Virus record (IMG/VR): IMGVR_UViG_3300035698_029931
Location: 24,949 to 88,948 of that record
Length of the DNA stretch: 64,000 bases
Strand: one strand, 5' to 3'
Source of the DNA: a virus
The translations under genes were made by a program, and so were the position numbers. Under the pieces are notes generated by a model. The model was not told the DNA's origin, did no database searches, and saw only the letters and a list, made by a program, of their open reading frames with translations. This document shows, piece after piece, positions 1-64,000 of the stretch (positions are counted from its first letter, which is position 1; each line of letters starts with the position of its first letter).

Positions 1-27
1 AGAAAGAAGGAAAAGAAGAAAAGACCG

Positions 28-408
28 ATGAACAATCAGACACTTAAAAATATCAAGAAGACCGCTCTTGATAATGTGAATAAAACTGTCAATGACGTGG
101 ATTCATTGCACATATATCTTAAACGGTGGTGGTGTTGGTATTACAAACGCCCATATAAAGATTCTTTGTTAGGCGAATACACTTATGAAGAGTTGTTGTT
201 GGAATATTGGGAAAGTATATTTTTGAATGATGAAGAATCTCGTATGCAAGCTGAAGTTGATTTTCAGGCAGTTTCAGAAGAGGATAAGGAAGATTATGAA
301 GATTGGTTGAAAGAAGAGATGGGCGATGACTATCAGTCACCATTAGAAATGCAGGATGCATTTGATAAAACCGATAAGACTGAGGAAGTGAAAAATGCCA
401 AAGCATGA
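28..408 (+). CDS. Probable tape-measure chaperone / tail assembly protein
   Basis: 126 aa, acidic, no membrane segment. An aromatic block (WWCWYYKRPYKDSLLGEYT, about residues 34-52) followed by ELLLEYWE resembles the small proteins encoded directly before the tape measure in large phages. It overlaps the tape-measure start by 14 nt, which suggests coupled translation. The reading frame is open to the window edge, so the true start could lie upstream. Another frame ends with a TGA at 29-31 that overlaps this ATG and may be the end of a preceding gene. The role is inferred mainly from position. Confidence 0.5.
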   Translation: MNNQTLKNIKKTALDNVNKTVNDVDSLHIYLKRWWCWYYKRPYKDSLLGEYTYEELLLEYWESIFLNDEESRMQAEVDFQAVSEEDKEDYEDWLKEEMGDDYQSPLEMQDAFDKTDKTEEVKNAKA

Positions 409-2578
409 ATTAGAAATTGGATTAAATTTCAAATCCGATAGAAAAAGTGTAGATTCGATTAAGCGTGAATTGGAACGGGGAATTAAACTACCCAAAGATG
501 TAAAAAGTTTGTTGGATGGCTCATACATTAAAACTATTGAAACATTTGACAGAAGTCTTTCTCGTATCATAGGCAAACTTCAAAAATTTTCAGGGTTATC
601 TCAAGGGCGTCCCCTTACTTCAGGGGAAGGTTATCGGGTTGGAAGACTTCAAGAAACCTTAACACAAGAAATGCACGGTAGAAGTAAAGTTGTGCAGGAA
701 ATGCAACAAATGTCCGCAGCGAGAACGGTTGGAGGTGGAAGTGGGATTGGCCAAGTTGCAAGTGCCGCAGCAGGAAGGTTGGGGTTAGGTCGTGTAGCAT
801 CATCAATAGCTGGTGGGGCTTCAGCGGCATCGGTTGTTGCTTCGGCTGGTGTAACCGCAGCAATTGCATATGGATTTAGAGCTTTGGGTGGTTATGGCAA
901 GTGGAAAGAAGCTGCTCCAGCGTACGCAAAATTGTCGGGATTGGGTTATAATCCTTCTCCTTCTACAATGTATGGTGCCACACAGTATGGATTTGGATCC
1001 GGGAGAACTCGTCAATTAATGACTGGCATTACAACTGGAATGGGTCGTATGGATGGAGGGGTTATGACCCAGATAATGAAAGCCAGTAAGGCGTATGGAT
1101 TAGATCCTCAAATGTTAGGTCAATTCCCAGGTATGTTGACAAAAATGGGTGGGAATAACATCCAAAAACAACAGGCTGAAATTTTTGCTGCTGCATTTAA
1201 TACAAAACTTGAGAGGGGTAGGATTGGAGAATACCTTGAGGCCACTGCTTCAACAATGCAACAAATTTCTCAATCTGCTCCAGGGGCAAGTGCATCTTCT
1301 ATTTCTGGAATGATGTCGACTTTAAGTAGGGGTGGAGGGGTTCTGACGCCTGGTGTGGCAGGTGGAATGGCATCGGGGTTGAATGAATTGTTAAGAAATC
1401 CACAAGGTGGATTAGGTATGTTGATGATGGGTGCCACTAGTGATGTGTTGAAGAAGGGTGGTTATAGTGGTGCAATGTATGAGGGTATGTACAGGATGTC
1501 AAGGGAAAGTATGTTTTTACCTACGCCTGGAGAATTGCCGGGAAAATTTCCAATCACCCATATGATGGGTAAACAAGGACCGATGACTGAGTTGTCTCGT
1601 GCATTTCATTCTGGCGGAGGCACGATGGGGTTGTTGGGGTCTTTTCGTAAACAACTTGAAGGGTTGGGTGGTGGAGGTGCTGCTGATATTTTACTTTCAA
1701 GAGCTCCTGGATTTAAGTCTGCGAATGCGGCAAGAGAGTTTTTATCTAAGGTGGAATTTGCTGAAATGATGGGTGACACTAAGGGGTTGAAGGGGTTGAG
1801 TCGTGAATATGAGCTAAATACAGAAAAAAACCTCATAGATATAAATAAAACTTTAGCTGGAAAAGAGGGTGTTTTAGGTGCATTGGACGAGTTAAATAAG
1901 GAAATTGTTGGAAAAAGCGTTGGTCAAGCAACTTTAGATATGAGGCAAACTCTTTTGAATCTTGAAAAAGGTTTTACCCCGTTGTTTTCTGTTATTTCCA
2001 AATTTACAGGTCCAGGAATAGCTCCATCAGGTTGGGATAAAATGGTGGATAAAATTAGAAATAAAACAGGTCTTTATCCAAAAAAAACAGGTGAATCATT
2101 TGGAGGATCTGTACCATCAACGGTTGATGAAATCTCAGGTGGGGGAGGGTTTTTGGGGAGTGGTCTGGTTGATGTTAAAAATGCGTGGGGAACAAGAAAA
2201 AATATTCATACATCAGATCTTGGCGGTATAGGTTGGAATGTCCCTTCTGGTACAGATTTGAGGTACAACATTCCATCCAAAGTGACTGGCGTTGGAGAAG
2301 GAAGTGTCACTGTAACAGGTCCGTATGGGTTTAAAGTTACTACAAAAAATCTACCTAAAATATACGCAAAGAAGGGTCAAATATTAGGTTCTAATGAATT
2401 GTTTGGTGTATCAGGGTCGGTTCCGCCTGTCACTAAAGCTTATGATCCAAATGGGCAGTTAATGGATCCCAGGCTTTATAGTAAGTGGGTGGAAATGGTA
2501 GGTGAAATGTTTGGTAAAGGTGCAGCACCGTGGCAGGGTAAATTGATAAGTCCACAAGAGATGTCTTCAGTGAGATAA
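395..2578 (+). CDS. Tail tape measure protein
   Basis: 727 aa, rich in Gly, Ala, Ser and Met, with a basic helical N-terminus and a hydrophobic Ala/Gly stretch at about residues 110-165, which is typical of tape measures that span the tail lumen. No lytic transglycosylase or peptidase motif was recognised. It is followed at once by hub, spike and wedge genes, the usual order in contractile tails. For a tape measure the length is modest and would suit a tail of roughly 100 nm using the usual 1.5 angstrom per residue rule (inference). The ATG at 395 lies inside the preceding gene. Confidence 0.7.
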   Translation: MPKHELEIGLNFKSDRKSVDSIKRELERGIKLPKDVKSLLDGSYIKTIETFDRSLSRIIGKLQKFSGLSQGRPLTSGEGYRVGRLQETLTQEMHGRSKVVQEMQQMSAARTVGGGSGIGQVASAAAGRLGLGRVASSIAGGASAASVVASAGVTAAIAYGFRALGGYGKWKEAAPAYAKLSGLGYNPSPSTMYGATQYGFGSGRTRQLMTGITTGMGRMDGGVMTQIMKASKAYGLDPQMLGQFPGMLTKMGGNNIQKQQAEIFAAAFNTKLERGRIGEYLEATASTMQQISQSAPGASASSISGMMSTLSRGGGVLTPGVAGGMASGLNELLRNPQGGLGMLMMGATSDVLKKGGYSGAMYEGMYRMSRESMFLPTPGELPGKFPITHMMGKQGPMTELSRAFHSGGGTMGLLGSFRKQLEGLGGGGAADILLSRAPGFKSANAAREFLSKVEFAEMMGDTKGLKGLSREYELNTEKNLIDINKTLAGKEGVLGALDELNKEIVGKSVGQATLDMRQTLLNLEKGFTPLFSVISKFTGPGIAPSGWDKMVDKIRNKTGLYPKKTGESFGGSVPSTVDEISGGGGFLGSGLVDVKNAWGTRKNIHTSDLGGIGWNVPSGTDLRYNIPSKVTGVGEGSVTVTGPYGFKVTTKNLPKIYAKKGQILGSNELFGVSGSVPPVTKAYDPNGQLMDPRLYSKWVEMVGEMFGKGAAPWQGKLISPQEMSSVR

Positions 2579-2587
2579 GGGGTAGAA

Positions 2588-4399
2588 ATGCCGATATCTA
2601 GAGTTATGCCAAAGATAACTTCTAAGGGTGGATCCCAATCTTATTCGTCAGGCTGTAAGGTTGAAGTTTATCACTATTGTAAACATCAACCTGATGGTAT
2701 ATCCGATGATGCAGATTTGAAAGATGTCTTAGAATCTAAAGTTTTAACATTTAACAGTAATTCCGAATGCAACCCAGTTGTAAGTTCTCATTTTGCAAAA
2801 TCAAATACAGCTGGAGCAGGACAATTCAGTTTCACCCTTTTACCCACTGAGAATTGGCAAAGTCAAATTATGCCCGGAGATTGGGTTCTTATTTATTTAA
2901 CAAACGGTAGAGATACGAATAAAACAAGCACACCAGCTGATAATCGTAAACCAAGGGTGATAGCTAGTAGTACCAGCCAAATTTCTGAACGTAGAGAACA
3001 AACAGATGTAAGGTATCATGGGAGTGAAGAAGAAACTTTTTATTGGACAGATGAAGAATACAGTCGATTTCGAACAGAGAGTGCTGGTGTTGGTTGGTCT
3101 AGAAACATATTGAATTTAGCTCGAGAATACAATGCCAGAATTAGGGCTAACCCTGGGAACAATTTAGAGTCGGAGCCTGAAGATATCTGGTCTTTGCGGT
3201 GTTTGGGTGTTGTAGATTCGGTGGTCAAAAATACCATTGTCAATCCTGTGAATGGTGCTAAAACTATTCGATACATAGTTGGAGGGCAAGATTTTGGCAA
3301 GGTGTTTACAAACTATTCTATCATGCTTTATCCTTGGATAGCGAAAGATAAGATGCAGGGATTTTATATATGGCAAGTTTTGGAGGCATTAGAAGGAAAT
3401 GCCGGAGAAATAGTAACCAAAATGATTAAGGGTTTTTTAAGTAAAAAGATTGATGAAGTTGCGGGGTGGCCTGGAGGTGCTGGTGCGCTGCAATGGTATA
3501 TTCCGAATCAATTGGCGCAAAAATTTAAAGTTGGAAGTTCGAAAGATGGGTCAAAGTTTTATGACATTTTAAACATGAAACATATAGAGTTGGATATGGA
3601 TGGAAATTATTTCACAGCCAACCCCGACCCGAACACTACATTGTGGAATATGATGAAACAGTATTCTAATGATCCGATAAATGAAATGTTTTGTGAAATA
3701 GATGAAAAAACATCCAAACCGTCAGTGCATTTAAAACAAATCCCATTTGCTTTTGCTAATTATGAAGATAAAAATTTAGATCATATAAACAAATTTAAGG
3801 ATTTAGCTTCTGTTGAAATTAAGGACAATGAAATATTGGGTAGTTCGTTAACTTATTCTGGTCATGACGGATACAATTTTTTCTTAATGGCAGGCGTCAT
3901 TTATGACGACAATGTCACTTCCCCTTATCTATCTGTGAGTACATTGCAACCTGATTTTCCTTACATCAATAAAACGATGAACAAAAGGTACGGATTGTTA
4001 CCAATAAGAAATTCTGTTATGTTTATACAAAAAAGTGCAACCAAAACAAACGACAGTCTTTTGAAGTCTTGGAATAATTTGTTTAAACATTGGTATCAAT
4101 ACAATAGGTATTTTGAAAAGGGTAGTATGACAATTATGGGTAACCCTGGTATCAGATTAGGGAAGCGATTGGATGTGATGATTGAGGGAGCAGATAAGGC
4201 GGAAGGGCAACAGCCGGAAAAAAGGTCATACTACATTGAATCTTATGTTGACACTTGGGATTATCCTAATCGGTGGTCTCAAGATGTAACTTTAACGAGA
4301 GGTGTTTATTACGATAGATTTGGTCAAGAGAAATTCAACCATGAAACAAAGGAATCGAGTGAATTGCCAATTGGTCAAACTGTAATTAAAAGAAACTGA
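2588..4399 (+). CDS. Baseplate hub / late-control D-like structural protein
   Basis: 603 aa, no signal peptide. The N-terminal part contains FSFTLLPTENWQSQIMPGDWVLIYL (about residues 80-105), the kind of beta-rich segment seen in hub proteins of the gpD/gp27 type. Other stretches (SIMLYPWIAKDKMQGFYIW) also look structural. It lies between the tape measure and the OB-fold spike gene, the normal place for a hub. RBS GGGGTAG precedes the ATG. Assignment rests on position plus general character; no catalytic residues are visible. Confidence 0.55.
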   Translation: MPISRVMPKITSKGGSQSYSSGCKVEVYHYCKHQPDGISDDADLKDVLESKVLTFNSNSECNPVVSSHFAKSNTAGAGQFSFTLLPTENWQSQIMPGDWVLIYLTNGRDTNKTSTPADNRKPRVIASSTSQISERREQTDVRYHGSEEETFYWTDEEYSRFRTESAGVGWSRNILNLAREYNARIRANPGNNLESEPEDIWSLRCLGVVDSVVKNTIVNPVNGAKTIRYIVGGQDFGKVFTNYSIMLYPWIAKDKMQGFYIWQVLEALEGNAGEIVTKMIKGFLSKKIDEVAGWPGGAGALQWYIPNQLAQKFKVGSSKDGSKFYDILNMKHIELDMDGNYFTANPDPNTTLWNMMKQYSNDPINEMFCEIDEKTSKPSVHLKQIPFAFANYEDKNLDHINKFKDLASVEIKDNEILGSSLTYSGHDGYNFFLMAGVIYDDNVTSPYLSVSTLQPDFPYINKTMNKRYGLLPIRNSVMFIQKSATKTNDSLLKSWNNLFKHWYQYNRYFEKGSMTIMGNPGIRLGKRLDVMIEGADKAEGQQPEKRSYYIESYVDTWDYPNRWSQDVTLTRGVYYDRFGQEKFNHETKESSELPIGQTVIKRN

Positions 4400-4407
4400 G
4401 GATAGTT

Positions 4408-5316
4408 ATGCCGCATTTTATGCAAGATGGAACACCGATTAGTGGAAATATTCATGTGGGGATTCAAAAGGATTCTTATCAAAAACAACGTGAAAATTTT
4501 GCTATTTTAAAATGTAGAGTGGATGAGGTGATCTATATTGATGATGCAAGAAACTCAACAAAAGGAACATCTAATGAACAAACTGAGTATATATTGACAA
4601 TCATTGGTGGCCCTGAATTGGGGAATCGAATTTTCAATGCCATCAGTGTAGTTCCGTTAGGCGGTGTTTATAATAGTGGTGAAATCATACATGACGAATT
4701 GATTGAGGGTGACACTTCCGGTGAATTTGAAAAAGAACCCAATAAAACCCATGGAGCCATAGTTTTATTGGCTAGGGTGAGTGGACGCAAAGGTAATAAT
4801 GTTATTGTTGGTTGTTTAAAACATCCAAAATCAATACAGAAAATAAGAAAAGATGATGGTAGGAAAATTCTTTATCAATATAATGGATTGGAAATCGCTG
4901 TTGATAAAGAAGGCGGAATCACTTTGACAAATATGGGAGGACCAAGAGACAAAAATGGTGATCCTACAAATACAGAAGCTGAAGGAGCTTCTATTGGTAT
5001 TGATTCTGATGGAATGATGTCGATGAAAAAAGGAAGTCAAGAAATAAGTATGGACAATGAGGGGCAAGTCAGTATAAAAGCAGCTGGTGAAAATGAAATG
5101 GTAATGACTTCCGATGGTCAAACAGAAATGAAAAGTCAAATTACAAATATACAGAGTAAGCAAGCGTTAAACATTAAGAGTCAACTCACCTCCATTGGGC
5201 AGGGAGGGACTCCTGGTGCGCGGATTGGGGACATATGTGTTGGAACTGGAAATGAAGGTAGACCTGTGATGTCTAAAATTATAAACGGTTCATTTATAAC
5301 GATGATGGGGAGTTGA
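4408..5316 (+). CDS. Baseplate spike-like OB-fold protein
   Basis: 302 aa. The N-terminal two thirds have the beta pattern of gpV/gp5 OB-fold spikes (GAIVLLARVSGRKGNNVIVGCLKHP, about residues 116-140). A Gly-rich repetitive C-terminus follows (EISMDNEGQVSIKAAGENEMVMTSDGQTEMKS), consistent with a beta-helical needle, and it ends with a GDICVGTG segment. It follows the hub gene with an 8-nt gap. The likely role is the membrane-piercing central spike. No lysozyme domain is present, unlike T4 gp5. Confidence 0.55.
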   Translation: MPHFMQDGTPISGNIHVGIQKDSYQKQRENFAILKCRVDEVIYIDDARNSTKGTSNEQTEYILTIIGGPELGNRIFNAISVVPLGGVYNSGEIIHDELIEGDTSGEFEKEPNKTHGAIVLLARVSGRKGNNVIVGCLKHPKSIQKIRKDDGRKILYQYNGLEIAVDKEGGITLTNMGGPRDKNGDPTNTEAEGASIGIDSDGMMSMKKGSQEISMDNEGQVSIKAAGENEMVMTSDGQTEMKSQITNIQSKQALNIKSQLTSIGQGGTPGARIGDICVGTGNEGRPVMSKIINGSFITMMGS

Positions 5317-5317
5317 C

Positions 5318-6814
5318 ATGGCTGTAGTTTTAACTCCAGATATGAGAAAAGCAGTTTCCAGGAGGTTGGTGAAACTTCCTGGAGAAATAGTTGCATTGAC
5401 AAATACATCAGACAATCTTGATGATGCAGGAACTGCGTATGGGAAGGTTGATGAATCTAACTCTGAATTTCTTCAAAATTGGTTGAATATTGCGAATATG
5501 TATTTGGATGAAAAACAAAATATCAATGGTGAAGAATATGACACGTACAATCAAGGGGTAGGAGATGATTTTGATATTGATCGAGTTTTCATCACCAATC
5601 CCACGTTAAATGTATTCTTTCCAGTCAGTCATGCTACGTTATCTGACAATTATTTTCTTAATCCTCAAATAAATATTTACACAAATAGTGCTGCTAATGG
5701 AGTGATATCGGCAACTTATGAGTCTAGGGTTTCAAAAGATTATGAAATGTTGGCTCTTACTTTATTGACAGGGTTGACAGGGGGAGTCAATACAACTGTA
5801 GCTGTAACGTATAGCGGTGGTAACACTCTACAAGTTGCTAATGGTGCGGGAACTTCGAATGATTCTTGTGTTATTGTAGATGGAGATAACGGAGCTGTGG
5901 TTCCTTCTCAATATCTTTTTTATATTGCTTCTGGGGGAGGAACGAACACCTTAACAGGTTGGGCTATTTCTGGTGGCCCTGGTAATGTAGTTCCCGCAGG
6001 TTCTCAAGTGGTTGTTGGTGGTGGAGTGGTGTGGAGTGATGCAGCAAGAGACAGCTTGTCCGGTGCCGCACCTTTTGTGATACTTTCAAATAATATTGTT
6101 ACTTATATGAATAATACAGCAATTTGGAGTGGTCATTTAACCGCTGAAGATGTAGCGTTAACAGCCAATGATGATGCAAGAGCACCACAGCAAGCTCAGA
6201 ATACAGCGGCATTAGCAGCTATACCCATTATTGAAGCAGCGACCACCACTTGGTTGACATTTCCGGTTTCAGATGTGGGTGGTAATAGTAGATATAATGA
6301 TCCAGCTTTAACAGCGTTTCAAACTCCGGTGGATGTTCGTTCAGCTTTTGTAGTTACGAGGTTGGCACAAATTGTAGTTGCGTTAGGTGCGGTTGCTTAT
6401 ATCGGAGGTGGTCCAACATTTACAGCAACTGGAGCTGCAGGGAATAAGTATCGTTGGGCAGATAGACGTTGTAACAAAAATTATGGATCGTTATCTCAAG
6501 AAGATAATGCAGAATCAACGAAAGAGATAATAGATGAACAAAAACAAAATTCAGAAGATTTATTGATTGATTATGAAGCTGTAATGACAGCGGCAGCCTT
6601 AAATGTAGAACCTACCGGGAGTAAAACGGTTTATATAACGGATGTATCAGGTTTTAGTGTAGGGGATTCGATTTATGCAATTGATGAATTAAATCTAGAA
6701 TTGAATGGTTTTGTTACAGGGGTTTACGTAGATATAAATAGGATGGATTTAAGTTTTGATTTTCCATCCACATACACTTTGGATTATTTGGCGCGTGTGT
6801 ATAAATTATTGTAG
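5318..6814 (+). CDS. Baseplate-associated structural protein, function unknown
   Basis: 498 aa, starts 1 nt after the preceding stop. It is Ala/Thr/Gly/Asn-rich with beta-type stretches in the middle (GVNTTVAVTYSGGNTLQVANGAGT, about residues 156-179) and helical segments near both ends (for example DLLIDYEAVMTAAALNVEP). The N-terminus mentions neither signal nor membrane segment. The family was not recognised. Position between spike and wedge genes supports a baseplate role. Confidence 0.45.
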   Translation: MAVVLTPDMRKAVSRRLVKLPGEIVALTNTSDNLDDAGTAYGKVDESNSEFLQNWLNIANMYLDEKQNINGEEYDTYNQGVGDDFDIDRVFITNPTLNVFFPVSHATLSDNYFLNPQINIYTNSAANGVISATYESRVSKDYEMLALTLLTGLTGGVNTTVAVTYSGGNTLQVANGAGTSNDSCVIVDGDNGAVVPSQYLFYIASGGGTNTLTGWAISGGPGNVVPAGSQVVVGGGVVWSDAARDSLSGAAPFVILSNNIVTYMNNTAIWSGHLTAEDVALTANDDARAPQQAQNTAALAAIPIIEAATTTWLTFPVSDVGGNSRYNDPALTAFQTPVDVRSAFVVTRLAQIVVALGAVAYIGGGPTFTATGAAGNKYRWADRRCNKNYGSLSQEDNAESTKEIIDEQKQNSEDLLIDYEAVMTAAALNVEPTGSKTVYITDVSGFSVGDSIYAIDELNLELNGFVTGVYVDINRMDLSFDFPSTYTLDYLARVYKLL

Positions 6815-6846
6815 GGTTTTCAAGTATAGTAATGCAGAGGTTTTAA

Positions 6847-8715
6847 ATGGGAATATCTACTTTTATATCGGAAGGTGAAGATTTAATCTTAAATCAAGGT
6901 GCGAATATATTTACTACACCATTGATTCAAGGGGGTTCTGTTGTTCAAAATGCTGGTTATATAACCAAAGGCGTTGAATATGCTCTCAATAGAATTAAAA
7001 CAAGTAATTGGAGATTTGATTTAGGATACGGTTTTTCGGTGGAAGGGGATCCGTCTAACAAATTTGCGAATCTTAAACTTCAAATAAATCCCAGCGAATT
7101 GAGACAATCTGAAAACTTTGCAATAACTGTTACGCCTTGTCAAACTGGAGTGATTACAGAGCATCAAGGGTTTGTAATTAAAAATTTGACTATTTCGGGT
7201 ACGACTGGAATGAGACCGATGGGGGCTGTTAGAACTGGTTACGCTGAGTTTATGAGATTGAGGAATTATCTTAGGAGTTATGCAGAGTGTAAAAAAAATC
7301 CAAACTATAAAGATTTAAAACTTATTTTTCGCAACAAAAAAGATAATGAATATTGGTATGTAGAACCAACTGGCCCTGGAGTTGATTTAAGAAGAACACA
7401 GGATAGACCGTTTTTATATGATTATACAATTTCATTGATTATAGTGGGTTGGGCGGAGGCATATCCTCGTAGGGGTGGAGTTTATGGTCAAATTTTAGAT
7501 AACATAACTCTTGTTGAGAATATTGTCGATGAGGTTGGTGATAGAATAGAGAATGCTGCGGCTATCATTCATGACAGTGCCGATCTATTGAATAGAATTA
7601 GTCGTCAAGTGGCAATCACTTTAACAATTCCACTCAATAAAGTAAGTGCAGCTTTACAAGCAATGAGATATGCAAAAACAACAGTGTCAGCCCTTCCGAG
7701 ATCTTTTTATGAGGAACTTAAGAGGTCCGCTGCTGATGTGAGAGATAATTTTATTGATTTGGTTGGATTGGGGGATTCTAGATACAATACAACATTTGGT
7801 AGAACGCCACTTTCTGCACAAAAAAGTTTTATATTATCTGATGTTAAAACTTTAGAAGCTGTTAGCAGTATAGTGACTGGTATGGATAGGGTTTTAGCTT
7901 CTGATGTTATTTTTAGCCCAGAATCAGGATCTGGAGTTTTGAGTGGAACATCGGACAATTTAGAAAGTGCAATTGAAATTAACAGCAGTGCAGTTCAAGC
8001 TACCAGAACTGCTTCTGCCCCATCTTTGAAAGCTGCATTTAAAAATGCGCTTGATTTTGTGTTACCGCAAAGCGTTAAGGAAGAGGTTATTCAGTATAAT
8101 GATACACTTGAAAAAATTGCATATCGAGTTATGGCAGATACGACATTGTGGTATCAAATAGTTCTTCTTAACAATCTTGATCCACCTTATATTTCAGAAG
8201 ATCCTATTGTGGGTAAAAACACTTTGTCATATGGGCAAACAATTTTGATTCCTCAATATGGTACACCTGATAAAATGGCTGTATTACAAAAAGGTGATAC
8301 TGAAATTACTAAGGATTTATCAATTTTTGAAAAAAATCTTGGAGTTGATTTGCAATTAACGAATGAGAATGATATTGCCGTTAATTTAGCAGCTCAAGAT
8401 TTTGAACTTATAGCTGGTGTAGAAAATGCTGCCCAAGCTGTTAATATTAAATTAGGGATGGAGCCAGGTGCTTTAATGTATCATCCTGAAATTGGAATTG
8501 ATATGCAAATTGGTCAAAAGATGGTTTATACTGCAGAAGAAATAACGGAAATGATAGAATCCACAATTGTTGCAGATAATAGATTTGCTTCTGTTGATTC
8601 AATCCATGTTGAACGTGAGGGCAACACTTTAAGGCTCAAATTGAAAGTTTCGCTTATGCATTCAAGCAAACCTGTGCCCTTACAACTAATTTTAAGGAGT
8701 GGGGAAAATGGCTGA
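6847..8715 (+). CDS. Baseplate wedge protein: LysM-like plus gp25-like domains
   Basis: 622 aa. Three parts can be seen. Residues 1-200 form a tail-tube/baseplate-like beta region. Residues about 412-473 look like a LysM-type module (NDTLEKIAYRVMADTTLWYQI...GQTILIPQ), as in T4 gp53-like wedge proteins. Residues about 494-605 match the gp25/W (lysozyme-like) wedge domain pattern (DIAVNLAAQDFELIAG, then a gp25-type helix and beta end). In T4 these are separate proteins, so a fused gp53/gp25 wedge is inferred. It overlaps the next ATG by 8 nt. Confidence 0.65.
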   Translation: MGISTFISEGEDLILNQGANIFTTPLIQGGSVVQNAGYITKGVEYALNRIKTSNWRFDLGYGFSVEGDPSNKFANLKLQINPSELRQSENFAITVTPCQTGVITEHQGFVIKNLTISGTTGMRPMGAVRTGYAEFMRLRNYLRSYAECKKNPNYKDLKLIFRNKKDNEYWYVEPTGPGVDLRRTQDRPFLYDYTISLIIVGWAEAYPRRGGVYGQILDNITLVENIVDEVGDRIENAAAIIHDSADLLNRISRQVAITLTIPLNKVSAALQAMRYAKTTVSALPRSFYEELKRSAADVRDNFIDLVGLGDSRYNTTFGRTPLSAQKSFILSDVKTLEAVSSIVTGMDRVLASDVIFSPESGSGVLSGTSDNLESAIEINSSAVQATRTASAPSLKAAFKNALDFVLPQSVKEEVIQYNDTLEKIAYRVMADTTLWYQIVLLNNLDPPYISEDPIVGKNTLSYGQTILIPQYGTPDKMAVLQKGDTEITKDLSIFEKNLGVDLQLTNENDIAVNLAAQDFELIAGVENAAQAVNIKLGMEPGALMYHPEIGIDMQIGQKMVYTAEEITEMIESTIVADNRFASVDSIHVEREGNTLRLKLKVSLMHSSKPVPLQLILRSGENG

Positions 8716-11700
8716 ATTTACTTTAAAATCTTTTCAACAAATTTTATCTGATATGATCGCAACTGTGGGGGCAAACTCTGCATTGACAGATATCTCAGCT
8801 GGTTCTGCAGTCATTACCATGCTGGAAGCTGCTTCAACAGAAGATGCGAATTCTTATATTCAAATGCTGAATATTATTCGATCTTATAATTTAGATACAG
8901 TTGTTGGGATAGATTTAGATGATCGAGCTTACGAATATGGATTGACAAGGATCGGAAGCAACCCTGCGAACGGGTATGTAACTCTAAGTGATTCTGCGTT
9001 TAGTAAAGTTTCTACGGTTATTTATCCAGGGTTGCCAGGGCCAAGTGCAGGAAATACAACTGTCAACATCGTAGATTCCACCAGTTTCCCAGCAATTGGA
9101 GGGTCAGTTATTGTTGGAAGGGGAACCAACAACGTAGAAACAGTTCCTTATGGTTCTATAACTAATATGGGAACTTACTATCGTTTAAATTTGACGTTAG
9201 CTTTAACAAAAGATCATGGTACTGATGAAACCATTATTTTTGCACAAGGTGGCGATCGAGTTGTTCCCGCAGGTAGTGTAGTTTATGTTCCTGAATCTGA
9301 TTTGATCTCTCAAATAAATTTTATTTTGCAAGCTGATCAAACGATTTTAGATGGTGAAGTTTCTATTTTAAATTCTACAGTTATTTGTAGTCAATCAGGC
9401 ACTGTGGGTAATGTGAATATCGGTGCAATAAGATTCTACTCAACTTTACCGTTTACTACAGCAGAGGTTACTAATCCCTATTCTTTTTCTACAGGTCGAG
9501 ATGTGGAAACTGATGAACAATTAAGGGATAGGATTCGTGCCACCATACAAAGTTTAAGTCGTGGAACAGAGAAGTCGGTTTTAACAGCAGCAGTGCAGGT
9601 GACTTCATCTTATCAAAATAATAAAGTTGTATCAGCATCCTTTGTGGAAGCTACGACTTTAAATGAATTGAATTTTCTTTATATTGATGATGGTGTGGCA
9701 CTTGAACCGTGGTTTGTAGCGGAACCTTATCAATTGTTGATGGAGTATGCAGCTGGTGGAGAAAAGTTTTTACAGCTTGATAATTCAAAAACACCGTTGA
9801 CAAAAGGAAGTCTTGTAACTCAGAACAGTGAACCGTTTGGAATTATAGCTGGTCAAACACTGATCATTAGGGTTGGGGGTATTGAAGAAACCACTGTGAC
9901 TTTTGGTGGAGCAGACATGTTTGCAGTACCAGGGTCTGCAACAGCGGAAGAAGTGATAAGGGTTCTTAATGATGAAGTATCGTTCATAGAAGCCAGAACG
10001 TCCGGCAATAGAACAAAAGTTGTTATTGAAGCACTAGCTAACACTAACGAGGAAATTCAAGTTGTGGGAGGCACTGCGAACGTTGCACTGGGTTTTAAAG
10101 AGGGCGTAGATGTTTACACTTTGAAACTTTACAAAAATGATATTTTGCTAAGTAAGGATGGATGGAATGCCTATGTTATTTCTCAAAGTGGTCAACCCTT
10201 TGCGATTGTTCCTGCGACCACTTTGACCCTAAAGATTGATGACAAGCCAACGGTGCAAACGATAACATTCGGTACAGAAACTACAGCAGCAGAAGTTGCT
10301 GCATTGATAAACACACAGATAACAGGTGCGCGAGCGTATACAATTCAAATTGGAAGTTCGGTGAGAGTTGTGATAGTATCCACTAATCCTTATCCAGGAC
10401 AATCGGCAGTTGAAGTCACTGGTGGAGCTGCTAATGCTATATTGAATTTTTCCACTACAATCGTGTATGGAGCAGCAAAGGATTATTCTTTAAATAAATA
10501 CAATGGACAAATTGAATTAGAAGATGTTCTTGTGGCTGGCGATGAAGTGGTTGCAGGTTCTCCGTACACGAGGGCATTTGAAGAGTCTATCTCAGCTCAA
10601 AATTATTCTGTGGTTATTGGTCAATTATTGATTTTACAGGTGGATGATATTGTGGATAGTTCAGTCACCACTCAGATTAATGTAACTGACTTTATTGATG
10701 TCAGTTTAGCTGCAACATATGTTGATGATCATTTTGAAGACTTGTATGTTCGATTTAAAAGCACAACGACAACAGTAGCACTTCAAGGTGTTTATCGACA
10801 AATATCAGCTTATAATGGTACAACAGGTCAATTCACCACAGCTGCATTCCCTGCGATACCTCAAGTTGCAGATGTTTATGAGGTGGTTCAAATAGCCACA
10901 GCGACAGCGACAGCTTCTTTAGATTGCGATGGTGTTAACACCATGTTTGAACCTTTACTTAGGGGAGTGAGTTTTTATGGTAAAACCAAGAATCTTGACA
11001 CTTTTTTGAGAGTGCAATCGAATAGTCAAGATGAATCTGGAAGAATACGCATTCATTCCGCCACTACAGTTGTGGGCTTGGATCTTCCTACAGGAGTCAC
11101 AAACTCAGCGCAAGAGAGTAATTACGGTTTTGTGGAAAGTGGAAATGAACAGGATTTTACATTTGGTGTTGGTCAATTTATCATTTTTGTTTTTGACAAT
11201 GATTTAACTTATAAAACTGTAACAGTTAATATAGATTACGACAGTATTGTTACTGCTGGGGTTGGTGCCAGTGATTTTAGGGCTGCAAGTTTGATAACCT
11301 ATTTCACACAGCAAGACTTCTTTGTGGGATGTAGAGTCAGATTTAAATTTAATACAACTACAGCAGCTTTAAGAAATCAAATTGGGACAATAACAGCTTA
11401 TGATGAAACTAACGGTCAAATAACAGTTGCCGCACCACTTCCAGCTGCACCTGTTATTGGGGATACTTTTGAGATTATTCCAACAACAACACGCAATGTG
11501 GTTGATCTTTTTAATCATAGAACTTTTACAAATTTAGGGGTTTATTGCGATATTGAAGCAAGCTATGACGGGACGAAAGTTCAACTTACAACAAAAACCG
11601 AAGGAACTCTAGGTGCTGTTAGATGTGCAGGTGGTAATGCAAATGATTTTAGTATACCACTATTGACAGATGGTACGCTTCTGGGAGCTTCCACTGTAGA

Positions 11701-12322
11701 TTCGATTGAAGGGTTGAGTGTTGGATTGCAATTGGTCATAAACGATAGCGGAGTAGTTGGCCCTGCGGATATAACTATAACAAACATAGCGGGTGCTGCT
11801 TCGCCTTATACAGTTTCAGTTTCAGTTGATGCTGGTGGAACTGATATCAGTGGTTATTTAACGGGTAATTCAGCTTATTTTATGCCTCGAAATCAATTTG
11901 ATTTTACTCTTATTCCTGCTGAAGGAATTGATGGTTATAAAAACTATGTTGGTTTAGTTCAAGAATGTCAGTGGATAATCGACGGTAAGGATACTGATTT
12001 TGAAAATTATCCTGGCATTAAAGCGGCAGGGGTTCAAATTGAAATAAAAGCACCTGTTATGCATTATGTTGAAGTTACCATTGATGTTTCCACATCAGAC
12101 GGTTTGACATTGGCTCTTGTTAAAAATGATGTTAAATCTGCAATTAGTAATTATATAAATGGCCTGGGAGTTGGTGAAGATGTGGTTCTTAGTGAAATAA
12201 TCGCCGCTGTTATGGCTGTCACTGGTATTGTGGATTCAAGTATTCTCACTCCGACTGCGAATGTTTTAATAGCTGCCAATGAGTTGGCTCGCATTTCAGA
12301 AACCGATATTATAGTAGGGTAA
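8708..12322 (+). CDS. Baseplate wedge protein, gpJ/gp6-like with inserted beta modules
   Basis: 1204 aa from ATG 8708 (AAGGAG at 8693-8698 decides against an in-frame GTG at 8699). The N-terminus (LTDISAGSAVITMLEAASTEDANSY, about residues 23-47) and the C-terminus (VEVTIDVSTSDGLTLALVKNDVKSAI...) are typical of the P2 gpJ/T4 gp6 wedge family. The protein is about twice the usual length. The extra part holds two copies of a beta module ending GG(T/A)AN(V/I)AL(G/N)F (about residues 377-463 and 494-580) and two copies of another (ITAY..GQ(I/F)T.A..P, about 660-728 and 854-924). Confidence 0.8.
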   Translation: MAEFTLKSFQQILSDMIATVGANSALTDISAGSAVITMLEAASTEDANSYIQMLNIIRSYNLDTVVGIDLDDRAYEYGLTRIGSNPANGYVTLSDSAFSKVSTVIYPGLPGPSAGNTTVNIVDSTSFPAIGGSVIVGRGTNNVETVPYGSITNMGTYYRLNLTLALTKDHGTDETIIFAQGGDRVVPAGSVVYVPESDLISQINFILQADQTILDGEVSILNSTVICSQSGTVGNVNIGAIRFYSTLPFTTAEVTNPYSFSTGRDVETDEQLRDRIRATIQSLSRGTEKSVLTAAVQVTSSYQNNKVVSASFVEATTLNELNFLYIDDGVALEPWFVAEPYQLLMEYAAGGEKFLQLDNSKTPLTKGSLVTQNSEPFGIIAGQTLIIRVGGIEETTVTFGGADMFAVPGSATAEEVIRVLNDEVSFIEARTSGNRTKVVIEALANTNEEIQVVGGTANVALGFKEGVDVYTLKLYKNDILLSKDGWNAYVISQSGQPFAIVPATTLTLKIDDKPTVQTITFGTETTAAEVAALINTQITGARAYTIQIGSSVRVVIVSTNPYPGQSAVEVTGGAANAILNFSTTIVYGAAKDYSLNKYNGQIELEDVLVAGDEVVAGSPYTRAFEESISAQNYSVVIGQLLILQVDDIVDSSVTTQINVTDFIDVSLAATYVDDHFEDLYVRFKSTTTTVALQGVYRQISAYNGTTGQFTTAAFPAIPQVADVYEVVQIATATATASLDCDGVNTMFEPLLRGVSFYGKTKNLDTFLRVQSNSQDESGRIRIHSATTVVGLDLPTGVTNSAQESNYGFVESGNEQDFTFGVGQFIIFVFDNDLTYKTVTVNIDYDSIVTAGVGASDFRAASLITYFTQQDFFVGCRVRFKFNTTTAALRNQIGTITAYDETNGQITVAAPLPAAPVIGDTFEIIPTTTRNVVDLFNHRTFTNLGVYCDIEASYDGTKVQLTTKTEGTLGAVRCAGGNANDFSIPLLTDGTLLGASTVDSIEGLSVGLQLVINDSGVVGPADITITNIAGAASPYTVSVSVDAGGTDISGYLTGNSAYFMPRNQFDFTLIPAEGIDGYKNYVGLVQECQWIIDGKDTDFENYPGIKAAGVQIEIKAPVMHYVEVTIDVSTSDGLTLALVKNDVKSAISNYINGLGVGEDVVLSEIIAAVMAVTGIVDSSILTPTANVLIAANELARISETDIIVG

Positions 12323-12324
12323 TT

Positions 12325-13587
12325 ATGGATAGATTAGAAAGACTTTACAGTTTTATGCCATCTTATTATCATGCTGAATCTAGCGAATATATTAACGCTA
12401 CTTTTAAAGCATTTGCTGAGCAAGATCAGTTGATAGAAAGCGCAGTTGATGATGCTAAAGATCAATTGTATGTAAGTCGGGCTGTTCATAATTATCTTGA
12501 TTATTTATCTTCTAATTTTGATATTTCAAGGCCCACAGATATACTTTATTTTATTGACAGTAAATTTAGAGAACTTATCCCTGTTTTGAGTTATTGGCCG
12601 AAGCAAGTGAAACCTACTATTTACAAATGTTTGGAATTGTTTTGGAGTATCGAATACTTACACTCTACATCTACTAGTGGGAACTTTGAAACTTTTAATT
12701 TAGTTGGTGGTGAGACTTTGAGTTTTACTGTAGATGAAACAAAAGAAATATCTGTGACATTTTTAGCAGAAGATTTTGCAGTTCCAGGAGCCGCAACTGC
12801 TCAAGAAGTTGTTGATCGTATTAATGAATGGGTGCCAGAATACGTCATTGCACACACTTACCATGACAAACTTTTAAATCAAATACACGTTCGGATAAGC
12901 ACTTTGACTTTTGGTTTGGCTGGAACTGTTCAAATAACAGGAGGTACTGCGAATGTTGCATTAGCTTTTGATACAGATAAACATCAATATACAAAAGTCA
13001 GCTTACATGAGTTGAATCCGAATGAATTGATAGTGAGGATGCCCAAGAAGATTATACTGGAATATGACACACTATTGTGGTCTCATCATTTCCATGCAGA
13101 TGCAACAATTGTAGATAGTAGACCAGTCGTTGATGCAACGCATCCATATTGGCCAGGATCTTTCTTTTATGATCGACCAACAGGATCAAGTATTCATATT
13201 ACTAGTACGGTTACGACTTTACAACAATCCATTGGAGCGTCTGGGCATTATGCTGCTGTAACATTTGCCGACACTTCTCAATTTCCAGGAGCAGGCGGTC
13301 ATATTGTTTTTGATTTTGGTGGAAATGAGCAGGAAGTTGTAAAATATCTTTCTCGCCCAAACAACACAACCTTATTGCTAGATGCTACGTATCCATTTGT
13401 TTATTCGCATGGTATCGGTGATAGAGTCAATTTATGCTATCCTACGCCATATAAACCGCGTATAACTGGTGTTGATTATCCAATATTTTTTGTTGATACA
13501 GAAATAGCGTACGAGTTAATCAGTCGATTTATTTTGTTGTTGAAAGCAGCGGGAATTGTTGTGAGATGGATATTAGAAGATGATTAA
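12325..13587 (+). CDS. Baseplate/tail protein, gpI-like position
   Basis: 420 aa. The N-terminus (MDRLERLYSFMPSYYHAES) followed by a helical region resembles P2 gpI-like proteins encoded directly after gpJ. Residues about 120-215 carry a third copy of the beta module found twice in the preceding wedge protein (SFTVDETKEISVTF...TGGTANVALAF). The C-terminal part is beta-rich. It starts 2 nt after the gpJ-like stop. Likely function: it links wedge and fibres. The family call is by context. Confidence 0.55.
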   Translation: MDRLERLYSFMPSYYHAESSEYINATFKAFAEQDQLIESAVDDAKDQLYVSRAVHNYLDYLSSNFDISRPTDILYFIDSKFRELIPVLSYWPKQVKPTIYKCLELFWSIEYLHSTSTSGNFETFNLVGGETLSFTVDETKEISVTFLAEDFAVPGAATAQEVVDRINEWVPEYVIAHTYHDKLLNQIHVRISTLTFGLAGTVQITGGTANVALAFDTDKHQYTKVSLHELNPNELIVRMPKKIILEYDTLLWSHHFHADATIVDSRPVVDATHPYWPGSFFYDRPTGSSIHITSTVTTLQQSIGASGHYAAVTFADTSQFPGAGGHIVFDFGGNEQEVVKYLSRPNNTTLLLDATYPFVYSHGIGDRVNLCYPTPYKPRITGVDYPIFFVDTEIAYELISRFILLLKAAGIVVRWILEDD

Positions 13588-13633
13588 AAGTTTTTTAAGA
13601 TATAAAATATAGTTTAATAAATGAGGAGTTAAA

Positions 13634-14734
13634 ATGGCCCAACAAACAAAACTTATTATGTATGCACAGGAGCGTTACGATTTACCAGATTTTAACACTT
13701 TGCAATCTTTAATAGAAACCGATGAACAACTATTGAATAAAGGTGCTATTTCAGGGTTAAATTGTTATATTTTGGGTGGTTTTGTGGTAACTCACGTAGT
13801 TCCACCGAGTCTGAATATTAGCATCAATCCGATAGGTTCTGTTTTGATAGATGGTGCAAATGATGGCAGTTTATACTATGGTCCAGCTGGAACTGCATTG
13901 TTAACGGATACAGCAGTGGATGGCACCACAACTTATTTTTGGCTTGAGACCGATTTCCAAGGTGGTACGCCAGCAGTTAGAACCTTTTGGGATCCTGCTT
14001 CAATGGTTGGTGTTGGAGCTGAATTTAATCAAATAGTCAACACTCAAAGAGAATTGATTGTTACTTTGAATAAAAACACAACGGGATTCCCTGTTTCTGG
14101 AACTACAATCCCATTGTGCAAAACAACTGCGATTGCTGGTAATATCACCACTTTTACAGATTGTCGTCAAATGTTGTTTAGACTGGGGTCAGGTGGGAAT
14201 GCTCCAAATTTAGATTATGTATACCCATGGATAGCGGGTAGAGGCGAACCTGGGGTTTCTGGTGCTGTTGGTATATTCAGTGGTGGAGATAAACAGCTTG
14301 AAAATTTAAAAGATAGTTTAGATGCTATAATGTCAATGATTAAAGAAATTAAATTTGGTAGTGCAACAGGTGCTGCAGCTGTTTGGTACGCACCTGCACA
14401 TTCTAGTTTAGCAGATGTTTCTATTGCTATGACGGGTGGTGGAGTTTGGTCTTGGGCTTTGGGAACTGGAAGAGTTACACTTACGGCTGATGCAACAATA
14501 TTGATACCTGGTACAGCTTTTATTAATACGATTGATTTTACTGATCCAGAAGGAACTGGAAATGCATGGATAAGCATGCCAGCAAACGGGAATGTAGCTT
14601 ATGTTGATATTGATAGAACTTCAAATGCAGTTTTAACCGCCACAGTCGTGGCTTCTTCGGCATACGTTCCAGCACCAGATAGATTTATAATGATACGTAG
14701 AATCAGTGACGCTGTTTATATTGGTATGGCATAA
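13634..14734 (+). CDS. Tail fibre or baseplate-rim protein
   Basis: 366 aa, beta-rich with Gly/Thr/Ala and few charges, no signal peptide. The N-terminal helix (QERYDLPDFNTLQSLIETDEQLLNKG) looks like an attachment segment and the C-terminal part (ATGAAAVWYAPAHSSLADVSIAMTGG) like a fibre shaft or head. RBS GAGGAG at 13622. The short upstream gap (13588-13633) contains TATAAAATATAG, which may be a promoter. Receptor-binding or adaptor role inferred from location. Confidence 0.5.
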   Translation: MAQQTKLIMYAQERYDLPDFNTLQSLIETDEQLLNKGAISGLNCYILGGFVVTHVVPPSLNISINPIGSVLIDGANDGSLYYGPAGTALLTDTAVDGTTTYFWLETDFQGGTPAVRTFWDPASMVGVGAEFNQIVNTQRELIVTLNKNTTGFPVSGTTIPLCKTTAIAGNITTFTDCRQMLFRLGSGGNAPNLDYVYPWIAGRGEPGVSGAVGIFSGGDKQLENLKDSLDAIMSMIKEIKFGSATGAAAVWYAPAHSSLADVSIAMTGGGVWSWALGTGRVTLTADATILIPGTAFINTIDFTDPEGTGNAWISMPANGNVAYVDIDRTSNAVLTATVVASSAYVPAPDRFIMIRRISDAVYIGMA

Positions 14735-14746
14735 AAGGAGATTGAT

Positions 14747-15988
14747 ATGGCATTAATGAGATTGGATAATGGTGAATCAGGTGAACTCGCAACTCCATTG
14801 ACTAAACAACATTTAGAGTATGTTGGAGGTGCTACTTTAACAGAGGCAGATTCTCAGCCTGATTACAACACTCTTATCGCACCTAAAGTGGTGCATGGAT
14901 TTGCTAATTTAGAGGATTTAACACTGGCATTAGCTAAGGTTGGAGATCTGTTCACTAATCGGTATGGTGATGATATATTTGGAATATTGGAGTGGCAGGC
15001 AGCAGCCCAAGCAGATTTTATTAATGGAGCTATTCTCAACATAGGTAATGGAGCTGTTATCAATGTATTGTCTGGAGGAGAAATAGAATGTCGATCTGGA
15101 GCGATAGTGGATTTTCAAGATGGTTGTACACCAAGTTTTGCAACCACCCCAGGAGCTCCGTTTACTGTTGCTGCTGGTGCAGCTGTGGTCACCAATTTAG
15201 ATGCAGACAAAGTTGATGGTGCAAATGCATCTGCAACTCCATCAAATGGCATAATTGTTATTGCTAATGCTAATGGGTTTTTAACAACTCCAGCAGCTGC
15301 TCCTACAGTTAATTATGAAGTGGCGAATAAAAAATATGTTGATGATTCGTCAGGAGCTATAATCGATCATGATCATTCGGTTAGTGGCACCAACCATGGT
15401 GGACAACTTGTTCCTGGAACGATATTTGCAGCAGGTAATAAAACTGGAACAGGCAAAGCGGTTCTTGATGAATTTCCAACTATAAAAGCTCCGACGATAT
15501 CTCCTACAAGTGCAAGTGCCTTTATATCTGCTCATGAATATTATAGAGCGGATGGAACGCCTGTTTATATGCAGGAAAAGGGGGAAGCTCGAACTCAAGT
15601 TGATGCGTCTTACGCTATAACAACTGTTGCAGATGCAAATAATCGTAGGACTTATATATTCTATTGTACATATACTGCTACTGGGGCTGGAGATGTTTGG
15701 ATTGATGTATTTGATGCAACATTGCATGCAAGCGATGATCAAATAATGATACATGTTGAGGTAATGGGTTCAGATATTACTGGGGCAGCCTCATATTTAC
15801 TTTGTGATGGAATGTGGCACTCAAGAAGGGGTGTTGGTGGCACCACGTTTGTTGGTGATGCGGGGTCAACTGGAGGGTGTGCGCAACAAATGGCGTGGGA
15901 TGGAACAAGTAAGATGACGTATTCATTAAATCGCGATGATACAGTAGCAACGAGATATATGGTTAAAGCTACAGTGCAGGCTTGTTAA
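14747..15988 (+). CDS. Tail fibre protein
   Basis: 413 aa. It contains the ANKKYVDDSSG motif (about residues 193-203) common in phage tail fibres, and a Gly-rich repetitive stretch (IGNGAVINVLSGGEIECRSG). The C-terminal 130 residues are Trp/Gly/Cys-containing and could be the host-binding tip. RBS AAGGAG precedes the ATG. It overlaps the next ATG by one base (TAATG). This is likely a receptor-recognition gene and thus host-range determining (inference). Confidence 0.65.
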   Translation: MALMRLDNGESGELATPLTKQHLEYVGGATLTEADSQPDYNTLIAPKVVHGFANLEDLTLALAKVGDLFTNRYGDDIFGILEWQAAAQADFINGAILNIGNGAVINVLSGGEIECRSGAIVDFQDGCTPSFATTPGAPFTVAAGAAVVTNLDADKVDGANASATPSNGIIVIANANGFLTTPAAAPTVNYEVANKKYVDDSSGAIIDHDHSVSGTNHGGQLVPGTIFAAGNKTGTGKAVLDEFPTIKAPTISPTSASAFISAHEYYRADGTPVYMQEKGEARTQVDASYAITTVADANNRRTYIFYCTYTATGAGDVWIDVFDATLHASDDQIMIHVEVMGSDITGAASYLLCDGMWHSRRGVGGTTFVGDAGSTGGCAQQMAWDGTSKMTYSLNRDDTVATRYMVKATVQAC

Positions 15989-16242
15989 TGCCAGAAAAAA
16001 AAGAAAATGATATATACATAAGAGATAGGGATAGCAAAAGTTATCGGCTTGCATTCTGGAGTTTCGTTGCTTCTCTTATTTTTGTATTTTTAGGAATTAT
16101 AGAACATGTTCAATATGGAGACTTTATGTTGAAATTTAGAGCGGTGGAAGGTCAAGTTGTTTTGTTTCTACTTACTCCTTGCCTAAGTTTATATGGATTT
16201 CGTAGATATACAGATTATCTAGTGAAGAAAGGCGAAAAATAG
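15988..16242 (+). CDS. Small two-TM membrane protein (holin candidate)
   Basis: 84 aa from ATG 15988, which overlaps the stop of the fibre gene. There is a charged N-terminus of about 22 residues, then two hydrophobic segments (LAFWSFVASLIFVFLGIIE and VVLFLLTPCLSLYGF) separated by a short loop, and a basic tail (VKKGEK). Length and topology fit a class II-type holin, but no endolysin lies next to it in this window, so it may instead be another inner-membrane protein. Confidence 0.45.
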   Translation: MPEKKENDIYIRDRDSKSYRLAFWSFVASLIFVFLGIIEHVQYGDFMLKFRAVEGQVVLFLLTPCLSLYGFRRYTDYLVKKGEK

Positions 16243-16271
16243 GGAGGGGTAACCCCTACTCTTTTTTATTA
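16240..16271. terminator. Bidirectional Rho-independent terminator
   Basis: The inverted repeat AGGGGTAACCCCT sits between convergent genes, with TTTTTT downstream on the plus strand and TATTTTT downstream on the minus strand. It would end both the tail operon and the minus-strand accessory operon. The TAG stop of the minus-strand gene lies within it. Confidence 0.7.
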
Positions 16272-16447
16272 TCTCCCTTTAAATATAACGGCTCAAACTT
16301 CCAATGTCTATAAGATTCATGTTTTCTACCGTTACAAGTTAAACACTTCCATCGCTTGTATTCTTTTTGAGTCCAAGGACTAACTTTTTCAAACAGTCTG
16401 TTCCCTTTACATCTAGGACAAAACAATATTTTAGTTCCTTCCCTCAT
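16256..16447 (-). CDS. Small zinc-ribbon protein
   Basis: 63 aa with two Cys pairs (CPRCKGN and CLTCNGR) about 25 residues apart, a typical four-Cys zinc ribbon, plus several aromatic and basic residues. It is the last gene of the minus-strand operon and lies 3 nt from the previous gene. RBS-like AAGGAAAATGAG upstream. Function unknown; nucleic-acid binding is possible. Confidence 0.6.
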   Translation of the reverse strand: MREGTKILFCPRCKGNRLFEKVSPWTQKEYKRWKCLTCNGRKHESYRHWKFEPLYLKGDNKKE

Positions 16448-16450
16448 ATC

Positions 16451-16864
16451 TCATTTTCCTTGCATAAATTCATTGTGCCCCATCTCTACCTCTTCGTACA
16501 GCCTAGCTATCTGCTTACAATGCTCATCTTCTCTGCGTTGGTACTTAACTATCTCCCTATCCTTCTCGTCTAACAGTTCTTGTATGAAGGCTTGTAGTTC
16601 AAGAAAGCCACCAAGGTCAGCCAAGTCATATACTCCACCTTTTACCTGAAGACCTTTCTTCTTAATTATGTCGAAGATAAGTTCTCTTAGCTTTTCCTTC
16701 CAGTCTTTAGGCTTATCACACCTAGCGCACCCCAACTGAACAATACCAAACTTCTTCATCACCTTAATTACTTCATCGAAGAAGTCTGACATTGACACAG
16801 CCTTATCTAATTCATTTCCTCTTACATGCATGAAGCTGACTTCACTTTTCTCTGAATCAATCAT
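16451..16864 (-). CDS. Hypothetical helical protein
   Basis: 137 aa, mostly predicted helix, with charged coiled-coil-like C-terminus (QELLDEKDREIVKYQRREDEHCKQIARLYEEVEM). A GCARCDKP segment gives a single Cys pair. RBS AGGAGT upstream of the ATG. The family was not recognised. It lies at the end of an accessory operon of probable anti-defence genes, but nothing in the sequence gives a function. Confidence 0.6.
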   Translation of the reverse strand: MIDSEKSEVSFMHVRGNELDKAVSMSDFFDEVIKVMKKFGIVQLGCARCDKPKDWKEKLRELIFDIIKKKGLQVKGGVYDLADLGGFLELQAFIQELLDEKDREIVKYQRREDEHCKQIARLYEEVEMGHNEFMQGK

Positions 16865-16913
16865 CTTACACTCCTATGTAAACATTTGTAAAATTATAAG
16901 CATCAGGTTTTGG

Positions 16914-17291
16914 TTATACCTCATAATAGCCATCTTTGTTGGGTGTGGCTGGCCATATTATTTTATCATAGGGCTGTAGAAGCATAATTTTCTGCACTTC
17001 TTCCATAGAACCATATAGCGTTGTGGTTAAGTACCATATTGAATTGATCGCATTCACTACCCTGTTGATTAGAGCCGGTGCTAATAATAGCTTGGGTTCT
17101 TCTTCTACATAAAATTCCCAATTGTCATCAATTTTTTCATCAATATCCCATGAATTTTCGCGGTTAGATCTACTGAATGTGTCTTTACCAAAAAACATTT
17201 TATCACCTACATAGAGTATCTTTATGTAGCAGTTTTCGCTCCATGCTTTCTTTCTTACTTTTCTTCCTACCATACTTTTTGTTATTAGCAT
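16914..17291 (-). CDS. Tad2-like (DUF2829-like) protein, possible anti-Thoeris sponge
   Basis: 125 aa. The first 66 residues follow the pattern of short Tad2/DUF2829-type phage proteins: GRKVRKKAWSENCYIKI at the start and DDNWEFYVEEE at the end, compared with the usual KKVRRKxWxxxxYI ... ADDWExYEE. Tad2 proteins bind the signal molecules of Thoeris defence. Residues 67-125 are an extension not usual for the family (two helices and WPATPNKDG). RBS AAAGGAG. Assignment is from remembered family consensus, so it is tentative. Confidence 0.45.
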   Translation of the reverse strand: MLITKSMVGRKVRKKAWSENCYIKILYVGDKMFFGKDTFSRSNRENSWDIDEKIDDNWEFYVEEEPKLLLAPALINRVVNAINSIWYLTTTLYGSMEEVQKIMLLQPYDKIIWPATPNKDGYYEV

Positions 17292-17303
17292 TTTATTTCT
17301 CCT

Positions 17304-17669
17304 TTAGATATTTAACAATGTTTTCTCAATAGCCAATACGATAGCTAGGGAGGGTGTAGGTGCTGTTGCTTTTGCAGCAATGTTAGGCCCTAGATACCCC
17401 CATGACTTACTAAAACTTATGTCACATTCTTTATCAAAAAAACTCATAACAAAATAACGGTAGCCTTTTTCTCTCATCTTATCCACAAGCATAAAAGCAT
17501 CTGCTATGTTATCGCAGAAATTGGGCAATCCCAGCATAAGATTACCATTGCAAAACCAATCAGTGCTGTGGATGTCAGACCCTATCCCATTTACCCCCAC
17601 AACCCATGACTTTTTTTCCCACCCTAGAACCTTCTCAGCCATCAGTTTATTTAGCTTCTGTTTGTCCAT
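17304..17669 (-). CDS. Phage ABA-sandwich (BC1872-like) protein
   Basis: 121 aa from ATG 17669, chosen because AAAGGGGATGAT precedes it and the longer frame would run into the upstream structured RNA. The pattern LNKLMAEKVLGWE ... DIADAFMLVDKMREKG ... ATAPTPSLAIVLAIEKTLL matches the widespread phage ABA-sandwich domain family of unknown function. It is the gene directly after RNA element 1. Confidence 0.6.
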   Translation of the reverse strand: MDKQKLNKLMAEKVLGWEKKSWVVGVNGIGSDIHSTDWFCNGNLMLGLPNFCDNIADAFMLVDKMREKGYRYFVMSFFDKECDISFSKSWGYLGPNIAAKATAPTPSLAIVLAIEKTLLNI

Positions 17670-17686
17670 ATCATCCCCTTTAAATA

Positions 17687-17899
17687 TTAACAGCGTAGAG
17701 CATGGCAAGATTCGAACTTGCTTGTCAATACGGGTGGCAACCAACTGTAGGACTTTTCAGTCCACCCACACGGGGAGCTTTCTTCGCACAGTGCCACAGA
17801 GTGCTTGTTACTCCGTAGGCGTCCCGTATCAACACTCTAGCTTCTTACCGACACTATTAGCATAGGTGTTCCCACCACGCCGCACGCCCTAGCTGTTAA
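17687..17899 (-). ncRNA. Structured tRNA-like RNA, element 1
   Basis: Read on the minus strand. The outer helix pairs TTAACAGC-T-AGGGCGTG with CATGCTCT-A-(C)-GCTGTTAA, 17 bp with one bulged C. Just inside the 3' side is a perfect T-arm, GCAAG-TTCGAAT-CTTGC. A D-stem-like GCGT/ATGC follows the 5' strand. The interior is far longer than in a tRNA and holds further helices: AGAGTG/CACTCT, GGGTGG/CCACCC, and the hairpin GGACT-GAAA-AGTCC. No anticodon arm or tmRNA tag frame could be placed. It lies in the operon between rtcB and the ABA-sandwich gene. Confidence 0.6.
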
Positions 17900-17906
17900 A
17901 GATCAA
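17894..17906 (-). promoter_or_regulatory. boxA-like antitermination sequence
   Basis: TTGATCTTTAACA on the minus strand differs by one base from the core of the E. coli rrn boxA (TGCTCTTTAACA). It contains the TGA stop of rtcB and runs straight into RNA element 1. Confidence 0.5.
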
Positions 17907-19096
17907 CCTTTAATAACTGCCAATGGTTGTAATTTAGTTACAATCTCAACTAAGTCTCGTTGATTTTCCATGACTTCATCGATATTTTTATAAGCTCCAG
18001 CTGCTTCATCAAGATCAGAAACATTTCTAATGGAATGAATAATTCCCTGATCATTTAATATTTTCATTTCATGTTCTAGGTTCAATTCTCTCTGCGCTTG
18101 TTTGCGGCCCATTGTTCTACCGGCACCGTGACTGCACGACTTGAAGGAATCTTTATTTCCTAATCCCCTAACGATATATGAAGACGTTCCTTGAGAGCCC
18201 GGAATAATACCCAATTCACCTTCATAAGCCCTTGTTGCTCCTTTCCTATGCACCATTACATTGCTTCCGAAATGATTTTCCATAGCCGCATAATTATGAG
18301 CGATGTTTATCATTGGACACGTATCCATGATTGTAACCATTCCATTTTTTACAAGCCCGACTCTAAATTCCTCAACAATTCTATCCATCATTAATCTGCG
18401 ATTTGCCTTTGCAAACTCAACGCAATACTCCATTTCTTTTCTATATAGATTTGCTTCGTCTGTATTTATCGGTAGAAAATTAAGTTCCCATGAGTCCGGA
18501 ATAAAGCTGTGCCATTCGCTATTAAGTTCCATCGCTAACTTATTGTAATATTTCGCAACCTTGTAGCCTAAATTACGACTTCCGCTATGAATCATAACCC
18601 ATATAAACCCATCTGATCCTTTTTGAATCTCTATGAAATGATTACCACCACCAAGAGTGCCTAATTGCTTACGAGCAGAATCGTAATTAGAATTTACGAT
18701 CTTCATTTCCGTTACAATTGGAAGGTCCGGCATTAATCTATCGTCCTGCTGTTCTTTCTGATGCTCAAAGCCGACCGGAACAACCTCTCTTATACGGCCC
18801 AATATTCTTTTAATATCATCGACTTCTATATGTTTTAAAGATGTTCTAACAGCAGACATTCCGCACCCAATATCTACGCCTACAAAATTTGGGACTATTG
18901 CTCTTTGAGATGCCATTACGCCACCAATAGGTGCGCCATATCCCTGATGTCCGTCCGGCATTAACGCAACATGATGAAATGCGAACGGCAGAGAAGCTGC
19001 GTTCTCAATTTGACTTAACGCACCATCCTCCATTGATCCTTCTTTTGACCATATCTTTATTGGCAACACGCACTTACCTGGCTTATAAATATACAT
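17903..19096 (-). CDS. rtcB: RNA-splicing ligase RtcB
   Basis: 397 aa, close to E. coli RtcB (408 aa). It joins RNA ends carrying 2',3'-cyclic phosphate (or 3'-phosphate) to 5'-OH ends using GTP and manganese. Family motifs in order: MPDGHQGYG, VGVDIGCGM (metal-binding Cys), GTLGGGNHFIEI, MIHSGSRN, HNYA, VHRKGATRA, and SHGAGR, whose His is the guanylylation site. It seems intact. RBS AAAGGGGAT upstream. It is flanked by tRNA-like RNA elements on both sides, so a role in tRNA/RNA repair or in maturing these RNAs is suggested. No archease gene is visible nearby. Confidence 0.93.
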   Translation of the reverse strand: MYIYKPGKCVLPIKIWSKEGSMEDGALSQIENAASLPFAFHHVALMPDGHQGYGAPIGGVMASQRAIVPNFVGVDIGCGMSAVRTSLKHIEVDDIKRILGRIREVVPVGFEHQKEQQDDRLMPDLPIVTEMKIVNSNYDSARKQLGTLGGGNHFIEIQKGSDGFIWVMIHSGSRNLGYKVAKYYNKLAMELNSEWHSFIPDSWELNFLPINTDEANLYRKEMEYCVEFAKANRRLMMDRIVEEFRVGLVKNGMVTIMDTCPMINIAHNYAAMENHFGSNVMVHRKGATRAYEGELGIIPGSQGTSSYIVRGLGNKDSFKSCSHGAGRTMGRKQAQRELNLEHEMKILNDQGIIHSIRNVSDLDEAAGAYKNIDEVMENQRDLVEIVTKLQPLAVIKG

Positions 19097-19111
19097 TTTA
19101 TCCCCTTTATA

Positions 19112-19241
19112 TTAACAGCGTAGAGCGTGGCTAGGATTTGCACCTAGCATGATACCGCGCAGTACGTTCACTAGGAAAACTGGCTGCTTGGCTCTGCCTA
19201 GTATTGCGTCTACCTTTTCCGCCACACGCCCTAGCTGTCAA
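19112..19241 (-). ncRNA. Class II tRNA-like RNA with enlarged anticodon loop, element 2
   Basis: Minus strand. It shares the outer helix of element 1 (TTGACAGC-T-AGGGCGTG with CACGCTCT-A-(C)-GCTGTTAA). The inside reads like tRNA-Leu: acceptor GGGCGTG/CACGCTC, then TGGCGGAAAAGGTAGACGC (D-arm with GG), an arm ACTAG/CTAGT, a long variable arm GTACT-GCGC-GGTAT, and a T-arm CTAGG-TGCAAAT-CCTAG. The anticodon arm closes a 23-nt loop instead of 7 nt, so no anticodon can be assigned; an intron-like insert of about 16 nt is possible. T-loop G55 is abnormal, and no CCA is encoded. Confidence 0.6.
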
Positions 19242-19248
19242 AGATCAA
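19236..19248 (-). promoter_or_regulatory. boxA-like antitermination sequence
   Basis: TTGATCTTTGACA on the minus strand, one base different from the copy before element 1. It includes the TGA stop of the 59-aa gene and leads into RNA element 2. Confidence 0.45.
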
Positions 19249-19424
19249 TTGCGATTCCAATACCAATTCAATGTGCTGTTAAACCCCAATTCCCTTATTG
19301 CATCCTGTAGCCATTCCGGTAAAAGGCACCCATTATTTTGTAGAGACAATAAAAGATATTCTTCCTTTTTATTTTGTGGGATAAAATTACAATTTCCACA
19401 TCCTAAGTTTGCAATTATTATCAT
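19245..19424 (-). CDS. Small hypothetical protein, 59 aa
   Basis: Starts ATG 19424 after GGGAGGGAC and ends TGA at 19245-19247. The product begins MIIIANLGCGNCNFIP and ends LNWYWNRN. It has three Cys, a hydrophobic start and an amphipathic middle. The family was not recognised. The good RBS and its place exactly filling the gap between the boxA-like site and RNA element 2 support a real gene. Confidence 0.6.
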   Translation of the reverse strand: MIIIANLGCGNCNFIPQNKKEEYLLLSLQNNGCLLPEWLQDAIRELGFNSTLNWYWNRN

Positions 19425-19439
19425 GTCCCTCCCACTAGC

Positions 19440-19452
19440 TGTTAAAGATCAA
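19440..19452 (-). promoter_or_regulatory. boxA-like sequence without a structured RNA
   Basis: Third minus-strand copy, TTGATCTTTAACA followed by GCTAG, identical over 17 nt to the leader of RNA element 1. Here it contains the stop of the Tad1-like gene and is followed by the RBS of the 59-aa gene instead of an RNA element. Confidence 0.4.
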
Positions 19453-19769
19453 ACCTCATGAATCCCTTCAACCCCTCTTACCTCTCTGTCTTGTGTTCTT
19501 TTATTGAGCCACATCAGAGCTTCTTCTAGTTTTATTATTGCCATAGCGTTTTCTTTACATACGAATTTGCTTGATTGATAGGCTTGAATTCTTTGCCTAC
19601 AAGCATCCATTACAGTTTCAACAAATGCTCCATTAGGTTCTCGCCTATCTGTGCCTTTTCCTAATGGTCCATCTTGCCAACTGATTGAAATTCCCGTTCC
19701 TTCGACACTTCCTCCAGTTGGATTACCATTTTCGTCTTGTGTGTTAACTGCATGATATTCTGCCAACAT
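19449..19769 (-). CDS. Acb2/Tad1-like protein, possible cyclic-nucleotide sponge
   Basis: 106 aa. The N-terminus has ISWQDGPLG. The C-terminal helical hairpin reads NGAFVETVMDACRQRIQAYQ, then SKFVCKENAMAIIKLEEALMWL and KRTQDREVRGVEGIHEV. This fits the phage family with the Acb2/Tad1 hairpin domain, whose members sequester signal nucleotides of Thoeris and CBASS defence. The conserved-looking Asn74, Arg91 and Arg95 are present. RBS AAAGGGAGGT. Whether it binds any signal is unknown; many relatives are only annotated by similarity. Confidence 0.55.
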   Translation of the reverse strand: MLAEYHAVNTQDENGNPTGGSVEGTGISISWQDGPLGKGTDRREPNGAFVETVMDACRQRIQAYQSSKFVCKENAMAIIKLEEALMWLNKRTQDREVRGVEGIHEV

Positions 19770-19781
19770 ATTTACCTCCCT

Positions 19782-19982
19782 TTAAGGTTTACATGTCCAT
19801 TTAATATGCAACTCGTTATTTTTCCATCTTTTTAATTCATCGTCCATACCCGCACTGGATAAATAATTTTTAATAGCAAAATTAATGTCTTTAGAATTAG
19901 TGCTGGAAATAGGACTAAAAACAATTTCAAGTACATCTCCATCCCACCTATGATCTATAACAAAAAACGCTCTACTTGTCAT
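19782..19982 (-). CDS. Hypothetical protein, 66 aa
   Basis: Begins MTSRAFFVIDHRWDGDVLEIVF and ends LHIKWTCKP, an alpha/beta pattern without known motifs. Strong RBS AAGGGAGGG upstream. It lies 23 nt downstream of tRNA-Glu and 12 nt upstream of the Tad1-like gene. Function unknown. Confidence 0.6.
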   Translation of the reverse strand: MTSRAFFVIDHRWDGDVLEIVFSPISSTNSKDINFAIKNYLSSAGMDDELKRWKNNELHIKWTCKP

Positions 19983-20005
19983 TCAACCCTCCCTTTTTAA
20001 ATTTG

Positions 20006-20078
20006 TGCTCCCAGCGGGATTTGAACCCACAATCCTCAGCGTGAAAAGCTGATGGCCTAACCATTAGCCCATGGGAGC
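20006..20078 (-). tRNA. tRNA-Glu (anticodon UUC)
   Basis: 73 nt with complete cloverleaf on the minus strand: acceptor GCTCCCA/TGGGAGC, D-arm GGCT-AATGGTTA-GGCC, anticodon arm TCAGC-TTTTCAC-GCTGA with anticodon TTC, variable GGATT, T-arm GTGGG-TTCAAAT-CCCGC. Discriminator A; CCA is not encoded. It lies 9 nt downstream of the helicase stop, so it is probably cut from the same transcript. Confidence 0.95.
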
Positions 20079-20087
20079 ATTCAGTCA

Positions 20088-21578
20088 TTAAAAATCTCTA
20101 TATATTATCTCGCTGGGATATCTTTTATAGATTTCCATTCGAGCATTGTGATGTTTATAAAGATATTTCGTCCCCTTATTCGTAAAATCAATAAAATAAG
20201 CTGACTTTTTGTTTTCATGTGGACGCAATAATCTACCAATTTTCTGAACTACTTCGCTATCAGCTTTAAAACCAGAAGCTAATATACCCACTTGGGCAGG
20301 AACAGTATCAACACCCTCGCCTATCACTGATGTTCCTATCAAAATATTGAATTTGTTATCATTAAAATCCTCAAGAATTTGCTTGTTCACTTTTCGTTTC
20401 CATTTGCCAGTAATAAAAACAGAACCTTCAATCTTTTCTTGCAAAATTTCTCCATGTTTAATCTCGTTTACAAAAATAATAGTAGGGACATTGTTGCTGT
20501 CAAGTTTTTGAGCAATTTCAACAATCTTATCATTATACTCTTCGTTTTGGATAAGAGCCATTTGATTTTCTTCTCTCCATTTACTCTCTATATAAGGATT
20601 ATCGTATTTATACACTATGAATTTAATGGGACTTAAAAACTTGTCGCTTATACCTTTATTAAACCCATACTCATACAAAACGTCTGACATAATAGCTTTT
20701 AATGATAAATCTGAATTATCATTTCTATAATTAGTAGCTGTGAAGCCATAACGAAAATAAATATCCTTAAATTGATTGAAATTTAATGAAGATAAGGTTT
20801 CAGCTGAGGAATGGTGAAATTCGTCTGTAATCAACATGTCGATTGATTCAAACCATTCTGCAGGTATCTTCGGTAAGGATTGATAGGTGGCCACTGTGAT
20901 ATCTTTATCAAACTGTTTTTTGCCACCTGTGATAACCCCTACGAATCTTTTACCATACAATTCAATCAATTGACTTTCAAAGATATCTAAGATATTGGAA
21001 GACGGTACCACCACAAGAGTCTTCACTCCCTTTTCTTTAATCAGTTCCTTAATGATAAGTGTCTTCCCTGTTCCAGTGGCTGCTTCTACAATTCCACGGG
21101 AGTGAATCTTTAACTTTTCTAAGATTTCTTTTTGATAATACCTTAATTTTGGTAATTTAGTGAGTTTAAGATAATTCTTTTCTTTTTCTTCGGGTTTCTT
21201 TCTAGCATCTTCTATGGTGTAATGAATCTTAAAATTTTTGAGATATTTTTCAACCATACATAAAAGACCTGTCGGGAATGAATTATTTGACCTATTGAAG
21301 AGTTTAACAATGGTAGCTTTTTCAACCCATTCTTCCAGCCTTTGTGGAGTGATATAAAGATACTTTAAAAGATCTGGTCGACTCTTCCTCAATTCTTCTT
21401 TACTGAAAATTTTGGCATCTCTATATTTCTTCTTCATTACATTACGTATGAAGACATAATCCTCTTTGCGATAAGAAAGAAGATCATTAAGATTGGAAGA
21501 TAATTCGTTGATCACATTTGGATTATTATCTCCATATTTTATAAAACAGGTGCTATTATGGATTATGATTGTTATCAT
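20088..21578 (-). CDS. uvsW: UvsW-like SF2 DNA/RNA helicase
   Basis: 496 aa. SF2 motifs in order: Walker A EAATGTGKT (about residue 160), TLVVVPS, Walker B LITDEFHH (DEFH instead of DEAH), GFTATN, and motif VI QKIGRLLRPH. The N-terminal 130 residues resemble the extra domain of T4 UvsW. UvsW unwinds branched DNA and R-loops and drives the switch to recombination-dependent replication. Upstream is a promoter-like element on the same strand. tRNA-Glu follows directly. Confidence 0.85.
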   Translation of the reverse strand: MITIIIHNSTCFIKYGDNNPNVINELSSNLNDLLSYRKEDYVFIRNVMKKKYRDAKIFSKEELRKSRPDLLKYLYITPQRLEEWVEKATIVKLFNRSNNSFPTGLLCMVEKYLKNFKIHYTIEDARKKPEEKEKNYLKLTKLPKLRYYQKEILEKLKIHSRGIVEAATGTGKTLIIKELIKEKGVKTLVVVPSSNILDIFESQLIELYGKRFVGVITGGKKQFDKDITVATYQSLPKIPAEWFESIDMLITDEFHHSSAETLSSLNFNQFKDIYFRYGFTATNYRNDNSDLSLKAIMSDVLYEYGFNKGISDKFLSPIKFIVYKYDNPYIESKWREENQMALIQNEEYNDKIVEIAQKLDSNNVPTIIFVNEIKHGEILQEKIEGSVFITGKWKRKVNKQILEDFNDNKFNILIGTSVIGEGVDTVPAQVGILASGFKADSEVVQKIGRLLRPHENKKSAYFIDFTNKGTKYLYKHHNARMEIYKRYPSEIIYRDF

Positions 21579-21906
21579 ATTTCACACTTTAATTGTTCTA
21601 ATGAAGAAAGTAAAAAACTATTTTGTGCCCTTTTATTTTTTAAAAGATTTTAGTTTGCTTCTATAACTCTACTTACCTTATGAATTTATTTAATTCTCAA
21701 TTGAATAAAACTGTATCCGAGAGTTACAAAACATTCTTTTTTTTAATAAAAAAAACAGCAAAAAACAATAAATCACTTCATTAAATGAGTTGATAAAAAC
21801 TTTAAAAGTTAAGTGGTTAAGTGAGTGAAACGGATTTTTGATATAGTTTTTCTTAACTTATTGATTTTAAAAAGAATGGGGTATAAAAAAATGAAACACT
21901 TCCTAA
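21579..21906. other. 328-nt non-coding, very AT-rich region
   Basis: Lies between the TnpB-like gene and the helicase, both on the minus strand. It holds the helicase promoter-like element (21585-21624), A/T tracts (around 21739-21763) and short palindromes such as AACTTTTAAAGTT. No open frame of note. A segment near 21878 (GGGTATAAAAAAATGAAACA) has a near copy at 57630 in another gap. It is adjacent to the 3' end of a TnpB-like gene, where true TnpB systems encode their guide RNA, but no such RNA was recognised. Confidence 0.5.
21585..21624 (-). promoter_or_regulatory. Phage promoter-like element (copy 2, helicase)
   Basis: Minus strand: AAAATAGTTTTTTACTTT and, 28 nt from the T of TAG, TTAAAGTG. 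This is a variant of the two-part element seen seven times in the window. It ends 7 nt before the helicase start codon. Confidence 0.5.
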
Positions 21907-22860
21907 TTATATGTAGTTGTGGATTGATACTTCTAATAATCCACGATTGATGAGGTTGTGTAAAAGATAATATCCAAAACATTCCTTATCTCTTATCCCC
22001 CTTAGCAATTCTTTCATATAACGAGGTCTTTTAATCTTCTTTTTGTAATTATCCGATAGATTTTTCTTGAACCTTAGAACGTCTACGATCCTTGAACAAT
22101 CTTTTTTTGATGATGTAGGTCGGATAATTTTAGTATATACATTAGTTATATTTGTGCTTATTTCCGGAACACCCTCAAAAGGGTGAATTTTTTCTGTTAT
22201 TTTTGTAGATGGATTGACGGGGGGAGGGCTTTTTTTATCGATTGTAGTCTTAATGATAAGATACAATTTCCAAGTATTGTTTTTAAAATTCTTTTTGATA
22301 AATGCCCTGACCAGTGAATATTCTTTGGGACTTGTTTTAGAATGACCGATAACTTTCGTATGACCATTTTTTTGGTCTACTTTTTGTTCGTGTTCTAATA
22401 AATCAATTTCGTTATTTTTTTCGTATCTTTTTGCCAGTTTAGGTGTTGTAACGATCCCCATTTTCATAAGTTTTTTAATGACATCTTTTCCTTCTAATGG
22501 GAAGTTTATCTTTTTAAATTTAAGCCAAGCGTCAAAGTAATTTGATTTTTCGGATTTACTTAGTTTGAATGATTGTGGTGAAAGTAATATTGGTAGGAAA
22601 ATCTTCTCATCAGAACCTCTTCGGATCACTTCATCTCGAATGAGTTGTATGGATGTTGCGTGTAAGTTTGGGAATTTTTTTCTGCATTTTTTATATAGTA
22701 TTTCGTGGTGAAATTTACGATCAACGGTTTTATTGGTTTTTATCAAGTTTGAATGTAGCTCAACAACCTCGTTGGTGTCGTTTAAAAGACTTTCTAACAA
22801 ATCTCGTTTTGCTTTTTTGGGATTTAGATTTAAGTGTAATGTAGTGTATTTTTCTTTCAT
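21907..22860 (-). CDS. TnpB-like protein without RuvC nuclease domain
   Basis: 317 aa, very basic. Residues about 1-210 follow the layout of the N-terminal half of IS200/IS605-type TnpB: a beta start (YTTLHLNLNP), helices with KFHHEILYKKCRKKFPNLHATS (about 49-70), then AWLKFKKINFPLEGKDV and the closing strand WKLYLIIKTTI. Where TnpB would begin its RuvC motif (GIDxG) the protein instead has a Pro/Ser-rich linker and an unrelated basic C-terminus (KKKIKRPRYMKELLRGIRDKE). Possible RNA- or DNA-binding regulator. Could also be unrelated; similarity is by eye only. Confidence 0.4.
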   Translation of the reverse strand: MKEKYTTLHLNLNPKKAKRDLLESLLNDTNEVVELHSNLIKTNKTVDRKFHHEILYKKCRKKFPNLHATSIQLIRDEVIRRGSDEKIFLPILLSPQSFKLSKSEKSNYFDAWLKFKKINFPLEGKDVIKKLMKMGIVTTPKLAKRYEKNNEIDLLEHEQKVDQKNGHTKVIGHSKTSPKEYSLVRAFIKKNFKNNTWKLYLIIKTTIDKKSPPPVNPSTKITEKIHPFEGVPEISTNITNVYTKIIRPTSSKKDCSRIVDVLRFKKNLSDNYKKKIKRPRYMKELLRGIRDKECFGYYLLHNLINRGLLEVSIHNYI

Positions 22861-22876
22861 CGTATTTTATAGATAC

Positions 22877-22916
22877 TCTTATAGTTGCCAAAAATCAAAA
22901 AGTAAAAAACTATTTT
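22877..22916 (-). promoter_or_regulatory. Phage promoter-like element (copy 1, TnpB-like gene)
   Basis: Minus strand: AAAATAGTTTTTTACTTT, with CTATAAGA 28 nt from the T of TAG. It is divergent from the plus-strand copy at 22927, the two being 10 nt apart, so this is the divergent control region for the accessory and chaperonin operons. Confidence 0.55.
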
Positions 22917-22926
22917 CAAAAAAGAT

Positions 22927-22966
22927 AAAATAGTTTTTTATTTTTTTGTTTCAATGGAGTAAAAGG
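22927..22966 (+). promoter_or_regulatory. Phage promoter-like element (copy 3, chaperonin operon)
   Basis: AAAATAGTTTTTTATTTTTT, with GTAAAAGG exactly 28 nt from the T of TAG. It lies 123 nt upstream of the chaperonin start, leaving a long 5' leader. Confidence 0.65.
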
Positions 22967-22995
22967 AATGCAGTTCTTTGAGAGAGCTGTTTGTG

Positions 22996-23050
22996 TGGCA
23001 GGTGGATTGGGGGTCGTTGATTTTCCATCCCCCAAGTGCGACCCTCATCC
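22996..23050 (+). promoter_or_regulatory. Chaperonin 5' leader with competing hairpins
   Basis: TTGGGGG (23007-23013) can pair with CCCCCAA (23029-23035), or GGGTCG (23011-23016) with CGACCC (23039-23044). Both stems use the same G run and exclude each other. The leader ends about 35 nt before the RBS AGGAGG. A switch or thermosensor is possible but unproven. Confidence 0.4.
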
Positions 23051-23089
23051 GCTTGTCATAAAATCGATAATAACATCATAGGAGGTCAA

Positions 23090-24811
23090 ATGGAGTCTGT
23101 AAAAGCAAAAAGGATAGTTTCTAAGCAGAGGTTTCGTGATTTGGTGATTCAAGGTGTGGGCATTTTATCAGAACCTGTAGTTGCCACATTAGGCCCAGAG
23201 GGTTTGCCAATCTTGATTCAAAGAGATGGAGCTCCGCCGTTTTTTACAAAAGACGGTGTAACAGTGGCTCGTCATACAAAAGTCAAAAATCCGTTGCTTG
23301 ATACGATAATCACTTCATTAAAAGAAAGTTCTGAAAAAACTAATGAAAAAGTTGGTGATGGAACAACAACCGCAGTGGCTTTGTCTGCCGCTATTATTCG
23401 TGAGGGGATGAAACAGATAAAATCTGGAATTGTCACTCCACAAGAATTGGTTAATGGTATTCGTAAATTAGGAGATCTGTTTCCAGCTGTTTTAGAAAAA
23501 TGGGTAAGAAAGATAAAGACAAAAGAGGAGCAGCACAATGTTGCTTATATATCAGCTAATAATGATAAAGTCATTGCAGATAAAGTTGTGGAAGCTGTTG
23601 AGATGGCAGGGGAAGACGGTTATGTTTCGCTTGAAGATGGTACTTCAAAAGAAATTAAGGTTCAGTTTGTTGAGGGATATACTTTATCGTCTGGGTGGTC
23701 TAATATCGGAGCTTATGGGACTACTTTTGTTAATAATTCTCAAAAAAATTCAGTGGACATATTGAAGCCAGCGATTCTTTTATATGATGGAGTTGTTTCT
23801 GATGTCAATGATTTGGCTAATTTCTACATTGCTTTAACAAACAACGGGACTAGACCGATTCCATTATTAATAATAGCTCATAATTTTGAGGGCGAAGCAC
23901 TTAATATGCTTATTCTCAATAAGCGTGCTGGTCAAATTGTTGGGCTTGCAAAAGTTCCTTATTTGTCAACCATCAGTAGTCGTCGTTGGCTTTTAGATGA
24001 TTTGGCAGCTTTGACGGGTGGTAAGGTTGTTGAGCATGATTCTAATGGTATTATGAAGGGAGTTTTTAGTGGTGAAAAAGTTAAGACCCTTAATGAAGGG
24101 GTGTTGGGGTGTTGTGATAAAGTGGTTATTGGTAAAAAAGATACGATAATTTATGGTGGTCATAGTGATGATGAAGAAAAGATCAAGTACAGTGACACTT
24201 TGAGAGGACAGTTGCCGGATGCTGAAAGTGAATCGGAGTTTGATGTTGATTTGATCAAAACTCGTTTATCTAAAATGTTTGGTGGTATAGTGGAAATTCA
24301 GGTGGGCGGTTCTACTGAATTGGAGGTTAGAGAGAAAAAGTACAGGGTTGAAGATGCACTCAATGCGACGCGTGCTGCAACTGAAATGGGTGTAGTTCCT
24401 GGTGGTGGGATTGTTTTTTTCAATCTAGCAGAAATTTTCTTAAAAGATTATTTAAGAGATAATGTTCATATGGCAATAGCTATTAAAGTCATGAAAGAAG
24501 CGTTAAAAGATCCCCTTAGAATTATATTGTCAAACGCTGATATTAAACCTGATGAGATAATCGGTGATCTTTTAAAGACAGTGCGGTCGCACCCTCTCAG
24601 GGGTTATGATGCGAAAAAGAAGGTTTTAGTGGAGAATATGATGGATGCAGGGATTATGGATCCTCTTAAGGTGTCAATTTTGGCTCTTAGAAGTGCGATT
24701 TCAATATCTTGTGAATTATTGTGTGGTGGTGGAATGTTGGCTTTTGATGAAGGCACTGACAATCCTTCACAATCTGACTTTTATGTTAATGAATCCAATC
24801 AGGAGGTGTAG
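23090..24811 (+). CDS. groEL: GroEL-like chaperonin (Cpn60)
   Basis: 573 aa from ATG 23090, chosen for the RBS AGGAGG at 23080-23085 (the open frame extends upstream). Cellular GroEL has about 545 aa. Key motifs: VVATLGPEGLP, ATP-binding GDGTTTA (about residue 88), GEALNMLILN, EDALNATRAATEMGVVPGGG, which holds the ATPase Asp. The end is acidic rather than a GGM tail. It should fold phage proteins such as capsid or polymerase. No GroES gene is seen in the window. Two start-region frames overlapping it are shadows. Confidence 0.93.
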   Translation: MESVKAKRIVSKQRFRDLVIQGVGILSEPVVATLGPEGLPILIQRDGAPPFFTKDGVTVARHTKVKNPLLDTIITSLKESSEKTNEKVGDGTTTAVALSAAIIREGMKQIKSGIVTPQELVNGIRKLGDLFPAVLEKWVRKIKTKEEQHNVAYISANNDKVIADKVVEAVEMAGEDGYVSLEDGTSKEIKVQFVEGYTLSSGWSNIGAYGTTFVNNSQKNSVDILKPAILLYDGVVSDVNDLANFYIALTNNGTRPIPLLIIAHNFEGEALNMLILNKRAGQIVGLAKVPYLSTISSRRWLLDDLAALTGGKVVEHDSNGIMKGVFSGEKVKTLNEGVLGCCDKVVIGKKDTIIYGGHSDDEEKIKYSDTLRGQLPDAESESEFDVDLIKTRLSKMFGGIVEIQVGGSTELEVREKKYRVEDALNATRAATEMGVVPGGGIVFFNLAEIFLKDYLRDNVHMAIAIKVMKEALKDPLRIILSNADIKPDEIIGDLLKTVRSHPLRGYDAKKKVLVENMMDAGIMDPLKVSILALRSAISISCELLCGGGMLAFDEGTDNPSQSDFYVNESNQEV

Positions 24812-24813
24812 CG

Positions 24814-25056
24814 GTGGCTCAAATTGATCAAAAAGAACTTGTTGCATTAATTATTGAAGAAATGGATTGTAAGAAAGTGTTTCAAGCAAAATGGGTTTTT
24901 GATTGTGCGTTATGTGGAGATCATGTTGACGAAGGCACTGATTTTGTATTTATAGGTGATAAGCAGAAGATTTGTGTGTCTTGTCAAGCGTATATATCTG
25001 AATTTTTTAGTGATGCGTTGCAGAGAGAAGAAGAAAAAGACGGATGTTTAAAATAG
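24814..25056 (+). CDS. Small zinc-ribbon protein
   Basis: 80 aa, GTG start at 24814 preceded by AGGAGGTG, which overlaps the end of the chaperonin gene. Two Cys pairs, CALCGDH and CVSCQAY, about 25 residues apart, make a four-Cys zinc ribbon. Its TAG stop is part of the next promoter-like element. Function unknown. Confidence 0.65.
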   Translation: MAQIDQKELVALIIEEMDCKKVFQAKWVFDCALCGDHVDEGTDFVFIGDKQKICVSCQAYISEFFSDALQREEEKDGCLK

Positions 25057-25089
25057 TTTTTTATTTTTGTTTATAAAAAGCGTAAAAGA
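25050..25089 (+). promoter_or_regulatory. Phage promoter-like element (copy 4, clamp operon)
   Basis: AAAATAGTTTTTTATTTTT, with GTAAAAGA 28 nt from the T of TAG. It lies 35 nt before the next gene and upstream of the sliding clamp and clamp loader. Confidence 0.65.
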
Positions 25090-25124
25090 AAGCAGTAGAA
25101 ATGAACTGTATTTAGGAGAAACAA

Positions 25125-25334
25125 ATGGTTAAAGAGTGTAAGCATGACATATTGATAGCGATTTCTCAGGAGGATGAAAAGTTTTTGTGTTTTGATAAAA
25201 CAAGGAGGTACAAGTGTCAGTTGTGCAGTAAGGAGATTTTGATTTTACAATATGAAGTGCGTGAATATAATGAAAGAAAATTGGAAGATGATGATAGGCA
25301 GTTAAATCTTTTTGAAAAGGAGGAAGTGAAATGA
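25125..25334 (+). CDS. Small Cys-containing protein
   Basis: 69 aa. CKH near the start and a CQLCSK motif in the middle could bind one zinc. The C-terminus is acidic and contains RQLNLFEKEE; QLNLF resembles a sliding-clamp-binding peptide (QxxLF), notable because the clamp gene overlaps its stop codon (ATGA). Start ATG after TTAGGAG. Function unknown; interaction with the clamp is inference. Confidence 0.6.
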   Translation: MVKECKHDILIAISQEDEKFLCFDKTRRYKCQLCSKEILILQYEVREYNERKLEDDDRQLNLFEKEEVK

Positions 25335-26032
25335 AAGTAAAATCGTTGATATTTAAAGATTATTTAAGGCAGTCATGTATGGCAGGATCAGCAGCAGTTG
25401 GAGAATGTTTTCTTGATTTTAAGGATGAGGGTGTTGAGTTGTTGACAGTTACTGCAGCGAATAATGTTATGGTTAATTCATTTTTGTTAAAGAAAAATTT
25501 TGAAGAATACGAAGTGTTTGGTAAAATTGGGATAGACAATCTATCCAACTTGATGAAGTTGCTTGAACGTATTGAGAGCGAACATATTGCTGTTGAGAAA
25601 AAAGATAACAATTTGTTGTGTTTTAAGGGTGGTAATAAAAAGATTGAATTTCTATTGAAAGATCCTGAATATATTGAAGCACCTCCAACAGTTCCAAATG
25701 ATTTATCTCATGATATTTCAATAAAATTAAATCCTGACCAAATTCGGGAATTCCTTAACGATGTTTCGGCATTGAGTGCAGATGAGATTTTGTTTACCAC
25801 AGAATCTGGGAAACTATTGTTGGTGGCTTTAGGTCAACATAAAATACGCAACAAGATTGATGTTGATATTGACGGTGAACTCAATGCAAAGTTCACTTCC
25901 CTTTTAGTTGATGCTATTGGCAATCTTACGGGTAACATTAAGGTTGATTTAAAAAATGATTATCCGGTTTTATTTAGCACAGATTTGAATGCTAATGGAT
26001 TTATTAAAATTTTAGTAGCTCCAAAAGCGTAA
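25331..26032 (+). CDS. Sliding clamp, gp45/PCNA-like
   Basis: 233 aa, close to T4 gp45 (228 aa). The two-domain repeat is apparent: GVELLTVTAANNVMVNSFLL (about 35-54) and DEILFTTESGKLLLVALGQHKIRNKI (about 152-177). The clamp encircles DNA and tethers the polymerase. It begins within the stop of the preceding gene (ATGA) and precedes both clamp-loader genes, as in T4 (45-44-62). A second, DnaN-type clamp is encoded at 55532. Confidence 0.75.
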   Translation: MKVKSLIFKDYLRQSCMAGSAAVGECFLDFKDEGVELLTVTAANNVMVNSFLLKKNFEEYEVFGKIGIDNLSNLMKLLERIESEHIAVEKKDNNLLCFKGGNKKIEFLLKDPEYIEAPPTVPNDLSHDISIKLNPDQIREFLNDVSALSADEILFTTESGKLLLVALGQHKIRNKIDVDIDGELNAKFTSLLVDAIGNLTGNIKVDLKNDYPVLFSTDLNANGFIKILVAPKA

Positions 26033-26071
26033 AATGAGAAAAGGTCAAAAAGTATCAGAAGAGATTCGGAA

Positions 26072-26218
26072 ATGGAATGGGACGAAGGTGTCCATTATAA
26101 TTACGATGGCTCATTGAGAGAACGAGACATCAATAGGCAGGGAGAAATAAAAAGATATTACTCTAATTTTAGATTTTTAAGAATAAATGAAATAACTGAA
26201 ATGATAATACAAGTGTGA
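26072..26218 (+). CDS. Possible small protein, 48 aa
   Basis: An open frame fills the gap between the clamp and clamp-loader genes: it begins MEWDEGVHYNYDGSLRERD and ends ITEMIIQV. It has only a weak RBS (TTCGGAA). A second short frame at 26034 overlaps it. It may be real because coding is otherwise continuous here, but support is thin. Confidence 0.35.
   Translation: MEWDEGVHYNYDGSLRERDINRQGEIKRYYSNFRFLRINEITEMIIQV
26168..26189 (+). promoter_or_regulatory. Repeated intergenic motif, possible promoter
   Basis: TTTAGATTTTTAAGAAT followed by AAATG. The same 22 nt, with one mismatch, occur at 53282-53303 before the Mu F-like gene. Here it lies 37 nt upstream of the clamp-loader ATG. Possibly a second promoter class. 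Confidence 0.35.
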
Positions 26219-26225
26219 GGTTTTT

Positions 26226-27149
26226 ATGCGACTAAAAGATTGTGTTTTTGTTGAAAAATATCGTCCCAAGTCTATTGCTGATATAGCGGGGAAAAGTAAG
26301 ACGTTTCTTTCTTCTTATTTGGAGAAGAATGAATTACTTCCCCACTTCTTATTTTATAGTACTTTTCCAGGAACTGGTAAAACATCGTTGGCGAAGGCTT
26401 TTGTCAATGATTTGGGTTGTGATATTTTATTACTCAACAGTTCTGATGAACGTAAGATAGACGTTGTACGAGAGAAAGTGAAAATGTTTGCTAGTTCTGT
26501 ATCTAGTAAGCAAGGTAAGAAGAAGTGTATATTTCTTGATGAGGCAGACGGTTTGACACGGCAGAGTCAGGATGCATTGCGAAATGTGATGGAAACTTAT
26601 AGTAAAAATTGTTTTTTTATACTTTCTTGCAATTATATCAATAAGATTATTGATCCGCTAAAAAGTCGTTGCATTCTAGTTGATTTTTCAAAATGTTTTA
26701 ATAAAAAAGAAGTTTGTTCGTATATATCAAAAATAGTTCAAGAAGAGAGTTTGAATGAATTGGGTGTTAACGATGAAGTCGTGGAAAAAGTTGTGGAAAT
26801 GTACAGGCCGAATGTTCGCAATATGGTTATGTTTTTGCAAAGAGTTAAGGTTTCAGGTGCAGAAGTTGTTGGAGAGATTTTAAACAAGGATGTTTATGAT
26901 TCTTTTTGGGATCTTTTTAAAGAAAAGAAGTTTGCATCTATAGGAAAATTGTTGGCTGAAAATGATTTAGATGTTGAGTTGATCAATAAGTGGTTGTTTG
27001 ATAAGGCGATAGAAAATTCAAAAGAATTGGGGGTTAAAAGACTTATCAAAACTATCAGAATAATTGCTGAGAATGAAAGAGATTTTGTTTCAGGCGCGGA
27101 TAAGAATTTAATTTTCCGTTGCGGTATTTTTAGTATGATGATTGGATAA
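26226..27149 (+). CDS. Clamp loader large subunit, gp44/RFC-like
   Basis: 307 aa AAA+ ATPase. VEKYRPKSIADIAG at the start, Walker A FPGTGKTS (about residue 45), Walker B FLDEADGL (about 104), sensor ILSCNYINKII, and SRC arginine-finger motif (KSRCILVDF). This is the RFC-small/gp44 pattern. It loads the sliding clamp at primer ends. Immediately followed by the small subunit gene. Length fits gp44 (319 aa). Confidence 0.9.
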   Translation: MRLKDCVFVEKYRPKSIADIAGKSKTFLSSYLEKNELLPHFLFYSTFPGTGKTSLAKAFVNDLGCDILLLNSSDERKIDVVREKVKMFASSVSSKQGKKKCIFLDEADGLTRQSQDALRNVMETYSKNCFFILSCNYINKIIDPLKSRCILVDFSKCFNKKEVCSYISKIVQEESLNELGVNDEVVEKVVEMYRPNVRNMVMFLQRVKVSGAEVVGEILNKDVYDSFWDLFKEKKFASIGKLLAENDLDVELINKWLFDKAIENSKELGVKRLIKTIRIIAENERDFVSGADKNLIFRCGIFSMMIG

Positions 27150-27162
27150 CTGGGGGGGGCAG

Positions 27163-27579
27163 ATGTTCAATATAATCAAAAACCTTTATACTCGAAAAGA
27201 TTATGATTGGATAAGGGAGTTGGATGACAATGTTCCATCTTTAGTCATTTTCAATTACCTTTTATCTGACCCTTCAGTTGGAAGAAAGATTAAGAGTTTG
27301 GCTCCCAGTTTGTTCAGTATTCCTCCAAAGAATTTTATCGCTGTTTTGCATACGTATGTTCCAAAACAAAATAGAGCTCCTTTTCTTGGAGGTGTTCGTA
27401 AAAAGGAAGAAGACAAAGTTGTTGATGAAATAATGGATAAATTGAGGAGATATTTTAAATATTCTGAAAAAGAATTTTCATATATTCAAAAGTATATTTT
27501 TGATAATTTTGTTAAAGATAACATAAAAGAATGGCAAATTAAACTGGGATTAGGAGGTAAGAGGCATGTCGTTAAATAA
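27163..27579 (+). CDS. Clamp loader small subunit, gp62-like
   Basis: 138 aa from ATG 27163. An in-frame TTG at 27142 inside the preceding gene is less likely as a start. It is helical and contains KNLYTRKDYDWIRELD and FLGGVRKKEED. T4 gp62 has 187 aa. The assignment rests mainly on position directly after the gp44-like gene and on the presence of a gp45-like clamp. Sequence similarity is not strong. Confidence 0.5.
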   Translation: MFNIIKNLYTRKDYDWIRELDDNVPSLVIFNYLLSDPSVGRKIKSLAPSLFSIPPKNFIAVLHTYVPKQNRAPFLGGVRKKEEDKVVDEIMDKLRRYFKYSEKEFSYIQKYIFDNFVKDNIKEWQIKLGLGGKRHVVK

Positions 27580-27904
27580 TTTTGTGAACCTTGATTCAGG
27601 GTACAAAGAAAAAATGAGTCGGCTTGAAAGGTTGAAAAAAAGGTTTTCTGAATCTTTACCTGAAAATATAGCAAAATATAAGGCCCAAGAAATTGTTTTA
27701 ACATCTGATAAGTTGGAGAGTGTTAAGCTAAATGCCAATAATCATGCAGGATTAAGACCTAGTTTAGCTTTTTATTTTGAAAATGCAGAAGAAATTAAAA
27801 TGGTAGCAAAATATTTCAATACAAGTTTTAAGCAAATGGCAGTGAAAGATTCCGGTTTGTTAATTGAGATTATTAAAATGTTGGAGGAAACGAAAAATGG
27901 ATAA
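27566..27904 (+). CDS. Hypothetical protein of replication operon
   Basis: 112 aa, basic first half (YKEKMSRLERLKKRFSESLPENIAKYKAQEIVL) then a compact alpha/beta part (RPSLAFYFENAEEIKMVAKYF). RBS TAGGAGG lies inside the end of the preceding gene, which it overlaps by 14 nt. It overlaps the next gene by 8 nt. T4 has translation repressor regA at this place after gene 62 (122 aa), but residues typical of RegA were not recognised, so that is only a suggestion. Confidence 0.5.
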   Translation: MSLNNFVNLDSGYKEKMSRLERLKKRFSESLPENIAKYKAQEIVLTSDKLESVKLNANNHAGLRPSLAFYFENAEEIKMVAKYFNTSFKQMAVKDSGLLIEIIKMLEETKNG

Positions 27905-29306
27905 GAATAATTGTGAGATAGACAGCATGGAAAATTCTTGTGATTTGAGAGAAGAAGAGAATTGGGATTTTGATACAAAAGAAAGGTATGGAAGTCCACG
28001 AGTAAGTTCTGAATATATGGATTGTTCTTTGCCATTGACTTTTGATCAATATTCGTATTGTTCTATGAAGTGCAAATATTGTTTTGCATATTATCAAAAA
28101 GCGATGAATCCGTCTATGCGTTCTGGGATAAAATTAAAGGGGGTTAATGTAGACAAATTGATTAAAATGTTTAAAGGGGAAATACCTGAAGACCCATATT
28201 ATCATAATTTTATTAAAAAGAAGTTCCCATTCCATTGGGGTGGCCTTGCTGATCCGTTTGATATGGTTGAAAAAAAATATAAACTTGGTTTTAAATTATT
28301 GGAAACTTTGGTGGAATTGAATTATCCAGTTATATTTTCTACAAAAGGAACATTACCCTCACAAGAACCCTATTATTCTTTGTTTAAGAATGCTGCAAAA
28401 AATAAGAATTTTGCATTTCAGTTCAGTATTATTGCTAATTCCGATGAGTTATCGAAAAAGATAGATGTTGCAGTTCCGACAACTTCTGAAAGATTACAGT
28501 GCATGAAAACAATGTCAGATTTAGGTTATTGGACTGTATTAAGATTAAGACCTTTTATAGTTGGAATAAGTGATATTGATGTAGAAGAGCTTATAACCCG
28601 TTCTTCTCAAAATGGTGCGAATGCTATTTCCACTGAATTTTATTGTTATGATGCTAGATGTTCAAATAATGTAGAAATAGCAAAAAGATTTAAGGAAATA
28701 TCGCAAATATGTGGTTTTGATATCATCGATTTTTACAAAAAGTTAAGCCCTTCTGAGCGAGGTGGTTATAGGAGATTGAATAGAAATCTTAAAGAAGAGT
28801 ATGTGAAAAGAATGTATACAACCTGTAAGAAGGTTGGTATGCAATTCAATATTTCGGATCCAGATTTTAAAGAACTTAATGACAGCGGTTCTTGTTGTGG
28901 TTTGCCTGAATTAAGGGAACAGTATGACAGTGATTTGGTTAATTGGTCTCGTGGGCAATTAACTTATCATCTCAAGGAATTACGTAAAAGATATTGGGCA
29001 AGTGGAGGTAAAGAAAGGTATTTAAAGATTCGTGATGTGATGGGAGATTCTTATGATGGTTGGTTAAAAGAACCGCGTTTTTATAGTGATAGTCTTAAAA
29101 ATTGGGCAACTTCTTGGGCAAAAGTTAATATGGGTTATAGAGACGAATTCATACAAACATGGAATAATACCAGGAGTTCTGGTAATCCGTACAATTATTT
29201 TCATGGTAAGATTAAACCTTCTTATATTGATGATGATAATAATGTTGTTTTTGAGTATGTTCCCCATGATTATGAGAAGAGGTGGAAAGAAGAAGGGATA
29301 TTGTAA
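27897..29306 (+). CDS. Radical SAM enzyme, SplB-like
   Basis: 469 aa from ATG 27897 (GGAGGAAACG upstream). The cluster-binding motif is CSMKCKYC (CX3CX2C, about residues 55-62). Next come HWGGLADPF, VIFSTKG, a FSIIA strand and TSERLQCM, the pattern of spore-photoproduct-lyase/SplB-like radical SAM proteins. Further Cys residues occur late (CYDARC, GSCCGLP) and may bind a second cluster. Such enzymes act on nucleic acid bases. Known thymidine-hypermodification pathways also use a radical SAM enzyme. First gene of the candidate DNA-modification operon. Confidence 0.8.
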   Translation: MDKNNCEIDSMENSCDLREEENWDFDTKERYGSPRVSSEYMDCSLPLTFDQYSYCSMKCKYCFAYYQKAMNPSMRSGIKLKGVNVDKLIKMFKGEIPEDPYYHNFIKKKFPFHWGGLADPFDMVEKKYKLGFKLLETLVELNYPVIFSTKGTLPSQEPYYSLFKNAAKNKNFAFQFSIIANSDELSKKIDVAVPTTSERLQCMKTMSDLGYWTVLRLRPFIVGISDIDVEELITRSSQNGANAISTEFYCYDARCSNNVEIAKRFKEISQICGFDIIDFYKKLSPSERGGYRRLNRNLKEEYVKRMYTTCKKVGMQFNISDPDFKELNDSGSCCGLPELREQYDSDLVNWSRGQLTYHLKELRKRYWASGGKERYLKIRDVMGDSYDGWLKEPRFYSDSLKNWATSWAKVNMGYRDEFIQTWNNTRSSGNPYNYFHGKIKPSYIDDDNNVVFEYVPHDYEKRWKEEGIL

Positions 29307-30044
29307 ATGGGAATAAAATATTGTAGGTCTTGTTGTCAAATGACTAGTCACGGTTTAAATGACAGGTGTTTAAAGTGCGGAAAAAATAATTTAATTCAAA
29401 AAAATATATTGGGGGAAGAATGTTGGGTTAGAAAAGATACTTGGGATGAAAATATTTTTAAAGAAATGGGATTGTATTTGAAAAAGATTTCTTTAACTCC
29501 TGAGGATGTCTGGCTGGATGTAGGCGGTAACATAGGGAGTTTTTGTAAAAAAATTGCCAAAGAAGTTGCCACTGTTATTGCTTATGAGCCAGATGAAAAT
29601 AATTTTGAACTTTTAAAGAAAAATAATGAAGAAAGTGATAATATTATTTTTGTAAATAAAGCTGTTATTGGAAATGCTGATATTGTGAGGGATTTTTATT
29701 TGAATCAAAAAACCAATAAGAGTACACATTCTTTTTTTGTTAAACGTGGAAGGGAACGCGTTGAGGTTGGATGTGAGAATGTTAATGAGATAATTCAAAA
29801 GTATAAAGTTGATAAAATAAAAATTGATTGTGAGGGGAGTGAGTACGAAATCATAAAATCTATTGTTGATTTTTCTTCAATTAAAGAAATATTTGTGGAA
29901 TTTCATTTAAATATTTTATGTAAAAAGAATGATTTAACTAAGTACAGGGAAGTTATTAAAATCCTTAAAAAGAATTTTGCGTATTTGGAGTATCCGGAGG
30001 ATGTTAAAAAAAATTGGCATGTTTATATTTATGTGAAAAAATAA
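29307..30044 (+). CDS. FkbM-type methyltransferase with zinc-ribbon N-terminus
   Basis: 245 aa. Residues about 6-26 hold a Cys motif (CRSCCQM ... CLKCGK), a small zinc ribbon. The rest is a SAM-dependent Rossmann methyltransferase of FkbM type: VWLDVGGNIGSF (SAM-binding), VIAYEPDENNF and KIDCEGSEYEII. FkbM enzymes usually methylate sugar hydroxyls; in this operon the target might be a modified base. The ATG follows the previous stop without a gap and the next gene starts directly after it. Confidence 0.8.
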   Translation: MGIKYCRSCCQMTSHGLNDRCLKCGKNNLIQKNILGEECWVRKDTWDENIFKEMGLYLKKISLTPEDVWLDVGGNIGSFCKKIAKEVATVIAYEPDENNFELLKKNNEESDNIIFVNKAVIGNADIVRDFYLNQKTNKSTHSFFVKRGRERVEVGCENVNEIIQKYKVDKIKIDCEGSEYEIIKSIVDFSSIKEIFVEFHLNILCKKNDLTKYREVIKILKKNFAYLEYPEDVKKNWHVYIYVKK

Positions 30045-31214
30045 ATGAGATATATACATTCACAAAATAAAGATAAAGAATTTATCGATTGGAGAAACCC
30101 TTCTAGAAGGAAAGAAGGGTTTTTAAAGTGGTTAAAATGGAGAATGCGGTATGGAGATTTGGACCATTACGTTTGTAATAATTCCTACAGGGATGCAATT
30201 GGCAAAATGTCTCCAACTGGTAAATCAATGACTAAGGAGCAGGCGCATTGGTTTTCTTTAATTTTTGGTATGACTTATCAATCAGAAATGGCGTGGGTTA
30301 TTTATTGGAATTTTCCTGATTTTTGGTCTATCAACATTGAAGAGTTAGAAAAATGGAATTTGGATAATATTGATCGACAAAGGTATGCTCGTGATACTAA
30401 ATATAATAAAGGGAGGATCGTTAGTCAAGTCAAGTCCCTCCAAAATGAAATTGGTCCTTCCGGTTCTATTGAAAAGTTTTTTGGTGAATCATTGAGTGAT
30501 GATGAAAATGAGTCTTTTGAAAAAGTTTTTAATTCTTGTATGAGGTTTCATAAGTATGGAGGTATGACTTCTTGGTTGACTTGTCAGTTGTTATTCGAAA
30601 CTGCCAATGTACCGATTAAACCTGACACCGTCAGAGCCACCACACCTTGGAATTGGTCAGTAAGGTCGGGTTTGATGTATGCTTATAATAGGGACGATAA
30701 GATTGAAGCTACTTGTAAGGATGTTGAGTTTTGTGATAAAGATATTGAACAAATAAAAGAGTATGAAAAAGAGTTGTATGAGTTAGCGAAAGATTGTATT
30801 GATGAAAATGATAAAAAGATTTTTTCAAATTATTTATTAGAATCTCATTTGTGTCAATATAAAAAGTTAATGTTAGGAGGTGATTATGCTGGTCATTCTT
30901 CTGGAGATCACTTTTCAAGGGCACTTTGGTTATCTGAACGGTGGCCTGAAGTAAATTTTGATGTATTTTTTAAAGAAGCAATAAAAAAACATTGTCCGAT
31001 TGTAAGGGGAAAAAGGGAGAGTAAACAGCTTCGGTTTGTTTGTTCTAAGACAGGTCAGATGATAAATATGCATGAGGACTTTCAGGAATTGCCTAATATG
31101 TATTTGGAATTGGGAATAAATCCTGATTGGTTTTATACTAAAGAATATGACGAAGAAGTGGGAAGTAGAGTTGATAGTTATGCAAATAAAATTTATAATT
31201 CTAATTGGTGGTGA
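30045..31214 (+). CDS. Amino acid:DNA transferase-like protein
   Basis: 389 aa, helical, many Trp and Tyr. The stretch EQAHWFSLIFGMTYQSEMAWVIYWNFPDFW (about residues 65-94), then RYARDTKYNKGRIVSQV, and later MTSWLTCQLLFETANVPIKPDT with SGLMYA, follows the pattern I remember for phage amino acid:DNA transferases (aGPT-PPlase group). These replace the pyrophosphate of activated 5-hydroxymethyl-deoxyuridine in DNA by an amino acid. A P-loop kinase, the expected partner, lies 880 nt downstream. Family assignment is by eye. Confidence 0.6.
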   Translation: MRYIHSQNKDKEFIDWRNPSRRKEGFLKWLKWRMRYGDLDHYVCNNSYRDAIGKMSPTGKSMTKEQAHWFSLIFGMTYQSEMAWVIYWNFPDFWSINIEELEKWNLDNIDRQRYARDTKYNKGRIVSQVKSLQNEIGPSGSIEKFFGESLSDDENESFEKVFNSCMRFHKYGGMTSWLTCQLLFETANVPIKPDTVRATTPWNWSVRSGLMYAYNRDDKIEATCKDVEFCDKDIEQIKEYEKELYELAKDCIDENDKKIFSNYLLESHLCQYKKLMLGGDYAGHSSGDHFSRALWLSERWPEVNFDVFFKEAIKKHCPIVRGKRESKQLRFVCSKTGQMINMHEDFQELPNMYLELGINPDWFYTKEYDEEVGSRVDSYANKIYNSNWW

Positions 31215-31228
31215 AAGGAAGGGGTAAA

Positions 31229-31606
31229 ATGATTAACACTTATGATCTTGATGGGGTTGTTTATTTAGGAGATGATTATGATGGTATTTATCCAGGTAGA
31301 GAAGACATCATTATAACGGGGAGAAGTATTGAGGAAGCGAAGTCTACGCATGAAATGTTGAGGTTGAGGTGCATTTATAGTCATGTGTTTTTTAACCCAA
31401 TTCCATTCAGTGCAAAAACTAGAGAATCTTCTGGTTATCATAAAGTTAATGTGATTAAAATGTTGATTGAAAGCGGTTATGAACATGGCCTTCATTTTGA
31501 TGATGATGAAATTCAGATCAAAATAATCAAAGAGCTCCTTCCCAATGTTCGTGTTGTGCATGTAGTTTCTGATATTGTTGAGAAGGAAAATGTTAGACAT
31601 GATTGA
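31229..31606 (+). CDS. HAD-family phosphatase-like protein
   Basis: 125 aa from ATG 31229 (RBS GGAAGGGG). HAD motifs: YDLDGVVYLG (nucleophile Asp and acid Asp), IIITGRS, a Lys at HKVNVIKM, and HFDDDEIQI. No cap domain, so the substrate may be a polymer end or nucleotide. In the modification operon a phosphatase could trim a phosphorylated intermediate; that is inference. T4 polynucleotide kinase-phosphatase has a similar phosphatase domain. Confidence 0.7.
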   Translation: MINTYDLDGVVYLGDDYDGIYPGREDIIITGRSIEEAKSTHEMLRLRCIYSHVFFNPIPFSAKTRESSGYHKVNVIKMLIESGYEHGLHFDDDEIQIKIIKELLPNVRVVHVVSDIVEKENVRHD

Positions 31607-31613
31607 GGGCAAA

Positions 31614-32099
31614 ATGTTAGAAATAGAAAAGAGAATAGTTATTGAACCTGAAAGTGTTGTTTGGAATCAGAAGGTAAAGGAGTGGTGCGGTCTTCCGTAT
31701 TATGATAAAAAAAATGGATGTCCAAATTTCAATAAACGTAAGGGATGTCCGATGGATAATAAGAATATAGATGAAATTTTAGATGTCAATAAAAAAACTT
31801 ATATTGTGGGTGTTGTTTTTAATTTAAAAGAATATCGCGATGAAATGAAGAAAAAACATTCAAATTGGACATATCGACAATTAAACAATGTGATATATTG
31901 GCAAGGATCAATTTTTGGAAAAATGAAAAGGGAAGTCAATAAGTTTTCATTGATGAATCCTGGTTTAAAAATTGTTTATAAGCCAGAAGCATATGGAGTT
32001 AATTTAACAAAGATGTTATTGAATTCGGGTGTTCCGATAAACTGGAAGTACCCGTTGAGAAAGATTTATATTGTGGCGTTATTAGGAGGAAAAATATGA
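31614..32099 (+). CDS. Cys-cluster protein of the modification operon
   Basis: 161 aa from ATG 31614 (GAGGG upstream; in-frame ATG at 31590 is an alternative). The N-terminal third has WCGLPYYDKKNGCPNFNKRKG followed by CPM, a three-Cys cluster suited to an Fe-S or metal site. The rest is alpha/beta (TYIVGVVFNLKEY ... LRKIYIVALLGGKI). It resembles small metal-binding proteins sometimes found beside radical SAM enzymes, but no named family is claimed. Overlaps the kinase gene by 4 nt. Confidence 0.55.
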   Translation: MLEIEKRIVIEPESVVWNQKVKEWCGLPYYDKKNGCPNFNKRKGCPMDNKNIDEILDVNKKTYIVGVVFNLKEYRDEMKKKHSNWTYRQLNNVIYWQGSIFGKMKREVNKFSLMNPGLKIVYKPEAYGVNLTKMLLNSGVPINWKYPLRKIYIVALLGGKI

Positions 32100-32614
32100 A
32101 AGAATTTATTGCAGTTATTGGTCAAAGTGCATGTGGTAAAACAACATTTGTTCAAAATGAATTTATTGGGGCAAATGAGATGGTGTTAAATAAAGATCCA
32201 CTTTTACATACTGTTGTTAATGATTGTTGTTTATTGGGGGATTATGTTACGTCTGTGAGGACAAAAGGTACTGACAGGTTTTCTTATTCTATTTTACCAG
32301 ATTTGATTGAGTTTATAAAAAATAAAAAAGATGAATACAATCGTTTTGTCGCAGAAGGTGATAGAATAAATTGTGAAAGATTCTTCCAGTCTTTAAAAGA
32401 TTTGAAATTGAATGTTACGGTTTATGTTTTTTTATGTGATGTTAATTTGAGCGTTCAGCGTAGAGTTGATTCTGGTTCAAAACCTTCAGAGCAATTTGTA
32501 AGGGCAACTCAAACTAAAACTTTAAGAATGAAAAAAATGGTAGAATCTTTAGGGTTTAAAGTTATTGTTGAAGATTCTAGAACAGAAAACAATATCAAAC
32601 ATGGATGGTGGTGA
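32096..32614 (+). CDS. P-loop kinase, candidate 5-hydroxymethyluracil DNA kinase
   Basis: 172 aa. Walker A GQSACGKTT (about residues 9-17), a DRIN motif at about 90, VYVFLCDVNLSVQRRVDSG and a Arg-containing lid-like segment (RATQTKTLRMKK) give a nucleotide-kinase fold. In phages with hypermodified thymidine a P-loop kinase phosphorylates 5-hmdU in DNA before amino acid transfer; its neighbour here is the transferase-like gene. A T4 PNK-like end-repair kinase is the alternative, especially with the HAD gene close by. Confidence 0.6.
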   Translation: MKEFIAVIGQSACGKTTFVQNEFIGANEMVLNKDPLLHTVVNDCCLLGDYVTSVRTKGTDRFSYSILPDLIEFIKNKKDEYNRFVAEGDRINCERFFQSLKDLKLNVTVYVFLCDVNLSVQRRVDSGSKPSEQFVRATQTKTLRMKKMVESLGFKVIVEDSRTENNIKHGWW

Positions 32615-32617
32615 CTT

Positions 32618-32998
32618 ATGCGTGAAGAACTTGAAGCAAAAATGTTTTGTCAATTATTATATAAAGAGGGGTATGTTGAAGGTACGTCTGGTAATTTAAG
32701 TTTTAGAGATAGAAGTAGAGTTAAAATAACTCGTACAGGTTGTACATTGGATGATCCATTTTTTGTTGATACAGAAAGTTTTGAGGCTTCATCTGATGTT
32801 AATTTACATAAAGAAATTTATCGATTGACGGATAGTGATTGGATTTTTCATGTTCATAAAGACCTTAAATTAAAATTTCTTTTGACAGATAAAGATTTGG
32901 ATCTTCATTGGTTTAATGTAAGAGATCATGGGGTTTGGGTTGGATGTGGAGTTGATATAAAAATTTATAGAATTCTTGAAGATGAGGGAATTTTATAA
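32618..32998 (+). CDS. Class II aldolase/adducin-like protein, short
   Basis: 126 aa; usual members have about 200. It shows YVEGTSGNLSFRD, the GTSGN(L)S phosphate-binding motif, and SSDVNLHKEIYR, with FHVHK as the remaining metal-His motif. Family members cleave carbon-carbon bonds with a divalent metal. The C-terminal region with the last His (about residue 105, RDHGVWVG) seems present in short form. It ends the candidate hypermodification operon. Substrate unknown. Confidence 0.7.
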   Translation: MREELEAKMFCQLLYKEGYVEGTSGNLSFRDRSRVKITRTGCTLDDPFFVDTESFEASSDVNLHKEIYRLTDSDWIFHVHKDLKLKFLLTDKDLDLHWFNVRDHGVWVGCGVDIKIYRILEDEGIL

Positions 32999-33030
32999 GG
33001 GTAGGTGATGATATGAAATTTAAAAAGTAG

Positions 33031-33068
33031 AATAGTTTTTTATTTTTATTCTAGTTTAAAGTAGAGTG
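33031..33068 (+). promoter_or_regulatory. Phage promoter-like element (copy 5, replication operon)
   Basis: AATAGTTTTTTATTTTT, with GTAGAGTG 28 nt from the T of TAG. It precedes the helicase-primase-polymerase run by 8 nt. Confidence 0.6.
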
Positions 33069-33075
33069 AGGGGAT

Positions 33076-34530
33076 ATGAATTTAGACAACAGATTTCCGT
33101 TCGAGTTGGCCCTGCAAAGAACTATTTTAAAAGTAATGTTCAAAAACGAAACATTTTTTTTAAAATGTATGTCGCATTTGAAAAGTGAATATTTTGAGAA
33201 TCAATATTTATCTTGGCTTTATAAACTTATTGTTAGTTATTATAAAGAATACAAAACACTTCCATCAATGGAAACTGTTAGAAATGAAATATTGAAGTTT
33301 GAAGTTAAGGATCGAATATTGTATGAGAAAGTTTATGATGATATATTGGCAACTGACTACAAGGATTTGGAATATCTTTATCATGAATTGACTGGGTTTG
33401 CAAAGAGAGCTTATTTTGTTGACAATATAAAGCGAACCTTAAGTCTTTATAATGAAGGTAATCGCAATAATGCATATCGTCATATGAAGGAGTTTTCTCA
33501 AAGTTTGTCGGAAATAGATTTTGAAGAAAGTGACTTATTTGATTATTCGAATTTGTTTCCATTATTGGAAGGTCTTCGTTCTCCGAAATTTAGAATGCCA
33601 CTATCTATAAAACCTTTTGACGAAGTTATGGCTGGGGGGATGCCAAAAGGTCGGTTGATGTTGATATTGGCAGGCGTGAGTCAAGGTAAGTCGATGGTTT
33701 TAACTAATTTGGGGAAAAATTTTATTCAAAAAGATAAGAAGGTGTTGTTTATTACGTTGGAGAATCCAGAGGATGAGCAAATAACTCGTTTTTTGTCTCC
33801 TATGACGGATATATCTCAAGATGATTTTAATAAAAGAGAATTGACTGATGATGAAAAAGTCAAGGTTATAATGGCGAAGGAAAAGATGGAAAAGAATCTG
33901 TTTTTAAAAAGTTGGTATGAAGATTCCTTGACTATTGAACATATTGTTAATTATTGTAAAGTGAGACATGCAATGGATCCGTATGACGTTTTAATTATAG
34001 ATTACGTCCAGTTGATTAAACAAAGGGCATCGGAGCGCATGCGTGACCTGTGGGCTATCCAGGGTGATATTGTGAAGGGTTTGCAGAATTTAGCAAGGAA
34101 TTTGAATATTTGCGTTATAAGTGCTGCTCAGATCAATAGGTCAGCAATGCAAAAGACTCGCAAGAGTAAAGGGTTCAAAGATTTGACTCGGATGACTGAT
34201 GTTGGTGAATCTTATAATCAAGTTAAGATAGCCGATATTGTTCTTACTTTAACTGTTTCAGATGCTGATTATAAGAATAGTGTTATGCGAATGTTGTTGG
34301 ATAAACATCGTGGGGGTGAAAAAGGTATCTTGGTTGAGGTTGAGGTTGATTTTCCAACTCAAAAAATATTCAGTCCGGATTTGCGATGTAGAAAGTTGAA
34401 ATGGTCAGATGCACTTAATCCCTCAGGAAATAGAGATCCAAAAGATTTGGATGAAGAACCTGAGAGTGAAGAAAGCGGGACTGATAATGTGAAGGTGTCG
34501 GAGGCTGAAATTGAAAAACTCTTATCATAA
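33076..34530 (+). CDS. Replicative DNA helicase, DnaB/gp41-like
   Basis: 484 aa RecA-fold helicase. N-terminal DnaB-like helical domain (FPFELALQRTILKVM), Walker A AGVSQGKS (about residue 198), VLFITLENPEDEQ, Walker B VLIIDYVQL, and motif DnaB-4 (CVISAAQINR). It unwinds DNA ahead of the fork and binds primase. The C-terminal tail is acidic (DLDEEPESEESGTD). Overlaps the primase gene by 20 nt. Confidence 0.92.
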   Translation: MNLDNRFPFELALQRTILKVMFKNETFFLKCMSHLKSEYFENQYLSWLYKLIVSYYKEYKTLPSMETVRNEILKFEVKDRILYEKVYDDILATDYKDLEYLYHELTGFAKRAYFVDNIKRTLSLYNEGNRNNAYRHMKEFSQSLSEIDFEESDLFDYSNLFPLLEGLRSPKFRMPLSIKPFDEVMAGGMPKGRLMLILAGVSQGKSMVLTNLGKNFIQKDKKVLFITLENPEDEQITRFLSPMTDISQDDFNKRELTDDEKVKVIMAKEKMEKNLFLKSWYEDSLTIEHIVNYCKVRHAMDPYDVLIIDYVQLIKQRASERMRDLWAIQGDIVKGLQNLARNLNICVISAAQINRSAMQKTRKSKGFKDLTRMTDVGESYNQVKIADIVLTLTVSDADYKNSVMRMLLDKHRGGEKGILVEVEVDFPTQKIFSPDLRCRKLKWSDALNPSGNRDPKDLDEEPESEESGTDNVKVSEAEIEKLLS

Positions 34531-35488
34531 TCAACAAGATGTATTGAGTTTTGATTTAAAAGGGTTGTTGTCTTCCCATTTCAATAATTATTGTGAAAAC
34601 AATAACAGCTATTATATGGCATGTCCTTTTTGTGGAAAAAAAAATAAGTTTTATATTCAGAAAAAATACAAGTATTTTATATGTTTTGTATGTGAAGAAA
34701 AGGGGAGCATTTATAGACTCCTTGCACATTTAAAAAATATTCCGTCTAAAGAAGCGTATAAGATAATACATAAAATTAAAGAAGAGAATTTGTCGTATGA
34801 TGATGAATTGAAATTGAAGTTTGTTGATGAAGTTTATGAATCTGAATCTGATGTTTTGAATTTGGATTTGAGTTCTTTGGGATTTTATTCATTGTTAAAA
34901 TTCAAAGAAAATCACGAAGCAAGGGAATATATAGCTCATCGCGGTTTAGATGATAATATGATACAGCATTTTAATTTACATTATTGTGATAGAACTAAGA
35001 GGGTGATTTTTCCTGTTGAATTTGAGGACAAAATTGTTGGATATCAAGCTCGTGATATAACGGGAGAACAAGAACCGAAGATTCTTTCTTCAAAAGGTTT
35101 TCAAAAGACTAGGTTTTTGTATAACTACAACAAGTTGCTCTATGATTTACCAGATTATGTTGTTTTAGTGGAAGGGCCAATAGATTGTATAAAGTCGTAT
35201 GAGTATAATTCTGTGGCATTATTTGGTAAACACATGTCAAAAGATCAGCTTCATTTATTATTGAAAATACCGACTTTAAAAAAAGTGTATATAGCTTTGG
35301 ATCCGGAAGAAGAAGAGGGTCGGTTTGAGATGATGAAAGATTTATCTGCTTTTTGGGAAACGCTGCTCGTTCCTGTGGAAATTGGCAAAGATATAGGGAT
35401 GTATAGTTCTTGGGAAATTGGAATGTTATTGAAAAGATCTCAGTCGATATTTGATTTTGGAGATCAACTAAATATAGAAGATAAATAG
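34511..35488 (+). CDS. DNA primase, DnaG/gp61-type
   Basis: 325 aa. N-terminal zinc-binding domain with CPFCGKK and CFVCEEKG (about residues 36-66). TOPRIM core with VVLVEGPIDCIKS (about 216-228) and VYIALDPEEEEGR, where the second TOPRIM acid pair DPE occurs in place of DxD. It makes RNA primers for lagging-strand synthesis. It is shorter than bacterial DnaG and has no helicase domain, which is separately encoded upstream. Confidence 0.88.
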   Translation: MKNSYHNQQDVLSFDLKGLLSSHFNNYCENNNSYYMACPFCGKKNKFYIQKKYKYFICFVCEEKGSIYRLLAHLKNIPSKEAYKIIHKIKEENLSYDDELKLKFVDEVYESESDVLNLDLSSLGFYSLLKFKENHEAREYIAHRGLDDNMIQHFNLHYCDRTKRVIFPVEFEDKIVGYQARDITGEQEPKILSSKGFQKTRFLYNYNKLLYDLPDYVVLVEGPIDCIKSYEYNSVALFGKHMSKDQLHLLLKIPTLKKVYIALDPEEEEGRFEMMKDLSAFWETLLVPVEIGKDIGMYSSWEIGMLLKRSQSIFDFGDQLNIEDK

Positions 35489-35496
35489 AGGTTACA

Positions 35497-38400
35497 GTGG
35501 TGAAACCATCTTATGTTGCTCTTCATTGTCATAGCACTTATTCATTCATGGATGGTGTTGGTACCATTGAGGAATGGGTAAAAGGTGCAAAAGAAAAAGG
35601 TGTTGCTGGTTTGGCGATTACCGATCATGGCGATGCCTCATCTATGTTAGAGCTGTATGGGTTGGGGAAGAAACATGGTTTACCTGTTGTTTTGGGTTGT
35701 GAATTTTATATAGCAATGTCAAAGGAGAAGGATAAGAATGACAGATATTCTCATGTTGTAGTTTGGGCAAAGAATGAAATTGGGTACAAAAATATTTGTA
35801 GATTGACGTATTTATCTTATCAAGATGAGAATTTTTATTATAAACCGAGAATAACATTCGATGATTTAGTCAAGCATAAAGAGGGCCTTATTGTTGGTTC
35901 AGCTTGTGTGAAGGGTGTTATTGCAAAATATATAAATGATTTATCTGATGTTGATAATGAAGATGCGATAAACCTTGTAAATTCTTTTAAAGAAGCGTTT
36001 GGTGAAGATTTTTATTTAGAGATTCAACATGGCGATTTGACATATGAATGGGATGAAAAGAAAGAACAATTTTATAAAGCAAAATCAGTTAATATACAGG
36101 AAACTATCAATAGAGTTATTTGTCAATTGGGTAAAAAATGTGGTGTTAAAGTTATAGCAACTCCTGACGCTCATATGATTGATAAAGATCAGAAGATTGT
36201 TCAAGACGTTCAATTGAAAAATTATTTTAAAGATAAAAGAATGTACCATGAAATTTATTATTTGCCAACACGTGAAGAATTTATAGGAATGTTCAATGAA
36301 AAGCATCCATACATTCCCAATGAAGATTTGGATATTTATTTGGATAATACTTATGAGATTTTGAATAAGTGTAAAGATTTAAATCTTAAGTTTGATTACA
36401 ATTTGCCAAAAGTGGATGCAGCTAAGGTTCATGGTATTTGGGGTTTAATAGAAGAAAAAGGCATTATAGATATGAAGAACGAGGTTTACACTCATAGAAT
36501 AAAAGATGAATTGGAAGTTATTATTAATAATGGGGTACTCAATTTATTGCCCTATTTTATTGTGTTAGAAGAATTGGTTGAATGGTGTGAACGAAATGAT
36601 ATTCTGGTCGGTCCAGGAAGGGGTTCGGCTGCGGGTTGTTTATTAAATTATGCTTTGGGTATAACCAAAGTTGACCCCATCAAGTATGGTTTACCCTTTA
36701 GTCGGTTTTTGAATTTAGCGAGAGTTCAAGAAGGGACTTTGCCCGATATTGATTTAGATTTTAGTGATCAGCAAGTGGTGAAGGATTATTTGGTTAAAAA
36801 ATATGGCAGGGAATACGTTTTTAATATTTGCGTTAATCAAACCTTAAAAGCTCGATCAGCTTTTAAGGATATAATCAGGGTGATGGCTCCTGAAGTTAGT
36901 GCAGATAAAGCTAATCAATTGAGTAAAATGATTATTTTTTCCTCTGAAACTAATCAAAAACAGGTTTTAAAAGAATCGTTGAATAAAAATCCTAAATTGA
37001 AATCGTTTTTGATAAATAATAGGGAAGTTTTTATAGCAATCACTAAGTTGATTGGACAAGTGAGGCAAAGGGGAACTCATCCTTCTGCTGTGGTTATGTC
37101 TAAGGTTCCTGTTTACGAGGTGGTTCCTGTTGCCAAGAATAGAAATAGTGGCGAATACGTTACTCAATATACCATGGAATGGTGTGAAAAAGCTGGATTA
37201 ATTAAGAATGATATATTGGGCCTCAAGACATTGAAAGATGTTTCTGGATGTAGAAAATTGATAATGGGCAAATACAAGAAGGATATTGATGTTTTTAATT
37301 TAGATTTTGAGGATGAAAAGGTTTTTAAGGAATTTGAAAAATGCAACACTGATACAGTTTTTCAATTTAACACTGATTTAGTGAAAGGCATTTTAGGTAG
37401 AGTTAAGATTAAGAGTTTAGAAGATTTGTCTGTTGTAACTTCTTTGGGTCGCCCAGGTCCGATGGATATGGGTATGCATAAAATTTATATATCATGTTCT
37501 AATGATTTGGAAGAAGTTGTTTATCCACATGATTCATTGAGAACATTGTTGAAAAGTACTTTCGGTATTATGGTGTATCAAGAGCAAGTGATGGAAGCAG
37601 TGAAAATTTTAGGTGGTTTTACCGATGTAGAAGCGGATAATATTCGTAGGGCGATGGGTAAGAAAAAGATTGAATTATTGAATGAAGTTAAGGATAAATT
37701 TATAGAATATGCAGTCAATAAATATTCAGATATAGATAATGGTAAAGCAAACAAGTTGTGGGATTTGATTTATTCGTTTGGTCGATACGGCTTTTGTCAT
37801 GCTCATGCCATTTCTTATTCAATGTTGGCTTATATATGCATGTGGTTAAAAGTTTATTATCCATTGGAATGGTGGAGTTCAGTTCTTAGCAATGAAGGGG
37901 ATGCAGACACTGTTAAGGAGTATTATGTAAAGAATAAAGAGATGTTTATTATGCCAGATATAAATAAAAGTAAGGATACATATATAGTTGATGGTGATAA
38001 GATAGTCATACCGTTGATTTTTTTGACGAGGATAGGTGAGAAAGCTGTTATAGAAATCATTAAAAGACAACCGTATTCTAGTTTTAGGGATTTTTTGAAT
38101 AGAACAGATAGGCGTTTGATAAATAAAAAAGTTGTGATGAATTTGGTATGGTCAGATGTTTTTAGCAATGTAAATCGAGGTGACAGCAATAAGGAATTAC
38201 TAAAAGAATATTATTATTTTATGGCGAACGGGAAGAGTAGGCCTCAGATTGCAAAGATTTTGGAAGAATATTCTAAAGACATTGAATCATTGAATAGATT
38301 TGATATAATCAATAAAAAGATTGAGAGTTGCCCCATTTATGATGTAAATTGTCAAGAATATTTTAAAGATTATTTTAGTAAGGATGTAGTGTCTTTAGAT

Positions 38401-38673
38401 AAGATTTTAAAATTTGAAGAAGAATGTAAGGTAAAAGTAGGTGGAATATTTGGTGGAATAAAAGTTATAAAAACAAAAACGAATAAACCGATGGCTTTTG
38501 CTAATTTGCGGAATAATAATTGTTCGATTGATTTGGTTTTATTTCCTGAAGTTTATGACGCTCATAAAGATAAGATTAAGAATAATTTATTGTCTGAGGT
38601 TGATGGAAAGTTTAATGTGCGAAATAATAAGAAGTCCATAATAGTTAATGGATTAAAATTCATAGAAGTATAA
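35497..38673 (+). CDS. dnaE: DNA polymerase III alpha subunit (C-family)
   Basis: 1058 aa; GTG start at 35497 or 35500. PHP domain at the start with ALHCHSTYSFMDG and TDHGD. Polymerase core with GPGRGSAAGCLLNYALGI and the catalytic PDIDLDFSD (about residue 414). The helix-hairpin-helix region and an OB-type C-terminus (VGGIFGGIKVIKTKTNKPMAFANL) follow. PHP metal ligands seem partly kept, so proofreading through this domain is possible; no separate epsilon gene is visible. A bacterial-type polymerase beside T4-type loader and clamp is unusual. Confidence 0.93.
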   Translation: MVKPSYVALHCHSTYSFMDGVGTIEEWVKGAKEKGVAGLAITDHGDASSMLELYGLGKKHGLPVVLGCEFYIAMSKEKDKNDRYSHVVVWAKNEIGYKNICRLTYLSYQDENFYYKPRITFDDLVKHKEGLIVGSACVKGVIAKYINDLSDVDNEDAINLVNSFKEAFGEDFYLEIQHGDLTYEWDEKKEQFYKAKSVNIQETINRVICQLGKKCGVKVIATPDAHMIDKDQKIVQDVQLKNYFKDKRMYHEIYYLPTREEFIGMFNEKHPYIPNEDLDIYLDNTYEILNKCKDLNLKFDYNLPKVDAAKVHGIWGLIEEKGIIDMKNEVYTHRIKDELEVIINNGVLNLLPYFIVLEELVEWCERNDILVGPGRGSAAGCLLNYALGITKVDPIKYGLPFSRFLNLARVQEGTLPDIDLDFSDQQVVKDYLVKKYGREYVFNICVNQTLKARSAFKDIIRVMAPEVSADKANQLSKMIIFSSETNQKQVLKESLNKNPKLKSFLINNREVFIAITKLIGQVRQRGTHPSAVVMSKVPVYEVVPVAKNRNSGEYVTQYTMEWCEKAGLIKNDILGLKTLKDVSGCRKLIMGKYKKDIDVFNLDFEDEKVFKEFEKCNTDTVFQFNTDLVKGILGRVKIKSLEDLSVVTSLGRPGPMDMGMHKIYISCSNDLEEVVYPHDSLRTLLKSTFGIMVYQEQVMEAVKILGGFTDVEADNIRRAMGKKKIELLNEVKDKFIEYAVNKYSDIDNGKANKLWDLIYSFGRYGFCHAHAISYSMLAYICMWLKVYYPLEWWSSVLSNEGDADTVKEYYVKNKEMFIMPDINKSKDTYIVDGDKIVIPLIFLTRIGEKAVIEIIKRQPYSSFRDFLNRTDRRLINKKVVMNLVWSDVFSNVNRGDSNKELLKEYYYFMANGKSRPQIAKILEEYSKDIESLNRFDIINKKIESCPIYDVNCQEYFKDYFSKDVVSLDKILKFEEECKVKVGGIFGGIKVIKTKTNKPMAFANLRNNNCSIDLVLFPEVYDAHKDKIKNNLLSEVDGKFNVRNNKKSIIVNGLKFIEV

Positions 38674-38687
38674 AAAAGGAGAGAGTT

Positions 38688-39551
38688 ATGATAAAAGAGA
38701 AGAGGGATGACCAGGAAGTTCAAGTTGTGTTTGCTATTTATGGTGGAGATTCTGAAAGTAGGAGGAATTTGTCCGGTGGTATTATAAAATATTGTAAAGA
38801 GAAAGCCATTAAAGTAGATTTGGCGTTGCCATTGCACACTTTAGCTCGATCTTTGTTCAATGTGCCTCCACAGTATTTGTTGGAAAAGGATAAAGAATTT
38901 TTGTCTCCAATTTTGGTGAATGATTTTACTATTAAACGAGCGATAAAAACTATTTATGATAGCCTTGGTACTTTGGCTAATTTTAATCCGAACAGAATTG
39001 GATTGAATAATTTTAATAGGCCGCGTTTAAAATCGGGTAATGATGTGTTGAAGTTCATTGGATTTGAGCTTATTCGTAAGGTTTATCCGAATTTTTTATC
39101 AGTTGTTTCGTGTAAAAATATATTGGGGAGAACGGGCAATTTTGTTGTGGAAGGGATAAAGTTTTATGATGAATACAATTATTTGGTTGATAATTTTCAA
39201 TTAGTGTACCCAATAAAGATTGAAGAAAAGAAAGCAAAGAAGGACGATGTTGTTGATGATTATGCTGTTTTAAAAGATGATTTACGAGATATTCAGCCGT
39301 CATCTGTATTGTCATTTGGGTTATCGGCGAAGGATGGACTTAAAGAGGCAGAAAAGTTATGCCCAAAAATAGAAGAAAATGTCAATGAATTGTTGGAGCT
39401 AGGCGATGTAAAGCCAATTTTTATCCCACAAGTTGTTGCACCGAATGCTCTTAATCATAATCAATCCAATGAAAGTGGAGTTATTCGTACAAATAATGCT
39501 GTTTTTGAAAAAAAAGCACATATTTGGAGTGATGATGAAGTGATAGTCTAG
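38688..39551 (+). CDS. dNMP-kinase-like protein with degenerate P-loop
   Basis: 287 aa. Order of elements suggests a deoxynucleoside monophosphate kinase fold: VDLALPLHTLARSLFNVP, LLEKDKEF, VLKFIGFELIRKVYPNFLS and VEGIKFYDE, analogous to substrate-binding parts of T4 gp1. But the expected N-terminal GxxxxGK(S/T) is replaced by GGDSESRRN, so ATP binding is doubtful. The C-terminal 90 residues are an extra, partly acidic tail. Might be a non-catalytic or repurposed kinase. Low certainty. Confidence 0.35.
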   Translation: MIKEKRDDQEVQVVFAIYGGDSESRRNLSGGIIKYCKEKAIKVDLALPLHTLARSLFNVPPQYLLEKDKEFLSPILVNDFTIKRAIKTIYDSLGTLANFNPNRIGLNNFNRPRLKSGNDVLKFIGFELIRKVYPNFLSVVSCKNILGRTGNFVVEGIKFYDEYNYLVDNFQLVYPIKIEEKKAKKDDVVDDYAVLKDDLRDIQPSSVLSFGLSAKDGLKEAEKLCPKIEENVNELLELGDVKPIFIPQVVAPNALNHNQSNESGVIRTNNAVFEKKAHIWSDDEVIV

Positions 39552-39565
39552 CGAGGCGATTTGAT

Positions 39566-40390
39566 ATGGGTATAAAGAGAATTTTTATTGCATTGATTTA
39601 TATTGCACTTATTTTGGTGTTTAGTTTTTTTATTATAAAAGGGATGAAGGGTTGCACTAATGATAGTGACATTAAAATGAAGGGTAATATTGATGCGACT
39701 TATTTGATTCATTCTTATGCTCGTAAAACAAATTCTCCAGATTTTGTTTATAAAAAAGATGGGGATGTAAGGTATTTATTTCATGAAATTCATTTGAATG
39801 AGAAAGGTAAAGATGGTCCGGCATTAGGTTATGTTATGATTTATCCGGATGGTCGTGTTGTTAGTGGTGTGTATAAGCATGAGATTCAAACAAGAACTGA
39901 AATTGTTTATGAAAAGGAAGAGGTCGTAACAAAAAATAAAGCATATTTAGTGATGAAGCAATCTGGTTTGGCTAATCGTAAAGGCAGTGACAGAGTGAAT
40001 TGGAAGAATGTTCCTTATGAGTTGGAATTGATAAGTGTAGAAGAATCTTTTAATGTAGAGGTTGTGAAAAGGCGTAAAATAGTTTTTGATTTTTGTCCGG
40101 AAATAGGGGTAAATGGTATTATGGTTTTCAAAGATCAAGAATTTGATGTAATTCCGAGTTTGGGTTTTTCTGTCATTAGCTATAAAGACGGTGAGAAGAT
40201 TAAATATCGTTTTTTAAAGTTTGCAGTGGGAGTTAGGGATCTTAGTGCAGGTGCGAATATCAGTTTTTCTCCTGTATTGTATAATCTTGGTAATAAGATA
40301 AGTTACATCAATAACACTTATTTAGCACCTGTTTTGGGTTATGATAAACGTGGTTTCGATTTTGGATTATCTTTAAGTTTAACATTTTAA
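39566..40390 (+). CDS. Membrane-anchored protein of unknown function
   Basis: 274 aa. A single N-terminal membrane segment (IFIALIYIALILVFSFFIIKG) with a following Cys, then a soluble beta-rich domain ending FDFGLSLSLTF. The protein probably sits in the inner membrane with its bulk in the periplasm, or is secreted. The alternating ending is reminiscent of porin-like strands but too short for a barrel. Not recognised. Sits between nucleotide-kinase-like and SSB genes. Confidence 0.55.
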   Translation: MGIKRIFIALIYIALILVFSFFIIKGMKGCTNDSDIKMKGNIDATYLIHSYARKTNSPDFVYKKDGDVRYLFHEIHLNEKGKDGPALGYVMIYPDGRVVSGVYKHEIQTRTEIVYEKEEVVTKNKAYLVMKQSGLANRKGSDRVNWKNVPYELELISVEESFNVEVVKRRKIVFDFCPEIGVNGIMVFKDQEFDVIPSLGFSVISYKDGEKIKYRFLKFAVGVRDLSAGANISFSPVLYNLGNKISYINNTYLAPVLGYDKRGFDFGLSLSLTF

Positions 40391-40439
40391 TTAGGGTTAT
40401 TGGTTTATTAAATTAATTGCCCCAGAAAAGGAGATGGTC

Positions 40440-41339
40440 ATGACAAAAGGTTACGAGTATGACGAGAGTGAGATGGAAAAAGCTGTTGAGAAAAGTAGGG
40501 CAAGAAGGAGTAAAGAAGGTTCAAGGGGTAAATTTTTCAATTTGCAAGAAAATATGGATAATATCTTTAGATTTTTGCCACCTCCAGCTGGTTCTGAAAG
40601 AAGATTGCCGTTTTTAGAAACTACGAAACATTTTATGCAGAATGAGGGCAAATATTTGGTCCTCAATTGTACATTAGAAAAGCATGGTGTTTGCCCTATT
40701 TGTTCTCATGTTAAAAGTTTGAGAGATAAGGCAAGGAATCTAAGTAGTGAAGAGGCAAAAAAGAAGATGAGAAAAGCTGCGTCTGATATCCGTTGTCAAT
40801 ATGCTTATGTTTATACGGTTTTAAATGAAGAAAACGAAATTGGTACTTTAGAGATGCCATCTAAGTTGCATGATATGATTTTAGAACAGTGTAGTAGTTT
40901 GAAAAAAATTGGTGGAGACAATTTTGTTAATGTTTATGATTTTGAAAAGGGAAGAAACATAATAATTACAAAGAAAAAAGAATTTAAGTCAAATTCTACA
41001 AATTATATGTGGGTTTATAGTGCGACCTTTTTCCCAACTGAGAGTGCCATTCCAAAAGGGTTGTTGGATGATTATGAAGGGATGTATGTTTTTCCAGAAA
41101 TTTATGTTAAAGATTATGATCCAGAGAATTTAGAGGCTGCATTAAGGGGTGATTTTTCTTTTTTACAAAAGAAAAAGAGTGATGTTGAAGATTCAGATCC
41201 CACTAAAATCAAGGATGACGACGAGGTAGATACGAAGGAAGATGGCAAGGTTGAAGGATCTGATGATAAAGGCGATTCCCAGCCTTCAACAGAAACAACG
41301 AGTGACGATGATGATCTTATAGATGAGCTCTTAAAGTGA
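40440..41339 (+). CDS. Single-stranded DNA-binding protein, gp32-like
   Basis: 299 aa from ATG 40440 (AAAAGGAG upstream; an ATG two codons earlier is too close). Basic N-terminus, FFNLQENMDNIFRFLPPP, a zinc motif C-X4-H-X2-C-X2-C (CTLEKHGVCPIC, about residues 78-89), and a long acidic C-terminal tail (DDDDLIDELLK), all as in T4 gp32. The tail binds partner proteins. A 31-bp tandem duplication overlaps the stop codon (see repeat). Confidence 0.88.
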   Translation: MTKGYEYDESEMEKAVEKSRARRSKEGSRGKFFNLQENMDNIFRFLPPPAGSERRLPFLETTKHFMQNEGKYLVLNCTLEKHGVCPICSHVKSLRDKARNLSSEEAKKKMRKAASDIRCQYAYVYTVLNEENEIGTLEMPSKLHDMILEQCSSLKKIGGDNFVNVYDFEKGRNIIITKKKEFKSNSTNYMWVYSATFFPTESAIPKGLLDDYEGMYVFPEIYVKDYDPENLEAALRGDFSFLQKKKSDVEDSDPTKIKDDDEVDTKEDGKVEGSDDKGDSQPSTETTSDDDDLIDELLK

Positions 41340-41368
41340 CGATGATCTTATAGATGAGCTCTTAAAGT
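41307..41368 (+). repeat. 31-bp tandem duplication at the SSB 3' end
   Basis: Copies at 41307-41337 and 41338-41368 differ at one base. The period is not a multiple of three. The junction creates the TGA that now ends the SSB gene. The second copy in its own frame still encodes DDDLIDELLKS followed by TAA, so it looks like the older end of the gene. Confidence 0.9.
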
Positions 41369-41396
41369 CTTAATTAAAATAAAAAGGAGATGTGTC

Positions 41397-41912
41397 ATGA
41401 CTAAAAAATACAAAAGATTGCCTCCAAAAATGATTGTGAAAGTGAAAGATTTATTTGATAAAATATCTCCCGAGGATATTGATGTAGATTTTTTAGATGA
41501 TTATAAAGGTGAAGGGGACAAGGAATATGCAAATTTATCTGATTTTAAAAAAATAGGTTCTGAGTATTTATATGCACAAGATTTATGTTTGAATAATTCA
41601 AAAGTTTGTGCGGCTTTTCAGGAAGAAGCAAAAAGAATTTTAAGCAAGGAAGAATCTTTGGCATTCCTTGATCGGGCTGTTCAGGCTTATGGTGCCCTTA
41701 AAAAAGAAAAGATGGAGATTACAGATGGGAAGGCAGGATCTTATGTGAATATAGATGAGAAAGTTAATCAATTAAGACAATTGCATTCGAGTTGGGGTAT
41801 TCTCAAAGATTACTTTTTTTCTTATTACAGATTGTTTGAGAAAAAACATGATTGGGTTAAGACGATGATTTATATGGAGGCAAAAATGGATGGGAATAGG
41901 GGGGCAACATGA
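41397..41912 (+). CDS. UvsY-like recombination mediator (tentative)
   Basis: 171 aa, helical. The C-terminal half contains LHSSWGILKDYFFSYYRLFEKKHDWVKTMIYMEAK, which resembles the end of T4 UvsY (WGILLDF ... followed by two helices). It lies between the SSB and UvsX-like genes, overlapping the latter by 4 nt. UvsY helps load UvsX onto SSB-coated DNA, which would fit exactly. Similarity is short and by eye. Confidence 0.45.
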   Translation: MTKKYKRLPPKMIVKVKDLFDKISPEDIDVDFLDDYKGEGDKEYANLSDFKKIGSEYLYAQDLCLNNSKVCAAFQEEAKRILSKEESLAFLDRAVQAYGALKKEKMEITDGKAGSYVNIDEKVNQLRQLHSSWGILKDYFFSYYRLFEKKHDWVKTMIYMEAKMDGNRGAT

Positions 41913-42985
41913 CGTTGGATGCGAAGTTAAAAAGTAAGTTGTTTAAAAACTCCCCTGTTTCGGATAAAGAAATTGATGAGATAATTTCTGAGAAAAGGGT
42001 TCCCACTGTTTCTCCATCTATAAATTGGGCATTAGAAGGGGGCATTGTTCCTGGGAGATTTTATTGTTTTGTTGGTCCGGAATCGGCAGGTAAAAGTATG
42101 TTTGCTGTTTCTTGTTGTGTGGAGATGTTAAAGAACAATCCCAACGGTCGGATTATTTGGTTTGATACAGAAGAATCTTTCACTACGCATTGGTTGGATA
42201 TTTTTATGAAAGATGAGGATGGGTTTAATGATGATGATAGAAAAGGGTGTCTTGATGATGAGAAAAAAGGGCGATTTATAGTTAAACAAGTGAAATATGG
42301 GAGAGACATCTTTGATCATTATATTGATGATTTGACTCAAATTCATGATTCGGGAGTTCCAATTTTGAGTTGTGTGATTGATAGCAAGGATTGCATCATT
42401 CCTCCAAAAGAAGAGAGTCGCCAATCAACTGAAGACCACACTATGGCGGCTTTGGCAGGTTATTTGCCTGCGGCTTTTAGAAAGATGATTTCTCCTTCTC
42501 GTATTCGTAAAACTTCTTGGATATTTATTTCGCAAGTTGGTATGCAATTTGATGAAATGCAAAAAAGACTTGGGAATAGGTATACAATGTCTGGTGGTAA
42601 AAAGTTTTTGCATTATATGGATGCGATATTATTGTTTGAACAATTAGAAGGGAAAGTTAATAAGATTTTTGATGATGAGAAGGTGGGTATGGATGGTAAA
42701 CCAGTCCAGCTTGGGTGTTATATTAAAATGAAAGTAAATCACAAATGCCGTGTTGGTGTGCCTAATCGTGTTGCAGTGTTTAAGTTTATTTATAAAGAAG
42801 GGGTGGTTGGACAATGGGAAGAAATAGCTAAGTTAGCAGTAGGGATTGGAATTGTAAATAAAGAAGGGAGAACGTATTTTTATCAAGAGGGTAAACTTGG
42901 AGTCAGTGAAGGTGAATACTTGAACAAGGTTAAAGAAGATGAAAAATTACAAGAAGAATTATACACTAAAATAATGGAGAGTTGA
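41909..42985 (+). CDS. uvsX: RecA/UvsX-like recombinase
   Basis: 358 aa. NWALEGGIVPGRFYCFVGPESAGKSMFA with Walker A GPESAGKS (about residues 56-63), IIWFDTEESF, Walker B-like LSCVIDSKD, and ISQVGMQF are RecA-family hallmarks in the UvsX arrangement. It catalyses strand exchange for recombination-dependent replication and repair. It begins inside the stop of the UvsY-like gene and is followed by the SbcD-like gene. Confidence 0.9.
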   Translation: MTLDAKLKSKLFKNSPVSDKEIDEIISEKRVPTVSPSINWALEGGIVPGRFYCFVGPESAGKSMFAVSCCVEMLKNNPNGRIIWFDTEESFTTHWLDIFMKDEDGFNDDDRKGCLDDEKKGRFIVKQVKYGRDIFDHYIDDLTQIHDSGVPILSCVIDSKDCIIPPKEESRQSTEDHTMAALAGYLPAAFRKMISPSRIRKTSWIFISQVGMQFDEMQKRLGNRYTMSGGKKFLHYMDAILLFEQLEGKVNKIFDDEKVGMDGKPVQLGCYIKMKVNHKCRVGVPNRVAVFKFIYKEGVVGQWEEIAKLAVGIGIVNKEGRTYFYQEGKLGVSEGEYLNKVKEDEKLQEELYTKIMES

Positions 42986-42986
42986 A

Positions 42987-44042
42987 GTGAATTATTTAAT
43001 TGTTGGGGATTTACATTTGAAGTTGAATAATCTTGAAGCTGCGGATTTATTCTTTGATTATTTGTTTGAAGAGATAAAGAAAAAGGGGAAGGATGTTGAA
43101 GTGTTTTTTTTGGGGGATATTTATGAAGTAAAATCTATAATTAGAGTTGAAGTTCAAAATTATTTTTACAATAAGTTGAGTAAAATTAGTGATAATGTAA
43201 AGGCGATTTATTTAATTTTAGGTAATCATGATTATACGAATAAGAATCTAGTTGACCATGCCTTTAATTTTGGTTGTGAAAAGCTCATTAAAAATTTGAA
43301 AGTTATTGATAAGCCATCTATTTTGAATGATGGTATATGGGCAATTCCATATTGTGAGAATAGTCAAGATTTTATAAAACGGTTAGCAGATCTCACTTCA
43401 ACAGTAGAAATTAAAAAACCTAAGATCATTTTTTGTCATCAAGCGTTTAATGGGTTCGCTTACAGTGTTCGAAGTGGGGTTAAAGAAGAGAATGGTGTTG
43501 ATCTTGAGAAGGTCAAGTTTGATGGTTGTAAGGTTATTGCAGGTCATTTTCATTCATTTCAAGAAAAAGATGTCATTGTTTATCTTGGTACACCATTTGC
43601 CCACACTTTTTCTGAAGCTAATGAGAGCAAAAAGATATTGTGGATAAAAGATGATAAGTGGGAGTATTTATCAACTGGAGATAAAGTTCCACGATACTGT
43701 ATTTTTGATACTAATTTTAATGAATTATTGGGCGGTAAAAAGTTTGGATATAAGGAAAACGATCATGTTAAGTTTTTGATATCTGATAAAGAGGAAAATT
43801 GCAAAAAAGTTACGAAGGATTTTTTAGGTTCTTTGATGGATGAAGGCAAGATTAAAAAGTGTGACAATGTTTATCTTCAATATAGTTTTTCTGATCATCA
43901 GGTTGATATAAATATAGATGAGAATCAATCGGTGATTAGTATGTTTGAGGATTATGTGAATATTTATTTAAAAGACAACAAATATAAGGGTTTGATTTTG
44001 AAGGTAGGTGTGGGGAGGTATTTGAAAAATGCCTCTTTATAA
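42987..44042 (+). CDS. SbcD/gp47-like recombination nuclease subunit
   Basis: 351 aa, GTG start. Calcineurin-like phosphoesterase motifs: GDLHL (about 7), FLGDIYE (about 43), LGNHDYT (about 77), FCHQAF and AGHFHS (about 183). This is the nuclease half of the SbcCD/Mre11-Rad50 complex; in T4 gp46/gp47 degrade host DNA and process ends for recombination. The SbcC partner is two genes downstream. Overlaps the next gene by 14 nt. Confidence 0.9.
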   Translation: MNYLIVGDLHLKLNNLEAADLFFDYLFEEIKKKGKDVEVFFLGDIYEVKSIIRVEVQNYFYNKLSKISDNVKAIYLILGNHDYTNKNLVDHAFNFGCEKLIKNLKVIDKPSILNDGIWAIPYCENSQDFIKRLADLTSTVEIKKPKIIFCHQAFNGFAYSVRSGVKEENGVDLEKVKFDGCKVIAGHFHSFQEKDVIVYLGTPFAHTFSEANESKKILWIKDDKWEYLSTGDKVPRYCIFDTNFNELLGGKKFGYKENDHVKFLISDKEENCKKVTKDFLGSLMDEGKIKKCDNVYLQYSFSDHQVDINIDENQSVISMFEDYVNIYLKDNKYKGLILKVGVGRYLKNASL

Positions 44043-44388
44043 GTATGAATGTGCAAATTGTAATACGATTTTTGACAGGTTAATAACCCCACCATCACCT
44101 GCAGTTGCCAGATGTTTTAGTTGCGGTGGGGTAGCTCAAAAACTTTTAACGAGGAGTTTATCTCCCACAGTGAAAGTTTTGTTGGATAAATACAGAAAAA
44201 AATCGGTATTAAGAAACATTAATAAAGTCATGAAAGACAGGTCTTGGAATCATCAAAAGAAATATGAAATAGGGGGGATGATTTCAAAATATGGTGTTGG
44301 CTACTTGAAGAAAGTGACTAATTTTTTTGATAAGACAACTGGGTTGTTAAAAAAAGATAAAGTCAAAAACGATGAAGGTGAGTTATGA
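44029..44388 (+). CDS. FmdB-type zinc-ribbon protein
   Basis: 119 aa. The N-terminus MPLYKYECANC ... ARCFSCGG is the four-Cys FmdB-type zinc ribbon. The rest is basic and helical (VLLDKYRKKSVLRNINKVMKDRSWN). It is wedged between SbcD and SbcC genes, overlapping both (14 and 4 nt). A regulatory or DNA-binding role with the nuclease complex is possible. Confidence 0.75.
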   Translation: MPLYKYECANCNTIFDRLITPPSPAVARCFSCGGVAQKLLTRSLSPTVKVLLDKYRKKSVLRNINKVMKDRSWNHQKKYEIGGMISKYGVGYLKKVTNFFDKTTGLLKKDKVKNDEGEL

Positions 44389-46238
44389 TTAAATTAAAAG
44401 AGTTGAAGATTTTGAATTTTTTGTCTTTTAAAAAGTTGGAGATGAACTTCGAGAAAGGTATCTTCCTTATTGATGGTTGGAATTACGATGAAGATACGGC
44501 TAATGGTGCGGGTAAATCGGCGATAATAGATTCTATTTGTTTTGCATTATACGGTGATCTACCTCGTAAGGTCAAGTTTGAAGAGGTTATAAATTGGGAT
44601 GAATCTACATTGGATATGCAACTTTCTTTTGAATCTAGTGGTAAATCTTATTTTATTCATAGATCTCGGAATCCGAATGTTCTTAATTTTTATGTAGATA
44701 CTAATCTTAAGAACGGTAAAGATATGCGGGAAACACAGCAGATAATAACTGAGGTGTTGAAAATAAGTTTGGATACATTTCTTCGTTCTGTTTATTATTC
44801 TCAAAATAATGATATTGTGGCACAATTTCTTTTTTCTAATGATGAGGAAAAGAAAGATGTTTTAACTGAATTATTGGATTTGCATATTTTTGATGATTGT
44901 TGTGAGAAGGTCAAAAAGGATAGTCAAATTTTTGTGGGTAAAAAGGATGGTATAATTAAAGATGTTTCGTACATACAAAAACAAAATAAAGAAAAAGAAG
45001 GTGAAATTGAAAGATTGCAGAAGTTATTTGATACTTTTGAAGAGATGAGGGAGATTGACGTTCAACGGATTAAAAAGCGGATTTCTGATTTGAAATCTGA
45101 GAAGATAAAAATTAATGCAGATTATAAGAAAGAATGTGGATTATCAGATACAATAGATATTTATTCTAACAAAATGGATGATTTGGAAAAAGAAATTGAT
45201 TTAGTATTTGAGTCTCGTTTAAAAGATGCTGAAAATAAATTGATATCTATCAATAAAGAGTTGCAAATTTTGAGTAAACAATTGAAAGAGTTTGATTGTT
45301 TGATTGTTAAAGGGAAGTGTCCCACTTGTTTTCAAAGTGTTAATGATGGGGCTTTAAAAGATGTTGTTACTCCATTGTCTGAAGAAATAAATCAAAAGAA
45401 AAAGGAAAAGGAAAATCTAGACATTCAGGTGAGAGAATTTCAGAAAAAAGTTGATGAAATGTCTGTTAAGAAAAAAGAAGTTAATGAATTGAAAATGAAA
45501 ATTATAACTTCACAAACTATTTTAAAGAAGGCACATTCTAGTCATAAGGATATGTTAAAAAATATTGATCGTCATCTTGATGATTGTGATAAACAGTTGT
45601 CTAAAGAAAAGGGCAATAAAAATAATTATGGTGAAATGATTAAAGAGTTTCGTGATAAGATTGATAAGGGTGAAAAAGAGGTGAAGGATAAGAATGAGGA
45701 AGTTAAGAAGATAACCAAACTTATGGATGTTTATTATTATCTCATTCGGGCGTTTAGTCGTGAGGGTGTTAAAAGTTATGTGTTTGCTAAGATTATAAAT
45801 GAAATAAATCATTATATAAACGATTATTTGGTAGAGATATTTGATGCAAATATAAGTTTGCGTTTTGATATAGAATCTTTGGATTCGAAGGGGAAGGCAA
45901 AACAGAAAATTGACACTGTTTTGACTGTTGGTGGAGAACAGAGAAATATTAATATTTTGTCAGGAGGAGAAAAAGCTCGTTTAATTTTAGCTACCAATTT
46001 CGCTCTTTCTAAGATTATTTCAACTAGATGTTCAAGCGTCCCCAATTTTATTTGTCTTGATGAGTGTTTCACTGGATTGGATGTGAGTGGTAAGGAAAAG
46101 ATGATGGTGTTTCTGAGAAAGTTAAGTGAAAATAAAGATTTTGTTTATATTGTAGATCATACGTCAGAGTTTAAGTCGCTTTTTGATGGGATATATAATG
46201 TTGAAAAACGTAACGGAGAAAGTAAATTGGTCGTATGA
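44385..46238 (+). CDS. SbcC/gp46-like recombination ATPase
   Basis: 617 aa, Rad50-like. Walker A TANGAGKSAIIDSICFALYGD (GAGKSA at about 40), long coiled coils on both sides of a zinc hook CPTC (about residue 312), ABC signature LSGGEKAR (about 524), Walker B FICLDEC (about 555). Partner of the SbcD-like nuclease. Somewhat longer than T4 gp46 (560 aa). Confidence 0.92.
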   Translation: MIKLKELKILNFLSFKKLEMNFEKGIFLIDGWNYDEDTANGAGKSAIIDSICFALYGDLPRKVKFEEVINWDESTLDMQLSFESSGKSYFIHRSRNPNVLNFYVDTNLKNGKDMRETQQIITEVLKISLDTFLRSVYYSQNNDIVAQFLFSNDEEKKDVLTELLDLHIFDDCCEKVKKDSQIFVGKKDGIIKDVSYIQKQNKEKEGEIERLQKLFDTFEEMREIDVQRIKKRISDLKSEKIKINADYKKECGLSDTIDIYSNKMDDLEKEIDLVFESRLKDAENKLISINKELQILSKQLKEFDCLIVKGKCPTCFQSVNDGALKDVVTPLSEEINQKKKEKENLDIQVREFQKKVDEMSVKKKEVNELKMKIITSQTILKKAHSSHKDMLKNIDRHLDDCDKQLSKEKGNKNNYGEMIKEFRDKIDKGEKEVKDKNEEVKKITKLMDVYYYLIRAFSREGVKSYVFAKIINEINHYINDYLVEIFDANISLRFDIESLDSKGKAKQKIDTVLTVGGEQRNINILSGGEKARLILATNFALSKIISTRCSSVPNFICLDECFTGLDVSGKEKMMVFLRKLSENKDFVYIVDHTSEFKSLFDGIYNVEKRNGESKLVV

Positions 46239-46259
46239 TCAAGAAAGGGAAGTGGCGGT

Positions 46260-46757
46260 ATGCTTAAAATAAAAAATAAAAAACAAAAAGTGGAAGAGGT
46301 TAAAATAAGCAAAGAAGAGTATGATCGTTTGAAGGATGTAGATGAAGAATATGGAGCGATGTTTAAACAGTGGAGAGAAATGGGGAAAAGGGTTGGGTTG
46401 GCGAATAAAAGTTTGATTATAATGGCTGGTACGTTGAAAACTGTGGATGGTTTATTGAAAGATAATTTTAATGTTTGGTTAAGTAAGACGATCAAGGCAG
46501 GGAAAGCGGTTATAACTGCGAAAGTCAGTACGTTTAGGAATGAAAAGGATGTAGCAGATACAATAGAAGGGGCTTATTTGCAAGCTGTTTTGGTTAAAGT
46601 AGCTCAAAATTCAAAAAATTATTACAGTGGTGGAAGTGATCTTTGTGAAATGTTTATGGGAAATTTGGATGATAGTGTACCGAAAGAAATAAGGGAAGTG
46701 ATGAAAGAAGGGGTTCTTAAAGGTGCTGTTAAATTGGATAAGGAGGGGGAGGAATGA
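46260..46757 (+). CDS. Hypothetical protein
   Basis: 165 aa. Lys-rich N-terminus with a coiled-coil-like segment (VEEVKISKEEYDRLKDVDEEYGAMFKQWREMGKR), then a mixed helical part (VWLSKTIKAGKAVITAKVSTF). No motif recognised. It lies between SbcC and a GIY-YIG endonuclease, overlapping the latter by 4 nt. Confidence 0.6.
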   Translation: MLKIKNKKQKVEEVKISKEEYDRLKDVDEEYGAMFKQWREMGKRVGLANKSLIIMAGTLKTVDGLLKDNFNVWLSKTIKAGKAVITAKVSTFRNEKDVADTIEGAYLQAVLVKVAQNSKNYYSGGSDLCEMFMGNLDDSVPKEIREVMKEGVLKGAVKLDKEGEE

Positions 46758-47374
46758 AATTAGATAAGGTACAAGCTGTTAAAAAATACCATATTGTTTA
46801 TGCTACAATCAATTTAAAAAATTCTAAATTGTATATTGGAAGGCATTCTACCGATAATTTAGAAGATGGATATTTGGGTAGTGGGAAGATTCTCAATAAG
46901 GCTATTAAAAAATATGGTAAAGAAGTTTTTGCTATTGATATTTTGGAGTTTTATGATACATTTGAAAAATGTTGTAAAGGTGAAAAGTTTTGGATTCGTA
47001 TGTTTAAAATGCCAAATAAAATATCAAATGATGTTTATAATATTTCGGATGGGGGGGAAGGGAATTTGGGTTATACTCATACAAATGAAACTAAATTAAA
47101 GATATCGGCTCCAGGTGAGTCTAATCCTATGTTTGGTAAAAAGCATAAAGAGAGTACAAAAGAGTTGATAAGAGTTAAAAGACTTAAAAATTTGGAATCT
47201 AAAGAATTCAGAACTAGGATGATTAAAGTTCATGCTGATGTGTCAGGGAATAAAAATCCTTTTTATGGCAAGCATCATTCTGAAGAAACAAAGAAGAAGA
47301 TTGGTTTATCCAATATGGGTAAAAAGCGTTCCAAAGGAATTCTACAAAAAATTGAGATAAATTGCATTGGATAG
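46754..47374 (+). CDS. GIY-YIG homing-type endonuclease
   Basis: 206 aa. GIY-YIG core: HIVYATINLKNSKLYIGRHS (about residues 13-32), YLGSGKILNKAIKKYG, followed by a conserved Glu (GEKFWIRMF). Two NUMOD3-type DNA-binding repeats, GESNPMFGKKHKEST and GNKNPFYGKHHSEET, occupy the C-terminal part. Such enzymes cut and spread into related phages lacking them. Free-standing, not in an intron as far as seen. The site it targets is not identifiable here. Confidence 0.88.
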   Translation: MKLDKVQAVKKYHIVYATINLKNSKLYIGRHSTDNLEDGYLGSGKILNKAIKKYGKEVFAIDILEFYDTFEKCCKGEKFWIRMFKMPNKISNDVYNISDGGEGNLGYTHTNETKLKISAPGESNPMFGKKHKESTKELIRVKRLKNLESKEFRTRMIKVHADVSGNKNPFYGKHHSEETKKKIGLSNMGKKRSKGILQKIEINCIG

Positions 47375-47408
47375 AGTATCACTTACTTTAAGTTAAGGGT
47401 TTATTCAA

Positions 47409-47864
47409 ATGAAAATTAATATTCTTAGTATTGATCAAGGTTCAAATTGTGGATGGGCTGTGTCTCGAAGTATTTATGGGGTTTGGGATTTAAGAACTAG
47501 GAAAGATGAGTCTCAAGGGATGAAATTACTTCGATTCAGGGCTAAATTGGAAGAGGTTTGTTCTTTGCAAAAAATTGATTTGATTGTTTATGAGCGCGTG
47601 GCGGGATTTCATAAAAGTTCGATTATTCATGCGGCAAAATTAGTGGCTGTTGTAGAATCTTTTTGTGAAAAAATGAATATTTCTTATAGGGCATATTCAG
47701 CAACCGAAATTAAGAAGTTTGCGACGAGTAAGGGTAATTGTAGTAAGCAGGCAATGATTGACGCGGCAAAAGAAAAATTGGGATACAGTGGAGATTCTGA
47801 TGATGAGGCTGATGCGATGTGGCTTTTGGAGTTGGCTTTACATGACTTGAAGTTGGGGGATTAA
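47409..47864 (+). CDS. RuvC-like Holliday junction resolvase
   Basis: 151 aa, RNase H-fold. Catalytic acids: LSIDQGSNCGWAV (Asp, about residue 8), IVYERV (Glu, about 61) and DSDDEADAMWL (Asp, about 134-137). Length fits RuvC (about 170 aa). It resolves recombination branches, presumably before packaging; T4 uses the unrelated gp49. Followed by terminase-region genes. Confidence 0.88.
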   Translation: MKINILSIDQGSNCGWAVSRSIYGVWDLRTRKDESQGMKLLRFRAKLEEVCSLQKIDLIVYERVAGFHKSSIIHAAKLVAVVESFCEKMNISYRAYSATEIKKFATSKGNCSKQAMIDAAKEKLGYSGDSDDEADAMWLLELALHDLKLGD

Positions 47865-47865
47865 A

Positions 47866-48291
47866 GTGAAAAAAGAAAAAATAGAGGAAATTTTAGAAGA
47901 TGTTAATGCACCGAATTCTGTTTTTAATGTTGTGACTTCAGATATTTGGTTGTCTGAAATGGGGTATTTGACAGAAAATTACCTAAAGGGTTCGTTGAAA
48001 TTGATTCGATTGATTGATAGGGGGGTTAAAAGATGTGAATTAGATTATGATAAAGGAAAGAATCTGATTAAGTGTACTTTGAAATTGTCTTGGTTTTCTT
48101 ATTGGTTCAGAAGAAGTAAGCTCTATAATAAAATACTTATTTTTTGTGAGAATAATTTTGTTGAACAAGATGTTGATTTGAAATTTATGAGGTATAAAAA
48201 AGAAAGCTATGAAAGAACTCAAAGAAAAAAACGAAAAGAAAAAGAAGCAGAGGGGACGCCCCAAGGGGAGTCTGGGAGCTCTGTCGAATGA
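47866..48291 (+). CDS. Hypothetical protein
   Basis: 141 aa, GTG start one base after the RuvC-like stop. Amphipathic helix-beta mixture (YLTENYLKGSLKLIRLIDRGVKR ... LKLSWFSYWFRR) and a strongly charged C-terminus (YERTQRKKRKEKEAEG). It overlaps the following gene by 83 nt in another frame. Not recognised. Confidence 0.55.
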   Translation: MKKEKIEEILEDVNAPNSVFNVVTSDIWLSEMGYLTENYLKGSLKLIRLIDRGVKRCELDYDKGKNLIKCTLKLSWFSYWFRRSKLYNKILIFCENNFVEQDVDLKFMRYKKESYERTQRKKRKEKEAEGTPQGESGSSVE

Positions 48292-48973
48292 GATAACACC
48301 ACAATTTGCTGAAGAATTGTTTAGGTTGTGGCTTAACGGCAAAACTCTGCATGATATTGTGCATCTTTATATGGGTGCGAATAATCGTCGTCCTCAGTTC
48401 AGTTTGGTTAAATTGCAGAGTGTTTATAGGGAATATAAGTGGGAAGAGAGAAGAAAAGGTATTGTAAAAGAAATTATGGAAGCGAGTGATAAGCAGATTA
48501 TCATGGATAAGCATAAGCAGTTGGTTGCTTTATCTATGATGTTGGAAATAAACACTCGTAAGATAGAGGAAGTTTATAAAGAATATGTGATCGATCCAAA
48601 GAAATTTTTTAATAAAATTGAGAAAGATAAAAAAAGTAAAAAGGGTAAAAATAGTGGTCACTTTTTGTGTGTTGTTGATTCCATGGAAGAATTGAAATCA
48701 CTTTTTGATTATTATAAGAAAATAACTTCTCCAGAAATGGCAGAAAATGGTGTGGTCACTCCTGGACTTTCATTTGTTCAACAGAATGTGATGCTTCCTC
48801 AGCAGAACAATACAGTTAACAATAATGTTCAAATAAGAGACAATAAATTGTGCTTAGATAACCCTGAAATAAGAGGACAGTTTTTTAATTTAATAAAGAA
48901 TATAGCTGATTTGCGTGCTAATGGGGAATCTGAGAAAGAACCTTTGTTGTTGGAAGATAAAGATGACAGATGA
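48209..48973 (+). CDS. Probable small terminase subunit
   Basis: 254 aa. Basic N-terminus with an AT-hook-like KKQRGRPKGS (about residues 12-21), then a helix-turn-helix-like segment (LWLNGKTLHDIVHLYMGANN), typical for DNA-recognising small terminases. The middle is helical; the Gln/Asn-rich part (QQNVMLPQQNNTVNNNVQI) and acidic tail may bind the large subunit. It lies directly before the large subunit, with 11 nt overlap. The 83-nt overlap with the upstream gene leaves the start uncertain. Confidence 0.55.
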   Translation: MKELKEKNEKKKKQRGRPKGSLGALSNEITPQFAEELFRLWLNGKTLHDIVHLYMGANNRRPQFSLVKLQSVYREYKWEERRKGIVKEIMEASDKQIIMDKHKQLVALSMMLEINTRKIEEVYKEYVIDPKKFFNKIEKDKKSKKGKNSGHFLCVVDSMEELKSLFDYYKKITSPEMAENGVVTPGLSFVQQNVMLPQQNNTVNNNVQIRDNKLCLDNPEIRGQFFNLIKNIADLRANGESEKEPLLLEDKDDR

Positions 48974-50828
48974 TTTAGCTAAAATGTTTTCTGAGGCTGA
49001 AGATCCATTTTTAATGGGTTTTGAAGAAATTCCCAAGACAAGGGAAGAGCTGGACAGTTATTTGAGGTTTTATTTTGGTGTTTATCTAGCTTCCAAACCT
49101 ATTGAAGATGGGAACTCTTCTCCGTTAGATTTTGCGTGGGACATCATAAGTTCGATGATGGGGTATAAAAAGAACCCAAAATTAGAAGATTTTAATTTTT
49201 TGGGTATTGCTTGTCGATCAGGTCAAAAATCTTTGTCTTGTGGAATAATTGAGGCATTTGCTCTTAAGCATGATAGGTGGCGGGACTATTTTCACATGGC
49301 TTCGATTTTTGATCAATCAAAAGTCACTTATGGATATGTTCAAGATATTTTAAATAAAAAATATGTTGATGCAGTGGCTGTTAAAACTGTAATGAGTGAA
49401 ACTATTAGTAAAAGTGGGAGAAAATTAAAAGTTGGAACAGGAACAATTCGTGCAGTTAACTCTTTCCATGGTAGCGTCATTCAAGATGAAGTTGATTTGA
49501 CAGATAAAAAGGTGTTTATTGAGTCAAAAGGTATGTTGTCTCCAGGTGTTGGAAATAGGAGTCCATTGAATGTTTGTATAAGTACACGTAAATTTGCGTT
49601 TGGTAATATTCAGGGTTTACTTAAGAAGAAAGAAAGGGATTCTGATTATCCGCTGAGAGTGCATCGGTGGGGTGTATTAGAAATAACAGAAAAGTGTTCT
49701 GATAAAAAATCTGGAGAATTGAATAGCGAGCTTTATGTTGATGAAGAAAGGTTGGTGGCATTAAATCAATTTGAGTATGAACGGTTGACTGAAAAAGCAA
49801 AACTTGAATACATGCACTACCCAGCTTATGAAAATTGTTATAAATGCGGTATTTTTTCATTTTGTTTGAGGAGATTGAAAAATCAAATAGAAGATAACCC
49901 ATATTTACAACCTATTGACGATATAAGGAGACTTTTTTTTACTGATGATAACGAATTTTTTAAATCTCAAAGATTGAATAGAAAACCGTCAAAGTCGGGT
50001 TTAGTTTATCCAGATTTTGAATCGTCCATTCACCTTGCTTCTTATGAGAAAATATATGAAATTTTTTTAAAGGAAGAGTATACAGGGGAGGTTGATCTTG
50101 AATTGGAAGATATGATTGAGTTGTTTAAGAAGCACAAATGCAAAGTGTTTGTTGGTTTGGATTTTGGTTTTAATGTGTCGGTGGCGTTGTTAGGCGTGGT
50201 AGACGGTCGTGACAATATTTATATATTAGCAGAGTTGGTTTGTAATTTCAAGTCCGACGCTGAATTTGCTTATGAAACAAATATGAAGTGGGGGCATTTA
50301 GGTGTTGATAGGGTTTTCCCTGATATTGAAGATCCAGGTGCTATAAAAGAATTTAAGAGATACTTTCAAGTTGTTGATGCTGATGTACAGCCATATTCTA
50401 GGATATCAAAGGATGTAAAATGGGGTATTGGATTAGTTAGAAAGCATATGAGAGTCCCTGGTACGAATAGAGAGACTAAGTTGTGGGTACACGTTTCTTG
50501 CGAATTAGTGACTGATGAAGTTATAATTTATCGCCGTAAAATAGACCCTGAATTAGATGAACCAAGTGATCAAATTAGAAAAAAAGAAGATCATGCGATG
50601 GATACATTGCGTTATCTTATTGTTGGGATATTAGGGATGTACAGAGTTGGTTATATTTTAATTGAAAATGAAAAACCTGTTTCTAAAAAGATCTATTCTG
50701 GAGAAAACCCTAATAATATTGTTCCTTCTGTGGATGAGGTGGTGTCTGCTGCTGGCGGAATAATGGGTGAAGTTGGTCTTGATAGTGGAAAAATCGTAGG
50801 GAAAAGGGCGAAATTCACTCTGACATAA
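48963..50828 (+). CDS. Terminase large subunit (TerL)
   Basis: 621 aa from ATG 48963 (an upstream in-frame start would overlap the previous gene more). ATPase part: Walker A-like ACRSGQKSLS (about residue 81), which differs from the usual GKS/GKT by an extra Gln; Walker B SVIQDEVDL (about 170). Nuclease part: VFVGLDFGF (about 397), FPDIEDPG and HAMDTLRYLI (about 543). It packages DNA into the capsid and cuts it. The Walker A form should be checked. Confidence 0.85.
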   Translation: MTDDLAKMFSEAEDPFLMGFEEIPKTREELDSYLRFYFGVYLASKPIEDGNSSPLDFAWDIISSMMGYKKNPKLEDFNFLGIACRSGQKSLSCGIIEAFALKHDRWRDYFHMASIFDQSKVTYGYVQDILNKKYVDAVAVKTVMSETISKSGRKLKVGTGTIRAVNSFHGSVIQDEVDLTDKKVFIESKGMLSPGVGNRSPLNVCISTRKFAFGNIQGLLKKKERDSDYPLRVHRWGVLEITEKCSDKKSGELNSELYVDEERLVALNQFEYERLTEKAKLEYMHYPAYENCYKCGIFSFCLRRLKNQIEDNPYLQPIDDIRRLFFTDDNEFFKSQRLNRKPSKSGLVYPDFESSIHLASYEKIYEIFLKEEYTGEVDLELEDMIELFKKHKCKVFVGLDFGFNVSVALLGVVDGRDNIYILAELVCNFKSDAEFAYETNMKWGHLGVDRVFPDIEDPGAIKEFKRYFQVVDADVQPYSRISKDVKWGIGLVRKHMRVPGTNRETKLWVHVSCELVTDEVIIYRRKIDPELDEPSDQIRKKEDHAMDTLRYLIVGILGMYRVGYILIENEKPVSKKIYSGENPNNIVPSVDEVVSAAGGIMGEVGLDSGKIVGKRAKFTLT

Positions 50829-50886
50829 GTGTGGGTAAAAGTTTTTAGTTGAATAAAGTATACTTATTGAAATAAAGGAGATTGAT

Positions 50887-51273
50887 ATGACACTGCATTT
50901 TACTTTGTTAAATAAGATAACAGCTTATGAAGATACAACTGCTACGGATTTTCCAAAAGAAGTGATATTGGATTATCAAAAGGAAATAGAGAAAGACTAC
51001 ACTCAGTACGCTTCTGAGAATACTACGAAGGTTGCAGCATTATCAACAAAAGTCATTGAGTTACCTGCATCACCGAGTAATCTTTTGTATGTTTTAACCG
51101 ATACAGAGATTTCTATTCGATTAAATGGTGAAGTTGATAACAACAATTTGTTGGCTCCGAGCGTGCAAGGGGTAAAAAATGGCATTTTTGTTAAAAGAGG
51201 GGCGTTCACTTCTTTGTCTTTTAATAATGCTACATCTGATGATGCGAATGTATCGTATTTTATAGGAGTTTAA
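50887..51273 (+). CDS. Hypothetical virion-type protein
   Basis: 128 aa. First half helical and charged, second half a beta-rich segment (LLYVLTDTEISIRLNG ... GIFVKRGAFTSLSFNNATSDDANVSYFIGV) as in decoration or fibre-like proteins. RBS AAAGGAG. A TATACT box about 25 nt upstream is a promoter candidate. Lies between terminase and portal genes. Confidence 0.5.
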   Translation: MTLHFTLLNKITAYEDTTATDFPKEVILDYQKEIEKDYTQYASENTTKVAALSTKVIELPASPSNLLYVLTDTEISIRLNGEVDNNNLLAPSVQGVKNGIFVKRGAFTSLSFNNATSDDANVSYFIGV

Positions 51274-51275
51274 AT

Positions 51276-53018
51276 ATGTCAAATTTTTATGAAAGAAATA
51301 AGGGTATGGGGAAAAAGGTTGGCCAGTTGGTTAATCATGTAGTGGATGGTTGGCTTTTGAAAGCTAAAAGAACTCTTGATTATACCAATTACATGACATT
51401 AAAGCGTAAAGCTGTTTATGTCAATGATAGTTTTATCACTAATCAGGGGATTTTTCAGGAAAAAGCCAGTATCATTCCTTTTGATATCTTACGTCAGGTT
51501 GCCCAAAGAGATATGGCTGCATTGGCTGTTATAAATAAAGTTGTAAATCGTGTAGCTGCATTTTCTAGACCTCAAAAGGATAGGTTTAGTATGGGATATG
51601 TTTTTGCACCAAGGGATAAAAAAGAAAAATTGACTGAAAAACAAGATAAAGAAATTAAAGGGTTGTATGATTTTTTTACTTACACGGGTTATACAGACGG
51701 TAGAGATAAAGCGGATATACGCAATTTTGATGTTTTTTTACGATTGTTGACATGGGATTCGTTGGTTTACAATCAAATTGCAATAGAATGTGTGGCTCAA
51801 AAAGGTGATGATAGTAAGTTGGGATATTTTACAAATGTTCCTGGAGGTTCCATTCGTTATTCTGTAAAAGATTTGAAGAATAAAATTAAAACTCTTGGTG
51901 GAATGATATTCAATCTTGATAACAGTCCTGAGAGACAATTAGTTGTGGATGATATGGAGAAAGAAGATCTTGCTGACATTAAGTATGTGCAGGTCTATAG
52001 TGGTCAAGTTTTAGCTGTTTTCACTGAAGAAGAGTTAATTTACAAGAGTAGGAGGCCTAGCCTTGAAATTGGATGTCAGGGGTATCCTGTTGGTGAATTG
52101 GAATTTTTAGTCAACACTATTGCGAATCATCGTGTAGCAGAAATTCACAATGAAGTTTATTTTAAACAAGGTCACTCTTCAAATGGTATTTTGAACATTA
52201 AAGAAGAGATGACTGAAGAAGATTTACAGGGTCTTAGGGTTTTGTTGCAGAGGCAAGCCAGCGGTGTTAGGAATGCCCATCGACAATTAGTGACAGCTGC
52301 CCCTAAAGGCATTGAGTATGTTCAAATGTCAAATTTGTCTAATCGTGATATGGAGTGGCATGAATGGATGATGTATTTGATTAAAATGATTTGTGCTGTG
52401 TTTGGTATGAATCCTGCTGAAATTAATTTTGATATATCAAAAGATACAACAGGTTCGTTGGGTGACAGTGGAAGAAGAAATGAGATAGTTCTTAAGGATA
52501 CTCGAAATAGTATGTTACGTCCACTTTTGAATTGGATTGAGGATATTATAAATGATGATATAATGCCTAAGCATGATAAAGATTTGGCTGAAAAGTATAT
52601 ATTTGAATTTGTTGGTTTGGATGCAATGGATGAAGATCAAGAGTTGGATAGAATAAAGAAAAAAATTACTGCCATTTACACTATCAATGAAGTCAGAAGA
52701 GAGCTTGGCATGGAAGATTTGGAAGGTGGAAATATTATATTGGATTCTATATTTTTACAAGGGAAACAGCAAGATCAAATGGGTGAAGAAGGTGATGTGG
52801 GTGGAGATTTATTTGGTGGTGGAGATCCGGAGGATGAAGAAACGGGTTTGGGGGGTGAAGAAGAAATGGCAACTGAAGAGGAAAAGGTTTCGGATGAGGG
52901 TGTGGATTTGGGTGATGTTTTTGGTGAAGATAAAGATAAAGCTAAAAAATCTTTGGAGAAAGCAAAAAAAATGGAGATGAAGAAAGCAAAAGCAATTCGA
53001 GTGGAGTGGTGGAGATAA
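51276..53018 (+). CDS. Portal protein
   Basis: 580 aa. Clip/stem/wing arrangement with ILRQVAQRDMAALAVINKVVNRVAAF, VPGGSIRYS, HNEVYFKQGHSSNGIL, and FGMNPAEINFDISKDTTGSLGDSGRRNE, a pattern common to portals of large myoviruses and Mu-like phages. The C-terminal 90 residues are very acidic then basic (EDEETGLGGEEEMATEEE ... KAKKMEMKKAKA). The dodecamer forms the DNA gate of the head. Confidence 0.9.
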   Translation: MSNFYERNKGMGKKVGQLVNHVVDGWLLKAKRTLDYTNYMTLKRKAVYVNDSFITNQGIFQEKASIIPFDILRQVAQRDMAALAVINKVVNRVAAFSRPQKDRFSMGYVFAPRDKKEKLTEKQDKEIKGLYDFFTYTGYTDGRDKADIRNFDVFLRLLTWDSLVYNQIAIECVAQKGDDSKLGYFTNVPGGSIRYSVKDLKNKIKTLGGMIFNLDNSPERQLVVDDMEKEDLADIKYVQVYSGQVLAVFTEEELIYKSRRPSLEIGCQGYPVGELEFLVNTIANHRVAEIHNEVYFKQGHSSNGILNIKEEMTEEDLQGLRVLLQRQASGVRNAHRQLVTAAPKGIEYVQMSNLSNRDMEWHEWMMYLIKMICAVFGMNPAEINFDISKDTTGSLGDSGRRNEIVLKDTRNSMLRPLLNWIEDIINDDIMPKHDKDLAEKYIFEFVGLDAMDEDQELDRIKKKITAIYTINEVRRELGMEDLEGGNIILDSIFLQGKQQDQMGEEGDVGGDLFGGGDPEDEETGLGGEEEMATEEEKVSDEGVDLGDVFGEDKDKAKKSLEKAKKMEMKKAKAIRVEWWR

Positions 53019-53019
53019 T

Positions 53020-53238
53020 ATGGCAATTGTTAAGATTAAACTTGAAAAAGGTGAATGCATTCACGATGTCAAAGAACGGTTAAGTAAGGCGTTAAGTGAT
53101 GATATAGTCAATTTATCGAAGGAATCTTATAATGATCCATTGATGGAAGGTTTGATGGAAGAAGCAGAGAAGGATTTTTCAAAAATTTATTTGAGTATGA
53201 TGAAAGAAATTGTGGGGATATTGAAGGATGAAGTTTAA
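53020..53238 (+). CDS. Small hypothetical protein
   Basis: 72 aa, starts 1 nt after the portal stop. It begins MAIVKIKLEKGECIHDVKERLSKAL, ends KEIVGILKDEV, and is amphipathic helical. No motif. Probable head-assembly accessory by location. Confidence 0.5.
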   Translation: MAIVKIKLEKGECIHDVKERLSKALSDDIVNLSKESYNDPLMEGLMEEAEKDFSKIYLSMMKEIVGILKDEV

Positions 53239-53281
53239 TGAAAAAGGGTTCAAAAATATAATATGCTTGAAGAAACTAAAG

Positions 53282-53303
53282 TTTAGGTTTTTAAGAATAA
53301 ATG
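53282..53303 (+). promoter_or_regulatory. Repeated intergenic motif, possible promoter
   Basis: Contains TTTTTAAGAATAAATG and matches 26168-26189 in 21 of 22 positions. It lies 32 nt before the Mu F-like gene, in a gap that also holds TATAAT (53254-53265). Confidence 0.35.
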
Positions 53304-53334
53304 CAACCACTAAAGACACTGTGAAAGTGTAATT

Positions 53335-54219
53335 ATGATTATATCTGATGAAATTAAAGAAAAAATATTTGATGTAATAGACAGCCATTTCAATGGTATT
53401 TTGATAAAGATGGGAGGTAGGGGTGCATTGAGTAGGGAGCAGATTGAAGAGTTGATACAGCGAGGTATTTATTCGTTGGAAATTCCAGTAGGGTTGGTTG
53501 AGGATGCGTATTACATCGGACGTCTGAGACCCACTGTGAAACTTCCAGATGCGGTAATAGATGACATACGACTCGCTAAGTTGGCATTGCCAATGTCAGA
53601 CACTGAAAATTATGCGTTGAAATATGTGAAAGAATCTGTCGGTGAATACGTAACTAAGTTACAGAATAATTTTAAGACCACTGTATCTCAAATTATTGGT
53701 AAACAAAATCTTATGTATAGAAACAAGATTTTAACGGAAATTGTTCGTCCCACAATTGTTAGTGGAATAATCAAGAGAAAAACGGTTGGGGCAGTTGCTT
53801 CAGAATTAAGAGATAAGACAAAAGATATGTTTCGAGATTGGCAGAGGGTGGCCGAAACTGAAATGACTAATGCAGTAAATTACGGTGCTTATGATGCTAT
53901 TGTTAGGCAAAGTGAGGAAAAGGGTGAGAAGTTGAAAGATGTTTATGTTGCGAAAATTGTGGTGATGGACAATGCTTTGTGTCCTCATTGTAGAAAGTTT
54001 TTTGTTAGTGGAGATGGGTCACCAAAAGTTTATCCTCTCTCGGAATTGCAGGCGAATGGGGATAATTATGGTAGGAAAGCTGTAGATTGGAAACCTGTAA
54101 TCGGTTCGGTTCATCCTCGGTGTCGTTGTCAATTAGTGCACATTCAAACAGGTTGGCAATTTGAGCCTGGCACTCAAGAGCTTCAGTTTGTTGGAGTGGG
54201 AAAAGAAAATTATAAGTAA
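53335..54219 (+). CDS. Mu F-like minor head protein
   Basis: 294 aa. The C-terminal half is the MuF domain: WQRVAETEMTNAVNYGAYDA, VMDNALCPHCRKFF (about residue 215) and VHPRCRCQLVHI (about 259). Such proteins are injected or assist head assembly and usually follow the portal gene. N-terminal region helical. The stop codon is followed by the next promoter-like element. Confidence 0.85.
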   Translation: MIISDEIKEKIFDVIDSHFNGILIKMGGRGALSREQIEELIQRGIYSLEIPVGLVEDAYYIGRLRPTVKLPDAVIDDIRLAKLALPMSDTENYALKYVKESVGEYVTKLQNNFKTTVSQIIGKQNLMYRNKILTEIVRPTIVSGIIKRKTVGAVASELRDKTKDMFRDWQRVAETEMTNAVNYGAYDAIVRQSEEKGEKLKDVYVAKIVVMDNALCPHCRKFFVSGDGSPKVYPLSELQANGDNYGRKAVDWKPVIGSVHPRCRCQLVHIQTGWQFEPGTQELQFVGVGKENYK

Positions 54220-54257
54220 AATAGTTTTTTATTTTTGTAAAAAAATAAAGTAAAAGG
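54218..54257 (+). promoter_or_regulatory. Phage promoter-like element (copy 6)
   Basis: AAAATAGTTTTTTATTTTT, with GTAAAAGG 28 nt from the T of TAG. It overlaps the stop codon of the Mu F-like gene and ends 8 nt before the next start. Confidence 0.65.
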
Positions 54258-54265
54258 AAGGTACT

Positions 54266-54862
54266 ATGAAATTACAACAAAAATTAAAACAGATTCAGCA
54301 CAAAATAGATTTAGTTAAATTGTATAAGCTAGTTGAATCATGGTCTAAATTCCCGATACATTTTCCTGATGAAATTGATGAGAAAGTTGCGAAAGAAGTG
54401 GTTGATGCATTGGTTATTTTTGCCAAAGAGAAGATCAGAGAAATAGAAAGTGAAGAAGATATGTTGGGTGAAGAAGGTGTTGTGGGCGATGAAAAAATAA
54501 GGTTTTATGATTTTTCTTCGAGAGAAATCTTTTGTCTTAAGAAGTTGGCTGAAAAATTGGTGGGATTATCTTCGGAAGATGATACGAAAAAAGGTGGGGC
54601 GGTTGAAGAAAAGAAAAAAAAGCGGGGAAGACCTAAAAAAGATGGTAAAAAAGATGGTAAAAAAGATGAAATTGATAACAGTCGATTCAAGGGTCTTACA
54701 GTTAAGTTGATATCTTTAAGCAACCTTAATCCTAGTGTTGCTGAGAGACCAGTATGTGCGTATGATTTATGTAAAGTGATAGGTGTTAATCATGATATTT
54801 TAACCATTCAACATCAGTCGACGGGCGATGTATTTGACGTCCCTGTGGAGGATGTAGAATAA
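54266..54862 (+). CDS. AT-hook-containing protein of unknown function
   Basis: 198 aa. N-terminal helices (KLYKLVESWSKFPIHFPDEI), a linker with KKKKRGRPKKDGKKDGKKDE (AT-hook core RGRPKK; DNA repeats of 12 bp near 54641-54666), and a compact C-terminus (CAYDLCKVIGVNHDILTIQHQSTGD). The linker may bind AT-rich DNA. Start after AAGGAAGG. Confidence 0.55.
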   Translation: MKLQQKLKQIQHKIDLVKLYKLVESWSKFPIHFPDEIDEKVAKEVVDALVIFAKEKIREIESEEDMLGEEGVVGDEKIRFYDFSSREIFCLKKLAEKLVGLSSEDDTKKGGAVEEKKKKRGRPKKDGKKDGKKDEIDNSRFKGLTVKLISLSNLNPSVAERPVCAYDLCKVIGVNHDILTIQHQSTGDVFDVPVEDVE

Positions 54863-54885
54863 TTATTATCAGAAAAGGGGAAGCC

Positions 54886-55548
54886 ATGAAAAAAGGTTTT
54901 GATCCAAAAAAAGGCAGTGTAACTAATATTAGAAAACCATTAAAGGCTCAGACACCATCACCTTTTATGGATCTTAGTACTGCGGTGAAAAATGAGGTAA
55001 ATAAAACTGCTGGTGTTTTAATTCAGCAAGTCAGCATTCTCAGTCGTGCGAATTCTTTGTTCAGGCAGTCGCTTGAGGTTTTGCAGACAAGTGTTGATGT
55101 TTTGAAAAGACGTTTGAATGAAAAAGGTATTTTAAGCGAGGAGGAATATCAGAAAGGGTTCGCCATCTGTTATTCTGACCTTCAATTGGCGAAGATGAAA
55201 ATCAACGAAGAGGCGTTAGATGGTAGGGATGGCGTTCAGGACAGTGATTTAGAGGCAGAAGATGGTGATGTTGTTATAATGAAGTATGAGGCTCATATAA
55301 ATGATGAAGAGTTTGAAGCGAATAAAGCTGACTATTATAGGCTCAAAATTGGTGGTCCGGAGAGTTGGACAGAACTTGGTGCATCTTTGATAGGTAAGAA
55401 GAAGGGCGAAAAGTATTCAATTAACTTTAAGTTTCCCGATAATGAGATTCGTAAGGACATAGCAGGGAAAGAGGCAATATTTGATGTTGAAGTTTTAAAA
55501 GTTAAAAAGAAAATAAAAGTTGAGGGTGACAATGAGAGTGGTAATTAA
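54886..55548 (+). CDS. Trigger-factor-like FKBP-domain protein
   Basis: 220 aa. Helical N-terminal two thirds (VDVLKRRLNEKGILSEEEYQKGF). Residues about 140-214 match the FKBP-type PPIase part of trigger factor: SWTELGASLIGKKKGEKYSI, FKFPDNEIRKDIAGKEAIF, DVEVLKVKKK. Likely folding helper or protein-binding module for phage proteins. It overlaps the DnaN-like gene by 17 nt. Confidence 0.6.
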   Translation: MKKGFDPKKGSVTNIRKPLKAQTPSPFMDLSTAVKNEVNKTAGVLIQQVSILSRANSLFRQSLEVLQTSVDVLKRRLNEKGILSEEEYQKGFAICYSDLQLAKMKINEEALDGRDGVQDSDLEAEDGDVVIMKYEAHINDEEFEANKADYYRLKIGGPESWTELGASLIGKKKGEKYSINFKFPDNEIRKDIAGKEAIFDVEVLKVKKKIKVEGDNESGN

Positions 55549-56671
55549 CAGAAAAGATTTGTTATCTGTTCTTGGGGAATTGAATAAAATAACAGTTGGT
55601 AAGGCTAGGAATTTGATTTCAAAGTGTACGACTTTTTCAATCAATGACAATAAGATTGAGTTGTTTGCAGGAAATGCAAGGGTTTATAGAGAGTTTACTC
55701 TTGATTGTGTGGAAAGCGACATTCACAGTTTTTCTTTTTGTGTATTGACTGATCTGTTGTTACGATTTTTAAGATTTTGTAGAAATGAAGAGGTTGTTTT
55801 TGAAATAGATACTCGAACAAAGATGTGCGTCATTAAGGAGGATAACACTGAGTTTTTGGTTTATTTTTTTGAATTGGAAAGTTTTTCAAATTTTAATCAA
55901 AAAAATAAAAAGGAAGGGTTGTCATGTTGGATTAAGAATGACTTATTCAAAGATGTGGTCAGTTCTGTAATTTCCATTATTGGTGATGATTATGGTTTTG
56001 ATTGTGTGAAGTTTGATTTTGGTGAAACTATCAAAATAATTTGCACTGATGGTGAGAGGATGAATTGTGGTGTAGTAAAAGATATTATGCATTTTGATTT
56101 TGATGGTACCGTTAGTTTTACATTATCATTAAAGAATGTCAATGATATGTTGAATTTTTTGAATTTTTGTAAGAATGACAGTTTGTTGAGAGTGATTGTT
56201 CATGACAATCAAATTGAACTTTATAATGAACAAAATTGTTGTAAAATAAAGTTTTGTGATGACTCGAATTGTTTTTTGTCGTTTGATGACCTTTCTTTTA
56301 AGTATCGGGAAGAGTTCGGCAAGATGATGCTAAACTGTGATGATTTTTATCGTATGTTGAAGAGGTTCTCTATTCTATATGAAAAAGGGTTTTCGAAAGT
56401 GGTATTTGGTATGGAAAGATGCAGGTTGCAAGCCAAGATCAATCATCGAGCCTATGGGAGTATTAGTGATTCTATTCCTGCAATTTATAATTCTAAGACA
56501 AGTCCGGTGTACATTGGGTTAAATCCTTATTATTTAATGGATGCAATTAAAAAGAGTGTGGGTAAAGGGGTAACATTATACTATAGAGACAATCATTCCC
56601 CTGTTGTTTTTGATTGTTGTAAAGAAGATTATGAAACATTTTCTTTAATCATGCCAATGCAAGTGAGTTAA
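55532..56671 (+). CDS. dnaN: DNA polymerase III beta clamp-like protein (DnaN)
   Basis: 379 aa from ATG 55532 (GAGGG upstream; TTG at 55520 less likely). E. coli DnaN has 366 aa. N-terminus MRVVINRKDLLSVLGELNKI, three similar beta-clamp-type thirds (for example FTLSLKNVNDMLNFLNF, LMDAIKK) and the C-terminal MPMQVS, close to the MPMRL ending of bacterial clamps. It would fit the phage's C-family polymerase. A gp45-like clamp is encoded separately at 25331. Confidence 0.7.
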   Translation: MRVVINRKDLLSVLGELNKITVGKARNLISKCTTFSINDNKIELFAGNARVYREFTLDCVESDIHSFSFCVLTDLLLRFLRFCRNEEVVFEIDTRTKMCVIKEDNTEFLVYFFELESFSNFNQKNKKEGLSCWIKNDLFKDVVSSVISIIGDDYGFDCVKFDFGETIKIICTDGERMNCGVVKDIMHFDFDGTVSFTLSLKNVNDMLNFLNFCKNDSLLRVIVHDNQIELYNEQNCCKIKFCDDSNCFLSFDDLSFKYREEFGKMMLNCDDFYRMLKRFSILYEKGFSKVVFGMERCRLQAKINHRAYGSISDSIPAIYNSKTSPVYIGLNPYYLMDAIKKSVGKGVTLYYRDNHSPVVFDCCKEDYETFSLIMPMQVS

Positions 56672-56673
56672 TT

Positions 56674-57039
56674 ATGAAGACAAAAAAAAATTTTTGGGAA
56701 AGTTTATCTGTTTTTTCTTCTTTATCTGGAGTGAAGGAAGATATGAAAGATATTGAGAATAAGTTGAATGTTTTAAATGAAGACATTCAAGTAAAGAATA
56801 AGATCATTGAGGTTTTTCAGACTCAGCTTTATAAACGCGAGAATATGTGGAAGAATATCGTAAATGAAAAGCAAGATATGATGGAAAAACAGGCTGAAAT
56901 TATCAATAATTTGGAGGGAACAGCTTTGATGTTTTACAATGTTTTGTATAAAATGAAAGATGTGGAGAGCGTGGAAGAGGTTGAAGATATTTTGGATAGT
57001 TACAGCATTGATTTTCAAGACATGCCTTTTGTTCAATGA
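56674..57039 (+). CDS. Coiled-coil protein
   Basis: 121 aa. Long heptad-like stretch about residues 22-90 (VKEDMKDIENKLNVLNEDIQVKNKIIEVF ... NEKQDMMEKQAEIINNLEG). No other motif. It starts 2 nt after the DnaN-like stop. Function unknown. Confidence 0.55.
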   Translation: MKTKKNFWESLSVFSSLSGVKEDMKDIENKLNVLNEDIQVKNKIIEVFQTQLYKRENMWKNIVNEKQDMMEKQAEIINNLEGTALMFYNVLYKMKDVESVEEVEDILDSYSIDFQDMPFVQ

Positions 57040-57142
57040 GTGAAGTGATTGATATTTAATGGTGTTTAAAGAAAGTTTAAAAAAAACTTTTTTTTTGTTT
57101 TCATTGAAGTATAGTATGTTAACTGACAATTGAAAGGGGGGA

Positions 57143-57547
57143 GTGATGGGGGCATCATGGAGATCTACTATACCAGTCGCGTTTTATAATTTCACACCAG
57201 TTGTATCGTTTGGCAAATGTAAAGAAGAGGTCGAGTTGGAGGATAGGAATCTATTTCTTGATATAGAAAAGATTCCGGATAATAAGTTGTATCGTTTTTG
57301 GGAGGGTTTTTGTATTGATAGAAGGTATTCTTATGTTATAGCGGAAGGGTCTTTAAAAGATGAAGTTCGATGTAGGCAGGTTGAAAGAAAAAGCAAGGAT
57401 ATGGGGAAAACTGTTGATCAATTCTTAGCTGGAAAACAAACTAAAAAAGGTCATAAAGATTACTCTATTGGATATCCGGATAAGATATTCGGGTTTTTCA
57501 GATTAGATCGTGATTTAGAATATCTTAAAGCTGATGAGACTTGTTAG
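57143..57547 (+). CDS. Hypothetical protein
   Basis: 134 aa; start ATG 57143 after GAAAGGGGGGAG. It includes DRNLFLDIEKIPDNKLYRFWEGF and GHKDYSIGYPDKIFGFFRLDRD. No known motif. A TATAGT box with GTTTTCA upstream (57098-57118) is a possible promoter. Followed by a clear terminator. Confidence 0.55.
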   Translation: MMGASWRSTIPVAFYNFTPVVSFGKCKEEVELEDRNLFLDIEKIPDNKLYRFWEGFCIDRRYSYVIAEGSLKDEVRCRQVERKSKDMGKTVDQFLAGKQTKKGHKDYSIGYPDKIFGFFRLDRDLEYLKADETC

Positions 57548-57565
57548 TTTGATAAATGATTGAAT

Positions 57566-57597
57566 GAGGGACATATGTTTTTGTCCCTCTATTTTTG
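57566..57597 (+). terminator. Rho-independent terminator
   Basis: GAGGGACA (57566-57573) pairs with TGTCCCTC (57582-57589) around an 8-nt loop, followed by TATTTTTG. It ends the clamp/coiled-coil operon. Confidence 0.8.
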
Positions 57598-57771
57598 TAT
57601 TGTGACTTTTAAAATATAGAAATTAGTGGGTATAAAAAAATAAAACATTTAGATATTGATGTAAGTATTTGATTTTGAAAGTATTTTTAATGACATAAAA
57701 AAAGTAAAAAAAACCTTTTCTTTTGTGGTAAAATCAGTATAATAAGGTTATAAAAATAAAAGGGAGGTAAT
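57598..57771. other. Non-coding control region
   Basis: 174 nt, very AT-rich, with no usable open frame. It holds GTGGGTATAAAAAAATAAAA (a near copy of 21875-21895), an AAAGTAAAAAAAACC tract and a sigma-70-like TATAAT at about 57736-57741, 30 nt before the next start. Likely the promoter region of the small-gene operon. Confidence 0.45.
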
Positions 57772-57969
57772 ATGAACGAAGAAATCAAAAAAGAAAAGTT
57801 GGAAGTTTGTTGTCATATTAAGTTTTGTAAGTCGATGGGTTTTGATATTGCGAAAATGTTTACTTCTAAAAAGAATGATTTAGAAAAGCTGGAAAGAGAG
57901 TGCCCGCCTTCCAAGGAATATCATGAATTTATGAAGTGGGAAATTCAACAATACAAGGATGCAATATGA
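57772..57969 (+). CDS. Small hypothetical protein
   Basis: 65 aa with RBS GGGAGG. EVCCHIKFCKSMGFDIAKMF near the start carries three Cys, and the C-terminus has CPPSKEYHEFMKWEIQQYK. Overlaps the next ATG (ATGA). Not recognised. Confidence 0.6.
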   Translation: MNEEIKKEKLEVCCHIKFCKSMGFDIAKMFTSKKNDLEKLERECPPSKEYHEFMKWEIQQYKDAI

Positions 57970-58316
57970 AAACCATGGAATGGCGAGTTTGGAGAGATGG
58001 AAAAGTTGAGTTGTTGGATGAAGGTGGTGTTGTGTTTTATACGGCAACAGAATCGATACGGCAACGTATTTATGGGAAGGCTAAAAATATGTTTGAGGAT
58101 TCGGCGGTTGTGTCTGTTAATGTTGAAGCGAATGTTGAACATTTGTTTAAGTGTAGGTGGAAAGATGAGGCATTGAGTTGTCCGGCATATTATTATGATA
58201 ATGTTGTGTTTCGCACTTATGCGGAGGCATTTGAACGTGGCAGGAGGCTTCGGGCAAAGTATGGGAATGTCGATGTTATTGATTTTTGGGATGGCTTAGA
58301 CTTATCAATTATTTAA
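57966..58316 (+). CDS. Hypothetical protein
   Basis: 116 aa from ATG 57966, which overlaps the previous stop. Contains WRVWRDGKVELLDEGGVVFYTATESIR and a C-terminal RTYAEAFERGRRLRAKYGNVDVIDFWDG. An alpha/beta protein without known motif. Function unknown. Confidence 0.6.
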   Translation: MKTMEWRVWRDGKVELLDEGGVVFYTATESIRQRIYGKAKNMFEDSAVVSVNVEANVEHLFKCRWKDEALSCPAYYYDNVVFRTYAEAFERGRRLRAKYGNVDVIDFWDGLDLSII

Positions 58317-58329
58317 TAGGGAGGGATAT

Positions 58330-58518
58330 ATGACGGATTTACCATTAAAATTTAATGAACAATACTATTTATTTTTGGATGAATTAAGGGAAAGTGGTAT
58401 AACGAATATGTTTGGTGCTATTCCATATTTAGAGAAACAATTTAATTTAAACAAAGAATTGGCGAGGGAAGTGTTGAAAGATTGGATGGAAACTTTTGAA
58501 GATAGGAGTTCAAAATGA
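58330..58518 (+). CDS. Small helical protein
   Basis: 62 aa, RBS GGGAGGG. The helical core EKQFNLNKELAREVLKDWMETFE looks like a winged-helix or HTH fragment. Overlaps the next start by 4 nt. Function unknown. Confidence 0.6.
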   Translation: MTDLPLKFNEQYYLFLDELRESGITNMFGAIPYLEKQFNLNKELAREVLKDWMETFEDRSSK

Positions 58519-58727
58519 TTGAAGCTCGGCATGCAGATGAACGCACTAAATATAAAAGCAAAAAGGGTGTGATCATTGAAGTTAAGCCAAAGTGTTCTAA
58601 GTGTGTTATGAAGAAGTTGGCACCAAAACGCAAAGTTGATTCGGTGCTTTATCGTTGTAAGAGTGAATCGTTAGTGTATTATGGTTGGTTGCCTGCTGAT
58701 TATGAATTAGAAATAATAAAAAAATAA
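58515..58727 (+). CDS. Small basic Cys-containing protein
   Basis: 70 aa, basic, with KCSKCVMKK (CxxC) and a later YRCKSE Cys. Possibly a single zinc site or nucleic-acid binder. Ends YELEIIKK. Not recognised. Confidence 0.55.
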   Translation: MIEARHADERTKYKSKKGVIIEVKPKCSKCVMKKLAPKRKVDSVLYRCKSESLVYYGWLPADYELEIIKK

Positions 58728-58738
58728 AAGGGGTGATT

Positions 58739-58897
58739 ATGGAAACGCTTGATATTAAGAAAATGTTTTTGGATGCATATGAATCGGCAAGATTTAGAGA
58801 GAATGTGTGTTGTAGATGTAAGTGTGAGGAAATAGAGCCAACACTTAAACAGGTGATAGAAGCATTGCCAGAAAACACAGGGGGAGAAAATGAATAA
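58739..58897 (+). CDS. Small protein with clustered Cys, 52 aa
   Basis: Starts ATG 58739 after AAAGGGG and ends TAA 58895-58897. It begins METLDIKKMFLDAYESARF and carries NVCCRCKCEE in the middle, four Cys in six residues. It overlaps the next ATG by 8 nt. A metal site is likely. Not recognised. Confidence 0.65.
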   Translation: METLDIKKMFLDAYESARFRENVCCRCKCEEIEPTLKQVIEALPENTGGENE

Positions 58898-59087
58898 ACA
58901 AATGGTGGTAGTTGGGAAAAGAATTGGTGGAGCATGGACGAAGCTCTATCATCCTCGTTACAATAGGGAGTTGTTGGGGCCATTGTATGTGGCTGATGAA
59001 ATTCAGCGTATAAGAGAACGTCAGGCGATGGATAGTTGGAGATTAGAGTATTATTCAAGGTTTCAAAAACAAGAGGAAGTTGAATGA
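58890..59087 (+). CDS. Small hypothetical protein
   Basis: 65 aa. RBS AGGGGGAG lies in the preceding gene. VVVGKRIGGAWTKLYHPRYNRELLGPLYVADEIQRIRERQ suggests a small alpha/beta fold. Overlaps the next start by 4 nt (ATGA). Confidence 0.55.
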   Translation: MNKQMVVVGKRIGGAWTKLYHPRYNRELLGPLYVADEIQRIRERQAMDSWRLEYYSRFQKQEEVE

Positions 59088-59452
59088 ATATACATTCAAA
59101 GAAAGGTGATGAGGTTAAGTTTACACAACCGACGGCAGGCTATCTACCTCATCAAAAAATAGCTGCAAAGTACCTTGAGGTTCAAAAAGTTTATACGATT
59201 GAAAGAATTGGGGGGTATATGAATTACATAGATGAAAAAGTTGAAGAACTCCATGAAGAGTTCGGACTGTTTAGAAAGATAACGGCTATAACAGATTCAC
59301 CAGCGTTTGAAGCCTTTCTCCGGCTGAAGATACAAGAGACTATCGAGAAGTGTGCAAAGGTGGCTGAAGATTTCGCAAAGGATAGCTTTGATGAACACGA
59401 AGCAAGCACATGTAGAGCTATTGCGTCAACCATCAGTGAAATAGGAGATTAA
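59084..59452 (+). CDS. Hypothetical protein, larger member of a tandem pair
   Basis: 122 aa. The C-terminal 77 residues (MNYIDEKVEELHEEF ... AFLRLKIQETIEKCAKVAEDF ... STISEIGD) are a paralogue of the next gene. The N-terminal 45 residues (KKGDEVKFTQPTAGYLPHQKIAAKYLEVQKVYTIERIGG) form an extra, beta-type module. An internal ATG at 59219 could start a protein of the same size as the paralogue. Function unknown. Confidence 0.55.
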   Translation: MNIHSKKGDEVKFTQPTAGYLPHQKIAAKYLEVQKVYTIERIGGYMNYIDEKVEELHEEFGLFRKITAITDSPAFEAFLRLKIQETIEKCAKVAEDFAKDSFDEHEASTCRAIASTISEIGD

Positions 59453-59453
59453 T

Positions 59454-59657
59454 ATGAGTTACATAGATGAGATAGTCAATGAAATAGATAAGAAGTTGAC
59501 ACACGGCTGTGAGATTGCAGTGTTTAAAGCCTTCCTACGTCAGAAGATACAAGAGACTATTGAGAAGGCGGCAAAGGTGGCTGAAAAGTTCGATATGACT
59601 ACAGACGAACAAGGAATACATAGCGTGGTAGCAGCCATTCGTAAAATAGGAGATTAA
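59454..59657 (+). CDS. Hypothetical protein, smaller member of a tandem pair
   Basis: 67 aa, helical. It shares YIDE, AF.AFLR.KIQETIEK.AKVAE and IGD with the C-terminal part of the preceding gene, so the two arose by duplication. Both are followed by the same ATAGGAGATTAATATG junction. Confidence 0.6.
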   Translation: MSYIDEIVNEIDKKLTHGCEIAVFKAFLRQKIQETIEKAAKVAEKFDMTTDEQGIHSVVAAIRKIGD

Positions 59658-59658
59658 T

Positions 59659-60057
59659 ATGTTAAACAAAGAAGTTCCATCGATCGAGTTGTGCAAAGCG
59701 CTTGAAGGGTTGGGGTGGGAACGTGAAGGGTTGTATTGGTGGAATCCTACTTATGATTCGCTAAACCAACCAGAAGACTATGTTCTGGAGCTAGAACCAT
59801 TTGATGGCGATGCACTAATTGCCCCCACAGTTGTCGAGATGTTGGAGGTGTTGCCTGAAAGAGTCTTAAGATCAAGAATTAGTTATTATTTGTTAATAGA
59901 AAAAAGTAATGGATGGTTTATAAAATATCGAGATACAATGCCTGATGGTCTTTCTTGGATAATAGTAGATGAATCTTTACCAAACGCTCTAGCAAGAATG
60001 ATAATATATCTTGAAAAAGAAGGTCACATTAAATTGGGGGTAAAAGGTGAAATTTAA
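59659..60057 (+). CDS. Hypothetical phage protein
   Basis: 132 aa. Starts MLNKEVPSIELCKALEGLGW, a layout often found in small phage proteins of unknown role. It contains aromatic runs (GLYWWNPTYDS) and ends in a basic region. It overlaps the following GTG start by 11 nt. Confidence 0.6.
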   Translation: MLNKEVPSIELCKALEGLGWEREGLYWWNPTYDSLNQPEDYVLELEPFDGDALIAPTVVEMLEVLPERVLRSRISYYLLIEKSNGWFIKYRDTMPDGLSWIIVDESLPNALARMIIYLEKEGHIKLGVKGEI

Positions 60058-60355
60058 AAAAATATGTGGGTGCGGTTATGAGACGATTGTTGATAAAGAA
60101 GTGTGGACAGTGTGCCCTGAATGCGGGGAAAGGGTTGACTGGGAATTTATCCCGTATTTGTTGAAGGAAACGATTGTAACATTGAAGGGTGAAAAGAGGT
60201 ATGAAGGGAGGGCAAAAGATGGTCGTAAGAAAGTGATGATGGAGGATGACGGTGTGTATGTTATATATTTATTGGAATCTAATAAGTGTGTGGGGATGAA
60301 AGTAGGGGAAATGAAAAATCGTATAAAAGCTGAATCAATTATGATGAAATTATAA
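60047..60355 (+). CDS. Zinc-ribbon protein
   Basis: 102 aa, GTG start. CGCGYET and CPECGERVDW make a four-Cys ribbon in the first 35 residues; the rest is an alpha/beta extension (KVMMEDDGVYVIYLLESNK). Stop lies just before a promoter-like element. Function unknown. Confidence 0.6.
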   Translation: MKFKKICGCGYETIVDKEVWTVCPECGERVDWEFIPYLLKETIVTLKGEKRYEGRAKDGRKKVMMEDDGVYVIYLLESNKCVGMKVGEMKNRIKAESIMMKL

Positions 60356-60357
60356 GT

Positions 60358-60397
60358 AAAATAGTTTTTTATTTTTTGATAATAAGGAAGTAAGGTA
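60358..60397 (+). promoter_or_regulatory. Phage promoter-like element (copy 7)
   Basis: AAAATAGTTTTTTATTTTTT, with GTAAGGTA 28 nt from the T of TAG. It lies 44 nt upstream of the DUF932 gene, with a boxA-like sequence in between. Confidence 0.6.
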
Positions 60398-60404
60398 ATG
60401 ATAA

Positions 60405-60417
60405 TTGATCTTTAACA
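60405..60417 (+). promoter_or_regulatory. boxA-like sequence
   Basis: TTGATCTTTAACA followed by TCAGAACA. This copy matches the E. coli rrn boxA (TGCTCTTTAACA ... TCAGACA) in its surroundings best. It lies in the leader of the DUF932 operon, 24 nt before the ATG. Confidence 0.45.
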
Positions 60418-60441
60418 TCAGAACATTAAAAGGAGATAAAA

Positions 60442-61392
60442 ATGATGAAATATGATGAATTAAAAGAACAGATAGTGGCTCGCCATCAGGAATTGAATCC
60501 TGTGGATCATATTGTTTCTTACCCTGAAGTTGAATACAAATATGATGAGAAATTTAATCGCCCTACGTTATTGACTAAGAAGGGCGAGTTTAGTCTTGAT
60601 GAATGGGCGCATGGGCAGTTGTGTGGAAGACTCGGCATCCCCAATGGTTATATCAATAAATGTCCACCAGATTTAAAAGAAGATAATATCAATTATTTTC
60701 TTAAACATCGTTTGGGAGATTTGAAATTACGAACAATCAAAGAGAATCGGGTTCGCGCTGTTCTTACACCAAGCTACACGTCTATTGATGATTATGATTT
60801 AATAGATTTGATTCAACCATTTATGGTATCTAGAGAAATTGAGATTATCAGTTGTTATCATGGTGAATTGATGACATCTTTTCGTGGAGTTTTTGTTGAG
60901 CAAGAAAAAGTTGCAATAGAAATTGGGGACCCTACAAAAAGAGGGGTTATGATCAACAATTCTGAGGTTGGTTACATGGCGGTGCAGTTTAGGGCGTTTA
61001 TGTATCGTTTAGTTTGTACGAATGGGTTAGTTCTTCCTCGGGATGTTGGTGGTTTTCATTTTAGACATCGTGGCAATAAGGATCGTATTTATCATACGTG
61101 TGAAACGATAGTCAATTCATTGGATGAACATCTTGAAGTTTATTTCAATAAATTTCAAAATTCTCGTGAAGTGAAGGTGAGTGATCCTTTGATGATTATT
61201 CAAGAAACAGTAAAAAAAGAGAATTGGCCAAAGAAGTGGGAAGACATTTTTGTGTCGGCTTATAATATAGAACCGCATGAATCTTTATTCGGGATTATCA
61301 ATGCATTTACGAGAGGTGCTCAGAAATTGAAAATTCATCAGCGTGTTCAAATTGAGGAATACGCAACTGAGTTATTGAGAGAAGTGGCATAA
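60442..61392 (+). CDS. DUF932 phage/plasmid-like protein
   Basis: 316 aa. Pattern of the DUF932 family: FSLDEWAHGQLCGRLGIPNGYINKCP, VRAVLTPSYTSIDDYDLIDLI, and AFMYRLVCTNGLVLP. Members occur widely in phages and plasmids; the biochemical role is not settled. Start ATG 60442 (or 60445) after AAAGGAGAT. Its last 25 nt are repeated at 62566-62590. Confidence 0.75.
   Translation: MMKYDELKEQIVARHQELNPVDHIVSYPEVEYKYDEKFNRPTLLTKKGEFSLDEWAHGQLCGRLGIPNGYINKCPPDLKEDNINYFLKHRLGDLKLRTIKENRVRAVLTPSYTSIDDYDLIDLIQPFMVSREIEIISCYHGELMTSFRGVFVEQEKVAIEIGDPTKRGVMINNSEVGYMAVQFRAFMYRLVCTNGLVLPRDVGGFHFRHRGNKDRIYHTCETIVNSLDEHLEVYFNKFQNSREVKVSDPLMIIQETVKKENWPKKWEDIFVSAYNIEPHESLFGIINAFTRGAQKLKIHQRVQIEEYATELLREVA
61368..61392 (+). 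repeat. 25-bp direct repeat, left copy
   Basis: The last 25 nt of the DUF932 gene, TGAGTTATTGAGAGAAG and GGCATAA (with T between), including the stop codon. Identical to 62566-62590. Confidence 0.95.
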
Positions 61393-61404
61393 GGGGAAAT
61401 AGAG

Positions 61405-62445
61405 ATGAAGAAGTGGGCTAAAAAATATGATAAGTGTTTGGAATGCGGAAGTGTCAAAAGGAAGCATCTGTCGTATGGTTTTTGTGCTCGCTGTTATTGG
61501 GTTAAGCGTAGGCAAAAAAAACTTCCTCAACATAAGTGGGCCAGAGATTATTTTTGTTGTGTTAAATGCGGTAAAACAGACAGTGTTTTTACTGGAAAAG
61601 GAATTTGTGCTAGGTGTAGGAGTGAAATTAAGAGAAGAAAGGAGGGAAAACTTCAAAAAGGTGGATGGGCTTTTGCATTTGATAAATGCATTAAATGTGG
61701 GACTATTGCTAGACCTCATTTGGCGAAGGGTTTATGCGATAGATGTTACAATAGAAGACATAGAGAAAAAATGGGGATTGTAAGTCATAAAGAATATAGG
61801 GAGTTATGTAAGTGGTCTAGGAGATATGATAAATGCGTTAAGTGTGGGGCAGCGCAAAAAAAACACAGCGGTAACGGTTTATGTCGTACTTGTTATTTTC
61901 AAAAAAATAAAGAAAAGACTTATGAAAGTAGAGAAAGGGGGAGAAGAAGGTTTTTAAATAAAGCGGAGAATGGAGTGTGTGAAAGTTGTAGCAAGAACAA
62001 AAAATTAACGCATAAAAACCGGACTATGTGCGCTTCTTGTTACACTGTATTTGCGCGAAAGAATAGGGAAAAATGGGCAAAAAAATTTGATCAATGTGTG
62101 GTTTGTAATTCGTTTGACAAATTTCATGTGGCAAAAGGTTTGTGTGTATGTTGTTATTTAAAAAAAGCGCGAAAAGAAAATCCAGAAAAGATGTCGCGGT
62201 GGAGAAAGACGTCGTATAAAAGAAATATTGCTAAAATTAAAAAGTATTATGGTCTTGTAAATTGGGGTAGTTTTGCGGATATAAGGTTAAAAATGCTTGA
62301 AATTGAAAAACAATATAAAAATAAAAAAGGAGGAAGAAATGAAGAAAAATCGAAAGGTGACATCAGAAGTGACGTCCGACGAATTCATGAATTACTTTTG
62401 GAAGTTATCACGAAAAGTAACAAACAAAGAGTTAACGCCCACTAG
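61405..62445 (+). CDS. Repeated zinc-finger protein, possibly mobile
   Basis: 346 aa, very basic. Six modules of about 40 residues share the form Cx2C...H...GxCx2CY: CLECGS, CVKCGK, CIKCGT, CVKCGA, CESCSK and CVVCNS as first Cys pairs. Between them are W(A)xxYD starts. Such fingers occur in phage homing-endonuclease-type proteins, but no nuclease motif is seen here. The C-terminal 55 residues are a different, Lys-rich helix. Its 3' end overlaps the next gene by 107 nt. It lies between 25-bp direct repeats. Confidence 0.6.
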   Translation: MKKWAKKYDKCLECGSVKRKHLSYGFCARCYWVKRRQKKLPQHKWARDYFCCVKCGKTDSVFTGKGICARCRSEIKRRKEGKLQKGGWAFAFDKCIKCGTIARPHLAKGLCDRCYNRRHREKMGIVSHKEYRELCKWSRRYDKCVKCGAAQKKHSGNGLCRTCYFQKNKEKTYESRERGRRRFLNKAENGVCESCSKNKKLTHKNRTMCASCYTVFARKNREKWAKKFDQCVVCNSFDKFHVAKGLCVCCYLKKARKENPEKMSRWRKTSYKRNIAKIKKYYGLVNWGSFADIRLKMLEIEKQYKNKKGGRNEEKSKGDIRSDVRRIHELLLEVITKSNKQRVNAH

Positions 62446-62548
62446 CGTTAATGCGGCTTGTAATGCGGGTAGAAATGTCTTGAAGATGGCATTTTTGAAA
62501 GAAAAACTTGCTAGAAGTAAACATTCGTCTAGCAATATTGTTTTGTAA
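62339..62548 (+). CDS. Small hypothetical protein
   Basis: 69 aa from ATG 62339, which has a strong RBS AAAGGAGG. Basic, helical (MKKNRKVTSEVTSDEFMNYFW ... NAGRNVLKMAFLKEKLARS). It overlaps the end of the zinc-finger gene by 107 nt in another frame, suggesting that gene was extended over it or inserted in front. Not recognised. Confidence 0.6.
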   Translation: MKKNRKVTSEVTSDEFMNYFWKLSRKVTNKELTPTSVNAACNAGRNVLKMAFLKEKLARSKHSSSNIVL

Positions 62549-62565
62549 TTATTTGAATGTATAGT

Positions 62566-62590
62566 TGAGTTATTGAGAGAAGTGGCATAA
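62566..62590 (+). repeat. 25-bp direct repeat, right copy
   Basis: Exact copy of the end of the DUF932 gene (61368-61392), 1198 nt downstream. Here it is outside any gene and looks like a leftover 3' end. Confidence 0.95.
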
Positions 62591-62623
62591 AAAATAAAAG
62601 GTTTAAAGAAGTATAATAAATGG

Positions 62624-62809
62624 ATGAAGAAAGCAAAAGAGTTGACTTTAGAGATGTTTTTGGAGTGGATTAGTAAAAACAGTTCTGATGATATATATGT
62701 TTGGAAATTATGGAAGGGCACTCCAAAAGAGTTTTTTGAGCAATTTGATGGATTTGTTATTAAGAAAAAAAAGACGGTTAAGGAGGGTAGTTATGGGAAG
62801 AATAGATAA
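62624..62809 (+). CDS. Small hypothetical protein
   Basis: 61 aa. Amphipathic helix MKKAKELTLEMFLEWISKN and an aromatic stretch IYVWKLWKG, basic end. ATG at 62624 or in-frame neighbours; weak RBS. Overlaps the cupin gene by 17 nt. Confidence 0.45.
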   Translation: MKKAKELTLEMFLEWISKNSSDDIYVWKLWKGTPKEFFEQFDGFVIKKKKTVKEGSYGKNR

Positions 62810-63137
62810 ACCTTGGGGATATGAAGAGATTTTGGTGCAAACATCTCGTTATGTTTTGAAGAAGATTTTTATTAAACGAGGTTGTCGTTTATCTTATCAA
62901 TACCATAATAAGAAGGATGAGACAATATTTGTTTTGGAGGGTGAATTGATATTAAATTTGGATGATTCATACATGACTGGTCGCATGGGTTTTTGTAAAA
63001 GAATTAGATCTAAAAAGAAACATAGATTTATAGCGTCCATGAAAGGGGATTGTGTGCTACTTGAATGTTCTACCCCGGAATTAGATGATGTTGTCCGGTT
63101 GCACGATGATTATGGTCGTGATTGTGGTGAGTGGTAA
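62793..63137 (+). CDS. Cupin, phosphomannose-isomerase-like
   Basis: 114 aa from ATG 62793 (RBS AGGAGGG). DKPWGYEEILVQTSRYVLKKIFIKRGCRLSYQYHNKKDETIFVLEGE is the classic cupin start of type II mannose-6-phosphate isomerase/guanylyltransferase enzymes, with metal-ligand His and Glu (YHNKKDE). The second cupin strand SKKKHRFIA follows. It is only the cupin domain. It may act in sugar-nucleotide metabolism for glycosylation; no glycosyltransferase is next to it. Confidence 0.75.
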   Translation: MGRIDKPWGYEEILVQTSRYVLKKIFIKRGCRLSYQYHNKKDETIFVLEGELILNLDDSYMTGRMGFCKRIRSKKKHRFIASMKGDCVLLECSTPELDDVVRLHDDYGRDCGEW

Positions 63138-63175
63138 ATAAAATTAAAATTGTTTGAAAAAAAAGGGGAGGGATT

Positions 63176-63661
63176 ATGGCAAAGATAAATTTTCCGAGTG
63201 GAATAACAGTAGAAACTGATTCAAAAGAAGAGCTTTTTGAAATTGTAAATTTTTTTGATAAATCAACTAAAAATGAGGCAAAAAATGTATTGCCAAAAGT
63301 CATTAAAGTTAAAAAAAAGGGAAAAACAAAATCATGTTTGAATTGTGGTAGGACATTTTACAAAAAGGGGAGAAGGTGTTTCTGTTCAAATATATGTTCT
63401 ACTCGATATCATGCACTAAAAAGAAAAGTAGAAAAAGTGTGCAAATATTGTGACAAGATTTACAATGGGGGACCTAACAGTATCTATTGTAGTAAAGTGT
63501 GTTCGGGGAAAGCTATTCAACGAAAAAGAAGGAAAATAAAAGTGGAAGAAAAGTGTGCTGAGGTGGGACCCTTTTCTCCTGTTACTATAAGGAGGGCTGC
63601 GACTGGTGAGGAGACAAGAAGAGGTTCACCGGAGATGAAAATGATAGCGAAGGGAGTTTAA
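63176..63661 (+). CDS. Zinc-finger protein
   Basis: 161 aa. Two four-Cys fingers: CLNCGRTF with CFCSNICS (about residues 55-75), and CKYCDKIY with YCSKVCS (about 93-110). The basic linker regions suggest nucleic-acid binding. RBS GGGGAGGG. It resembles zinc proteins often found in large phages, role unknown. Confidence 0.6.
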   Translation: MAKINFPSGITVETDSKEELFEIVNFFDKSTKNEAKNVLPKVIKVKKKGKTKSCLNCGRTFYKKGRRCFCSNICSTRYHALKRKVEKVCKYCDKIYNGGPNSIYCSKVCSGKAIQRKRRKIKVEEKCAEVGPFSPVTIRRAATGEETRRGSPEMKMIAKGV

Positions 63662-63662
63662 T

Positions 63663-64000
63663 ATGATTATAAATAAAAAAAAGTGGAATGAGTTTGTTGA
63701 GCGTAACCAAAAATTTTCGTATGGTAAAATGTTGGTTGATTACACTCGCGCTGTGATTAAGATGTTGGATGACGATGATTTATGCGATTTTGATATTGAA
63801 AAGATTTTTGATGATGCTAAAGAAGAATGTTCTAAATGGGAGATTGATATTTCTGATTTAGGTCTTTTTTTTCTATCAAGGGTTGCATTTGTTATATGGC
63901 AATGCCATGATAAAGGTGATTTTTTTGCCAAACAATGGAATAAATGGTTTATGACTAAAGAAGTTCCAGATCAACATATCATTTTGATTCAACCACGTGA
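63663..64000 (+). CDS. Hypothetical protein, 3' end outside window
   Basis: ATG 63663, 1 nt after the previous stop; open to the window edge (112 codons). It starts MIINKKKWNEFVERNQKFSYGK, has an acidic middle (KMLDDDDLCDFDIEKIFDDAKEE) and a Trp-rich part (FVIWQCHDKGDFFAKQWNKWF). Not recognised. Confidence 0.55.
   Translation, partial: MIINKKKWNEFVERNQKFSYGKMLVDYTRAVIKMLDDDDLCDFDIEKIFDDAKEECSKWEIDISDLGLFFLSRVAFVIWQCHDKGDFFAKQWNKWFMTKEVPDQHIILIQPR

Follow-up and report, generated by a model that had tools for sequence, protein, structure and literature searches.

The window analyzed here, a 64,000-nucleotide stretch of a viral contig, carries at positions 27897-32998 seven tightly packed open reading frames, all on the + strand and flanked by clamp-loader and DnaB genes, with intergenic spacings of +14 to -17 bases and purine stretches resembling ribosome-binding sites ahead of several of the starts. 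Upstream lie a T4 gp45-like clamp (25331-26032), a clamp-loader large subunit (26226-27149, + strand; 32% identical to the Cr30 gp44 homologue) and a clamp-loader small-subunit-like gene; downstream, ORF and sequence identify a DnaB-like replicative helicase (33076-34530, + strand), beyond which follow primase and DnaE genes. The gene packing and the setting among replication genes, both described in a sequence-only reading that proposed a DNA-thymidine hypermodification operon, are confirmed. The whole gene set, short aldolase included, recurs in a second contig (109,218 bases) that shares 21 kb of identical sequence with the window; it is therefore not peculiar to a single assembly, and since both contigs end at the same base the samples are possibly not independent. 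Near DNA matches to the window were not found in phage records. Glycosyltransferase-like ORFs are plentiful at the left end of the contig.

The third gene of the operon (30045-31214, + strand) encodes a 389-residue protein that matches the ADDT model PF18724 at 1.7e-15 (57.9 bits, cut-off 26.2), and its high-confidence AlphaFold model (pLDDT 94) has a sole confident match in the PDB: the 5-phosphomethyl-dU (5-PmdU) glycinyltransferase of PaMx11 (8z2n/8z2m; Foldseek probability 1.00, the next entry reaching 0.06). Profile search and fold both bear out its original identification as an amino acid:DNA transferase-like protein, here of the AADT/PUGT type of DNA-base transferases. The likeness to PaMx11 gp46/PUGT is one of overall fold, the window protein being about 10% identical and about 100 residues longer, and the comparison of its clade with M6 gp51 alone by profile is weak (probability 0.9%), so that AADT membership rests on the Pfam model together with the fold. 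In the transferase tree the window protein is nested inside a clade linked to inositol-1-phosphate synthase (MIPS) and TET/JBP (support 99/96), with up to 69% identity to relatives in the TET/JBP-MIPS module described below; relatives were not found in the bacterial and archaeal genomes searched. Loci with a ThyA route (clusters c7 and c14) were considered as a second AADT type and set aside, profile comparison providing no link.

The P-loop kinase (32096-32614, + strand), with its Walker A motif GQSACGKT and an EGDR motif, would by profile belong remotely to the 5-hmdU DNA kinase family of M6 gp54 and ViI orf67: it matches phrog_800, the family of both proteins, at 8.9e-7, and profile-profile comparison with the M6/ViI kinases (hhalign) gives a probability of 95.8 and an E-value of 7.7e-9. 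The direct Pfam search did not reach PF18748 and reached PF18751 at E 0.1 only; close relatives of the window kinase match PF18751 at 1e-19, and the kinases of the TET/JBP-AADT-MIPS module are 25-32% identical to it. The 5-hmdU kinase assigned from the sequence would thus be a remote family member, placed there by phrog_800 and hhalign and not by PF18748.

Two further genes tie the operon to this module. The FkbM-family SAM methyltransferase (29307-30044, + strand; PF05050 2.9e-13; TIGR01444 1.7e-20, above cut-off) carries an N-terminal CxxC...CxxC zinc-ribbon-like stretch, and in many relatives its homologues immediately precede the transferase gene. The small, capless HAD phosphatase (31229-31606, + strand; 125 residues; phrog_415 6.6e-6) is T4 Pnkp-phosphatase-like: its model (pLDDT 92) has the T4 Pnkp 3'-phosphatase fold among the top matches, the motif residues D6, D8, T30, K72, D92 and D93 are all invariant in a 33-sequence alignment, and identity to module relatives reaches 65%. 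Across phages MIPS accompanies the HAD gene in 87 of 97 HAD loci, and in Stenotrophomonas phage Moby, which lacks AADT, the two adjoin. Methyltransferase, HAD protein and aldolase had all been taken for extras to a known core; the first two prove to be regular partners of the transferase clade, whereas the aldolase was found nowhere else in the family.

The recurrent phage module consists of TET/JBP, FkbM or a glycosyltransferase, the transferase, MIPS, HAD and the kinase, and was recovered at 68 nonredundant loci, MIPS being present in 27 of the 28 with good flanks. The transferase loci usually include TET/JBP, and a few include ThyA; a DnaB-like helicase cluster is found near the module in other phages as well, and the Caulobacter phage Cr30 has a glycosyltransferase-like neighbour in addition (PF20691, 8.5e-4). 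A UvsW helicase was rejected as the identity of the gene upstream of FkbM in the relatives, which is TET/JBP. The clusters of the nearest relatives contain MIPS, and recognised amino-acid enzymes were not found in them; the ancestral donor of the module is predicted to be a polyol of the inositol type. By descent, the window operon is a rebuilt TET/JBP-FkbM-AADT-MIPS-HAD-kinase module that lacks two of the usual enzymes, TET/JBP and MIPS, and carries three unusual ones instead.

The first of the unusual enzymes, a 469-residue radical SAM protein (27897-29306, + strand; PF04055 3.5e-7), occupies the slot directly upstream of FkbM that TET/JBP holds in the relatives. It has the CxxxCxxC signature at Cys55/59/62 and falls into the SplB-like PA0069 superfamily, matching the NCBIfam PA0069 family at 2.8e-16 (59.5 bits, far below the cut-off of 360) and aligning to a bacterial PA0069 protein at 66.6 bits and to M6 gp53 at 40.8. 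The label of an SplB-type radical SAM enzyme therefore survives at superfamily level, and specific orthology to M6 gp53 is rejected in favour of the PA0069 line. With spore photoproduct lyase it shares the radical SAM core and its CxxxCxxC and not sequence orthology; with PA0069/Rv2578c, its best sequence match, it likewise shares the core, its longer C-terminal part matching nothing in either of the two PA0069 proteins used for alignment. A sequence search for solved structures gave no match, SplB included, and no relatives were found in the phage records, viral contigs or genome contigs searched.

The DUF2284-like protein (31590-32099, + strand), whose ORF overlaps the HAD gene, matches PF10050 at 4.3e-6 (27.0 bits, barely above the cut-off of 25) and is a putative metal or Fe-S binder, with cysteines at positions 33, 44 and 53; it has no relatives in the sampled module loci or plasmids and no solved-structure match. 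The operon ends with a short class II aldolase-like protein (32618-32998, + strand; 126 residues; PF00596 4.3e-8; PRK08660 2.5e-12, below cut-off), which retains the GTSGN and HxH motifs, with a third metal ligand assigned by eye only, and which by alignment with FucA is apparently some 50 internal residues shorter. A broken gene was rejected: the gap to dnaB is only 77 bases, and the second contig has the identical sequence.

Several genes expected from the relatives or from the M6/ViI route were sought in the available 109 kb of this phage, an incomplete record. MIPS was not found with PF01658, which detects it in five other records, nor with an HMM derived from the module; TET/JBP (PF12851) was not found, and is present in 6 of 10 records. 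Also not found were the PLP enzyme of the M6 type (gp52, PF00291; detected in the M6 control), HMUDK_hel (PF18723; detected in the control phage PC3 but in neither the 89-kb nor the 109-kb record), dUTPase and dCMP deaminase, and, provisionally given the incomplete genome, a dUMP hydroxymethylase of either the ThyA (PF00303) or the ThyX (PF02511) type. The hydroxymethylase and dUTPase that the sequence-only reading suggested looking for, and with them the rest of the M6/ViI route, are therefore missing from the phage as far as its incomplete genome extends. With no ThyA, ThyX or TET/JBP in 109 kb of an incomplete record, no source of a hydroxymethyl base was found, which counts against the explanation that we favour, as do the remoteness of the kinase and the weak profile comparison with M6 gp51.

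That explanation is that the operon very probably decorates a DNA base with a small molecule, disguising the phage genome, and we consider it likely that its product is a hypermodified pyrimidine, most probably a thymine derivative, in the DNA of the phage itself. The core of this proposal is well supported by the AADT/PUGT-type transferase together with the 5-hmdU-kinase-like enzyme: the ADDT match lies above cut-off, the fold and, remotely, the kinase family agree, the partners recur in 68 loci, the tree nests the transferase among them, the HAD residues are invariant, and the setting is one of replication genes. The analysis establishes the families, the fold, the transferase's descent, the conserved neighbourhood and the absences within 109 kb; every chemical step, the base and the donor we infer. 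The kinase would phosphorylate the 5-substituent of a DNA base that bears a hydroxymethyl group or has been activated in another way, and the transferase would swap the phosphate for a small nucleophile, after which FkbM could O-methylate the attached group. The HAD phosphatase may dephosphorylate the donor to ready it, or remove phosphate left unreacted. The radical SAM protein, possibly with help from the Fe-S-like DUF2284 protein, may take over base activation from TET/JBP or rearrange the group once attached, the latter being the believed role of the M6 enzyme. With MIPS missing, the aldolase is a candidate supplier of the donor.

As to the donor, an M6-like amino-acid route is conceivable though doubtful: the kinase would act on 5-hmdU, the transferase would add glycine or another amino acid, the radical SAM protein would isomerise the adduct, and the remaining enzymes would trim or methylate it. 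The three enzyme classes are those of M6 gp51, gp53 and gp54, the fold match is a glycinyltransferase, and a radical SAM enzyme is present where the inositol enzyme is missing; however, the closest transferase relatives keep company with MIPS and TET/JBP rather than with amino-acid enzymes, and neither a PLP enzyme nor ThyA was found in 109 kb. An amino-acid product is not established, given that PA0069 proteins resemble the radical SAM protein more than M6 gp53 does and that no M6-type PLP enzyme was found; such a donor is one we only infer. Rather unlikely is that the phage makes the product of its relatives, an inositol-type group on the base, with inositol phosphate and hydroxymethyl base supplied by the host or by phage DNA beyond these incomplete contigs and the three unusual genes as late add-ons. 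Transferase, FkbM, HAD and kinase are all kept, and the HAD type is tied to MIPS even where AADT is lacking; yet MIPS and TET/JBP, adjacent genes in the relatives, are gone from cluster and 109 kb alike, the three new genes are embedded within the same operon, and inositol on the relatives' DNA is itself putative.

We think it improbable that the radical SAM protein replaces TET/JBP as an O2-independent first step that activates the thymine methyl, in a phage of a putatively anaerobic host. SplB-like enzymes such as spore photoproduct lyase work on thymine methyl chemistry, and TET/JBP, which requires O2 and whose position the radical SAM gene holds, was not found; but we know of no radical SAM enzyme that hydroxylates thymine in DNA, and gene position alone is weak evidence. 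Equally speculative is a fuller conversion, from a module that depends on TET/JBP and MIPS and possibly adds inositol to one that needs no oxygen, in which the radical SAM protein would activate the thymine methyl or rewire the adduct, an aldolase-derived polyol would replace inositol and FkbM would methylate; if true, the DNA base would be unlike any described. That the operon instead decorates a glycan, a tail fibre or the nucleotide pool is very improbable, for although sugar pathways often employ FkbM, aldolase and HAD proteins and glycosyltransferase-like ORFs occur on the contig, the AADT/PUGT fold and the 5-hmdU kinase family have no known role other than on DNA bases, TET/JBP lies in the relatives' clusters and the setting is that of replication genes.

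Hypermodifications shield phage DNA from restriction and from CRISPR nucleases, and they are also where new DNA-acting enzymes can be found. A transferase with the glycinyltransferase fold is here tied to MIPS across dozens of phages, including the culturable Cr30, which points to a cyclitol or polyol class of DNA decorations; neither this class nor inositol in phage DNA has a report in the literature searched, and an earlier prediction elsewhere is possible. The TET/JBP-FkbM/TAGT-AADT-MIPS-HAD-kinase gene set is common in phages yet little described, and the window phage amounts to a natural experiment in which the core persists without the oxygenase and the inositol enzyme and alongside a newly arrived radical SAM enzyme.

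With the clusters of the Pseudomonas phages M6 and PaMx11 and of Salmonella phage ViI, the operon shares the AADT domain and fold, a radical SAM protein of the broad SplB/PA0069 superfamily, a location near replication genes and, probably and remotely, the kinase family. It differs in that ThyA hydroxymethylase, HMUDK_hel and the PLP enzyme were not found in the window phage and in that its transferase comes from another, MIPS-linked clade; to our knowledge those clusters have no counterparts of FkbM, HAD, DUF2284 or the aldolase. With the Cr30-type module, seen in Cr30 and about 60 further viral loci, it has in common the FkbM-AADT-HAD-kinase order and the same replication neighbourhood; in contrast to that module the window phage is without TET/JBP and MIPS, and radical SAM, DUF2284 and aldolase are exclusive to it.

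Seven genes run end to end on the plus strand at 27897-32998, with clamp and clamp-loader genes on one side and DnaB, primase and DnaE on the other; ORF calls and family profile searches confirmed the identity that the sequence-only reading had given to each (radical SAM, FkbM methyltransferase, amino acid:DNA transferase (AADT)-type protein, HAD phosphatase, Cys-cluster DUF2284 protein, P-loop kinase and short aldolase). A phage-encoded GroEL-like chaperonin (591 aa, 23036-24811) stands immediately upstream of the replication genes. Between about 16 and 23 kb of the window, in a stretch with genes on the minus strand, an RtcB-like RNA ligase ORF (17903-19096, minus strand) lies close to a tRNA-Glu gene (20005-20078, minus strand). 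Left of the window, the same phage record (L011, 1090-12653) shows by eye densely packed glycosyltransferase-, methyltransferase-, sulfotransferase- and APS-kinase-like ORFs.

The proposed assignment of the 389-aa protein holds: by Pfam it is a transferase of the AADT kind (PF18724, 1.7e-15; 57.9 bits against a cut-off of 26.2), a family also matched by M6 gp51, which is closely related to the PaMx11 glycinyltransferase of known structure. Its AlphaFold model, built from 26 relatives (pLDDT 94), found confident PDB matches only in two entries for the PaMx11 5-phosphomethyl-2'-deoxyuridine glycinyltransferase, 8z2n and 8z2m (E 6e-3, probability 1.00, TM 0.47/0.61; next entry, probability 0.06), while the named best matches among predicted viral structures are ADDT-domain proteins. 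Profile-profile comparison with M6 gp51 alone is weak and aligns an E-x3-C-x2-K motif, represented in the window protein by E266, C270 and K273/274. Caulobacter phage Cr30 and a range of viral contigs encode relatives, and searches of bacterial and archaeal genomes found none.

Around these relatives the neighbourhood is strikingly constant: a TET/JBP dioxygenase (PF12851 by profile search), an FkbM or glycosyltransferase-like gene, the transferase, inositol-1-phosphate synthase (MIPS; PF01658, and TIGR03450 at about 1e-100, yet below that model's cut-off), a small HAD and the kinase. Among 28 nonredundant transferase loci with >3.5 kb on each side, MIPS is present in 27 (the exception being ViI-type phage PC3), HAD in 24, TET/JBP in 22 and the kinase in 21, with FkbM (7), glycosyltransferase (7) and ThyA (4) more variable; the window phage is one of the 68 nonredundant transferase loci overall but, having been counted via shorter loci, not one of these 28. 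FkbM and HAD, previously regarded as extras, are therefore regular module members (7/28 and 24/28), and the strongest partner of HAD is MIPS, which adjoins it in 87 of 97 HAD-centred loci (the 97 include several copies of the window's own locus). In a tree of 39 transferases the window protein sits inside the MIPS/TET-linked clade, grouped with those of three sampled loci (L084, L043 and L053; support 99/96). In Cr30 (L002) the FkbM slot holds a TET-associated glycosyltransferase-like gene (PF20691, 8.5e-4), and the first module gene (AGS81014, 5942-7270), annotated as a 'putative SNF2 DNA repair protein', is actually a TET/JBP dioxygenase (PF12851, 8.7e-23). In one relative (L034, 5116-6300) a TnpB-like ORF, IS200/IS605 type by sequence, separates the kinase from FkbM-AADT-MIPS.

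The MIPS-HAD pair is also retained in a second arrangement (loci L058, L072, L083, L092 and similar), alongside a ThyA homologue, a dCMP deaminase-like gene, an HMUDK_hel-like protein (cluster c7) and a ~360-aa protein (c14, phrog_13881); phrog_17781 joins c14 and c7 in a fusion, and some of these loci also encode c24, which looks by eye like a DNA C5-methyltransferase. In Stenotrophomonas phage Moby (L125, 7589-9324) MIPS-HAD directly adjoins the 7-deazaguanine genes QueC/TGT/QueE, and a profile search of that genome found no AADT-clade transferase; inositol may there serve a different DNA decoration.

For the kinase the key family is phrog_800. Although PHROGs labels it 'terminase small subunit', its members are M6 gp54, ViI orf67 and their kin; Pfam assigns these two to the 5-hmdU DNA kinases (PF18748), and they are reported to be the kinases tested by Lee et al. 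2018. The same label is attached to known or likely 5-hmdU DNA kinases in sequence records (NC_015296, 38203-38865; NC_007809, 41685-42248; NC_025422). The window kinase retains Walker A and an EG motif. Because it matches phrog_800 (8.9e-7), its small family aligns with the M6/ViI kinases by hhalign (probability 95.8, E 7.7e-9) and its relatives fall in PF18751, P-loop nucleotide kinase 3 (1e-19), it appears to be a remote relative of the 5-hmdU DNA kinases. In M6, ViI and W-14 a 5hmdU DNA kinase is at work, and additional transferases act after it (PMC6449724).

The radical SAM protein does carry CxxxCxxC, but does not follow the M6 line: PA0069 is the family it matches best (2.8e-16, well short of the family cut-off), and a bacterial PA0069 protein outscores M6 gp53 (66.6 vs 40.8 bits), gp53 itself being about equally distant from all proteins compared. 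On these scores the two phages may have recruited radical SAM enzymes separately, and there is no ground for assigning the window protein the function of its M6 counterpart. The short aldolase retains an N-terminal GTSGN phosphate-binding-type motif and an HxH pair and is matched by PRK08660 and FucA models over residues 10-81 or 10-98. By eye, some 50 residues seem to have dropped out of its interior, and the chain stops shortly after a DHG that could be the third ligand of the metal.

A 109,218-base contig, identical over the 21 kb compared to the window's source (a virus record of 88,948 bases, window at 24949-88948) and by coordinates reaching about 20 kb further left, extends the view of this phage. 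Profile searches of these 109 kb found neither MIPS nor TET/JBP, and HMUDK_hel, dCMP deaminase and an M6-type PLP enzyme were likewise absent. The thymidine route proposed from the sequence gained no companion dUMP hydroxymethylase or dUTPase, as ThyA, ThyX and dUTPase were all absent from this incomplete contig. The radical SAM gene occupies the slot held by TET/JBP in relatives, the transferase-HAD interval, their MIPS slot, has no gene, and the kinase is flanked by DUF2284 and aldolase; radical SAM, DUF2284 and aldolase occur in none of the other sampled module members. The simplest history would be loss of TET/JBP and MIPS and gain of three genes, although, the contig being linear and incomplete, the missing genes could lie outside it.

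Beyond the families, fold, constant neighbourhood, transferase descent and absences in 109 kb, which were observed, we infer a mechanism in which the kinase would phosphorylate a 5-hydroxymethyl base in DNA, the transferase would let a nucleophile displace that phosphate, and FkbM would then O-methylate the product. HAD, given its tie to MIPS, would dephosphorylate the donor, and the radical SAM enzyme could either substitute for TET/JBP or rearrange the adduct. The ViI base, 5-(2-aminoethoxy)methyl-dU, is an ether, and an oxygen nucleophile is therefore precedented in this enzyme class. Since relatives carry MIPS, the plainest guess for the module, if not necessarily for the window phage, is an inositol-type donor.

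Among the papers searched, none links inositol synthesis to phage DNA modification, though an earlier prediction may exist; a Stenotrophomonas phage paper lists MIPS as a bacterial-like gene and gives it no role (PMC9025141). The window operon probably resembles the M6/ViI pathway in its working, but several defining parts of that pathway were looked for and not found in it, and it should therefore not be filed as a member. It belongs instead with the Cr30-type module, as a variant of it, and that module in its turn appears to be largely undescribed.
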